NCBI GenBank assembly: GCA_021325515.1
Contig: JAJPHC010000016.1
Location: 1-33,660 of the forward strand
Length of the DNA: 33,660 nt
Direction: 5' to 3'
Origin: Acidobacteriota bacterium
GTDB taxonomy: Bacteria > Acidobacteriota > Thermoanaerobaculia > Gp7-AA8
Shown here in pieces: positions 1-33,660 of this stretch. Numbering within the stretch: position 1 is the stretch's first letter; every line of letters starts with the position of its first letter. A program made the position numbers and the translations under genes. The notes beneath the pieces were generated by a model. The model was not told the origin of the DNA. It was given only the letters and a program-made list of their open reading frames with translations, and did not search any database.

Positions 1-71
1 CGACCGCATCAATCACTCCGACGCGCTCACGCGCGTCGATCTTTCAATCAGTAGAGGGGGGATTTTTAGAT

Positions 72-99
72 GATCACCCCGGGGGAAAATTGGGTGATC
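72..99. repeat. Inverted repeat GATCACCC/GGGTGATC
   Basis: Perfect 8-bp arms (72-79 and 92-99) flank a 12-base loop. It lies just after the possible end of an unseen upstream gene, so it could be a terminator stem or the end of a mobile element. There is no T-run, so the role is not decided. Confidence 0.4.
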
Positions 100-183
100 G
101 TTGACAGTCGAGTCTATCTAGTGATCCTGAGAATGTGGGTCGACACTCCGCTCGTCTGCCGCATGGGCAGCGCGGCGGGCTCG

Positions 184-208
184 CCGCTCAACTCGGGACG
201 TTGAGCGG
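184..208. other. Possible cassette core site (GTTGAGC) in a 9-bp inverted repeat
   Basis: CCGCTCAAC (184-192) and GTTGAGCGG (200-208) are perfect inverted arms around a 7-base loop. GTTGAGC at 200-206 fits the integron core consensus GTTRRRY. The site after the next gene (GCCTAAC at 1229, preceded by CC) is complementary to GTTGAGCGG at 7 of 9 positions. That is what one expects if 201 onward is one cassette whose two ends once formed a single attC. The upstream half of an attC is not recognisable. Confidence 0.35.
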
Positions 209-293
209 GCACAAAGTGCGACATGTCCGCGACTACGGCGCCCAATTACCAGGTGGCCAGCCCATCGGACAACTCGATAGGATGCCGTGAGCG

Positions 294-1196
294 ATGACCC
301 TGAACCGGAGCTTTTTTCTACTCAGCACGGCGTTCCTCCTTATGTGCACGACTGCTGTCGCGCTCGGGATTGCCTTTGCGTCTGAGGACATCCCAACGAA
401 GGCGTACAGCGTCGGATTAGTCTCCGGGTTTCTCACTCTTGTCATATTACGGTTCGAAGGACGACGCGACCTCGACGCCGTGCTCACGTTGGTCATCGCC
501 TTTCTCGCATTTCTTGCGATGGGCGTTGGGATTTACCTCATCGCCGCCGATCGCCCGGGGTTAGCACCCAAGATTTCCTTCACGCTTTGCGCAGCCGGGG
601 CACTGGTGTTAGGGATCTGGTCCTATCGAAGACAGAAGACAGAGTCGCCCGACTTTCCGAATCTCTTGGCGGGGAGCTTCCATCACGCGGCCATCTTCGA
701 GTCGGAGGGCGTGCAGTTCGCTGGGTTCCTTGAACCCGCGCAAGGCGGAAAACCTCACCTCATCTCGATCTTCCTACAGAACTGCTTCGACAGTCCGTGT
801 GAGGTCACACTAAACTTCGATCCGGCGGGAAAAGGCGCCTATATGCGGTTCCACCCCCGGCACACCGTGGCTCTTGGCGCCGCTGAGATAGTGAAAGTCA
901 CAATGCCCGTCGTGACACCAACGTACGCAGGGAAATATTCTCTCTACTACTCGATCGAAGTGAAAGGTCAAAAGGGAAGCCGGGTTAGGCTCTGGCGGGC
1001 GCAAGAGGCCACGACCCGCGTAAAGACCAGCACCACTCTCGTACTGCTGGTATTCGGGCACCTCGCACTAGGAGGCGGGATTCGATTTGCCGTTGGACCC
1101 TTACCCTACGACCTCTGGAATTCGCCATTGCCCGCGCCGGTCGATGAATCGATCTGGAAGCCGCGAATGGCGTCTGCTCCATACCGTACCGAGTGA
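294..1196 (+). CDS. Membrane protein of unknown function (cassette gene)
   Basis: I do not recognise the family. The 300-residue product has hydrophobic segments near residues 7-29, 38-53, 62-86 and 93-110. A soluble, beta-rich stretch follows (about 120-245), then a weaker hydrophobic segment near 247-262 and a short tail. The topology suggests a small membrane anchor carrying a folded domain. The first segment may instead be an uncleaved signal anchor. The ATG at 294 is the first in frame; no convincing Shine-Dalgarno precedes it, but TAGGAT lies at 278-283. The gene ends 32 bases before an attC-like site (1229-1331) and begins 88 bases after a GTTGAGC core motif. It therefore has the layout of an integron cassette gene, though a long one. 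Its coding status is supported by length and by the plausible membrane profile, not by homology. Confidence 0.7.
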   Translation: MTLNRSFFLLSTAFLLMCTTAVALGIAFASEDIPTKAYSVGLVSGFLTLVILRFEGRRDLDAVLTLVIAFLAFLAMGVGIYLIAADRPGLAPKISFTLCAAGALVLGIWSYRRQKTESPDFPNLLAGSFHHAAIFESEGVQFAGFLEPAQGGKPHLISIFLQNCFDSPCEVTLNFDPAGKGAYMRFHPRHTVALGAAEIVKVTMPVVTPTYAGKYSLYYSIEVKGQKGSRVRLWRAQEATTRVKTSTTLVLLVFGHLALGGGIRFAVGPLPYDLWNSPLPAPVDESIWKPRMASAPYRTE

Positions 1197-1228
1197 TTCT
1201 CGGCTGGCGGGCAACCCGTCGGTGCGCC

Positions 1229-1331
1229 GCCTAACCAGCCCGACGCGTTCGCCGCAACCCTCGGCGTATCATCAGCGAGTGTCGCTCTCGCCGTGTGAGG
1301 CACGGCGCCGGTAAGCGGCAGAGGCTTGGGC
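1229..1331 (+). repeat. Degenerate attC site
   Basis: It begins with GCCTAAC (1229-1235, fits RYYYAAC) and ends with CTTGGGC (1325-1331), one base away from GTTRRRY. The right half has CCGTGTGAGGCACGGC, the same block found in the two well-preserved attC sites near the right edge, in the same order and distance from the end. The terminal stems pair poorly, so this copy looks decayed. The identification rests on position after a gene, the core motifs and the shared block. Confidence 0.6.
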
Positions 1332-1336
1332 ACAGA

Positions 1337-2149
1337 ATGTTCCTGTTGATCTTCCTTCTCCAAGTTGCAACTCCTCCGGAAGGTGTGCCTACCGCAGAAC
1401 GCGCAATTCTTCTCAATTTCTTCGAAGCCACTGCCGGAGCCACATGGAAAGTCCATTCAGGTTGGGGCGGCCCTGCCGGGTCTGAGTGCGAATGGATAGG
1501 CGTACGGTGTTTTCAACCCCCGGACAGTTCAAGTCAGCACGTGAGCGCGATCGAACTTCCCCACAACGGACTTCGTGGGAATCTGCCGGCGGAGCTTGCT
1601 CATCTCCCGACTCTGATGAAGCTCGATCTGAAAGATAACGACTTGACGATGCCGCTGCCGGACGCCGTCCTACAGCGGTGGAACGATGGCTTTCTGGATC
1701 TCGATGTTGGCGCCGCCATCAACACAGTCGAGGAAATTCGTCTCACAGTTTACACAAACACCTACCGCTCCAACGAAGCGCTTGTCCTTCGAAGCGATGG
1801 TTCTGCCGCTTACTATCGCGAACGCTGCAAGCAGCCCCACGCCGAACGTCCGCAGACGTACTGCGAACTTAGGAGCGCAAACACTACGGAGTTCAACCGC
1901 GTTGCCGAATTTCTCAAGGAAAACGACTTCTTTGGTGACCATACACGACCGCTGTCCAAGGGGATCTGGATCGATGTCCCAACCGTAGTGCTCAGCATCC
2001 GTGGAAAGGAAGGCGTGCGCTCTGTCGAGATTTCGCCGAACGGTGATGACTCTCTTCGTGTTTGGTCGTACGAAAAGGTCGTACGCGGTGTATTCGAGTC
2101 TCTCGAATGGAGCCAACCCATATCAATCGGAAAGTGCCCATGGCCCTGA
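1337..2149 (+). CDS. Secreted leucine-rich-repeat protein (cassette gene)
   Basis: The 270-residue product starts with a short hydrophobic leader (MFLLIFLLQVATPPEG) that looks like a signal peptide. Residues about 15-60 resemble the cap domain placed before leucine-rich repeats in plant-type receptors: a helix, a Trp-containing loop, then CEWIGVRC. Two or three LRR units follow (IELPHNGLRGNLPAEL, LMKLDLKDNDL). From about residue 125 to the end is a beta-rich domain with three cysteines that I do not recognise; it resembles small bacterial domains that report on an exported substrate, but this is a guess. An upstream in-frame start at 1295 would lie inside the preceding attC and add a charged stretch before the leader, so ATG 1337 is preferred. 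The gene lies 5 bases after one attC core and 12 bases before the next, a textbook cassette layout. A binding role at the cell surface is inference. Confidence 0.8.
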   Translation: MFLLIFLLQVATPPEGVPTAERAILLNFFEATAGATWKVHSGWGGPAGSECEWIGVRCFQPPDSSSQHVSAIELPHNGLRGNLPAELAHLPTLMKLDLKDNDLTMPLPDAVLQRWNDGFLDLDVGAAINTVEEIRLTVYTNTYRSNEALVLRSDGSAAYYRERCKQPHAERPQTYCELRSANTTEFNRVAEFLKENDFFGDHTRPLSKGIWIDVPTVVLSIRGKEGVRSVEISPNGDDSLRVWSYEKVVRGVFESLEWSQPISIGKCPWP

Positions 2150-2161
2150 TCCCAGAATGGT

Positions 2162-2236
2162 GCCTAACTCACGGTTGCAGCAGACAGCGTGCCGCCGCCT
2201 GCTACTACGCAGCCGCTGAACCGTAGGACGTTGGGC
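2162..2236 (+). repeat. attC site (75 bp)
   Basis: It starts with GCCTAAC (2162-2168) and ends with GTTGGGC (2230-2236), matching RYYYAAC and GTTRRRY. Just inside, ACGGTT-G-CAGC pairs with GCTG-AACCGT; the unpaired G is the extrahelical base that integron integrases use to choose the recombining strand. The variable terminal region is short and contains GCGTGCCGCCGCCTGC. The following cassette would begin at T2231. Confidence 0.85.
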
Positions 2237-2421
2237 CGCACGCCGAGCTGGCGCCTCGGCGCCATCAAAACGAAGGTCTGGCCGTCGCTCTCTTTCGGCA
2301 TGGCAACACTTCCTGGGGGGGCACTCAACAACAGCCACCCTTCCACCACCATGGCAATAATACCTCGACCCGAATAGCGATCGTCGGGAGCCGGCGCGCC
2401 GGTGAGCGGCAAACGTTAGCC
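2237..2421 (+). other. ORF-less cassette remnant ending in half an attC
   Basis: No credible gene is visible. The right end (about 2395-2421, CCGGTGAGCGGCAAACGTTAG) lines up with the right halves of the other attC sites (CCGCTGAGCCGCAACAACGTTAG), but no matching RYYYAAC left half is found after 2236. GTTAGCC at 2415-2421 is one base off consensus. The simplest reading is a cassette that lost its gene and the left half of its attC by deletion. Confidence 0.45.
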
Positions 2422-2451
2422 GGACAAAAAACCGGCCCCCTCCCGATCGGG

Positions 2452-2457
2452 TACAAT
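2452..2457 (+). promoter_or_regulatory. Putative -10 element TACAAT (leaderless start)
   Basis: TACAAT ends 7 bases before the antitoxin ATG at 2465, so transcription would start at or next to the start codon. No clear -35 box is seen. It matches five other TANNNT-plus-6/7-base arrangements in the window. Confidence 0.5.
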
Positions 2458-2464
2458 TTTGTCC

Positions 2465-2665
2465 ATGACCAAAGTCGAGGCGCTCGAACGAGAGGTTGAA
2501 AAGCTGAGCCCGGAAGAGCTCGCAGCCTTCAGGGATTGGTTCGTCGAGTACGACTGGCAGGCCTGGGACCGCCAGATCGAGCAGGATGTTGCGGCCGGCA
2601 GGCTCGACAAGCTCGGCGCCGAAGCACTCGCGGAGCTCGAAAGAGGCGAGACCAAGGAGCTTTGA
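2465..2665 (+). CDS. Antitoxin of a RelE-type toxin-antitoxin pair
   Basis: The 66-residue acidic product matches the small antitoxins that precede RelE/ParE-superfamily toxins of the SHRTTSRFW type. It has a leading helix (KVEALEREVEKLSPEEL), then FRDWFVEYDWQAWDRQIEQD, then a C-terminal segment rich in Leu/Glu that would wrap the toxin. Known members neutralise the toxin and repress their own operon; this is family knowledge. ATG 2465 is chosen over the TTG at 2459 because it starts the usual N-terminal helix and sits 7 bases after TACAAT. The stop (2663-2665) overlaps the TTG start of the toxin, so the two are translationally coupled. The pair begins 43 bases after a cassette core site, the usual place for a TA cassette in chromosomal integrons. 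Confidence 0.85.
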   Translation: MTKVEALEREVEKLSPEELAAFRDWFVEYDWQAWDRQIEQDVAAGRLDKLGAEALAELERGETKEL

Positions 2666-2847
2666 GCCATCGCACCTCGTCCCGATTTTGGCGAAGGTTC
2701 AACGAGCTTTCACCGGAAGTACAGGAACTCGCGAGAGCGAATTACGATCTCTTGAAGTCCGACCCTCAGCATCCATCTCTCCACTTCAAACGGGTCGGTA
2801 ACTATTGGTCGGTACGTATCGGACTTGACCACCGCGCACTCGGCGTG
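2662..2847 (+). pseudogene. RelE/ParE-type toxin, 3'-truncated
   Basis: Starting from the TTG at 2662, the frame reads SHRTSSRFWRRFNELSPEVQ and continues through LHFKRVGNYWSVRIGLDHRALGV. That is a near-perfect match to the first about 62 residues of the RelE-like cytotoxic translational repressor family, which is normally about 85-90 residues. The family's last block, of the VWFWIGTHAEYD type, is missing. From 2848 the frame enters unrelated Arg/Pro-rich sequence and stays open to 3150, into the opposite-strand gene. Frame +1 from 2849 encodes an ordinary-looking 24-residue tail (IRHEESEINHAVAVV...) ending at 2923, which may be the end of a different gene joined here. The lost segment carries residues of the mRNA-cleaving face in this superfamily, so the toxin is probably inactive. 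Confidence 0.75.
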
Positions 2848-2934
2848 AATTCGCCACGAGGAATCCGAGATCAACCATGCCGTTGCCGTCGTCGCCGAGG
2901 CACCGGCAGCGAAGGTCCTCTGACCCCGCTCCCC

Positions 2935-5900
2935 TCACTGCGCCGGGATGAGCGTCGGATCTCCCGTCCTGTTGTCGATCAGCGACGCATAGGCGCCGAC
3001 GACGCCTGCGCCGTCGATCACTCGAATCGACAACCTCGCGTTGTGCACGTTCTCGAAGCCGAGAGACGACAGGATCGAATCGAGTTGCCGGAATTCGTTT
3101 GCGGCCAGCGTCACGTCGATCACCGGCGACGCCTTCACCTCGGGCAGTGACGCCGTGATCTCCACCGTCGCAGGGGCGCCGCTGATTTCCACCAGACCGA
3201 CATTCGTCCGATAGTCGCCCGACTGTTCCACCTGCAGCAGCTCACGCGCGCGGCCGCCGAGCCTCGCTCCATCATTCGCCGTCAGCGCCGGAATGTACTG
3301 GCCATACGTTCCGGCTCCATTATCGAAATAGGTACGCGCCGTCACCGCAAGCTGCGACGGATCCGCTGCCGTCACCAGCACCGAGCCGCTGGCGCTGCTC
3401 TGGCCGAACATCGTCCGAAGAACGTCGTCGAATGGGCGCGACTCATTCGCATTGAGGGTGACGCTCACCTGTTGCGCGGCCCCCGCGGCTCCCCGCGGCA
3501 TGAAGCTCAGCGTGACCGGCTGCGCGATTGCCGATCCGTTATAAACGCGCAGGTCCGACCGCCACTGACCATTCGTTGCACTCAACGACGCCACGCCGGG
3601 AACGACATAGCGCGACGGGCCGGATGAAGCGAGCGGAGCCGACGAGATCAGCATCGGATCGTTCGTGGCCTGATCGAGAATCGACGCGTATGCGGTCACC
3701 CGGCCATTGGCGGTCAGCTCCACACGCGCCGCGCTCGAAAGCGCATTGTCCGAGGTAATGAGCGAGTTGAGTTGCGCATGCTCCCGCGGCTTCAATGAGA
3801 ACGGCTGCGTGCCGAGGAGTGCACCATTCGCGGCGAAGAACTGAAGAAGGCCGGAGGCCGGTTGGCCGCTTCCCTCCACCAGTCCGATGTTCGTGCGAAA
3901 CGCGCCCTGCTGCGAGACCTGCGCGAGGAGCTGCACCGCGTTCTGCAATCCGAATTTCGAAAGCGGAATGGCGGGGATGAACTGCCCCGCGGTGCCGGCG
4001 GGAGTCATGGCGTACGTGCGGCTCGAAGCGAAGCTCACGTCGCCGGTCACGGAATCGCCCGACGATACGACCGGGCGGATCTCGAGCGAGCCCGCGAGAC
4101 TCGTGCCGCCTGCGCCGAAGAATGCCGACAGCAGATCGTTCAGCGCGATCGCGCTTCCGCCGCTGACCTGCACGGAGGCCGTCTGCGCGAGCTTCAAGCC
4201 ATCGGGTCCCGATGGAACGAACGTCAATGAATATCGCAAAGGCCGCGGGCCACTGTTCAACAGGCGCGCATCGGAGCGGAACTCCGCGCCACCACCGCCG
4301 GCATGTGCGACGGCGGGAAGAATCAACGACGCAGGCGCCGGCGGCGTGCCGGTCGAGGGCGTCACCGGCGTGACGACTGTGACGGAGACCGGAGTCGTGG
4401 CCGAGCCATTCGTCCCGCTCTTGCCCGCCACCGCCGTATCGATTCGGATCGAGGCAGCGTGATCGCCGGTCTCGAGCTGGTTGGCGAGGAGACGGATCGT
4501 GAGCGTGATGCCCTCCGGCGGCAGCACGCCGGAGCTGGGATCGATGACGACCCACGGCCGGTCCGCGGTCGCCGTGAAGCGGACGCCGGCACCTGCGCCG
4601 GGGATGAAGATCGTGCGAATCGCCTCTGCCGTTCCATACGGAATCGTGGTCGCGACCGAGGAGGAGGGACTGCTCGCCGGCGAGACGAGAACGACCGCTT
4701 CGGCCGAGAACGGACCGGTGCCGGCATCGCAATCGCTGACGCCGCGCACGCGATAACGGAAGCGCGTGGCGCTCGTCACGTCGCTGCGCTCGGCGAGGAC
4801 GACATCCCGCGTCGTGAGCAGCACCGGCTGCGAGCCGGCGTCGGACGTCCGCAGAATCTCGTAATGATCGATGTGCGGCAGCGGCGTCCAGTGCAGCTCG
4901 TAGTTAGTCCCGGCCGGCGCGCCGGGCGGCGCATCGACCGCCGGCGCGGCAGGGAGTACGCAGCCGCCGGACGGCGCCGTCCGGAACCACTCCTCCGCAG
5001 TGCGCGCGGATCCGCAGCCATCGGGGAACACCGCCTCGACGAACCAGCGGATGCGGCCCGCCGGAAGCGTGACGCGTGAGCGGATGTCCGGCGTCGTCGC
5101 GATGACGGCCGGCGCGTCCTCCCCTGCCGCCGCCCACACGCGATACGCCGAGACGCCGGGCACATTCGTCCAGAAGAGGTCCACCGACTGCGGCACATTG
5201 ACGGCGCCGATTGCGGGCGCGAGCAGCAAAGGCACGCGATTCGCGCAGTTCGCCGTCTCCTGCGACGTGAACGCGCCGGCCGCCGACTGCACGTCGTCGC
5301 AGCCATCGGCGTGCGCAACGACATACCACTCGACGCTGCCGGGCGCGAGGTTGGTCTGGAACGCAGTGGTGCTGCGCGTGGTTAGCCTCTGCGGCGCTCC
5401 GTGATTGACCGAGGCCCAGAGCTCGTACTGCGCCGCGTTCGCAACCGCGGACCAGGAGAATGCGGCATCGCCTCGGACCGCTGCACCATTCGCTGGACTC
5501 AGGAGTGCCGGCGCTCCGGAACAGGCTTGCGACGGAGGAACGACGAAGTGTCCGGTTGGAGAGAGCGCGGCGGGACATGCGCCGCCGATCGCTTCGACAT
5601 ACCAGTCGTAGCTGCCGGCGGGCCGGTGTGCAATCGCCGTGGTGTCCGTCGTCTCTTCGACCGGCGCGAAGGGCGCACCGGAGCGCGCGAGCCAGACGCG
5701 ATATCGCTCTGCGTTGCGCGCCGCGGACCAGCGTAACGTCACCGGCGTTCCCGGCGCGATCGCTGCCGCCGGCGCGATGAGGACGGGAGCCGCGACATCG
5801 CACGCAGCCGTCGTGAAGAAGCGATGCGCGGACGCCGTCGCGCACGTGCCGGCGATCGCCTCGACGTACCACTCGACCGTGGTCGAGGGCGCAAAGGCCG

Positions 5901-6708
5901 CGTACATCGACGTCGCGGCCGTCGCGCCGGCGAGTGCGAACGGCTGCGCGGCGTTCGTCCGCGTGTAGACGTTGTAACTCGCCGCACCGCTCGCCGCGGA
6001 CCACTGCAGCCGCGCCGTCGCAGGAGTCACCGCGCCGCTGTCAGGGGCTGCGAGACCAAAGGCCGCGGGAGGATCGCAACTGCGCGTTCTGAATGTGGCG
6101 CAGGCGCTGAACACCGGCGGCGGGCACGTCGATCCACGATTCGCGCGCACTCGCCAGGAGTACGTCGCGCCGCGCGCGAGCGCACCGGTGTCGAGCGATG
6201 AGCCGGCGGTGCGCGCGATGGGCGTCGTCGTCGAGCAGGCGCTCCCCTGCTCGAGGAAGACCTCGTAGAAATCCGCTGCGCCGCCGCTCCAGGTCAGCGT
6301 CGCGCCGGCCGGACTGACGTCGCTCGTGCCGCTCGGTGCGAGCGATGCGGGCGCGACGGGCGCGCTGCACGCGACGATCTCGAACTGCGCATGCGGCGAC
6401 TCGGTGCCGCCGAGGCAGTCGTCGCGGAAGTTGCGCACGAACCACTCGTAGCGGCCGGTGCCTAACACAGCGCTGCAGTTCGGCGATGGCGTGTTGAAGC
6501 AGATGCGAGTGAAGGCGCCGCCGTTCGTCGAGAGATAGGTGTCGTAACCGGTGACCGCGTCGCCGCCCGGGTTCCACTCGAATGCGATGTGCGTTTCGGT
6601 GGTCACGAGTCCGGCGGCCGGTTTCGTGGGAGTGGTCGGGGGAGGGCATTGCGCCCGGACAATGATCGCAACGACGAGCGAGAAGGCGACGCTCCACCGA
6701 TACCGCAT
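2935..6708 (-). CDS. Secreted multidomain protein: seven FN3-like domains, BACON-like domain, duplicated C-terminal module
   Basis: The product is about 1,257 residues. MRYRWSVAFSLVVAIIVRAQ is a signal peptide, so ATG 6708 is preferred over the ATG at 6774, which would prepend 22 unlikely residues. Seven fibronectin-III-like domains follow (about residues 20-690), most ending in a Cys (FFTTAAC, FTSQETANC). They have the regular W-x-x-x-x-x-A-x-x-Y core and repeated EWYVEAI/DWYVEAIG strands. A domain near 700-790 (PWVVIDPSSGVLPP) resembles BACON. The last about 430 residues are two copies of one module. Each contains an RSD-R-x-x-N strand, a QFIPAI/QYIPAL strand, FRTNIGLVE or YRTNVGLVE, and an AYAS-x-x-D-x-x-T-x-DP-x-LI end. 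The likely role is adhesion or binding of a polymer outside the cell. Upstream, TATCCT lies 6 bases before the ATG. Confidence 0.85.
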   Translation of the reverse strand: MRYRWSVAFSLVVAIIVRAQCPPPTTPTKPAAGLVTTETHIAFEWNPGGDAVTGYDTYLSTNGGAFTRICFNTPSPNCSAVLGTGRYEWFVRNFRDDCLGGTESPHAQFEIVACSAPVAPASLAPSGTSDVSPAGATLTWSGGAADFYEVFLEQGSACSTTTPIARTAGSSLDTGALARGATYSWRVRANRGSTCPPPVFSACATFRTRSCDPPAAFGLAAPDSGAVTPATARLQWSAASGAASYNVYTRTNAAQPFALAGATAATSMYAAFAPSTTVEWYVEAIAGTCATASAHRFFTTAACDVAAPVLIAPAAAIAPGTPVTLRWSAARNAERYRVWLARSGAPFAPVEETTDTTAIAHRPAGSYDWYVEAIGGACPAALSPTGHFVVPPSQACSGAPALLSPANGAAVRGDAAFSWSAVANAAQYELWASVNHGAPQRLTTRSTTAFQTNLAPGSVEWYVVAHADGCDDVQSAAGAFTSQETANCANRVPLLLAPAIGAVNVPQSVDLFWTNVPGVSAYRVWAAAGEDAPAVIATTPDIRSRVTLPAGRIRWFVEAVFPDGCGSARTAEEWFRTAPSGGCVLPAAPAVDAPPGAPAGTNYELHWTPLPHIDHYEILRTSDAGSQPVLLTTRDVVLAERSDVTSATRFRYRVRGVSDCDAGTGPFSAEAVVLVSPASSPSSSVATTIPYGTAEAIRTIFIPGAGAGVRFTATADRPWVVIDPSSGVLPPEGITLTIRLLANQLETGDHAASIRIDTAVAGKSGTNGSATTPVSVTVVTPVTPSTGTPPAPASLILPAVAHAGGGGAEFRSDARLLNSGPRPLRYSLTFVPSGPDGLKLAQTASVQVSGGSAIALNDLLSAFFGAGGTSLAGSLEIRPVVSSGDSVTGDVSFASSRTYAMTPAGTAGQFIPAIPLSKFGLQNAVQLLAQVSQQGAFRTNIGLVEGSGQPASGLLQFFAANGALLGTQPFSLKPREHAQLNSLITSDNALSSAARVELTANGRVTAYASILDQATNDPMLISSAPLASSGPSRYVVPGVASLSATNGQWRSDLRVYNGSAIAQPVTLSFMPRGAAGAAQQVSVTLNANESRPFDDVLRTMFGQSSASGSVLVTAADPSQLAVTARTYFDNGAGTYGQYIPALTANDGARLGGRARELLQVEQSGDYRTNVGLVEISGAPATVEITASLPEVKASPVIDVTLAANEFRQLDSILSSLGFENVHNARLSIRVIDGAGVVGAYASLIDNRTGDPTLIPAQ

Positions 6709-6714
6709 GGAGTG

Positions 6715-6720
6715 AGGATA
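6715..6720 (-). promoter_or_regulatory. Putative -10 element TATCCT (leaderless start)
   Basis: Read on the minus strand, TATCCT is followed by CACTCC and then the ATG at 6708. The 6-base gap places the transcription start at the start codon. No obvious -35 is seen. The spacing supports ATG 6708 over the upstream ATG. Confidence 0.55.
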
Positions 6721-6732
6721 CTCCGAGGGGCG

Positions 6733-6757
6733 GACAAGCTGAGAGCTCGTCCTGCAC
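6733..6757. repeat. Half copy of the GTGTAGGACA-type palindromic element
   Basis: These 25 bases match the right arm of the perfect palindrome at 28030-28054 at 23 of 25 positions (GACAAGCTGAGAGCT then C/T GTCCT G/A CAC). The left arm is absent. It sits in the intergenic region between two divergent genes, just upstream of the -10 hexamer of the minus-strand gene. Confidence 0.65.
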
Positions 6758-6824
6758 CTAACTGACGGCTGCACCTCCCCTTTCCTCTGTATTTTGGAGC
6801 GCAGTTCCGCGACAATGCCGCCCC

Positions 6825-9173
6825 ATGCGCACCCGGATCGCAGTCGCCCTGCTCCTCTTCCTGGCGAGCTCCGCTCTCGCCGAGCTCCCCTTCACGCAGT
6901 TCACCCCCGACGGCGGCGTCGTCCGGCTCCCCTCGGCCAGCGTCCAGAAGGTCCTGCAGGATCGCGCCGGCTACATCTGGCTCGGCTTCTTCTCCTCCGG
7001 CCTCTCCCGCTACGACGGCCATTCGATCGACACCTTCGGCGCCGATGACGGCATCGTCAATCGAACGATCCGGGAGATCATTCAGGATCCGACCGGACAC
7101 CTCTGGGTCGGCACGTCCGCGAACCTCGTCGTCTCCGAGCTTCCCGTCGACGACCCGTCGGCGAAGCGCATCCACTTCGTCTCCAAAGCCGGCGATGTCT
7201 CGCTGCCCGAGCGCCTGCAGATCCGCTCCGGCTCGATGGCGATCGATCAGGACGGCTGGCTTTCCGTCGCGATGCCGGGCGAGATCCGCCAGTTCCGATT
7301 CGGCCCCGATGGCAAGCTCGCGCAACGCTCGATCAAGCTCGCGGCGAACACCGCATACCTCGCCCTCGGCCGCGACGGCACGCTCTACGCGCCGTTCGAA
7401 GACGGCGGCCTGGCGATGATCGCGCGCGGCGCAACGAAGGCCGAGGTGCACTACGAGCAGGAGTATGGACCGCAGACGCCGACGGCGATCGGCGTCGCGC
7501 GCAGCGGCGAGCTGCTCGTCGGCATGCGCTCCGGCGAAGTGTGGGTGCGCCGCGCGAGCGGCAAGTTCGAACAGATCCCCGTGAAAGCCGCGGAGCGCAT
7601 CTCGTCGTTCGCTGAAGCCGCGGACGGGACGACGTTCGCCGGCACGCTCGGCGCGGGCGTCATCACGTTCCGTCTGCAAGGGCCGCCTTCGCCGCGCACC
7701 CTCACGCGCGTCGACGGCCTTCTCGGCGAAACCGTCTGGTCGATCCTCTCCGATCGCGAAGGCAACATCTGGTTCGGGCAGAACGGCGGGCTGTCGCGGC
7801 TGCGCTACGACTATCGCGCGTACGAGAACCTCACGGCGATGTCGCACACGGGCGAGAAGCCGGTGCTCGCCGATCCGAGCTGCTTCGGCGTGCTGCCGCC
7901 GCTCGTCTCCCCGGCAACGGCGAACGACCCTGCATCGTGGCTCTGGATCATCACCGGCGGCGGCGTGACCATCGTCGGGCCCGCGGGGAAAACGCGCGAG
8001 CTGAGGATGAGCGATGGCCTGCTCAGCAACTCCGTGTACGGCATCCATCGCGATGAGCGCGGAACGGTGTGGATGGCGACGGCGAGCGGTCTCAACGCAG
8101 TCGTGTTCGGCGACGCGCGCAACTGGCCGGGCGTCACGGAGAGCATCGCTACGCACCTCTTCGATCGCGATGCGAAGCTGTTGAAGTTCGCGCTGCAGCA
8201 GGTCTCCTACACGCCGCGCACGATGCACACGTCGCGCGGCGAGTCGCTCTTCTGCACGGGATCGCGCGTCGGCCTCTCGTGTCTCGTCGACGATGCGTGG
8301 GTGCTGATGGGGCAGGACGCGGGGCTGACGTACGTCTACGACTTCAACCTCGATCAGGAGAATTATCTCTGGGCGGCGCGTTATGACGGCGGCGTGTTCC
8401 GCAGCCGCGAGCCGATCTCGCTCGATGCACTGCGCAGAATCGCGGCCAGCGCCGACGCGCGCGTGACGGAGTCGGGGATGGAGGCGCGCACGAAGATGTT
8501 CGAGCACGTCGAGGGCGGCGGCGACGGCGCGCGCTCGATCACGATGTGGAACGGCGCTGTGTGGGGAGGGATGGCCGAAGGGCTTGCGCGATTCCGGAAC
8601 GGCAAGCGCGATCTGCTGCTGACGAAGGAGCAGCTCGGCGGAGATCTCGTCAACGCAGTGCTCCCCGATCCGCACGGCGGCTTGTGGGCGGCGCATGCGA
8701 ATGGACTGACGGAGCTCGATCAGAATCTCAAGGTGGTGCGCCGTCTGACTTCCGGCGCGGGGTTGATCTCGAACGAGTCGTGGAGCCCGATGTCCATCGC
8801 GTCCGGAGCGGATGGGCGGCTCTACTTCGCGACGCCGAAGGGCGTGTCGATCATTCAGCCCGAGGCCGTGGGAAAGAGCGAGGCGCCGCCGCCGGTCGTG
8901 ATCGAGGACTTCAGGGTCGACGAGAAAACAGGCGGCCGCAATGAGGTCGTGATCTCGTACGCGGCGCTGGCGTTCGCGAACGAACAGAGCATCCGCTACA
9001 GGACGCGGCTCGTCGGATACGACGAGGACTTCTCGCCGGAGGTGACGTCGACGTCGCTGCGGTACACGAATCTTCCCGCCGGCCGGAAGTACGTATTCGA
9101 GGTTTCGGCAAGGAGCGGCGACGGGGCATGGTCAGCGCCAGCCCGGCGCGAGCTCGTCCTGCACTCCCGTTAA
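6825..9173 (+). CDS. Secreted Reg_prop beta-propeller protein with Y_Y_Y domain, no output domain
   Basis: The 782-residue product has a signal peptide (MRTRIAVALLLFLASSALA). A long series of Reg_prop-type repeats follows (GYIWLGFFSSGLSRYDG, GHLWVGT, GNIWFGQNGGLSRLRYD, GTVWMATASGLNAV, NYLWAARYDGGVF, GGLWAAHANGLTELD). These resemble the two seven-bladed propellers that form the periplasmic sensor of hybrid two-component systems. Residues about 720-780 (IRYRTRLVGYDEDF ... YTNLPAGRKYVFEVSA) are a Y_Y_Y domain. In full-length sensors this is followed by a membrane helix and a histidine kinase or GGDEF domain. Here the protein stops right after it, and the TAA lies inside an inverted repeat. It could be a soluble ligand-binding protein or a sensor truncated by the repeat. 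The start lacks a clear Shine-Dalgarno. Confidence 0.88.
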   Translation: MRTRIAVALLLFLASSALAELPFTQFTPDGGVVRLPSASVQKVLQDRAGYIWLGFFSSGLSRYDGHSIDTFGADDGIVNRTIREIIQDPTGHLWVGTSANLVVSELPVDDPSAKRIHFVSKAGDVSLPERLQIRSGSMAIDQDGWLSVAMPGEIRQFRFGPDGKLAQRSIKLAANTAYLALGRDGTLYAPFEDGGLAMIARGATKAEVHYEQEYGPQTPTAIGVARSGELLVGMRSGEVWVRRASGKFEQIPVKAAERISSFAEAADGTTFAGTLGAGVITFRLQGPPSPRTLTRVDGLLGETVWSILSDREGNIWFGQNGGLSRLRYDYRAYENLTAMSHTGEKPVLADPSCFGVLPPLVSPATANDPASWLWIITGGGVTIVGPAGKTRELRMSDGLLSNSVYGIHRDERGTVWMATASGLNAVVFGDARNWPGVTESIATHLFDRDAKLLKFALQQVSYTPRTMHTSRGESLFCTGSRVGLSCLVDDAWVLMGQDAGLTYVYDFNLDQENYLWAARYDGGVFRSREPISLDALRRIAASADARVTESGMEARTKMFEHVEGGGDGARSITMWNGAVWGGMAEGLARFRNGKRDLLLTKEQLGGDLVNAVLPDPHGGLWAAHANGLTELDQNLKVVRRLTSGAGLISNESWSPMSIASGADGRLYFATPKGVSIIQPEAVGKSEAPPPVVIEDFRVDEKTGGRNEVVISYAALAFANEQSIRYRTRLVGYDEDFSPEVTSTSLRYTNLPAGRKYVFEVSARSGDGAWSAPARRELVLHSR

Positions 9174-9215
9174 GTTGGTTTTCGGGGGTCACACCTGGAA
9201 AATCAACTTAACGGG
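9166..9215. repeat. 18-bp inverted repeat spanning a stop codon
   Basis: Arms 9166-9183 and 9198-9215 (CCCGTTAAGTTG.../...CAACTTAACGGG) pair at 17 of 18 positions around a 14-base loop. The TAA of the propeller gene lies in the left arm. It would form a strong hairpin in the mRNA and may act in termination or 3'-end protection. There is no T-run after it. A tandem repeat array follows at 9232. Confidence 0.75.
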
Positions 9216-9231
9216 TCGAGGGATGGGGGTG

Positions 9232-9411
9232 TGCGGACGAGGCGTCCGCACTCCACCTGGGTTTAGCAAGTGCGGACGAGGCGTCCGCACTCCACATGGG
9301 TTTAGAAGTGCGGACGGGGCGTCTGCACTCCACCTGGGTTTAGCAGGTGCGGACGGGGCGTCCGCACTCCACCTGGGTTTAGAAGTGCGGACGAGACGTC
9401 CGCACCCCACC
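9232..9411. repeat. Tandem array of 38/39-bp palindromic units
   Basis: There are five units, starting at 9232, 9271, 9309, 9348 and 9386. Lengths alternate 39, 38, 39, 38, and the last is partial. Each begins with a palindrome (TGCGGACG-x-G-x-CGTCCGCA) followed by CTCCACCTGGGTTTAG and then CAAG, AAG, CAGG or AAG. The alternation indicates that a two-unit, 77-bp block was duplicated. A single stray palindrome of the same type lies at 14464-14485. It occupies the gap between two co-directional genes and contains no gene. Confidence 0.9.
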
Positions 9412-9445
9412 TTGGGTGCGCTAGAATCCGCGGACTCTGCATCGT

Positions 9446-12400
9446 TTGGGCGTTTTCGTGAGCGCGGGTTTCGCGCTCGGCTTCTGCACACCGCTCCTGG
9501 CGGCGGAGCGCGCGCATCCTTGCGCGACGAACCGGCGGGCGTGTGCCGAATCGTTCGCGCGCCCCACGCCGATCGAGCCCGAGGTCGTCTATTCGTATAC
9601 GGTGCAGCAGGGGGCGGTGATTCACGCGTCGGACATCCTCGAGATCCGCGCCGCGGCCAATGAACTGCGCGCTGCAGCCGGCCTCCAGCCCTTCAAGTTC
9701 ACCGACTCCTCGCTGTCGAAGATTCGCGCGATTCACATCACGGAGCTCCGCACGGCGATCGCGGACGCGCGCACGGCATTGGGGCTGTCCGCGATTTCTT
9801 ATACGGATCCCACCATTACGCCCGGTGTCACGCGCGCAAAGGCTGCGCACCTCAATGAACTGCGCACTGCAGCAGTGCTCCCGGCCGCATCCGCGCTGCT
9901 CGATCCGACCCGCGTGCAGAACCTCTTTGCCGCCGGCGTCTCACCGGCCAGCGTGTTTCTCAAGTGGTCGCCGTCGTCGAGTCCTGTGATTCCCGGCCAG
10001 CCGGCGCGGACCATCACCGGCTATCGCGTCTACAGGAACGGCGCAATCGTCGCAACCGTGACCGGCGCACTTCGCTACGAAGACAGCGGGCTGCAGCCGA
10101 ACACCACCTACACCTACTCCGTCATCGCCGTCGACAGCAGCAATCGCGTCTCCCCCTCTGCGATGACCACCGCGACCACGATTCCGGCGATGCCCGCCGG
10201 CGGAGCATCCTCGCATCCCGTTCTCTTTCCCGCGGGACAGCTCACGCGGCTCGCGGCGGGCGGCAGTGACTGGACCACGCTCAAGAGCTACTGTGATGCG
10301 AATCTGAACACGATCATCACACCCGATTACGCAGGGTGGGGCTGGCACGACTCGGCGATCAATTACGCGACCTGCTATCAGGTCTCCCGGCTGCGCGGCG
10401 AGACGGCGAACGCGACCGAGTATGCGAAGAAGGCGATCGCATTGGCGAAAGTACTCGCGCGCCATCACAACTTCGGCACGCCCACGGGATCCGATCAACC
10501 CATCGGTCTGGCCAATGGGTCGGCCACGGTGTTCTCCCTCCCCTTCGCACCCGTCAATGCGAACAACGTCACCGTACGGCTCGTCGCGACGCGCGAAATC
10601 CAGCTCACACGCTCCGCCACAGGCAGCGACGACCTCGGTGCCTTCGCGCCGATCATGAAGGTGTCGGCGACACCCGGCGGCGCTGCGGCGTGGGCCGCGT
10701 CTAACTACGAGCTGCGCTATCGCGACGGCTACGATGTCTGGCGCCTCGCCTGGACAGGCGCGAGCAGCCCGGCGGCCGGCAGCACGTATTACGTCACCGT
10801 TGCCGATGGCGCCGGCACGACGGTCAGCTCGGGCTATTCGATCAACACAGGAAATCTGACGCTCACTTTCGCCGCGCCGCCCGCAGCGAATCAGGCGGTG
10901 ATGGTGTCGTACCTCGGGAACAATTACGAACAGACCGGCAATGGGCTCGGCGGCGTCAATGGGGTACAGCCGGACGGCCCCGGGTACCCGATGCGCACGT
11001 TCAATCCCGGCCTTGCGCGCGTCTACGATGCATTGCTCGATTCAGCGCTATTGACACCGGCGCTCAAGGCGGAGTTCTACGGCGTGCTCAATAAACAGGC
11101 CGACTGGTGTACGAATTACTGCTTCGAGAACGACGGTACCGGCGGCAATGTCGGCAATTACTTCATCCGTGGTCTCCTCGGCGGCACGCTCAATACGGCC
11201 TACGGGACCGACACGGACAATCCGAATGCGGCGCAACTGAAGGCGCAGGCGAACACGCTCCTCGCACAACTGTACGAAGGAATCGTCAAGTACCTGCCGG
11301 GCGGCTACGGCCCGCAGGGCCAGTATGCAAACGGGACGACGAATGACATTCTCGAATTTCTGTCGCTCTATGAGGATCTGACCGGACTCGAGCTCACCTC
11401 GCGGCTCGACTGGACCAGCAATGTCGTTCCCGCGACGGTTCATGCGACCAAGCCGGACCTCGCGACGTTCTACGACGGCGGCGACTGGGATGACCTGCCG
11501 GCGACTCCCATCATCGACGGCATGCAGGGCTTCCTGACCTACCAGCCGAATCATCCCGCCGCTCCTTATGCGCGGCAGCTCGTGACGGAGTCGGGGCAGA
11601 CTCCGGCATCAACCGGCACCGTCATGGACTATCGGACGGCATATCCCCTCTCGTATTTCGGCCAGGGTTGTCCCTTCTATGCACGCTCGAACTGGACCGC
11701 GGGCGCCGTCTGGATGTCGCTTACGTCCAATGACACCAACTCCGTCGCGCATCAGCACCGCGACGCGGGCCACATGACGATCAATCGCGGCGCCGACTAT
11801 CTGCTCAAGGATGCCGGCGGCTACGGTTACGACTCGACGCTGTATCACAACACGCTGCTCATCGATGACCGCAATATCGCCGGCTACGATCCGGTCTCCG
11901 TCTATCCGCCCGATCAGGGTTCATGGGGCACCGAAGCACAATTGACGAAGCATGCGGATGGCGGCTCTTATGCCTACGCTCAAGCGGACTTCGGCCCTTC
12001 GTATGTCAACAATGACGGCGTGCGCAATTCCGTGACGCGCGCATTGCGCTCCGTCGTTTTCCTGCGACCCGGCACATTCGTCGTGTTCGATCAGATTCAG
12101 ACGGCGCACCCGCAGATTCAAAAGACGTTCAATGCGAATTTCGGCGGCACGCTCACGGATCAGGGCGGCGGAGTCTGGTCGGCGACAGTAGGATCGAGCA
12201 AGCTGTTCATGCAGACATTGCTGAACAGCGCCGCGCCGGTAGTCGCTCCGCTCGCCGGAGCGAACGGCATGTCCTCATCCAATTATCAGGTGACGATCTC
12301 GGGAACCGCGAGGAGCGTCTTCCTGCACGTCTTCCAGGCCACGGACAGCGCGACCGCGGCCATGACTGCGGGCCGCGTGATGAAGTCCGTCGATCGCAAT

Positions 12401-12727
12401 GTGCAGGGAGCCGAGGTTGCGGCGAATGGAGCATTGTGGGCGGTGATGTTCGCAGCGTATGACCGCGCATTCGCCGGCTCCGTGCAATATCACCTGCCCT
12501 CCGGCGGTGCGCATCACCACCTCGTGCACGATCTCGTCCCGGTCAGCGCCTACGTCGTCTCTGTGACCAACGCCGCGGGGCAGATCTCGCGCTCGATGCA
12601 GGCGACGACGGACCAGAACGGCGTGCTGTCATTCGACAGCAACAGCAGCGACGCGTACTTCTACGTGACGCCGGGGACGGACGTGCCGGCGAGCGCACCG
12701 GCGATCACCGTCGATCCGAATCTCTGA
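9446..12727 (+). CDS. Secreted heparinase II/III-like protein with FN3 domain
   Basis: The product is about 1,090 residues. A hydrophobic leader ends near LLAAERA. The start is uncertain: TTG 9446 gives a longer leader than GTG 9458, and a TAGAAT hexamer lies at 9422-9427. Residues about 50-150 hold two related helical units (IHITELRTAIADARTALGL and AAHLNELRTAA), a motif found in several secreted proteins of this kind. An FN3 domain follows (about 165-250, ITGYRVYRNG ... YTYSVIAVD). Then comes a helical region (WGWHDSAINYATCYQVSRL) interrupted by a beta-rich insert. The C-terminal half has the heparinase II/III-like beta-sandwich (HQHRDAGHMTINRGADYLLK, YHNTLLIDD, RSVVFLRPGTFVVFDQI). Known relatives are polysaccharide lyases acting on uronic-acid polymers, but this protein's substrate cannot be told. 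It probably acts outside the cytoplasm. Confidence 0.82.
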   Translation: MGVFVSAGFALGFCTPLLAAERAHPCATNRRACAESFARPTPIEPEVVYSYTVQQGAVIHASDILEIRAAANELRAAAGLQPFKFTDSSLSKIRAIHITELRTAIADARTALGLSAISYTDPTITPGVTRAKAAHLNELRTAAVLPAASALLDPTRVQNLFAAGVSPASVFLKWSPSSSPVIPGQPARTITGYRVYRNGAIVATVTGALRYEDSGLQPNTTYTYSVIAVDSSNRVSPSAMTTATTIPAMPAGGASSHPVLFPAGQLTRLAAGGSDWTTLKSYCDANLNTIITPDYAGWGWHDSAINYATCYQVSRLRGETANATEYAKKAIALAKVLARHHNFGTPTGSDQPIGLANGSATVFSLPFAPVNANNVTVRLVATREIQLTRSATGSDDLGAFAPIMKVSATPGGAAAWAASNYELRYRDGYDVWRLAWTGASSPAAGSTYYVTVADGAGTTVSSGYSINTGNLTLTFAAPPAANQAVMVSYLGNNYEQTGNGLGGVNGVQPDGPGYPMRTFNPGLARVYDALLDSALLTPALKAEFYGVLNKQADWCTNYCFENDGTGGNVGNYFIRGLLGGTLNTAYGTDTDNPNAAQLKAQANTLLAQLYEGIVKYLPGGYGPQGQYANGTTNDILEFLSLYEDLTGLELTSRLDWTSNVVPATVHATKPDLATFYDGGDWDDLPATPIIDGMQGFLTYQPNHPAAPYARQLVTESGQTPASTGTVMDYRTAYPLSYFGQGCPFYARSNWTAGAVWMSLTSNDTNSVAHQHRDAGHMTINRGADYLLKDAGGYGYDSTLYHNTLLIDDRNIAGYDPVSVYPPDQGSWGTEAQLTKHADGGSYAYAQADFGPSYVNNDGVRNSVTRALRSVVFLRPGTFVVFDQIQTAHPQIQKTFNANFGGTLTDQGGGVWSATVGSSKLFMQTLLNSAAPVVAPLAGANGMSSSNYQVTISGTARSVFLHVFQATDSATAAMTAGRVMKSVDRNVQGAEVAANGALWAVMFAAYDRAFAGSVQYHLPSGGAHHHLVHDLVPVSAYVVSVTNAAGQISRSMQATTDQNGVLSFDSNSSDAYFYVTPGTDVPASAPAITVDPNL

Positions 12728-12823
12728 GCGCGCCGCTGTGCGCGCATCACGGCGAGCCTGTTCATCCAACCTCGACACAGGCCGTGCTCCGCATGATCGT
12801 TCTCCGTGAATCGGAGGCGTTCC

Positions 12824-13804
12824 ATGCGATCGAAGAGTCCTGTTCTCTCCACTGCCGGACTTGTTGCGGCCGGCGCAGCGGCGCTCACATGGACGGCATA
12901 TCGCCGCGATCTCGCTGAGGCACGACGGCGGATCGAGAACGGGCGGCAATGCATCGACACGCCGGAAGGGGTGATCGAATTCGGCGAGTCGGGTGACGGG
13001 CCCGCAGCGCTCGTGATTCATGGTGCCGGCGGCGGCTTCGATCAGGGCCTCACTCTCGGCCGCGCGCTGCTGGGCGATGCGTGGCGCGTCGTCGCCCCAT
13101 CCCGCTTCGGCTATCTCGGCACGCCGCTGCCGCTGAACGCGTCAGCTTCCGCGCAGGCGGACGCGCATCGTCATCTTCTCGATGCACTGCAACTCGATGC
13201 GGTTCCGGTCATCGGCATTTCGGCCGGCGCACCTTCCGCGATGCAGCTCTGTGTCAGGCATCCCGAGCGCTGCACGTCGCTGGTGCTCGTCGTGCCGCTG
13301 GCATGGGCGCCGAATCGCAAGCTCGACGAGGGATCGCCGCTCATCGCCGCGATGCTCCATGCAATCACGCGATCGGACTTCGTCTACTGGAGTGCGATGC
13401 GCTTTGCACGCGATTCGATGATCGGGACGATTCTGGGCACGCCCGCCGATATCTATCACGCGGCTGCGCCGGACGAACGAAAGCACGCCGATCAGATCCT
13501 CGAACAGATGCTGCCGGTCAGCCGGCGTGCGGCCGGTATCCGCAACGACGAGATCGTGTCCGCAACGCTGCCGCGATTTCCGCTGGAGAACATCCAGGTG
13601 CCGGCTCTCGTTTTCAGCAGCGCGGACGACGGGTACCGGACATATGACGGTGCGCTCTATGCGTCGGAGTTGATTCCGGGCGGCGAGTTCGCCGGCTACC
13701 AGACAGGCGGCCATCTCCTCATGGGACATACAGCAGATGTGCGCGCGCACATCGCGCGCTTCCTGACGCGCTCGATGCACGCCGAGGCCACCGCGGTTTC
13801 GTGA
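12824..13804 (+). CDS. Alpha/beta hydrolase, membrane-anchored or exported
   Basis: The 326-residue product has an N-terminal hydrophobic segment (residues about 8-25) that would anchor or export it. The alpha/beta-hydrolase features are an HGAGGG oxyanion loop (66-71), the nucleophile elbow GISAG with Ser133, a late Asp in FSSADDGY, and a C-terminal His in TGGHLLMGH. The substrate is unknown; the short oxyanion motif fits esterases or lactonases as well as haloalkane-type enzymes. ATG 12824 is chosen because GGAGG lies 6 bases upstream, whereas the GTG at 12806 has no such site and would overlap that GGAGG. The gene is followed 33 bases later by the carbonic anhydrase, which appears to have its own promoter. 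Confidence 0.85.
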   Translation: MRSKSPVLSTAGLVAAGAAALTWTAYRRDLAEARRRIENGRQCIDTPEGVIEFGESGDGPAALVIHGAGGGFDQGLTLGRALLGDAWRVVAPSRFGYLGTPLPLNASASAQADAHRHLLDALQLDAVPVIGISAGAPSAMQLCVRHPERCTSLVLVVPLAWAPNRKLDEGSPLIAAMLHAITRSDFVYWSAMRFARDSMIGTILGTPADIYHAAAPDERKHADQILEQMLPVSRRAAGIRNDEIVSATLPRFPLENIQVPALVFSSADDGYRTYDGALYASELIPGGEFAGYQTGGHLLMGHTADVRAHIARFLTRSMHAEATAVS

Positions 13805-13825
13805 GTGCCGCGCCCGGCGCGTCCG

Positions 13826-13831
13826 TATACT
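13826..13831 (+). promoter_or_regulatory. Putative -10 element TATACT (leaderless start)
   Basis: TATACT is followed by TCCCGG and the carbonic anhydrase ATG at 13838. The 6-base gap predicts a transcript starting at the ATG. The start has no Shine-Dalgarno sequence, which agrees with leaderless translation. Confidence 0.6.
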
Positions 13832-13837
13832 TCCCGG

Positions 13838-14443
13838 ATGCGTAAAACGTTCGTCGCCGCCGCGCTCCTTCTGTTCGCTCTCGCCTCACATGCTCAGACG
13901 ACGGATGCTCTATGGAGCGATCTGACGGCGGGCAACGCGCGCTTCGTCGAGGGCAATCTCGACTACTCTGCGCTGCGCCAGTTGCGCAATGCCACGGCGG
14001 GCGGGCAGTCTCCGCAGACGTCGATTCTCTCCTGTGCGGACAGCCGCGTGCCTGCGGAATTGATCTTCAATCGATCCATTGGCGAACTGTTCGTCGTCCG
14101 CACAGCGGGCAACGTCGACGACACGTTCAACATCGCGAGCCTCGAGTATGCGGCAGAGCATGGATGGACGAAGATGATCATCGTCATGGGCCACAGCGAG
14201 TGCGGCGCGGTGAAGGCGTCGATGACGGCGCCGAGACCGGGCGAGCCTACGCCGGCGCTCTATGAGCTCATCCAGCGCATCCGCAAGTCGTTCAAGACGC
14301 CGCCGCGCGATCTGCGCGAGGCGATCATCATGAATATCGAGTACACCGCGGAGCAGCTCGCGAAGAACCCGCATCTCAAGGACGTGCCGATCGTGAAGGC
14401 GTATTACGACATCGCGACGGGGAAGGTCGAGCGGATTCCCTGA
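13838..14443 (+). CDS. Exported beta-carbonic anhydrase
   Basis: This enzyme interconverts CO2 and bicarbonate at a zinc site. The 201-residue product has a signal peptide (MRKTFVAAALLLFALASHA), so it should act in the periplasm. The beta-class zinc ligands are present: Cys66 in SCADSR, and His119 and Cys122 in GHSECGA. The Asp68-Arg70 pair switches the active site in this family. Length is typical for the family (about 200 residues), and the C-terminal block (HLKDVPIVKAYYDIATGKV) matches the usual final strand. The in-frame codon at 13805 would put 11 residues before the leader and is rejected. It is convergent with the tRNA-binding protein gene, with a palindromic repeat between them. Confidence 0.93.
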   Translation: MRKTFVAAALLLFALASHAQTTDALWSDLTAGNARFVEGNLDYSALRQLRNATAGGQSPQTSILSCADSRVPAELIFNRSIGELFVVRTAGNVDDTFNIASLEYAAEHGWTKMIIVMGHSECGAVKASMTAPRPGEPTPALYELIQRIRKSFKTPPRDLREAIIMNIEYTAEQLAKNPHLKDVPIVKAYYDIATGKVERIP

Positions 14444-14463
14444 CGGGACAGGGACAAGAGCAT

Positions 14464-14485
14464 GTGCGGACGGGGACGTCCGCAC
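14464..14485. repeat. Stray GTGCGGAC/GTCCGCAC palindrome between convergent genes
   Basis: It is a 22-bp unit (GTGCGGAC, 6 bases, GTCCGCAC) followed by TCCAC, the same core as the array at 9232-9411. It lies 20 bases after one stop codon and 5 bases before the other gene's stop, so it could form a hairpin terminator for both strands. No T-run is present. Confidence 0.75.
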
Positions 14486-14490
14486 TCCAC

Positions 14491-14847
14491 TCATCCTGCG
14501 CGGGTGCCGTTTGGTACGGGGCGCTCCGGCATCGCGAGTGCGGGCAGCACACCATCGGCGAAGCCGATGTCGAACAGCATTCCTTCCGACATCACGCCCG
14601 CCATTTTGCGCGGAGGAAGATTGACGACGAACAGCGCCTGCTTCCCAACGAGCTCGCCGATCGCATCGCCTCTCTCCTTGCGAATGCCCGCGAGGATCGT
14701 CCTTGTGTGATCGCCGAAATCGACGCGCAATTGCGCGAGTTTCTGCGACGACGCCACCTCGCCCACGTCCACAATGGTTCCCACGCGGATGTCGATCGCG
14801 GCAAAGGTCTCGAACGGGATCTCCGGTTTGATCGGCGCCGGCGTCAT
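14491..14847 (-). CDS. tRNA-binding (OB-fold) protein, CsaA/MetG-C type
   Basis: The 118-residue product is one tRNA-binding OB-fold domain. Characteristic motifs are FAAIDIRVGTIVDVGEV, RVDFGD, ILAGIRKERG, ELVGKQALFVVNL, and GVMSEGMLFDIGF. The length fits free-standing CsaA-like proteins (about 110-120 residues), which bind tRNA or act as export-related chaperones. The same fold forms the dimerisation tail of methionyl-tRNA synthetase. The start is ATG 14847, which overlaps the TGA of the upstream aminopeptidase gene by four bases (ATGA). It is therefore translationally coupled to it. An upstream ATG at 14910 would lie inside that gene and adds no conserved sequence. Confidence 0.9.
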   Translation of the reverse strand: MTPAPIKPEIPFETFAAIDIRVGTIVDVGEVASSQKLAQLRVDFGDHTRTILAGIRKERGDAIGELVGKQALFVVNLPPRKMAGVMSEGMLFDIGFADGVLPALAMPERPVPNGTRAG

Positions 14848-16160
14848 CGGCGCACCGCCATCAGCGCTTCCACTTCGCCGGCCGTCTTCGGCGCGCGGCA
14901 TGAGAGGCACACCAGCGCGCCATCGTTGCCGACCACATAGGTGTCTTCGATCCGCACGCCGAGCTTCTCTTCCGGAATGTAGATGCCCGGCTCGATCGTG
15001 AACACGGCGCCTGCGCTCAATGGCGCATCGCGATTGCCGCTGTCGTGTACCGCGAGGCCGACATAGTGGCTCAATCCATGGATGAAGTACTGTCCAAGGG
15101 GCTGCCCGTGCAGATCCTTCCCGTGCGTGTTGATGTAGTCATAGGCGATCTTATAGAGGGAGTTGGGGCTCGTGCGGTTCATTGTGGAGACGCCGGCCTT
15201 GAATGCATCGACCGCCGCTTTCTGTGCGCCGAGGACGATGTCGTAGATCTCGCGCTGCCGGGGAGTGAAGCGGCCGTTTACGGGGAGCGTCCGCGTCACA
15301 TCCGTTGCGTAACGCGAATATTCGCCGCCGACATCGAGAACGACGAGGTCTCCCGCATTCATCGTCCCGCTGTTCTGTGAATAGTGGAGCACCGTCGAAT
15401 TGAAGCCGGAGCCCACAATGGGCGCATACGCTTCGATCTCGCAGCCGCGGCGCTCGAATTCGTAGCGCATGATCGCCGCGAGCTCGTTCTCCGTCATGCC
15501 TGGCTTCGCATTGCGCATCGCGGCCTTATGCGCCTCGACGGTCGCATCGGTCGCTTTCGTGATGAGTGCGATCTCGCGGGCATCCTTTGTGACGCGCAGA
15601 TCGCCGACGAGGGCGCCGGAGTCGCGCCAGCTCGTGTAATTGGGAAACGCATTCGCCCTCTTGAGCCATTCGAGCGGCGTCGCGGCCGGCGAATGCGGCG
15701 CAGAGTCGGTGTAAATCGTCGCGGAGGGATTGGGCAGGAGCTCCACGATTTCGTCGCGCATCCTGTCCAGCACTTCCACCTTGTCGAATCCCGTCGTCCT
15801 CGCCGCCTCGGGACTCTCCGCGCCGAGCTTGGGACCGGTCCAGCGCTCCTGCGTCTTGTTGTGCGCGGGAAGAAAAAGGATTTCCCTGTAAGGGTGTGCG
15901 TCGCTCGCCGGCGCGATCAATACAGCCGCGCCCGGCTCGTTCCAGCCCGTCAAATAGTAGAAGTCGTCGTTCTGACGGAAGCCGCCAGTGGCGTTCTGTC
16001 CTTCTGCTTCGCTGTTGGCGAACACGAGCGCAAGAGAGCCCTTGTCGAGCTTCGAGGCCAATTGCATACGACGGTCGCGATAATCAGCATTCGGCTGGCG
16101 CTCGAATGCAACCAGCGGTAACGAAACTGTGAACAGCAGTAAGCAGATTGCCTTTCGCAT
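14844..16160 (-). CDS. Exported Xaa-Pro aminopeptidase (M24B)
   Basis: This enzyme removes an N-terminal residue that precedes proline. The 438-residue product has a signal peptide (MRKAICLLLFTVSLPLVA) and then the aminopeptidase-P N-terminal domain (about 25-160, with FYYLTGWNEPGAAVLI). The pita-bread catalytic domain follows. The five metal ligands of the family can be seen: Asp276 (VLDVGGE), Asp287 (ATDVTRT), His365 (HGLSHYVGL), Glu390 (FTIEPGIYIPEE) and Glu405 (VRIEDTYVV). E. coli PepP is cytoplasmic, so the leader marks this as a periplasmic version. The C-terminus has an unusual CLSC. TAGGAT lies 6 bases before the ATG. The downstream tRNA-binding gene overlaps by four bases. Confidence 0.93.
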   Translation of the reverse strand: MRKAICLLLFTVSLPLVAFERQPNADYRDRRMQLASKLDKGSLALVFANSEAEGQNATGGFRQNDDFYYLTGWNEPGAAVLIAPASDAHPYREILFLPAHNKTQERWTGPKLGAESPEAARTTGFDKVEVLDRMRDEIVELLPNPSATIYTDSAPHSPAATPLEWLKRANAFPNYTSWRDSGALVGDLRVTKDAREIALITKATDATVEAHKAAMRNAKPGMTENELAAIMRYEFERRGCEIEAYAPIVGSGFNSTVLHYSQNSGTMNAGDLVVLDVGGEYSRYATDVTRTLPVNGRFTPRQREIYDIVLGAQKAAVDAFKAGVSTMNRTSPNSLYKIAYDYINTHGKDLHGQPLGQYFIHGLSHYVGLAVHDSGNRDAPLSAGAVFTIEPGIYIPEEKLGVRIEDTYVVGNDGALVCLSCRAPKTAGEVEALMAVRR

Positions 16161-16166
16161 CGTCCT

Positions 16167-16172
16167 ATCCTA
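16167..16172 (-). promoter_or_regulatory. Putative -10 element TAGGAT (leaderless start)
   Basis: Read on the minus strand, TAGGAT is followed by AGGACG and the ATG at 16160, a 6-base gap. AGGA in the gap could also serve as a weak ribosome binding site, so a very short leader is the alternative. Confidence 0.5.
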
Positions 16173-16204
16173 AGCGAACTCACCTAACGGGACGTAGCAG
16201 AGGC

Positions 16205-17719
16205 ATGAAGCGAATTCTGTGGAGCATCGTTGCCATTGGATTGGTGTCGTCGGTGATGGCTCTGCCTCTGCTCCGCATCCGAGGGCGCTTCCGGCCGATT
16301 ACGCGCGGGGCGGACTGGCTGCAGTTCGATGACGTCCCCGACTCCGGAACCGGCGCTGTCGCCGCGGAAGTTCTTCTCCCCTCCTCCCTCGGCGCGGTGC
16401 GCGAGCGATGGCGCGCCGATCTCCCGGAGACCTGCGATGGATCGCCTGTCTATGTTGCCGGTGTCCGCACGGTGAAGGGCATTCAGGATCTGCTGATCAT
16501 GACGACGGTCGCGGGCCGCACCGTCGCACTCGACGCATTCACCGGCGCACCCGTCTGGCAGACCGCGCCGCCTCACGGACCGCGGTGGACGACATCCTCA
16601 CCGGCGGTCTCGCCCGACCGGCGCATCGTCTATAGCTACGGTCTCGACGGCCGCGTGCACCGCTATCGCATCAGCGATGGAGCAGAGCTGACAGGCAACG
16701 GGTGGCCTCAGCTCATCACGCTCAAAGGCGACGTCGAGAAAGTCTCGTCCTCGCTGTCCATCGTGCAGACCGCGGACGATCACACGTATCTCTACGTAAC
16801 GACGGCGGGCTATCCTGATCCCGGCGACGATGGCGACTATCAGGGACACCTCGTCGTCATCGATCTCGACGACGACAGCCGTCATGTCTTCAACGCGGCG
16901 TGCAGCGACAAGCAGATGATCTTCGTCGAGCATGGAGATGCAACGAATGATTGTGCGCACGTGCAGTCGGGCATCTGGGGACGCGCGCCGGTTGCTTATG
17001 ACGCAGCCGCGAATCGCATCCTGATCACGACGAGCAATGGCGACTATGACGCGGATCGCGGCGGGTACAACTGGGGCGATTCGATCATCGCGCTGCGGCC
17101 TGACGGCTCGACGGACAACGGGACGCCGCTCGACAGTTACACGCCTGTCGAGTATCAGACGATGCAGGATCTGGATCTCGATTTCGGCTCGACGAGTCCT
17201 GTGATTCTTCCGCTCGCGGCGGGAACGCACTTTCCACGCCTTGCGGTGCAGACCGGGAAAGATCAGGTACTGCGCATCGTGAACCCCGACGATCTCAGCG
17301 GGCAGCATGGCCCGCGGCACACAGGCGGCGAATGGAGCAAGACGCCGGTGCCCCAGGGTGGCGAGGTGCTCGCGCGTCCTGCGGCGTGGCTGGCGCCGGA
17401 TGGAACGACGTGGCTCTTCGTGACGACGGACCGCGGCGCCTCGGGGCTGGCTCTGGTGGCGCGCGATGGCCGGCCGGTGCTGGAGCCGCGCTGGACGAAT
17501 TCACTCGACGGGGCGACGGCGGTCGTCGTGAACGGTATTCTCTATTTCGCGCGCAACCACGAGCTGGTCGCGCTCAACCCGCAAACGGGCGAGCGGCTCT
17601 GGAGCGACGGCTCCATCGGCGCAATCCACTGGCAGAGTCCCATCGTCGTCAATGGTCGCATTTATGTGTGCGACAACGAGGGCCACGCTTTCGCCTACGG
17701 CCTGCCGGCATCGCAATAG
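16205..17719 (+). CDS. PQQ-like/WD40-like beta-propeller protein, membrane-anchored or exported
   Basis: The 504-residue product starts with MKRILWSIVAIGLVSSVMALPLL, a signal peptide or anchor. The rest is a propeller of PQQ-type blades. Visible blade motifs are TVAGRTVALDAFTGAPVWQT, PDRRIVYSYGLDGRVHRYRI, GDYQGHLVVIDLDD, GDSIIALRPDGS, NGILYFARNHELVALNPQTG and a last blade PIVVNGRIYVCDNEGHAFAYGLP. No dehydrogenase active-site residues are evident, so it is more likely a binding or scaffold propeller. ATG 16205 is chosen because it begins the leader; the in-frame ATG at 16148 overlaps the divergent aminopeptidase gene. The DNA for the last blade has been copied, in decayed form, three times into the repeat array that follows the stop codon. 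Confidence 0.82.
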   Translation: MKRILWSIVAIGLVSSVMALPLLRIRGRFRPITRGADWLQFDDVPDSGTGAVAAEVLLPSSLGAVRERWRADLPETCDGSPVYVAGVRTVKGIQDLLIMTTVAGRTVALDAFTGAPVWQTAPPHGPRWTTSSPAVSPDRRIVYSYGLDGRVHRYRISDGAELTGNGWPQLITLKGDVEKVSSSLSIVQTADDHTYLYVTTAGYPDPGDDGDYQGHLVVIDLDDDSRHVFNAACSDKQMIFVEHGDATNDCAHVQSGIWGRAPVAYDAAANRILITTSNGDYDADRGGYNWGDSIIALRPDGSTDNGTPLDSYTPVEYQTMQDLDLDFGSTSPVILPLAAGTHFPRLAVQTGKDQVLRIVNPDDLSGQHGPRHTGGEWSKTPVPQGGEVLARPAAWLAPDGTTWLFVTTDRGASGLALVARDGRPVLEPRWTNSLDGATAVVVNGILYFARNHELVALNPQTGERLWSDGSIGAIHWQSPIVVNGRIYVCDNEGHAFAYGLPASQ

Positions 17720-18234
17720 TTGATGGGAGTCTGGGAGTATGGGACTATGGGACCTATAGGACCTATGGGACCTATGGGTGGATGCCTATAGGTCCTATCG
17801 TCCCATTGTCGTCAGTGGTCGCATGTGCGACAACGAGCGGTCATGTTCTTGCCTACGGCCTGGGATGGGACCTATGGGACCTATGGGTGGATGCCTATAG
17901 GTCCCATAGGTCCTATTGGTCCCATCGTCCCATTGTCGTCAGTGGTCGAATGTGCGACAACGAGGTCCATGTTTTCGCCCAGGGCCTGCCGGATGGGACT
18001 ATGGGACCTATGGGACCTATGGGACCTATGGGTGGCTGCCTATAGGTCCCATAGGTCCTATTGGTCCTATTGGTCCCATCGTCCCATTGTCGTCAATGGT
18101 CGCATGTGCGACAACGAGGGCCATGATTTTTGCCTACTGCCTGCCGGATGGGACTATGGGACCTATGGGTGGATGCCTATCAAGGGCTGCCTATAGGTCC
18201 CATAGGTCCTATAGGTCCCATCGTCCCATCACCG
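17720..18234. repeat. Composite repeat array: GGGACCTAT palindromes with three decayed copies of the upstream gene's 3' end
   Basis: The gene-free stretch is built of two interleaved parts. One is a short-period repeat, GGGACCTAT in one direction and ATAGGTCCC in the other, arranged as hairpins around GGGTGGATGCC or GGGTGGCTGCC. The other is a roughly 63-base segment at about 17802-17864, 17929-17991 and 18083-18147. It resembles the last codons of the propeller gene (about 17639-17707): CCCATTGTCGTC, then GGTCGCATGTGCGAC, then AACGAG. All three copies lack the same 6 bases (ATTTATGT reduced to AT), so they derive from one changed copy. The array reads into the convergent exonuclease gene and supplies its stop codon. 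Open frames across it encode G-P-M or I-G-P repeats but are a by-product of the 9-base period. Confidence 0.9.
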
Positions 18235-19024
18235 TCGTGATTCGCTTCATCAGGGCTGGCTCGCCCTGGAATGATGGTTTTGGGCCCTGCCACCTCAGTT
18301 CCTCTACATCGCTGAAAAGCCGGGCGTCGCGGCGCAGGGTGGCCAGGCGCTTGAACAATTTCGCCAGCTCGTGATTCTGGGGACCGAGGACCTCGGGCGG
18401 GAAGTCTTCAATCGGGCCGTAGCGCGTAATGAGACTTGCGGCCGTCTTCGGGCCGCAGCGCGGAATGCCGGGGTAACCATCCGCTGCATCTCCGACCAGC
18501 GCCAGATAGTCTGGAATGAATTTCGGCAATACGCCGAATTTCCGGCGTACGCCTTCTTCATCGCGGATCTGACCGCTCTTGCGATCGACCTGCACGACGC
18601 GATCGCCGGTGACGCATTGAGCGAGGTCTTTGTCCGGCGTCCAGATGCTGACCTTCTCCACACGCTCGTCGCGCGCAGCGAGGAACGCAGCCGAGGCGAG
18701 GGCGTCATCGGCTTCGAGCTCGACCATCGGCCAGGTCGCGACGCCCATCGCCATCAGCGAGTCTTCGAGCGGCTGGAATTGATTCCACAATGCGCGCTCG
18801 ATGCCGGCGCCGGTCTTGTAACCAGCCCACAGTTCGTTGCGAAACGACTCGATGATGTGATCGGTGGCCACACCGATGTGAGTCGCGCCCCCTTCGAGCA
18901 TCTGCACGACGGTGCCGAGCACGCCATGCACCGCGCCCATCGGCGGATCCGTCTTGTGAAACCGCCGCAGCCCGTAAAAGTGGCGGAAGAGCTCGTAGGT
19001 GCCGTCGATGAGATGAACGATCAC
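18209..19024 (-). CDS. 5'-3' exonuclease / flap endonuclease (PIN-like, H3TH)
   Basis: The 271-residue product matches the 5' nuclease domain found at the N-terminus of DNA polymerase I and in stand-alone enzymes such as E. coli Xni (about 250 residues). Metal-binding acids are in MIVHLIDG (Asp7), VATDH, MVELEADDALA and WTPDKDLAQ. The helix-hairpin-helix DNA-binding block is GDAADGYPGIPRCGPKTAA. No polymerase domain is attached. It would act in repair or removal of 5' flaps and RNA primers. It lies 26 bases after the glycosyltransferase gene and is probably co-transcribed. The last six codons (MGRWDL) and the TAG are formed by the repeat array. The family-like sequence ends a few residues earlier, so the original C-terminus was probably different. 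Confidence 0.9.
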   Translation of the reverse strand: MIVHLIDGTYELFRHFYGLRRFHKTDPPMGAVHGVLGTVVQMLEGGATHIGVATDHIIESFRNELWAGYKTGAGIERALWNQFQPLEDSLMAMGVATWPMVELEADDALASAAFLAARDERVEKVSIWTPDKDLAQCVTGDRVVQVDRKSGQIRDEEGVRRKFGVLPKFIPDYLALVGDAADGYPGIPRCGPKTAASLITRYGPIEDFPPEVLGPQNHELAKLFKRLATLRRDARLFSDVEELRWQGPKPSFQGEPALMKRITTVMGRWDL

Positions 19025-19050
19025 GCGGCGTCATTGTCGCAGAGATCGTT

Positions 19051-20034
19051 TCACCTTCCGCTGGCCACTCTCGCGCTGGCGCGCTCCTGCTCCTCGGCTG
19101 CCGCCGCCTGCGCCATCGCGGGCCGCAGTTTTCGCAGCAGCGCCCAATACACCGACAGCGATCGCTCCAGCACCCAGAGCGGAGCGCAGAGACATGTGCG
19201 GAGCGGGAAGAAATCGCCGGCGCCGATCCGGCCGCGCATCGCGAGCACGAGCGCGGCGATCGCGATCGCGAGCGTGAAGCTTCCGGCGATCCCGAGGCCG
19301 CCCATCATCGCGAGCACGAGAGACATCGGGATGAGCGTGAAGAAGAACGCGCCGCGCAGCGGTGTGGCCAGCTCGGCGCTCGCGCTGCGCGGAAGGTCGC
19401 GCAGCCATTCGTGCAATCGCGGCGGCTCGCGCCGCACGAAGACATCGCCGGCCGAATAGAGCTCCGCCCCCTGATTCTCGAGGCGGTGCAGCGGCCGGTC
19501 CGCGGCATCGAGATGCGAGTCGATGGAACGAAGCGCGCGGACCGCGGAACGCCGAAAGCCGAATGTGCCGCCGTCGCCGCTCGGCTCGATCCCGCGATGC
19601 ACGAGGATGCGGCCGGCTTCGATCGCGCCCCACCATGGCAGTGGATCGAGATAGTTCTGCGGCACCACGACTTCATGCTGATCGAGCAGCGCGCACAACG
19701 TTTCGATGCACCCCTCGCTGTAGCGCACGGCATGATCGGCAACGATGACCTTCTCGTACGATGCGAAGTCGATCGCCGCCGCGACGGGATCGATTCCCGC
19801 CTCGTGCCGGTGCGTGCGCCGCGGCGCGACATGCCGCCCCACCCAGCGCAGCACGCTTCGATTCTCTTCGAACAGTTCGCGCGGCGAACCATCGACGATG
19901 ATCACGTCGCAGCCGTACACCGCGACCTGAGAGAGATACTGCGCGAGAGGAAGAAGATCGGCTGCGGTCCCGTCCGTCCGCTCGATGGCGATGACGTAAG
20001 AGCCGCGCCGATCGGGCTGTTTGCGATGGCTCAT
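19051..20034 (-). CDS. Glycosyltransferase family 2-like membrane protein
   Basis: The 327-residue product has a GT-A-like N-terminal domain. Parts are SYVIAIERTDG, a strand ending VIIVDGSP, KVIVADHAVRYSEGCIETL, and an acceptor-side segment GGTFGFRRSAVRAL. Two hydrophobic segments follow at about residues 228-247 and 250-266 (FFFTLIPMSLVLAMMGGLG and FTLAIAIAALVLAM). That arrangement is common in GT2 enzymes making lipid-linked or extracellular glycans. The canonical DxD is not clear; DHAVR may take its place. The C-terminus is Ala/Glu-rich. It is divergent from glgX with about 105 bases between starts; TATCTG lies 10 bases before its ATG. The acceptor and sugar cannot be inferred. The downstream exonuclease gene follows closely but has no obvious functional link. 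Confidence 0.78.
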   Translation of the reverse strand: MSHRKQPDRRGSYVIAIERTDGTAADLLPLAQYLSQVAVYGCDVIIVDGSPRELFEENRSVLRWVGRHVAPRRTHRHEAGIDPVAAAIDFASYEKVIVADHAVRYSEGCIETLCALLDQHEVVVPQNYLDPLPWWGAIEAGRILVHRGIEPSGDGGTFGFRRSAVRALRSIDSHLDAADRPLHRLENQGAELYSAGDVFVRREPPRLHEWLRDLPRSASAELATPLRGAFFFTLIPMSLVLAMMGGLGIAGSFTLAIAIAALVLAMRGRIGAGDFFPLRTCLCAPLWVLERSLSVYWALLRKLRPAMAQAAAAEEQERASARVASGR

Positions 20035-20140
20035 GTCGAGTGGTCAGATAGCGAGGGGAGTGCCAAATGGGCTCGCGGTCGCGCGGTCACGCGGGCCCGC
20101 GAGATCCAACTGGCGCGCTCCTTGCCGTGCTCAGGCACGA

Positions 20141-22210
20141 TTGAGAATCTGGCCCGGAGCACCTTATCCCCTCGGCGCGACGTACGACGGCGCCGGGACG
20201 AACTTCTCGCTCTTCTCGGAAGTCGCGACGCGCGTCGAGTTGTGTCTCTTCGACGACGACGGCAAGCAGACCTGCGTCGATCTGCCGGAGATGACCGCAT
20301 TCTGCTGGCACGGCTACCTGCCCAACATCGGGCCGGGACAGCGTTACGGATTTCGCGTTCATGGCCCGTGGGACCCTTCTTCCGGACATCGCTGCAATCC
20401 ATCGAAGCTGCTGCTCGATCCTTATGGCAAGGCGGTGGACGGGCAGCCGCGGTGGAATGACGCGCTGTTCGATCGCGGCGATCGTCCCGACGAGCGCGAC
20501 TCCGCTCCGTTCATGCCGAAGTCCGTCGTCATCAATCCGTGGTACGACTGGGGCAATGACCGCAATCCGCGCAGGCCCTGGCACGAGACGGTCATTTACG
20601 AGGTCCATGTCAAAGGCTTCACGAAGCTGCACCCCGACATTCCCGAAGAATTGCGCGGGACGTATGCAGGCCTCGCCCACCCTGCCGCATTACGCCATCT
20701 GAAGACGCTCGGCGTCACGGCCGTCGAGCTGCTGCCGGTCCATCAATTCATTCAGGACTCGCTGCTGCTCGATCGCGGACTGCGCAATTACTGGGGATAC
20801 AACTCGATCAGCTACCTCGCGGCCCACAATGAATATTCGGCGGCGGGGCAGCTCGGCCAGCAGGTACACGAGTTCAAGCAGCTCGTCCGCACGCTGCATG
20901 ACGAAGGCATCGAGGTGATCCTCGACGTCGTCTACAACCATACGGCGGAAGGCAATCACATGGGACCCGTGCTGTCGATGAAGGGCATCGACAATGCGGC
21001 CTATTACAGACTCGTCCCCGATCAGCCGCAGTACTACATGGACTACACGGGGACGGGAAACAGCCTCAACATGCGCCACCCGCATGTGCTGCAGCTCATC
21101 ATGGACTCGCTGCGCTACTGGCACCTCGAGATGCACGTGGACGGCTTCCGTTTCGATCTCGCGGCGACGCTTGCGCGCGAGCTGCACGATGTCGACCGCC
21201 TGGCGGCGTTCTTCGACATCATCCAGCAGGATCCGGCCCTCTCGCAATTGAAGTTGATCGCAGAGCCATGGGACGTCGGCGAGGGAGGCTATCAGGTCGG
21301 CAATTTCCCGCCATTGTGGTCGGAGTGGAACGGCAAATACCGCGACACGGTACGCGACTACTGGCGCGGCACCGATCAGACGCTCGGCGAGTTCGCCTTC
21401 CGCATTACAGGAAGCCCCGACCTCTACGCAATGACCGGCCGCCGTCCTTACGCCTCCGTCAATTTCATCACGGCGCACGACGGCTTCACCTTACGCGACC
21501 TCGTCTCTTACAACGAGAAGCACAATGAGGCGAACGGCGAGAACAATCAGGATGGCGCGGATGACAACCGCTCCTGGGACTGCAATGGCGACGAGGCATT
21601 GCGCGCGCGCCAGCAGCGGAACTTCCTGACGACGCTGCTGCTATCGCAGGGAGTGCCGATGCTCTCCGGCGGCGACGAGATCGGCCGCACGCAGCGCGGC
21701 AACAACAATGCGTATGCACAGGACAACGAAATCTCCTGGTACGACTGGGAACATGTCGATGACGTCCTCTTCGCGTTCGTGTCGCGGGTGATCGCCTTCC
21801 GTCATGAGCACGCCGTCTTTCAGCGGCGCCGCTGGTTCGCCGGCCGCGCGCTGCACGGCGCGGACGTGAGCGACATCGGCTGGTTCAAGCCCGACGGCGA
21901 GCCGATGACCGACGAGGACTGGAACAACACCTTCGCGCGGAGCATCGGCGTCTATCTCAATGGAGAGGCACTTCCCTATCCCGATGCGCGCGGCGAACAG
22001 ATCGTCGACGACAGCTTCTACATCCTCTTCAACGCGCACTATGAAGCGATCCGCTTCCGGCTGCCGGCCGGCCGGTGGGGCGAGCGCTGGGCCGTCGCGA
22101 TCGACACGAACGATCCCGTCCCCGACCTGCGCGATCAAAAGGAACTGAAGGCGGAAGAGGAGATCGAAGTCCACGCGTATTCGATGATGGTGTTGAGAAG
22201 AGTGGTGTAG
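20141..22210 (+). CDS. glgX: Glycogen debranching enzyme (isoamylase type)
   Basis: This enzyme hydrolyses alpha-1,6 branches of glycogen or phosphorylase-limit dextrin. The product is about 689 residues, close to GlgX/TreX enzymes (about 650-720). The family's N-terminus is usually M-R-x-W-PG-x-PYPLGA; here it is LRIWPGAPYPLGATYDG, so TTG 20141 is taken as start, with AGG a few bases upstream. In-frame ATGs further upstream would add about 40 low-complexity residues. A CBM48-like domain is followed by the GH13 barrel. Its conserved regions are EVILDVVYNHTAEG, VDGFRFDLAATLA (nucleophile Asp339), IAEPWDVG (acid/base Glu375) and FITAHDGFTL (His446-Asp447). The stop codon lies in the left end of a palindromic repeat element. 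A trehalose-synthase-type gene follows. Confidence 0.95.
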   Translation: MRIWPGAPYPLGATYDGAGTNFSLFSEVATRVELCLFDDDGKQTCVDLPEMTAFCWHGYLPNIGPGQRYGFRVHGPWDPSSGHRCNPSKLLLDPYGKAVDGQPRWNDALFDRGDRPDERDSAPFMPKSVVINPWYDWGNDRNPRRPWHETVIYEVHVKGFTKLHPDIPEELRGTYAGLAHPAALRHLKTLGVTAVELLPVHQFIQDSLLLDRGLRNYWGYNSISYLAAHNEYSAAGQLGQQVHEFKQLVRTLHDEGIEVILDVVYNHTAEGNHMGPVLSMKGIDNAAYYRLVPDQPQYYMDYTGTGNSLNMRHPHVLQLIMDSLRYWHLEMHVDGFRFDLAATLARELHDVDRLAAFFDIIQQDPALSQLKLIAEPWDVGEGGYQVGNFPPLWSEWNGKYRDTVRDYWRGTDQTLGEFAFRITGSPDLYAMTGRRPYASVNFITAHDGFTLRDLVSYNEKHNEANGENNQDGADDNRSWDCNGDEALRARQQRNFLTTLLLSQGVPMLSGGDEIGRTQRGNNNAYAQDNEISWYDWEHVDDVLFAFVSRVIAFRHEHAVFQRRRWFAGRALHGADVSDIGWFKPDGEPMTDEDWNNTFARSIGVYLNGEALPYPDARGEQIVDDSFYILFNAHYEAIRFRLPAGRWGERWAVAIDTNDPVPDLRDQKELKAEEEIEVHAYSMMVLRRVV

Positions 22211-22323
22211 GACAGGCGCCCTCGCCTGTCGGATCGGTGGACAGGCGAGGGCGCCTGTCGGAGCGGTGGACAGGCGAGGGCGCCTGTCGGATCGGTGGAC
22301 AGGCGAGGGCGCCTGTCCTACAC
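22205..22323. repeat. 119-bp palindromic repeat element, four units at a 29-bp period
   Basis: Four 20-bp palindromes (GACAGGCG, 4 bases, CGCCTGTC) start at 22211, 22240, 22269 and 22298, exactly 29 bases apart, separated by GGATCGGTG or GGAGCGGTG. The first has its inner bases in the opposite direction. The outer ends GTGTAG (22205) and CTACAC (22323) make the first and last 26 bases perfect inverted copies of each other. The glgX stop codon is part of the left end. The terminal GTGTAGGACA/TGTCCTACAC is shared with the palindrome at 28003-28054. Confidence 0.92.
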
Positions 22324-22328
22324 GTTTT

Positions 22329-23990
22329 ATGATCAATGACCTCTGGTACAAGAACGCGCTGATCTACTGCATCAACGTCGAGTCCTTCATGGACACGAAC
22401 GGCGATGGCTGCGGCGACTTCGAAGGACTCATGCGCCGGCTCGATTACCTCGCCGGTCTCGGCGTCACCTGCATCTGGCTTCTCCCCTTCTATCCGTCAC
22501 CACGCCGCGACGACGGATATGACATCACGGACTATTACGGTGTCGATCCGCGCTACGGGACTTCCGGCGACTTCGTCGAGTTCATGAATCAGGCGCGCGA
22601 GCGCGGCATTCGCGTCATCGTCGACCTCGTCATCAATCACACCTCGATCGATCATCCCTGGTTCCGGCACGCGCGAAGCGATCCAAAATCGAAATACCGC
22701 GACTGGTACGTCTGGTCGAAGAAGCGCCCGCGCAACTGGAACAAGGGAATGGTCTTCCCCGGCGTGCAGAAATCGACCTGGAGCTGGGACAGCGAGGCGC
22801 GCGCCTACTACTTCCACCGTTTCTACGATTTTCAGCCGGATCTCAACACGATGAACCCGGACGTACGTGCGGAGATCAAGCGGATCATCGGTTACTGGCT
22901 GGAGCTCGGCGTCTCCGGCTTCCGCGTCGATGCCCTGCCGTTCGTCATCTCCGAGAAAGGGCCTCACACAGGATCCCCTCCGCCGCAGGACTTCGAGTTT
23001 CTGCGCGAGCTCCGTCTCTTCCTGCAATGGCGCCAGGGCGATGCCGTATTTCTGGCCGAAGCGAACGTACTGCCCGATCAGGATCTGGAGTACTTCGGCG
23101 ACAACGACGACCGCGTGCAATTGATGTTCAACTTCTTCGTGAATCAGAACCTCTTTTACGCGCTCGCGTCGGGCGATGTGCGGCCATTGACGAATGCGTT
23201 GAAGAAGACGCGGCAGCGTCCGATCACCGCACAATGGGCCCACTTCCTCCGCAACAACGACGAGCTCGACCTCGGCCGTCTGACCGAGGAACAGCGGCGG
23301 TGCGTCTTCGAGGCGTTCGGGCCGGACAAGAAAATGCAGCTCTATGGCCGGGGCATCCGCCGCCGTCTCGCGCCGATGCTCAATGACGACCGGCGCCGTC
23401 TCGAAGTCGCAAACAGCCTGATGTTCACACTGCCCGGCACGCCGGTCATCCGCTACGGAGATGAGATCGGCATGGGCGACGATCTCCGCCTTCAGGAACG
23501 CCAGTGCGCACGCACACCGATGCAGTGGTCGACCGAGCCGCACGCCGGGTTCACGACGGCGGAGAAGCCGGTGCTGCCGGTCATCGACGAACCGATCTAT
23601 GGATTTCAAAGGGTCAATGCGGCGGACCAGAAGCGCGATCCGGAATCGCTGTTGAACTGGACGGAGCGGATGATCCGCGCGCGCAAGGAATGTCCGGAGA
23701 TCGGCTGGGGCGAATGGAAAACGCTGGCGACAGGATCGCCGCACGTCATCGCGATCCGCTACGACTGGCGGGACAACGCATTCATCGCAGTACACAATCT
23801 CGATTCGAAGCCGCACCGCATCAGGATTGACGTCGCCAGCTCCGGCCGCACCTCATTGATCAACCTTCTCTCCTCGGATCACAGTGAAGGCGGCGACGAT
23901 GGAGTGCATCGCCTCGCGATCGAAGGCTATGGCTACCGCTGGTATCGGGTTGGCGGACTCGACTACATCCTGAATCGCCGCCGCTCGTAG
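22329..23990 (+). CDS. GH13 alpha-amylase-family protein, trehalose-synthase type
   Basis: The 553-residue product matches the maltose alpha-D-glucosyltransferase (TreS-like) group of GH13, which interconverts maltose and trehalose; some relatives have other alpha-glucosidic activities. Conserved regions are VIVDLVINHTS, GFRVDALPF (nucleophile Asp201), FLAEANV (acid/base Glu244) and HFLRNNDELDLGRL (Asp311). The residue before Asp311, usually His in GH13, is Asn310. The block YGRGIRRRLAPML and RYGDEIGMGDDL is typical of the TreS-like group. ATG 22329 begins the family's N-terminus (MINDLWYKNALIYCINVESF); an in-frame ATG at 22266 lies inside the repeat. No Shine-Dalgarno is visible. The neighbour glgX suggests a shared role in glycogen and trehalose metabolism. 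Confidence 0.9.
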   Translation: MINDLWYKNALIYCINVESFMDTNGDGCGDFEGLMRRLDYLAGLGVTCIWLLPFYPSPRRDDGYDITDYYGVDPRYGTSGDFVEFMNQARERGIRVIVDLVINHTSIDHPWFRHARSDPKSKYRDWYVWSKKRPRNWNKGMVFPGVQKSTWSWDSEARAYYFHRFYDFQPDLNTMNPDVRAEIKRIIGYWLELGVSGFRVDALPFVISEKGPHTGSPPPQDFEFLRELRLFLQWRQGDAVFLAEANVLPDQDLEYFGDNDDRVQLMFNFFVNQNLFYALASGDVRPLTNALKKTRQRPITAQWAHFLRNNDELDLGRLTEEQRRCVFEAFGPDKKMQLYGRGIRRRLAPMLNDDRRRLEVANSLMFTLPGTPVIRYGDEIGMGDDLRLQERQCARTPMQWSTEPHAGFTTAEKPVLPVIDEPIYGFQRVNAADQKRDPESLLNWTERMIRARKECPEIGWGEWKTLATGSPHVIAIRYDWRDNAFIAVHNLDSKPHRIRIDVASSGRTSLINLLSSDHSEGGDDGVHRLAIEGYGYRWYRVGGLDYILNRRRS

Positions 23991-24023
23991 CCAAACTGCA
24001 ACAGTTTCGCGAAACGGGTGGCG

Positions 24024-24029
24024 TATCCT
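24024..24029 (+). promoter_or_regulatory. Putative -10 element TATCCT (leaderless start)
   Basis: TATCCT ends 7 bases before ATG 24037. A small inverted repeat (AAACTG, 3 bases, CAGTTT, about 23993-24007) lies roughly 17-30 bases further upstream and could be an operator. Confidence 0.5.
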
Positions 24030-24036
24030 CAAGTCT

Positions 24037-24747
24037 ATGCGCGCTGGAAAACTGTCTGTTCTCACGGCGGTCGTTGTCATCGCACTTCTCGGCACTGGCC
24101 AGACGAATCCGGGACGGCGCCGCGCGGTGCAGCGTCCGTCACCCGCGCCTCCGGCGCCGATTGCCGCGGGCGACAGTTACACAATGAACACGTCTCCCCT
24201 TTCGATTGCAGCGCCGGGCGTGCTCGCCAATGACACATTGAACAGCGCAACGCTCACGAGCTTTGGCGCGAGCACGGGCAGGGAGCAGACGGCCGGCACG
24301 GCAACATCGACGGCCAAAGGCGGCACCGCGACGCTGAACGCCGATGGCAGTTTCACCTACACGCCGGCGTCCGGCTTCAGCGGCGACGACACGTTCGTCT
24401 ATGTGCTGCGCAACGCGGGCGGCGAATCATCGGCAACCGTGACGATCACCGTCGTGCCGCAACAGACGCCCGACTTCCGCGTCACATCGCCCGGATTCTT
24501 CTTCGCGATCTCCGGCCTTTCGGGACAGAACCCGGCGATCACGTTGCAGCGCGGCCGCACGTATCGATTCGAAGTCGACACGGACGACGTCCATCCGTTC
24601 GAGATCACCGGCGCACCTTCAGGCAGCGTGACGAACAACAACATCTCGTCGGGCATCCTCACCTTCACGGTCCCGGCATCGGCGCAGAACTATCGCTACA
24701 TCTGCTCGATCCACGGCTTCGGAAACACGATCACGACGACGCCCTGA
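24037..24747 (+). CDS. Secreted protein with Ig-like (cadherin-type tandem) domain and cupredoxin-like domain
   Basis: The 236-residue product has a signal peptide (MRAGKLSVLTAVVVIALLG) and a Pro-rich linker. An Ig/cadherin-like domain follows (about 43-145: AGDSYTMN, GVLANDTL, GTATLNADGSFTYTPASGFSGDDTFVYVL), of the kind found in tandem in large adhesins. Residues about 150-236 look like a cupredoxin: RTYRFEVDTDDVHPFEITG supplies a His and YRYICSIHGFGN supplies a Cys and a His. The axial Met usually found 8 residues after the Cys is Thr. A copper-binding or electron-transfer role is possible but uncertain. A hairpin followed by four Ts lies just downstream. Confidence 0.78.
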   Translation: MRAGKLSVLTAVVVIALLGTGQTNPGRRRAVQRPSPAPPAPIAAGDSYTMNTSPLSIAAPGVLANDTLNSATLTSFGASTGREQTAGTATSTAKGGTATLNADGSFTYTPASGFSGDDTFVYVLRNAGGESSATVTITVVPQQTPDFRVTSPGFFFAISGLSGQNPAITLQRGRTYRFEVDTDDVHPFEITGAPSGSVTNNNISSGILTFTVPASAQNYRYICSIHGFGNTITTTP

Positions 24748-24754
24748 CAAGACC

Positions 24755-24779
24755 GCAGGCCGTCTGCCGCCTGCCTTTT
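24755..24779 (+). terminator. Putative rho-independent terminator
   Basis: GCAGGC (24755-24760) and GCCTGC (24769-24774) form a stem with an 8-base loop, followed by C and TTTT (24776-24779). It lies 8 bases after the stop codon of the cupredoxin-like gene and before the rhodanese gene's promoter region. Confidence 0.5.
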
Positions 24780-24825
24780 GCTAGCATGCAACCTCGTTGA
24801 CGGCCTGATCGTCACACGAACGGAC

Positions 24826-25548
24826 ATGACGACTCGAACGTATTTTCTCCAGACTGCGACGCTCATCGCGGCCGCAGTGCTCTGTGCACTCGTCTCCAAT
24901 GGGCTTGCCTCGCGCGAGCGGCAGATGAAGCTCAAGGGCTTCTACCCGAATGCGCAGAAGGTTCCGCCGCGCGAGAGCGCCGCGCCGGCGCCGATCGTGC
25001 CGGCCGCTCCTGCAACGGCAACGGCCGCGACGCAGGCGCCGGTGCCTGCTGCGGCAACTGTCGCGCCGGTCGCGGCTCCGGCAGCGGCCACGGCGACGAC
25101 CTCGCAGGCTGCCGCTGCGAAACCTGCCGCGAAGCCTGCGGCGGTTCCGAAGGATGATCCGCTCCGGAAGTTCGTGCCGCACGAGAAGCAGCCGTACGTC
25201 GAGATCGGCTACGACGACGTGAAGCTGCTCCATGACCGCGGTGCGATGTTCTTCGACGCACGGCGCACGGCGGTGTATGAGCAGGGACACATCGCCGGCG
25301 CGCGCGCGATGCCAGTGTGGGAGTCGGACATCGACGACCGCGTGGCGAAATTCTTCAATGAGCGCTCCGACCCCGCGCAGCAGGCCTTGCCGATCGTCGT
25401 CTATTGCAGCGGCGGGGACTGCGAAGACTCGCACATGCTCGCGCAGAAGCTCTATGGCGCGTTGTTCAACAACGTCTACGTCTACAAGGGCGGCTTCCCC
25501 GACTGGCAGAAGCACAATGGCCCCGTGCACAACGGAGCCGAACCGTGA
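24826..25548 (+). CDS. Membrane-anchored rhodanese-like protein
   Basis: The 240-residue product begins with an N-terminal membrane anchor (about residues 6-27). A long Ala/Pro-rich linker (about 50-107) puts the rhodanese domain (about 120-232) in the periplasm. The domain motifs are FFDARRTAVYEQGHIAGARA, then VVYCSGGDCEDS with catalytic Cys194 and a second Cys199, then VYVYKGGFPDWQ. Rhodaneses carry sulfur as a persulfide on this Cys, or bind oxyanions. ATG 24826 begins the anchor; an in-frame start at 24778 would lie over a TAGCAT hexamer (24782-24787) that may be the -10. The TGA overlaps the GTG of the next gene, which encodes a membrane redox partner, so the two proteins probably work together. 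Confidence 0.9.
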   Translation: MTTRTYFLQTATLIAAAVLCALVSNGLASRERQMKLKGFYPNAQKVPPRESAAPAPIVPAAPATATAATQAPVPAAATVAPVAAPAAATATTSQAAAAKPAAKPAAVPKDDPLRKFVPHEKQPYVEIGYDDVKLLHDRGAMFFDARRTAVYEQGHIAGARAMPVWESDIDDRVAKFFNERSDPAQQALPIVVYCSGGDCEDSHMLAQKLYGALFNNVYVYKGGFPDWQKHNGPVHNGAEP

Positions 25549-26003
25549 CCGCGCGCGAGGCGCTCGCCCATCCCTGGCTGACCGTTCGCGTGCAGCTCGC
25601 GCTCGGGCTGATCTTCGTGCTCGCCGCGCTGCCGAAGATCGGCGATCCGCCGTCCTTCGCGCACATGATCTACAACTACCGGATCGTGCCCGGGAGTCTG
25701 ATCAACATCAGCGCGCTCGTCATGCCCTGGCTCGAGATCCTCTGCGGCATGGCGCTCCTCCTCGGCATCTGGACACGTGCGGCGCGCAATCTGATCGCGC
25801 TCCTGCTCGTCGTGTTCATCGTGGCGATCGGCATCAATCTCGTTCGCGGCAACGCCATCGACTGCGGCTGCTTCAACGTGGCGGATGCCGGCAAGACCTA
25901 CGAGCAGCGCATCACCGACATGAAGGTGGACATCGTGCGCGATCTGGGGATGCTGCTGATGGTGGTGCAGGGATGGTGGGCGGAGCGATTCGTGAAGGTC
26001 TAG
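25545..26003 (+). CDS. MauE/DoxX-like membrane protein with CxC motif
   Basis: The 152-residue product has four hydrophobic segments: about 14-31, 52-73, 81-99 and 128-142. After the third comes DCGCFN, with Cys107 and Cys109. This is the MauE/DoxX-related family, whose members are thought to pass electrons or thiol equivalents across the membrane for protein disulfide or sulfur chemistry. The start GTG 25545 overlaps the rhodanese stop (GTGA), and no other in-frame start gives the usual N-terminus. Pairing of rhodanese and MauE-like protein is seen elsewhere. A plausible reading is a small periplasmic thiol/sulfur relay, but its target is unknown. Confidence 0.87.
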   Translation: MTAREALAHPWLTVRVQLALGLIFVLAALPKIGDPPSFAHMIYNYRIVPGSLINISALVMPWLEILCGMALLLGIWTRAARNLIALLLVVFIVAIGINLVRGNAIDCGCFNVADAGKTYEQRITDMKVDIVRDLGMLLMVVQGWWAERFVKV

Positions 26004-26012
26004 ACCGTACCC

Positions 26013-26900
26013 ATGGACTACGCGCTGATTCTCACCCAGATTGCCGCCGAGGTGCAGCCGCTGGTTGGGAAAGGGCGGGTGGCGGAGTACATTCCGCCGC
26101 TGGCGAGCGTGCGCGCCGATCGCTTCGGGATGGCGCTGCGCACTGTGGATGGCGCGCAATACGCCACGGGCGACGCGGACGAGCGCTTCTCGATCCAGAG
26201 CATCGCGAAGGTCTTCGCGCTGACGCTGGCCATGCGGCTGGAAGGCGATGGCATCTGGAACCGCGTCGGACGCGAGCCATCGGGAAGCGCGTTCAACTCG
26301 CTGGTGCAGCTCGAGGTTGAGCGCGGAATTCCTCGCAATCCGTTCATCAATGCCGGAGCGCTCGTCGTGCTCGATGCGATCCTCAATCACGGCGACGATC
26401 TCCTCCTCCCCTTCATCCGCGAAGCGGCGGGCAACGAGTCGATCTCTTATGACCTCGAGGTCGCCGAAGGGGAACGCCGCACGGGGCATCGCAATCGCGC
26501 GATGGCGCATTTCCTCAAGTCGTTCGGCAATCTGCAGAATGACGCCGGCCGCGTACTGGACGCCTACTTCCGTCTCTGTTCCATCGCCATGAGCTGCAGC
26601 GAGCTGGCGCGCGCGTTCTCGTATCTCGCCGGCGGCGGCGGATCGATCGCCACCGCGCGGCAGGCCAAGCGCGTCAATGCAGTGATGCTCACCTGCGGCG
26701 TCTACGACGAAGCGGGCGACTACGCGTACCGCGTCGGCCTGCCGGCGAAGAGCGGCGTCGGCGGCGGAGTGGTCGCGGTGATGCCGGGCAAGTTCACGGC
26801 CGCCGTCTGGTCGCCGGGCCTGAGCGAAAAAGGCAATTCGCTCGCGGGAACGATGGCGCTGGAGCTGTTGACGACGAAGACGGCGATTTCGATTTTCTAG
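26013..26900 (+). CDS. glsA: Glutaminase (serine-dependent beta-lactamase fold)
   Basis: This enzyme hydrolyses glutamine to glutamate and ammonia. The 295-residue product matches GlsA (about 300-310 residues). Features are the SxxK catalytic pair in SIQSIAKVF (Ser63, Lys66), the block EPSGSAFNSLVQLE, RGIPRNPFINAGAL, and the C-terminal GVGGGVVAVMPGKF. It is cytoplasmic: no leader is seen. It starts 9 bases after the MauE-like gene's stop, so it may be co-transcribed with the rhodanese/MauE pair, although no Shine-Dalgarno is visible. A functional link with them is not obvious. Confidence 0.96.
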   Translation: MDYALILTQIAAEVQPLVGKGRVAEYIPPLASVRADRFGMALRTVDGAQYATGDADERFSIQSIAKVFALTLAMRLEGDGIWNRVGREPSGSAFNSLVQLEVERGIPRNPFINAGALVVLDAILNHGDDLLLPFIREAAGNESISYDLEVAEGERRTGHRNRAMAHFLKSFGNLQNDAGRVLDAYFRLCSIAMSCSELARAFSYLAGGGGSIATARQAKRVNAVMLTCGVYDEAGDYAYRVGLPAKSGVGGGVVAVMPGKFTAAVWSPGLSEKGNSLAGTMALELLTTKTAISIF

Positions 26901-26918
26901 CGCATCCGTGCTCAGCCG

Positions 26919-26924
26919 TATACT
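26919..26924 (+). promoter_or_regulatory. Putative -10 element TATACT (leaderless start)
   Basis: TATACT is followed by CCTGCC and ATG 26931, a 6-base gap identical in layout to that of the carbonic anhydrase gene. Confidence 0.6.
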
Positions 26925-26930
26925 CCTGCC

Positions 26931-27380
26931 ATGCACTCGATTTTCGATTCCAACGATCGCGCCGCGATCCTCGCGCGCATCGCCGCGCTGCAGCCCTCCA
27001 GCACACGCCAATGGGGAAAGATGAATCCCGCGCAGATGCTCGGCCATCTCGCGGCGACTCTGGAGATGGTGCTGTCCGAGTCTTCGACGAAGCAGAAGCT
27101 CCTCGGAAAAATCCTCACGCCCTTCATCCGTTCTCTGGCCATCGGCGAAAAGCCGTTCGGGCGCAACTCGCCGACGGATCCCTCGTTCGTCATCTCCGAC
27201 GAGCGCGACTTCGAGAAGGAGCGGGAGCGCCTCCGCGCACTGCTAGGCAAAGTCATCGAGCAGGGGCCGGAGACCGCGGGCAAGCGCGTCCACATCTTCT
27301 TCGGAAAACTGAGCGGAGCGGAGTGGGGTGTGCTGATCCACAAGCACTTCGACCATCACCTGCGCCAGTTCAGCGTATGA
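26931..27380 (+). CDS. DUF1569 protein (DinB-like fold)
   Basis: The 149-residue product matches DUF1569. Features are WGKMNPAQMLGHLAATLEM at the N-terminal helix and a C-terminal helix HKHFDHHLRQF. The conserved histidines (one in MLGHL, others in HKHFDHH) are placed as the metal ligands of the DinB/YfiT-like four-helix fold. The family has no proven reaction; DinB-like proteins include thiol-dependent transferases. It is cytoplasmic, and probably transcribed alone from TATACT just upstream. It is convergent with the DUF3617 gene. Confidence 0.88.
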   Translation: MHSIFDSNDRAAILARIAALQPSSTRQWGKMNPAQMLGHLAATLEMVLSESSTKQKLLGKILTPFIRSLAIGEKPFGRNSPTDPSFVISDERDFEKERERLRALLGKVIEQGPETAGKRVHIFFGKLSGAEWGVLIHKHFDHHLRQFSV

Positions 27381-27383
27381 GAA

Positions 27384-27417
27384 GGCTCGCGAGCCGCGGC
27401 GACGCGCGGGCCCGCGC
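27384..27417. terminator. GC-palindrome cluster between convergent genes
   Basis: GGCTCGCGAGCC (27385-27396) and GCGCGGGCCCGCGC (27404-27417) are perfect palindromes in the 68-base gap between two convergent stop codons. They could end transcription from both sides, but there is no T-run. Confidence 0.3.
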
Positions 27418-27448
27418 ATCCGGCGAGCCCGCGCAACCGCGAGACTAA

Positions 27449-27874
27449 CTATTTGCTGCAGTCGCCCAGCCGCTTGCCGGACATCTTCGACGTGATCTCC
27501 TGATCCTTCATGTGCACCTTGGTCCAGCCGCTGAAGCTGTCGCCGCTGAACGTCATCTGGCCTTCGGACGTCATCGGCTGCTTCCCTTCGCACTTCATCG
27601 TCCAGGTGACCTTGTTCCCCTCGATCTTGTAATCCGACATCTTGCAGTTCGGGTTGTCGCGGCCGCTCTTCGGAATCGAGCGCTCCGGATTGTCGACGTC
27701 CTCCTGCGTGACGCAGTGCGTGAACGTCGTCGGCGGGATCTTCACCGGCGCGTTCGGCATGTCGACCTCGATCGTCATCTGCCAGTTGCCCGGTTTCTGC
27801 GGCGACGCGGCGAACGTTGGGACCGCCAGAAGCGTCAAAGCAGCAGCGGACAGGGCGAATTTGCGAAGCTTCAT
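27449..27874 (-). CDS. DUF3617 exported protein
   Basis: The 141-residue product has a signal peptide (MKLRKFALSAAALTLLAVPTFA). The DUF3617 pattern follows: PGNWQMTIEVDMPN, a THCVTQEDV block, NPNCKMSDYKIEGNKVTWTMKCEG and a final Cys (GDCSK). The four cysteines probably form two disulfides in the periplasm. The family has no assigned function; it may bind or protect an envelope component. The start is well supported: AAGGAGA ends 7 bases before the ATG. A TATACT hexamer lies about 35 bases upstream, so this gene has a leader, unlike several neighbours. Confidence 0.9.
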   Translation of the reverse strand: MKLRKFALSAAALTLLAVPTFAASPQKPGNWQMTIEVDMPNAPVKIPPTTFTHCVTQEDVDNPERSIPKSGRDNPNCKMSDYKIEGNKVTWTMKCEGKQPMTSEGQMTFSGDSFSGWTKVHMKDQEITSKMSGKRLGDCSK

Positions 27875-27908
27875 TACGATTCTCCTTTGGATTGTTGGAA
27901 GTTCGCGA

Positions 27909-27914
27909 AGTATA
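27909..27914 (-). promoter_or_regulatory. Putative -10 element TATACT of a leadered gene
   Basis: Read on the minus strand, TATACT lies 34 bases before ATG 27874 and upstream of its AAGGAGA. This predicts a leader of about 27 bases. The -35 region is not clear. Confidence 0.4.
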
Positions 27915-27965
27915 GCGTGTTACGATTCGCGATTACCGTCCGAATAACTATTTCCAGGAGTCAAG

Positions 27966-30900
27966 ATGTCGCTTCGAGCCGTACTCGCAGCAACGATCCT
28001 TTGTGTAGGACAAGCTCTCAGCTTGTCGGGACAAGCTGAGAGCTTGTCCTACACGCAGCCGTGGGATGCTGCGCCTCTCTCTGCCGATCCGAAGGCCATG
28101 CTCGCCGCCGCCGAAAAAGTTCAGGCCGGCGACGCCGATGCGGTCGTCCTCCTCGATGAGATGCACTACTCGTTCGATGCGCAGGGACGCGCGACCGGGA
28201 CCCAGCGCCTCATCTACAAGATCGTGGCGGAGTCGGCCATCGACAACTGGTCGACGATCGCCGCCGGCTGGTCGCCGTGGTATCAGGAGAAGCCGGAGAT
28301 CAACGCCCGCGTGATCGCGCGCGACGCGAGCGTGCACATGCTCGATCAGGCAGCGATCACCGAATCGCCCGCCGGCGACGAGTCGATGGAGATCTTCAGC
28401 GACGCGCGCCTGCTGCGCGCTCCCCTCCCCGGCCTGCAGGACGGCTGCATCGTCGAGGAAGTGATCATCTACAAGGACCGCAATCCGATGTTCGACGCGG
28501 GGACGATGGACCGCTTCTACTTCGGACGCGGCGTCCCGGTGCAGCAGGCGCGGCTGATCATCGACGCACCGCCGGCGCTGCCGCTGCACATCGTGAACAA
28601 GAGCGAGCTCGCAGCGAAGAAGGACGGCGACCGCACCATCTTCGAGAGCGGCCCGATGAAGGCCATCGACGAGTGGGAGTGGAACCTTCCCTACGACGAG
28701 TCGTGGCGTCCCTACGTCGCCTTCGCGACCGGCAAGTCGTGGCAGGACATCGCGCGGCGCTATTCGGAAGTCGTCGACAAGCAGATCGCGAACGCGAAGT
28801 TCCCTGCGGTCGCGAAGAGCTCGAAGCGCAACGAAGTCATCGCGGCGATCCTCGCCGAGATTCAGAAGAACGTCCGCTACGCCGGCGTCGAAGTCGGCGA
28901 CGGCTCGATCATTCCCCGCCCGCCGCAGGAAGTGCTCAATCACAAATACGGCGACTGCAAGGACAAGGCGACGCTGCTCGTCGCGATGCTGCGCGACGCC
29001 GGCATTCCCGCGAGCGTCGTGCTGATCCGCGCCGGATCGGATCTCGACATCAGTCCCGATCTCCCCGGCTTCGGCCAGTTCAACCACGCGATCGTGCACG
29101 TCGACGGCGACAAGCCGATGTGGATCGACCCGACGGACGAATTCGCGCGCGCGGGTGAGCTGCCGGTCCCCGATCAGGGACGCATGGTGCTCATCGCGAA
29201 TCCGAAGACGACCGGGCTCGTGCAGACTCCGGTCTCCGACTCCGCAACGAATCTGATCCGCGAGACGCGCGTCTTCACGCTTTCCGAGGAGGGAAAGGCG
29301 AACGTCACGGAGACGAGCGAGTTTCATGGCGCGAACGATTCCTCGCAGCGGCGCTACTACGTCACGTCCGACCGCAAGTCGTATCGCGAATCGATGGAGC
29401 AGTACGCGACGCAGTACTACGCTGCGAAGGAGCTGAAGAACGTCGAGCCTTCGGATCCGCGCGATCTCTCCAGGCCGTTCACACTGAAGATCGAGATCAG
29501 CGAGGCCTCGCGCGGCACGACATCCGGCGGCGAGGCTGCCGTCGGCATCCTCCCCACCGGCCTCCTCGGCGAGCTTCCGCAGGCGATCCGCTTCTATGAA
29601 GACGAAGACGATCCCAACGCGCCGAAGACCTCGAAGGTCCGGCACAAGCGGACGCACGACTTCGTCTTCATCCCCTACGTGAAGGAGTGGACGTACCGCA
29701 TCGTGCCGCCGCCGGGCTACACGCCGCGCACGCTGCCGCAGAGCGAGACGCTCAAGCTCGGCACGGCAACTCTAACCACCAACTACACCACGGAGAAGGA
29801 AGGCATCGTGGTCGCCGTGCTCCGCTTCGACAGCGGCAAGCGGCGCCTGACGGTTCCCGAGTTCGAGGCGACGCGCAAGGCGCTGAAGGAATTCGGCGAC
29901 CGGAAGCCGATACTCGTCGGCTTCGACGAAACGGGCCAGACGAAGCTGGCGGCGGGCGATGTCGGCGGAGCGCTGGCCGACTTCCGCAAGCTCGTCGCGC
30001 TGCATCCGAAGGAAGCGCGCCATCATGTGGAGATCGCGCGCGCGCTGCTTGCCGGCGGCATGGCGGAGGCGGCGCGTGCCGAAGTGAACAAGGCGATCGA
30101 GATCGAGCCGAACTACGCCGGCGCGTACGCCGCAAAGGGTTGGATCCTGCAGCACGATCTCTTCAGCCGCCGCTTCCGCAAAGGCTTCGATCTGGAGGGC
30201 GCGATCGCCGCCTATCGCAAGGCGAAGGAGCTCGACTCGAAGGAAGTGCAGTACCGCGCCGGTCTCGCCGAGGTCCTGGAGTATGGCGACGATGGGAATC
30301 GGTGGGGGCACAACGCGCACATCGGCGAGGCGATCGATGAGCTCCGCGCGATGATGAAGGAGCTGAAGGAGAATCGCGCCGAGGGCGATCTGCTGCTGGC
30401 GCTGGCGAATGCGGGGCGGTTCCCGGAGCTTCGCGAGGCGGCCGATGCGGCGAAGGATCCCGATGAGCGCGAGCTCGGGCGGATCATCGCGCTCGCCGCA
30501 ACCGACGGCTCCGCGGCCGCGCTGAAAGAAGCCTCCTCCGTCGGGCCCGACCAGCGCCGCAAGCTCCTCGGCAATGCCGCGCAGATTCTGATGAGCATCC
30601 GGCTGTATCCACAGGCCGCCGATCTCTTCGAGCAGGCCTCGCAGGGCGGCACGAACGCGACGCAGATCGCGCCGCTCATCGAGCTGCTGCGCAAGACGAA
30701 GAAGGCCGAGACGCTCACCCTCTCCGACGCCGATCCGAAGGATGTGCTCAAGCGCGTGCTCATCACGCTGCTCGCGGAGAACGCCGACGAGAAGGCGATG
30801 TCGAAGTTCATCACCGCCGATCAGGCGAAGCTCGAGGAAGATGCGAAGAAGAATGCGGATGACGAAGAGCTCGATGCGACGCCCGATCGGACGATCGCTT

Positions 30901-32084
30901 CCGTGCGCTACGCGATGATGGATGACGCGCTGCCTCCGCGCGTCGTCGCCGATCTCGCTCTCGCCTCGGTGCAGTTCCAGCAGGATGGCGACGAGAAGAG
31001 CGGCTATCGCGTGCGGATGCGCCAGCAGGCCGGGCTTTCCGACGGCAACAAGAATGTGCCGGCCGAGGCGTTCTTCTTCGTGAAGGAGAATGGGAAGTAT
31101 CTGATCAGCGCGGTGCTGCACGAGCCGGAGATGATCGGCTGGAGCGCATTGCGTTTCGTCGAGGCGGGCGATGTCGAGAGTGCGCGGCGCTGGCTGAACT
31201 GGGCGCGCGAGGAGATCACGACCGGCGGCGGCGATGATCCGCTCGACACCTCGCCGTTCGCGACGCTCTGGGCGAAGGGAAAGCAGAATGCGACGGCGGA
31301 TGAAGTGCGCGTGGCGGCGGCGTCGCTGATGTTGCGCAAGCCGTACGCGGAGAAGGCGCTGCCGATTCTCGAGGCGGCAAGGGAGAAGGCGACGTCGGAC
31401 GATCAGCGGCTGCACATCGACCTGGCGCTCTCGGCGATCGCGTCGTTCGGGCACGAATGGAGCGAGCTGCAGGCGATCTCCGAGCGACTGCTCAAGGCCG
31501 TGCCCGATTCGGCGTCGGCGTTCAACATGCGTGCGACGGCGCTGACGGAAGGGGATCATTTCGACGAGGCGGAGAAATTCGCGAAGGCGCGTCTCGACAA
31601 GCTGCCGAAGGACGAGGATGCGATTCGCGCGCTGGGGCGTGTGGCGATGGCGCGCGGGCGTTATGACGAGTGCGACAAGTATTACCGCCAGGTGATCGAC
31701 GAGTTGCAGCCGAGCTCCGTCGACTACAACAACGCCGCGTGGAACATTCTCTTCATCGGAAAGGATCTCGATCGCGCAATCGGCTATGCGCGCCAGGCAT
31801 CATCGCGGGGCGGCGCGTCGTCGCTGCACACGCTGGCCGCCTTGTATGCGGAGAGCGGCAAGAGCCTGGAGGCGAGGGAAGCGCTGCTGAAGTCGATGGA
31901 CGACGCCGGGCGTGACGATCCCGCGAGCCACGACTGGTATGTGCTGGCGAGAATCGCGGAGAACTACGGAGCGACCGACGCAGCCCTCGCCGCCTACGCA
32001 AGGGTGAAGAAGCCGTCGCATCCGTCGAGCGACGACACGTATGTGCTGGCGCAGAGGCGCCTGGCAGCGATCGGGAAGAAATGA
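27966..32084 (+). CDS. DUF3857/transglutaminase-like/TPR exported protein
   Basis: The 1,372-residue product has a Shine-Dalgarno (AGGAG) 6 bases before ATG. The leader MSLRAVLAATIL continues into CVGQALSLSGQAESLSYT, which is encoded by a perfect palindrome. A DUF3857 beta-sandwich (about 60-250) comes next. The transglutaminase-like domain (about 285-400) has the Cys-His-Asp triad: Cys331 in KYGDCKDKATLL, His374 in FNHAIVHV and Asp388 in MWIDPTDE. A second beta domain (about 410-640) follows. TPR-type helices lie at about 660-760 (LHPKEARHHVEIARALL, IEPNYAGAYAAKGWIL), with further helical repeats to the end (FNMRATALTEGDHFDEAEKF). Such proteins are usually exported and are thought to process or bind peptides or amides in the envelope; the substrate is unknown. 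They are typical of Acidobacteriota and Bacteroidota. Confidence 0.92.
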   Translation: MSLRAVLAATILCVGQALSLSGQAESLSYTQPWDAAPLSADPKAMLAAAEKVQAGDADAVVLLDEMHYSFDAQGRATGTQRLIYKIVAESAIDNWSTIAAGWSPWYQEKPEINARVIARDASVHMLDQAAITESPAGDESMEIFSDARLLRAPLPGLQDGCIVEEVIIYKDRNPMFDAGTMDRFYFGRGVPVQQARLIIDAPPALPLHIVNKSELAAKKDGDRTIFESGPMKAIDEWEWNLPYDESWRPYVAFATGKSWQDIARRYSEVVDKQIANAKFPAVAKSSKRNEVIAAILAEIQKNVRYAGVEVGDGSIIPRPPQEVLNHKYGDCKDKATLLVAMLRDAGIPASVVLIRAGSDLDISPDLPGFGQFNHAIVHVDGDKPMWIDPTDEFARAGELPVPDQGRMVLIANPKTTGLVQTPVSDSATNLIRETRVFTLSEEGKANVTETSEFHGANDSSQRRYYVTSDRKSYRESMEQYATQYYAAKELKNVEPSDPRDLSRPFTLKIEISEASRGTTSGGEAAVGILPTGLLGELPQAIRFYEDEDDPNAPKTSKVRHKRTHDFVFIPYVKEWTYRIVPPPGYTPRTLPQSETLKLGTATLTTNYTTEKEGIVVAVLRFDSGKRRLTVPEFEATRKALKEFGDRKPILVGFDETGQTKLAAGDVGGALADFRKLVALHPKEARHHVEIARALLAGGMAEAARAEVNKAIEIEPNYAGAYAAKGWILQHDLFSRRFRKGFDLEGAIAAYRKAKELDSKEVQYRAGLAEVLEYGDDGNRWGHNAHIGEAIDELRAMMKELKENRAEGDLLLALANAGRFPELREAADAAKDPDERELGRIIALAATDGSAAALKEASSVGPDQRRKLLGNAAQILMSIRLYPQAADLFEQASQGGTNATQIAPLIELLRKTKKAETLTLSDADPKDVLKRVLITLLAENADEKAMSKFITADQAKLEEDAKKNADDEELDATPDRTIASVRYAMMDDALPPRVVADLALASVQFQQDGDEKSGYRVRMRQQAGLSDGNKNVPAEAFFFVKENGKYLISAVLHEPEMIGWSALRFVEAGDVESARRWLNWAREEITTGGGDDPLDTSPFATLWAKGKQNATADEVRVAAASLMLRKPYAEKALPILEAAREKATSDDQRLHIDLALSAIASFGHEWSELQAISERLLKAVPDSASAFNMRATALTEGDHFDEAEKFAKARLDKLPKDEDAIRALGRVAMARGRYDECDKYYRQVIDELQPSSVDYNNAAWNILFIGKDLDRAIGYARQASSRGGASSLHTLAALYAESGKSLEAREALLKSMDDAGRDDPASHDWYVLARIAENYGATDAALAAYARVKKPSHPSSDDTYVLAQRRLAAIGKK
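28003..28054. repeat. 52-bp perfect palindrome inside a coding sequence
   Basis: Arms of 25 bases (28003-28027 and 28030-28054) are perfectly complementary around a 2-base loop. The ends are GTGTAGGACA and TGTCCTACAC, identical to those of the element at 22205-22323. It lies 37 bases into the DUF3857 gene and encodes VGQALSLSGQAESLSYT. The frame stays open through the insertion. A 25-base relic of the right arm is at 6733-6757. Confidence 0.93.
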
Positions 32085-32115
32085 CTGGCAGGATGTGGTC
32101 CCGATTCAGGGTAGA

Positions 32116-32151
32116 TATCTACCCGTAGATGTAGATATCTACGGGTAGATA
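32116..32151. repeat. 15-bp perfect inverted repeat before the right cassette array
   Basis: Arms TATCTACCCGTAGAT (32116-32130) and ATCTACGGGTAGATA (32137-32151) flank a 6-base loop, GTAGAT. Each arm and the loop repeat the hexamer GTAGAT/ATCTAC, and two more ATCTAC copies follow by 32162. It is much richer in A+T than its surroundings. It may be a terminator for the TPR gene, 31 bases after the stop, or a protein-binding site. There is no T-run. Confidence 0.7.
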
Positions 32152-32194
32152 CAAGCATCTACCTGTGGATAGAATCGAATCAGGTTAGGAAAAC

Positions 32195-32201
32195 GTTAGG
32201 C
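32195..32201 (+). other. First core site (GTTAGGC) of the right-hand cassette array
   Basis: GTTAGGC fits GTTRRRY. The bases after the recombination point (TTAGGCGCC) are the exact complement of GGCGCCTAA at 32551-32559, the left end of the attC after the next gene, which marks 32196 as the 5' edge of that cassette. No attC stem precedes this core. The upstream GGTTAGGAAAAC gives a direct repeat of GTTAGG. It could be an attI-like site or a chance insertion point; no integrase gene is in the window. Confidence 0.6.
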
Positions 32202-32216
32202 GCCGTAGCTACCACC

Positions 32217-32540
32217 ATGTTCTGCCCAAAGTGTGGCGATGTACTCCAACTCTCGTCGAGGGGCGAACTCGCTTGTCTCCGAGGCAACATGGGCTTGTCA
32301 AAGCAAATGGAGAAGGCGCTTACTGAGTGTTTCGTTGAGAACACTCGAATGCCTCGCGAACCAGAGGCCGCGCCAGCCCGCCACGGTGGCGGATGGGGAG
32401 GAAAATGGTTTTGCCCTGGGTGTGGTATTCAAGCCGTTGCGAATGGCCCGTGGGACGTGCGATGCCCGCGTTGCACAAAGAGCCTGGACGAGTTTCTCTA
32501 TAGGCTGATCGAGTTTCATCCGCACGCTCCGAACGCGTAG
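32217..32540 (+). CDS. Zinc-ribbon protein (cassette gene)
   Basis: The 107-residue product has one CPKCG pair near the N-terminus (MFCPKCGDVLQLSSRGELAC) with a single further Cys. A second, complete ribbon (WFCPGCG ... VRCPRC) lies at about residues 64-85. The middle segment GNMGLSKQMEKAL is helical. I recall similar short two-ribbon proteins as cassette genes in other integrons, but their function is unknown. It starts 21 bases after the cassette edge and ends 13 bases before attC. There is no Shine-Dalgarno sequence. Confidence 0.8.
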   Translation: MFCPKCGDVLQLSSRGELACLRGNMGLSKQMEKALTECFVENTRMPREPEAAPARHGGGWGGKWFCPGCGIQAVANGPWDVRCPRCTKSLDEFLYRLIEFHPHAPNA

Positions 32541-32553
32541 CCTGCGAATCGGC

Positions 32554-32671
32554 GCCTAACTCGCGGCTGCAGCGGATGCCGTGCCGTTCGTTGCCACTTT
32601 GCATCCAAGCGCGAACTTTCGCTATTCTGCCGTGTGTGGCACGGCACCGCTGAGCCGCAACAACGTTAGAC
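32554..32671 (+). repeat. attC site (118 bp)
   Basis: It begins with GCCTAAC (32554-32560) and ends with GTTAGAC (32665-32671). Inside, GCGGCT-G-CAGCGG pairs with CCGCTG-AGCCGC, leaving one unpaired G (32567 region). Then GCCGTGCC pairs with GGCACGGC, and a loop of about 45 bases follows. The layout is that of a folded single-stranded attC hairpin. Confidence 0.92.
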
Positions 32672-32698
32672 GCCCGAAGCTAACGACGGGGACGAGTC

Positions 32699-33001
32699 AT
32701 GAACCCAGACATCGAGTCACACGAGTGGCTGGCCGGAATGTACCGTGACGGATACTTCCCGGATCGCCAGGTCGATAAGGTCAAGACCGTCCTGCTGCAG
32801 TTGTGCGGCGACATTGAAACGCAGAAACCGCAAACCGACGCGGCAGCGGCCCGAGAGATTGGTGACGCACCCAAGCAGAGACACCGCAAGTGGCACGCGG
32901 CGTCTAACTCGGCACTGCAGCGGATGCCGTGCCGTTCGTCGCCGCCTTTCATTCGAGAGCTCGCGTCAGGTATTCTGCCGTGTGAGGCACGGCACCGCTG
33001 A
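32699..33001 (+). pseudogene. Truncated DUF5713-like cassette gene
   Basis: The first about 50 residues (MNPDIESHEWLAGMYRDGYF, then PDRQVDKVKTVLLQLCGDIE, then TQKP) strongly resemble the N-terminal half of DUF5713, a family of about 110 residues with a conserved MYxDxYFPxxxVDKxK block. The matching C-terminal half is missing. After residue about 52 the frame becomes unrelated and runs through the following attC (32902-33019) to a stop at 33001. The gene portion inside the cassette is thus only about 200 bases. A deletion inside the cassette is the simplest cause. GGGGACGAG precedes the ATG as a possible ribosome binding site. Confidence 0.7.
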
Positions 33002-33019
33002 GTGCCAAAGCCGTTAGGC
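32902..33019 (+). repeat. attC site (118 bp)
   Basis: It begins with GTCTAAC (32902-32908) and ends with GTTAGGC (33013-33019). GGCACT-G-CAGCGG pairs with CCGCTG-AGTGCC, again leaving a single unpaired G. The next block (GCCGTGCC/GGCACGGC) is identical to that of the site at 32554, and both are 118 bases long. The outer stems differ between the two sites on both arms, so pairing is kept by matched changes. Confidence 0.93.
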
Positions 33020-33029
33020 GTACGAGAGA

Positions 33030-33542
33030 ATGGGTCCGACGGTAGGAATCCTGATCCGAGAGACCGCGTCAGCCATGCAGGATTTTCTGGGAGCACTTAC
33101 GAAAGCTCTCGATCCGGGCGCGGTTAACGGGGAGGACATTCGCGTCGCGTCGACCAGATCAATCGGGGGAGTGACCGATTCTCAGGAAGGTCGCTCGTTC
33201 AGCATTTCCTTCGCCGATATTCAGTCTGCGTATGAGGAAACGGAGCTACAGGCGATCGAATCGGCCTTCGGGTTCAGGCCCGAGGCTGAAATACAAGTCT
33301 GCGCATCCAGCAACCGAGACATCGATCACAGAATGCTCGGGGAGATTGCCTCCCACATGGCGCGAGAACTGGACGCGCTCGTCAATTTTAGCGGTCACCT
33401 CGGTGTCTTCGGATCGGGAGCTGGGAGGTTGGCAGAAATCTCCTACGTCATCGATCCGACGCGAACCGGTCTTTACCAAGTCGGCGATCTGGCCTTTATG
33501 CAGGCGTGGCTGAGCGATCCGACATTCCATATGGTCAAGTAA
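33030..33542 (+). CDS. DUF6368-like protein (cassette gene)
   Basis: The 170-residue product begins with MGPTVGILI and ends with DLAFMQAWLSDPTFHMVK. It has a central block (VCASSNRDIDHRMLGEIASHMARELDALVNFSG, given here in outline) of the pattern I associate with DUF6368; the match is from memory. The fold is mixed alpha/beta with no signal peptide. Function is unknown; related proteins are sometimes near polymorphic toxin or immunity genes, so an immunity role is possible but unproven. It starts 11 bases after the attC core with GAGAGA upstream, and its stop is 9 bases before the next GCCTAAC. Confidence 0.75.
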   Translation: MGPTVGILIRETASAMQDFLGALTKALDPGAVNGEDIRVASTRSIGGVTDSQEGRSFSISFADIQSAYEETELQAIESAFGFRPEAEIQVCASSNRDIDHRMLGEIASHMARELDALVNFSGHLGVFGSGAGRLAEISYVIDPTRTGLYQVGDLAFMQAWLSDPTFHMVK

Positions 33543-33551
33543 CAAACCGAC

Positions 33552-33660
33552 GCCTAACTCTCCGCTACCTTTAGGCACTCGTCAATAGAAAATCCTTATT
33601 GAGGTGTTCGACGCGAGTCGAAAGCTCCGCTTTCGACTCATAGGCGCAGCTCCGCCGGAG
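33552..33660 (+). other. Start of a further attC-like site or array end, cut by the window
   Basis: GCCTAAC (33552-33558) follows the DUF6368-like gene. With the two bases before it, it is complementary to that cassette's own 5' edge over 9 bases, so it should be the left end of its attC. The bases after it (TCTCCGCTACC) do not match the two other attC sites, and no right half is seen before 33660. No gene is visible here. Confidence 0.55.
33615..33639. repeat. 10-bp perfect inverted repeat
   Basis: GAGTCGAAAG (33615-33624) and CTTTCGACTC (33630-33639) flank CTCCG. It may be part of the terminal hairpin of the unfinished attC or a separate palindrome; the window ends before this can be decided. 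Confidence 0.6.

Follow-up and report, generated by a model that had tools for sequence, protein, structure and literature searches.

Gene cassettes away from the integrase gene in an Acidobacteriota genome begin at a repeated attI-like unit

The cassette array and its attC sites

The window (the whole stretch of DNA that was analysed, 33,660 nucleotides) is the entire contig C24 of genome G000, a draft Acidobacteriota assembly of 63 contigs. Positions 32195 to 33660 contain an array of three genuine integron gene cassettes, which read from left to right and have their GTT starts at 32195, 32665 and 33013. It opens with an 82-bp unit (32113-32194) that ends at the GTT crossover and lies behind a chromosomal gene. 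The features are as follows.

2162..2236, + strand: attC site of another array, near its right end; 75 nt, preceded by ORF 1295-2149
27966..32084, + strand: upstream chromosomal gene for a DUF3857/transglutaminase/TPR protein of 1372 aa; 28 bp from its stop codon to the platform unit
32113..32170, + strand: leader, with three palindromes ATCTACnnGTAGAT (14 bp), the third with one change
32117-32130, 32137-32150 and 32157-32170, + strand: leader palindromes, period 20 bp
32171..32201, + strand: attI-like core, AATCAGGTTAGGAAAAC running into GTTAGGC (motif 32178-32201); crossover at GTT 32195-32197
32196..32665, + strand: cassette 1, with ORF 32217-32540 (107 aa, Cys-rich)
32554..32671, + strand: attC 1, 118 nt, the final six bases being part of the next cassette
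32666..33013, + strand: cassette 2, with ORF 32699-33001
32902..33019, + strand: attC 2, 118 nt
33014..33565, + strand: cassette 3, incomplete, with ORF 33030-33542 (DUF6368 match)
33552..33565, + strand: left arm of attC 3, interrupted after CTCTCCGC
33566..33660, + strand: end of an insertion sequence in attC 3; the same 95 bp stand at the end of C53

The first-pass annotation had claimed that each cassette possesses a left end complementary to the left end of its own attC, and direct reading bears this out in all three cases: GTTAGGCGCC (32195-32204) with GGCGCCTAAC (32551-32560) for cassette 1, GTTAGACGCC (32665-32674) with GGCGTCTAAC (32899-32908) for cassette 2, and GTTAGGCGT (33013-33021) with ACGCCTAAC (33550-33558) for cassette 3. 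The two complete attC sites, 32554-32671 and 32902-33019, exhibit the RYYYAAC ... GTTRRRY ends and are of equal length, as had been noted. The array is real but its start had been set too far to the right, the true start being 32113; likewise all three consecutive cassettes are present but the third attC is interrupted from 33566 by the insertion-sequence end.

The ORF of cassette 1 gave zinc-ribbon-like Pfam matches, every one of them under its cut-off. The cassette 2 ORF holds the first half of a DUF5713 protein and then runs into attC 2, being probably truncated, and the DUF6368 match of cassette 3 spans the whole profile. Transcription of the cassettes may come by read-through from the upstream gene, which points the same way. 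No terminator-like site was found in 31900-33660, a search in which the leader was considered as a terminator.

Two complete attC sites and one interrupted site, with no neighbouring intI, make the array a CALIN, that is, a cluster of at least two attC sites away from the integrase of the genome. No intI was revealed in the window by tblastn; the contig stops at 33660 and the far side of the array lies beyond it.

The opposite end of the window also carries array DNA (attC 2162-2236). Positions 1-2700 are the right end of a second cassette array with ORFs 294-1196 and 1295-2149, and there is a weak 21-nt attC-like remnant at 186-206 (model E 0.15), a further end-like remnant near 2412 and, as judged by eye, a small antitoxin-like ORF (2459-2665) with a toxin-like frame behind it.

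Folded as single strands of DNA, attC 1 and attC 2 reach z scores of -3.8 and -4.6 relative to shuffles on the bottom strand and of -3.8 and -4.2 on the top strand; the 75-nt site folds weakly (z -1.3), and 21 of 200 shuffles equal it. Sixteen sites of G000 (attC 1, attC 2 and 14 others) were aligned, giving a single hairpin with 27 pairs. Changes on both arms of the stems, which had been described for the two complete sites, are found at 16 of these pairs, each in at least one of the 16 sites. Under the fixed structure 95.8% of cells pair, a value favoured by design since the structure was derived from that alignment, as against 79.4% with shuffled partners and 31-38% with the partner slid by 1-3 columns. 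What had been read as one unpaired G at the same place is actually two unpaired bases in the left arm. The sites show the imperfect hairpin of conserved structure, with unpaired bases in one arm, by which attC sites are recognised.

Nine stretches of G000 were scanned with a covariance model built from these 16 sites (not the IntegronFinder model), which gave 30 sites at E ≤ 1.2e-10; 16 are the training sites and 14 lie outside the training set. The lack of attC model matches that would have told against the first-pass reading is thus not seen. None of the 30 is on the C31 stretch. Left out of this number are six rows in which sites already counted were read on the other strand, and ten rows at E 0.011 to 0.66. 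Matches at E ≤ 0.01 occur in 17 of the 18 genomes of the family sample, including G000, the sole representative of its genus. The pattern GCCTAACN{50,80}GTTAG gave no match in G000 because the attC sites here are longer.

Several peculiarities were observed in the other arrays. Two attC-like sites (L043:3439-3497, 59 nt, and L045:5081-5118, 38 nt; model E 0.011 and 0.03) have no inner stem-loop and are possibly hairpin deletions that freeze cassettes. In L045, L042 and L046 a similar stretch, about AACCGGCAAGTGGC, is seen by eye directly 5′ of attC in several cassettes, which suggests related cassette ends. On oriented contig C6 (183-4371; L044) two attC sites lie over 4 kb apart. The interval holds three large ORFs (357, 529 and 457 aa) and far exceeds the other cassettes in length.

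The insertion sequence in attC 3 is represented in the assembly by its ends. A second common sequence is found at the starts of C2 and C16 and at the ends of C6 and C54, and both ends (95-97 bp and 79-103 bp) join attC at GC^TGCA in the left arm. All six junctions (two left, four right) fall at this one place, a fixed target, and represent at least four insertions. Searches with these ends revealed in the assembly neither the body of the element nor a transposase, which in IS1111 elements is of the DEDD type. Related inverted stretches, TACCTTTAGG and TACTCTTAGG, are visible by eye at the two ends, and an IS1111-type element is likely but unproven. The IS1111-family elements ISKpn4 and ISPst6 target attC (PMC11187229); here too insertion into attC is at a single fixed place, with subterminal inverted repeats (by eye). 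It differs in lying inside the left arm (GC^TGCA), whereas those elements are described in the relevant part of that paper as inserting at one end of attC.

The integrase gene and the repeated attI-like unit

The array had been described as lacking a visible integrase, which is true of the window contig but not of the genome. A search of G000 for intI gave a full match on C31 (17384-18361, 326 aa, no stop), which covers the TIGR02249 profile from the first to the last position with 471 bits against a cut-off of 265. The gene is transcribed towards an attI-like site and a cassette. Integron integrases at E ≤ 1e-60 are present in 11 of the 18 family genomes, G000 included. In a scan of named genomes, the 80 relatives retained are 52-64% identical to the C31 protein and are scattered over phyla (cyanobacteria, Chloroflexota, Holophagaceae, proteobacteria and others). 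The main hint of Acidobacteriota in the analysis itself is a protein of genome G001, a relative, which matches TIGR03436 over its cut-off. The intI on C165 of genome G008 (L248:4311-5275) appears as two separate tblastn segments and may be frameshifted. Contig C63 of G000 (7118 bp; L003, L006, L007, L008) carries several adjacent tyrosine recombinase frames of 312-343 aa, which we take to be reminiscent of recombinase-trio elements.

The unit at 32113-32194, which the first-pass annotation missed, is not confined to the window. It consists of three copies of ATCTACnnGTAGAT, some of them changed, at a 20-bp spacing, followed by 24-25 bp with the attI-like core and by GTT. Four copies exist in G000 (C24, the window; C53; C14; C26) and one each in G001 (C95) and G013 (C50), which represent two other genera of the family. 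These are the six occurrences of the leader, at no more than 3 mismatches, among 148 genomes of the class (control, 0). The exact palindrome ATCTACNNGTAGAT was found in 26 of 254 partly overlapping loci, all 26 of which contain the unit, with two matches each. Viral contigs searched for exact matches to a leader-like pattern gave none. A promoter-like match within the window copy (32146-32175, 9/12) was discarded as being at the chance level (0.6 expected).

All six units run into GTTRRRY, and the distance from unit start to GTT is 82, 82, 82, 83, 83 and 83 bp. The leaders are identical at 39-51 of 55 positions, and the homology ends abruptly at the left end of the unit, the flanking DNA being unrelated: the 60 bp upstream are identical at 13-24 positions, which is near chance. 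Behind the crossover 7-18 of 45 positions are identical in all 15 pairs of units, C14 and C26, which have a cassette in common, being one base out of register in this comparison. In every case the upstream gene is co-directional with the unit, and the gap from its stop codon is 28 bp on C24 and C53, 14 bp on C14 and 2 bp on C26; in the other genera there is a 2-bp overlap (G013) and a gap of 150 bp (G001). An attC site is seen behind four of the six units (window, C53, G001, G013), the first one in G001 lying about 1.7 kb behind the unit and having no complementarity to the cassette start. The contigs of the remaining two, C14 and C26, end before any attC could appear. No empty unit was found among the copies, so the unit could be a leftover of array formation and not an entry point.

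The three equally spaced operators suggest a DNA-binding protein, and the palindromes may bind a regulator or an accessory protein. A 111-aa protein (L229:192-527 and L231:835-1233, both minus strand) adjoins the unit on C26 of G000 and on C50 of G013. It gave no Pfam match; relatives adjoin intI in three loci of Chloroflexota-type records (loci noted: L116, L061, L100, L171), and a truncated relative is located near an array edge on C32 of G001. It may be an integron-associated gene.

The core links the units to the integrase gene. G000 has five matches to the motif AATCAGSTTAGGANNNNGTTRRRC, of which four are exact and the fifth differs at one position; the reversed control gave 0. They lie beside intI on C31, in a decayed integron on C3, at the window array, on C53 and on C14. 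Each match stands directly 5′ of a GTTRRRY cassette start, and the crossover core, AATCAG[CG]TTAGGA, is that of the intI side in all five. In the C26 unit the core differs (TTAATACAGA before GTT); the other three G000 units have theirs in common with the intI-side attI. Elsewhere in the family (17 genomes) the motif gave eight matches, all with 3 mismatches, against seven for the reversed control; these are mostly chance and say little. Two of them, in G010 (C120 and C179), include GTTAGGC, and that on C120 sits in sequence resembling the attI of G000 (74 bp at 76%, 54 bp at 78%).

A second link is found beyond the crossover. From that point C31 and C26 agree at 107 of 107 bases, as far as either contig goes, and over 106 bases C14 shows 98% identity to them. 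This identity starts at the crossover; upstream of it stand the intI-side attI on C31 and the platform unit on C14 and C26. Most simply, a single cassette would have been put by the integrase into linked as well as unlinked attI sites. We infer arrays on C14, C26 and C31 from the common first cassette and its GTTRRRY start. All three contigs end inside this cassette and its attC was not found; a search for its far end gave only the cassette's own start, in the C26 loci, and one match in L058, from another genome. The common stretch could in principle be an insertion sequence starting at GTTGAAC.

The origin of the arrays

CALINs are usually regarded as degraded integrons or as off-target insertions. 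We think it likely that in G000 one integrase serves several stand-alone attI platforms, acting on them in trans. What is observed in support of this best reading comprises the cassettes, the attC sites, the intI gene, the repeated unit with its fixed 82-83 bp to GTTRRRY, and the common cassette-like end at three attI-like sites. The window array would be the left part of a cassette array distant from the integrase gene, in which circular cassettes were inserted into the stand-alone attI-like site at 32113-32194 next to a chromosomal gene. The inserting enzyme would be the C31 integrase or a relative, able to act on integrase-free units.

The fuller picture, which we rate as slightly less likely than not, is of a distributed integron. 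Its stand-alone attI of about 83 bp, with three spaced palindromic operators and an IntI core, would have been copied around the chromosome without the integrase. Each copy would have built an array following a host gene of its own; one integrase would serve them all, and one DNA-binding protein would possibly control them.

The best-surviving alternative, though we consider it unlikely, is that each array lost its own intI and the leader is an old attI. Degraded integrons do occur in the family. On C3 of G000, 58 bp of intI (81%) survive, as do 220 bp that are 88% identical to the attI region of C31, and C88 of G008 has an attI site where intI is reduced to 52 aa. No convincing remnant of intI stands at the six leader units. 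Nothing was found by tblastn at E ≤ 1, a search which misses the 58-bp remnant on C3 as well and might overlook others that are very short or decayed. When the C31 intI gene was the query, blastn recovered the C3 remnant (E 4e-8, the positive control); in the 1500 bp upstream of the six units it gave a 42-bp match on C53 (E 0.01), which is about 645 bp off and within a gene, the other matches (C53, C14, C26, G001, G013) being at E 0.41 only. In five of the six cases no more than 28 bp separate the unit from the stop codon of a gene unrelated to the others, in the sixth 150 bp, and the sharp break in homology at the left end of the unit also speaks against degradation. Six independent losses with a common end point are improbable; a single loss followed by copying is possible. 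A parallel to the stand-alone platforms is found in another genus, in genome G007. Its contig C42 carries, before five attC sites, a 210-bp copy (81%) of the attI region beside its own intI; tblastn at E ≤ 1 revealed no intI on this contig, and blastn with the intI of that genome gave nothing beyond the copied stretch (best other match 18 bp, E 0.065). Together with C88 of G008, this indicates that the family has more than one route to an attI site without an intact intI.

Insertion of cassettes into ordinary secondary (attG) sites, with later cassettes following, is quite improbable here. Published passages describe IntI using such sites and list this among the proposed CALIN origins (PMC8618304, PMC12444791), but random sites would not have in common a 55-bp leader, three spaced palindromes and a fixed distance to the cassette start, nor would the exact palindrome be confined to unit-containing loci, as it is among the 254 loci.

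More improbable still is that the arrays are one long array split by the assembly, which would make their number an artefact. In its favour, contigs of the draft do break in the attC sites and in the insertion sequence, both of which are repeats; array DNA stands at the ends of C24 (both), C3, C53, C34, C2, C16, C6 and C54. Against a single array, six left edges (C31, at the attI beside intI, C3, C24, C53, C14 and C26) and six right edges (the C24 start, C34, C2, C16, C6 and C54) adjoin non-cassette DNA, some of them on large contigs (316, 173 and 151 kb); where exactly the arrays stop on the right was judged by eye, and further decayed sites may lie beyond. Contig C24 possesses array DNA at both ends with about 30 kb of chromosome between, and the C42 array of G007 lies in the interior of a single 93-kb contig. 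That the attC-like sites are ordinary repeats rather than parts of cassettes can be dismissed: no point in its support was found, and the covariation, the cassette-end complementarity, intI and the matches in nearly all genomes of the family speak against it.

The explanation by site-specific cassette recombination given at first pass is accordingly supported. Should one integrase serve stand-alone attI platforms, such dedicated integrase-free sites would be a further origin of CALINs, and a genome could operate several arrays, each following a host gene of its own, with a single integrase. The six aligned copies of the unit are a ready substrate for tests.

Comparison with known systems

The rarity of cassettes in such a background had also been overstated as "much less described", since Acidobacteriota integrons are in print (PMC8352920, PMC8618304). 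Arrays of attC sites away from intI are already known as CALINs, and one survey counts 2961 of them against 2760 complete integrons, adding in the same account that attI sites outside class 1 are poorly described (PMC9024848). A search of open-access full texts gave no description of repeated integrase-free attI platforms; this is a weak sign of novelty.

In the chromosomal integron of Treponema, intI is transcribed towards attI (PMC3607928). The intI on C31 likewise runs towards its attI-like site and cassette; the differences are that G000 belongs to another bacterial group and has several further attI-like sites. The attG sites described in other papers are, in the passages concerned, divergent and spread over many loci. 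Cassettes inserted at attG, like those of the window, stand in the chromosome away from intI, but the sites of G000 have a repeated leader and an attI-like core.

The closest likeness is with CALINs. The proposed origins of these, as far as one treatment lists them, are off-target insertion, loss of intI and rearrangement (PMC8618304); Xanthomonas has them at seven loci that are distant from intI, and CALINs can reportedly be mobilised in trans (PMC12444791). The window array agrees with them in its attC-bounded cassettes, the lack of an adjacent intI and the presence of intI elsewhere in the genome. Unlike CALINs as described in those passages, the arrays of G000 start at copies of one attI-like unit of 82-83 bp.
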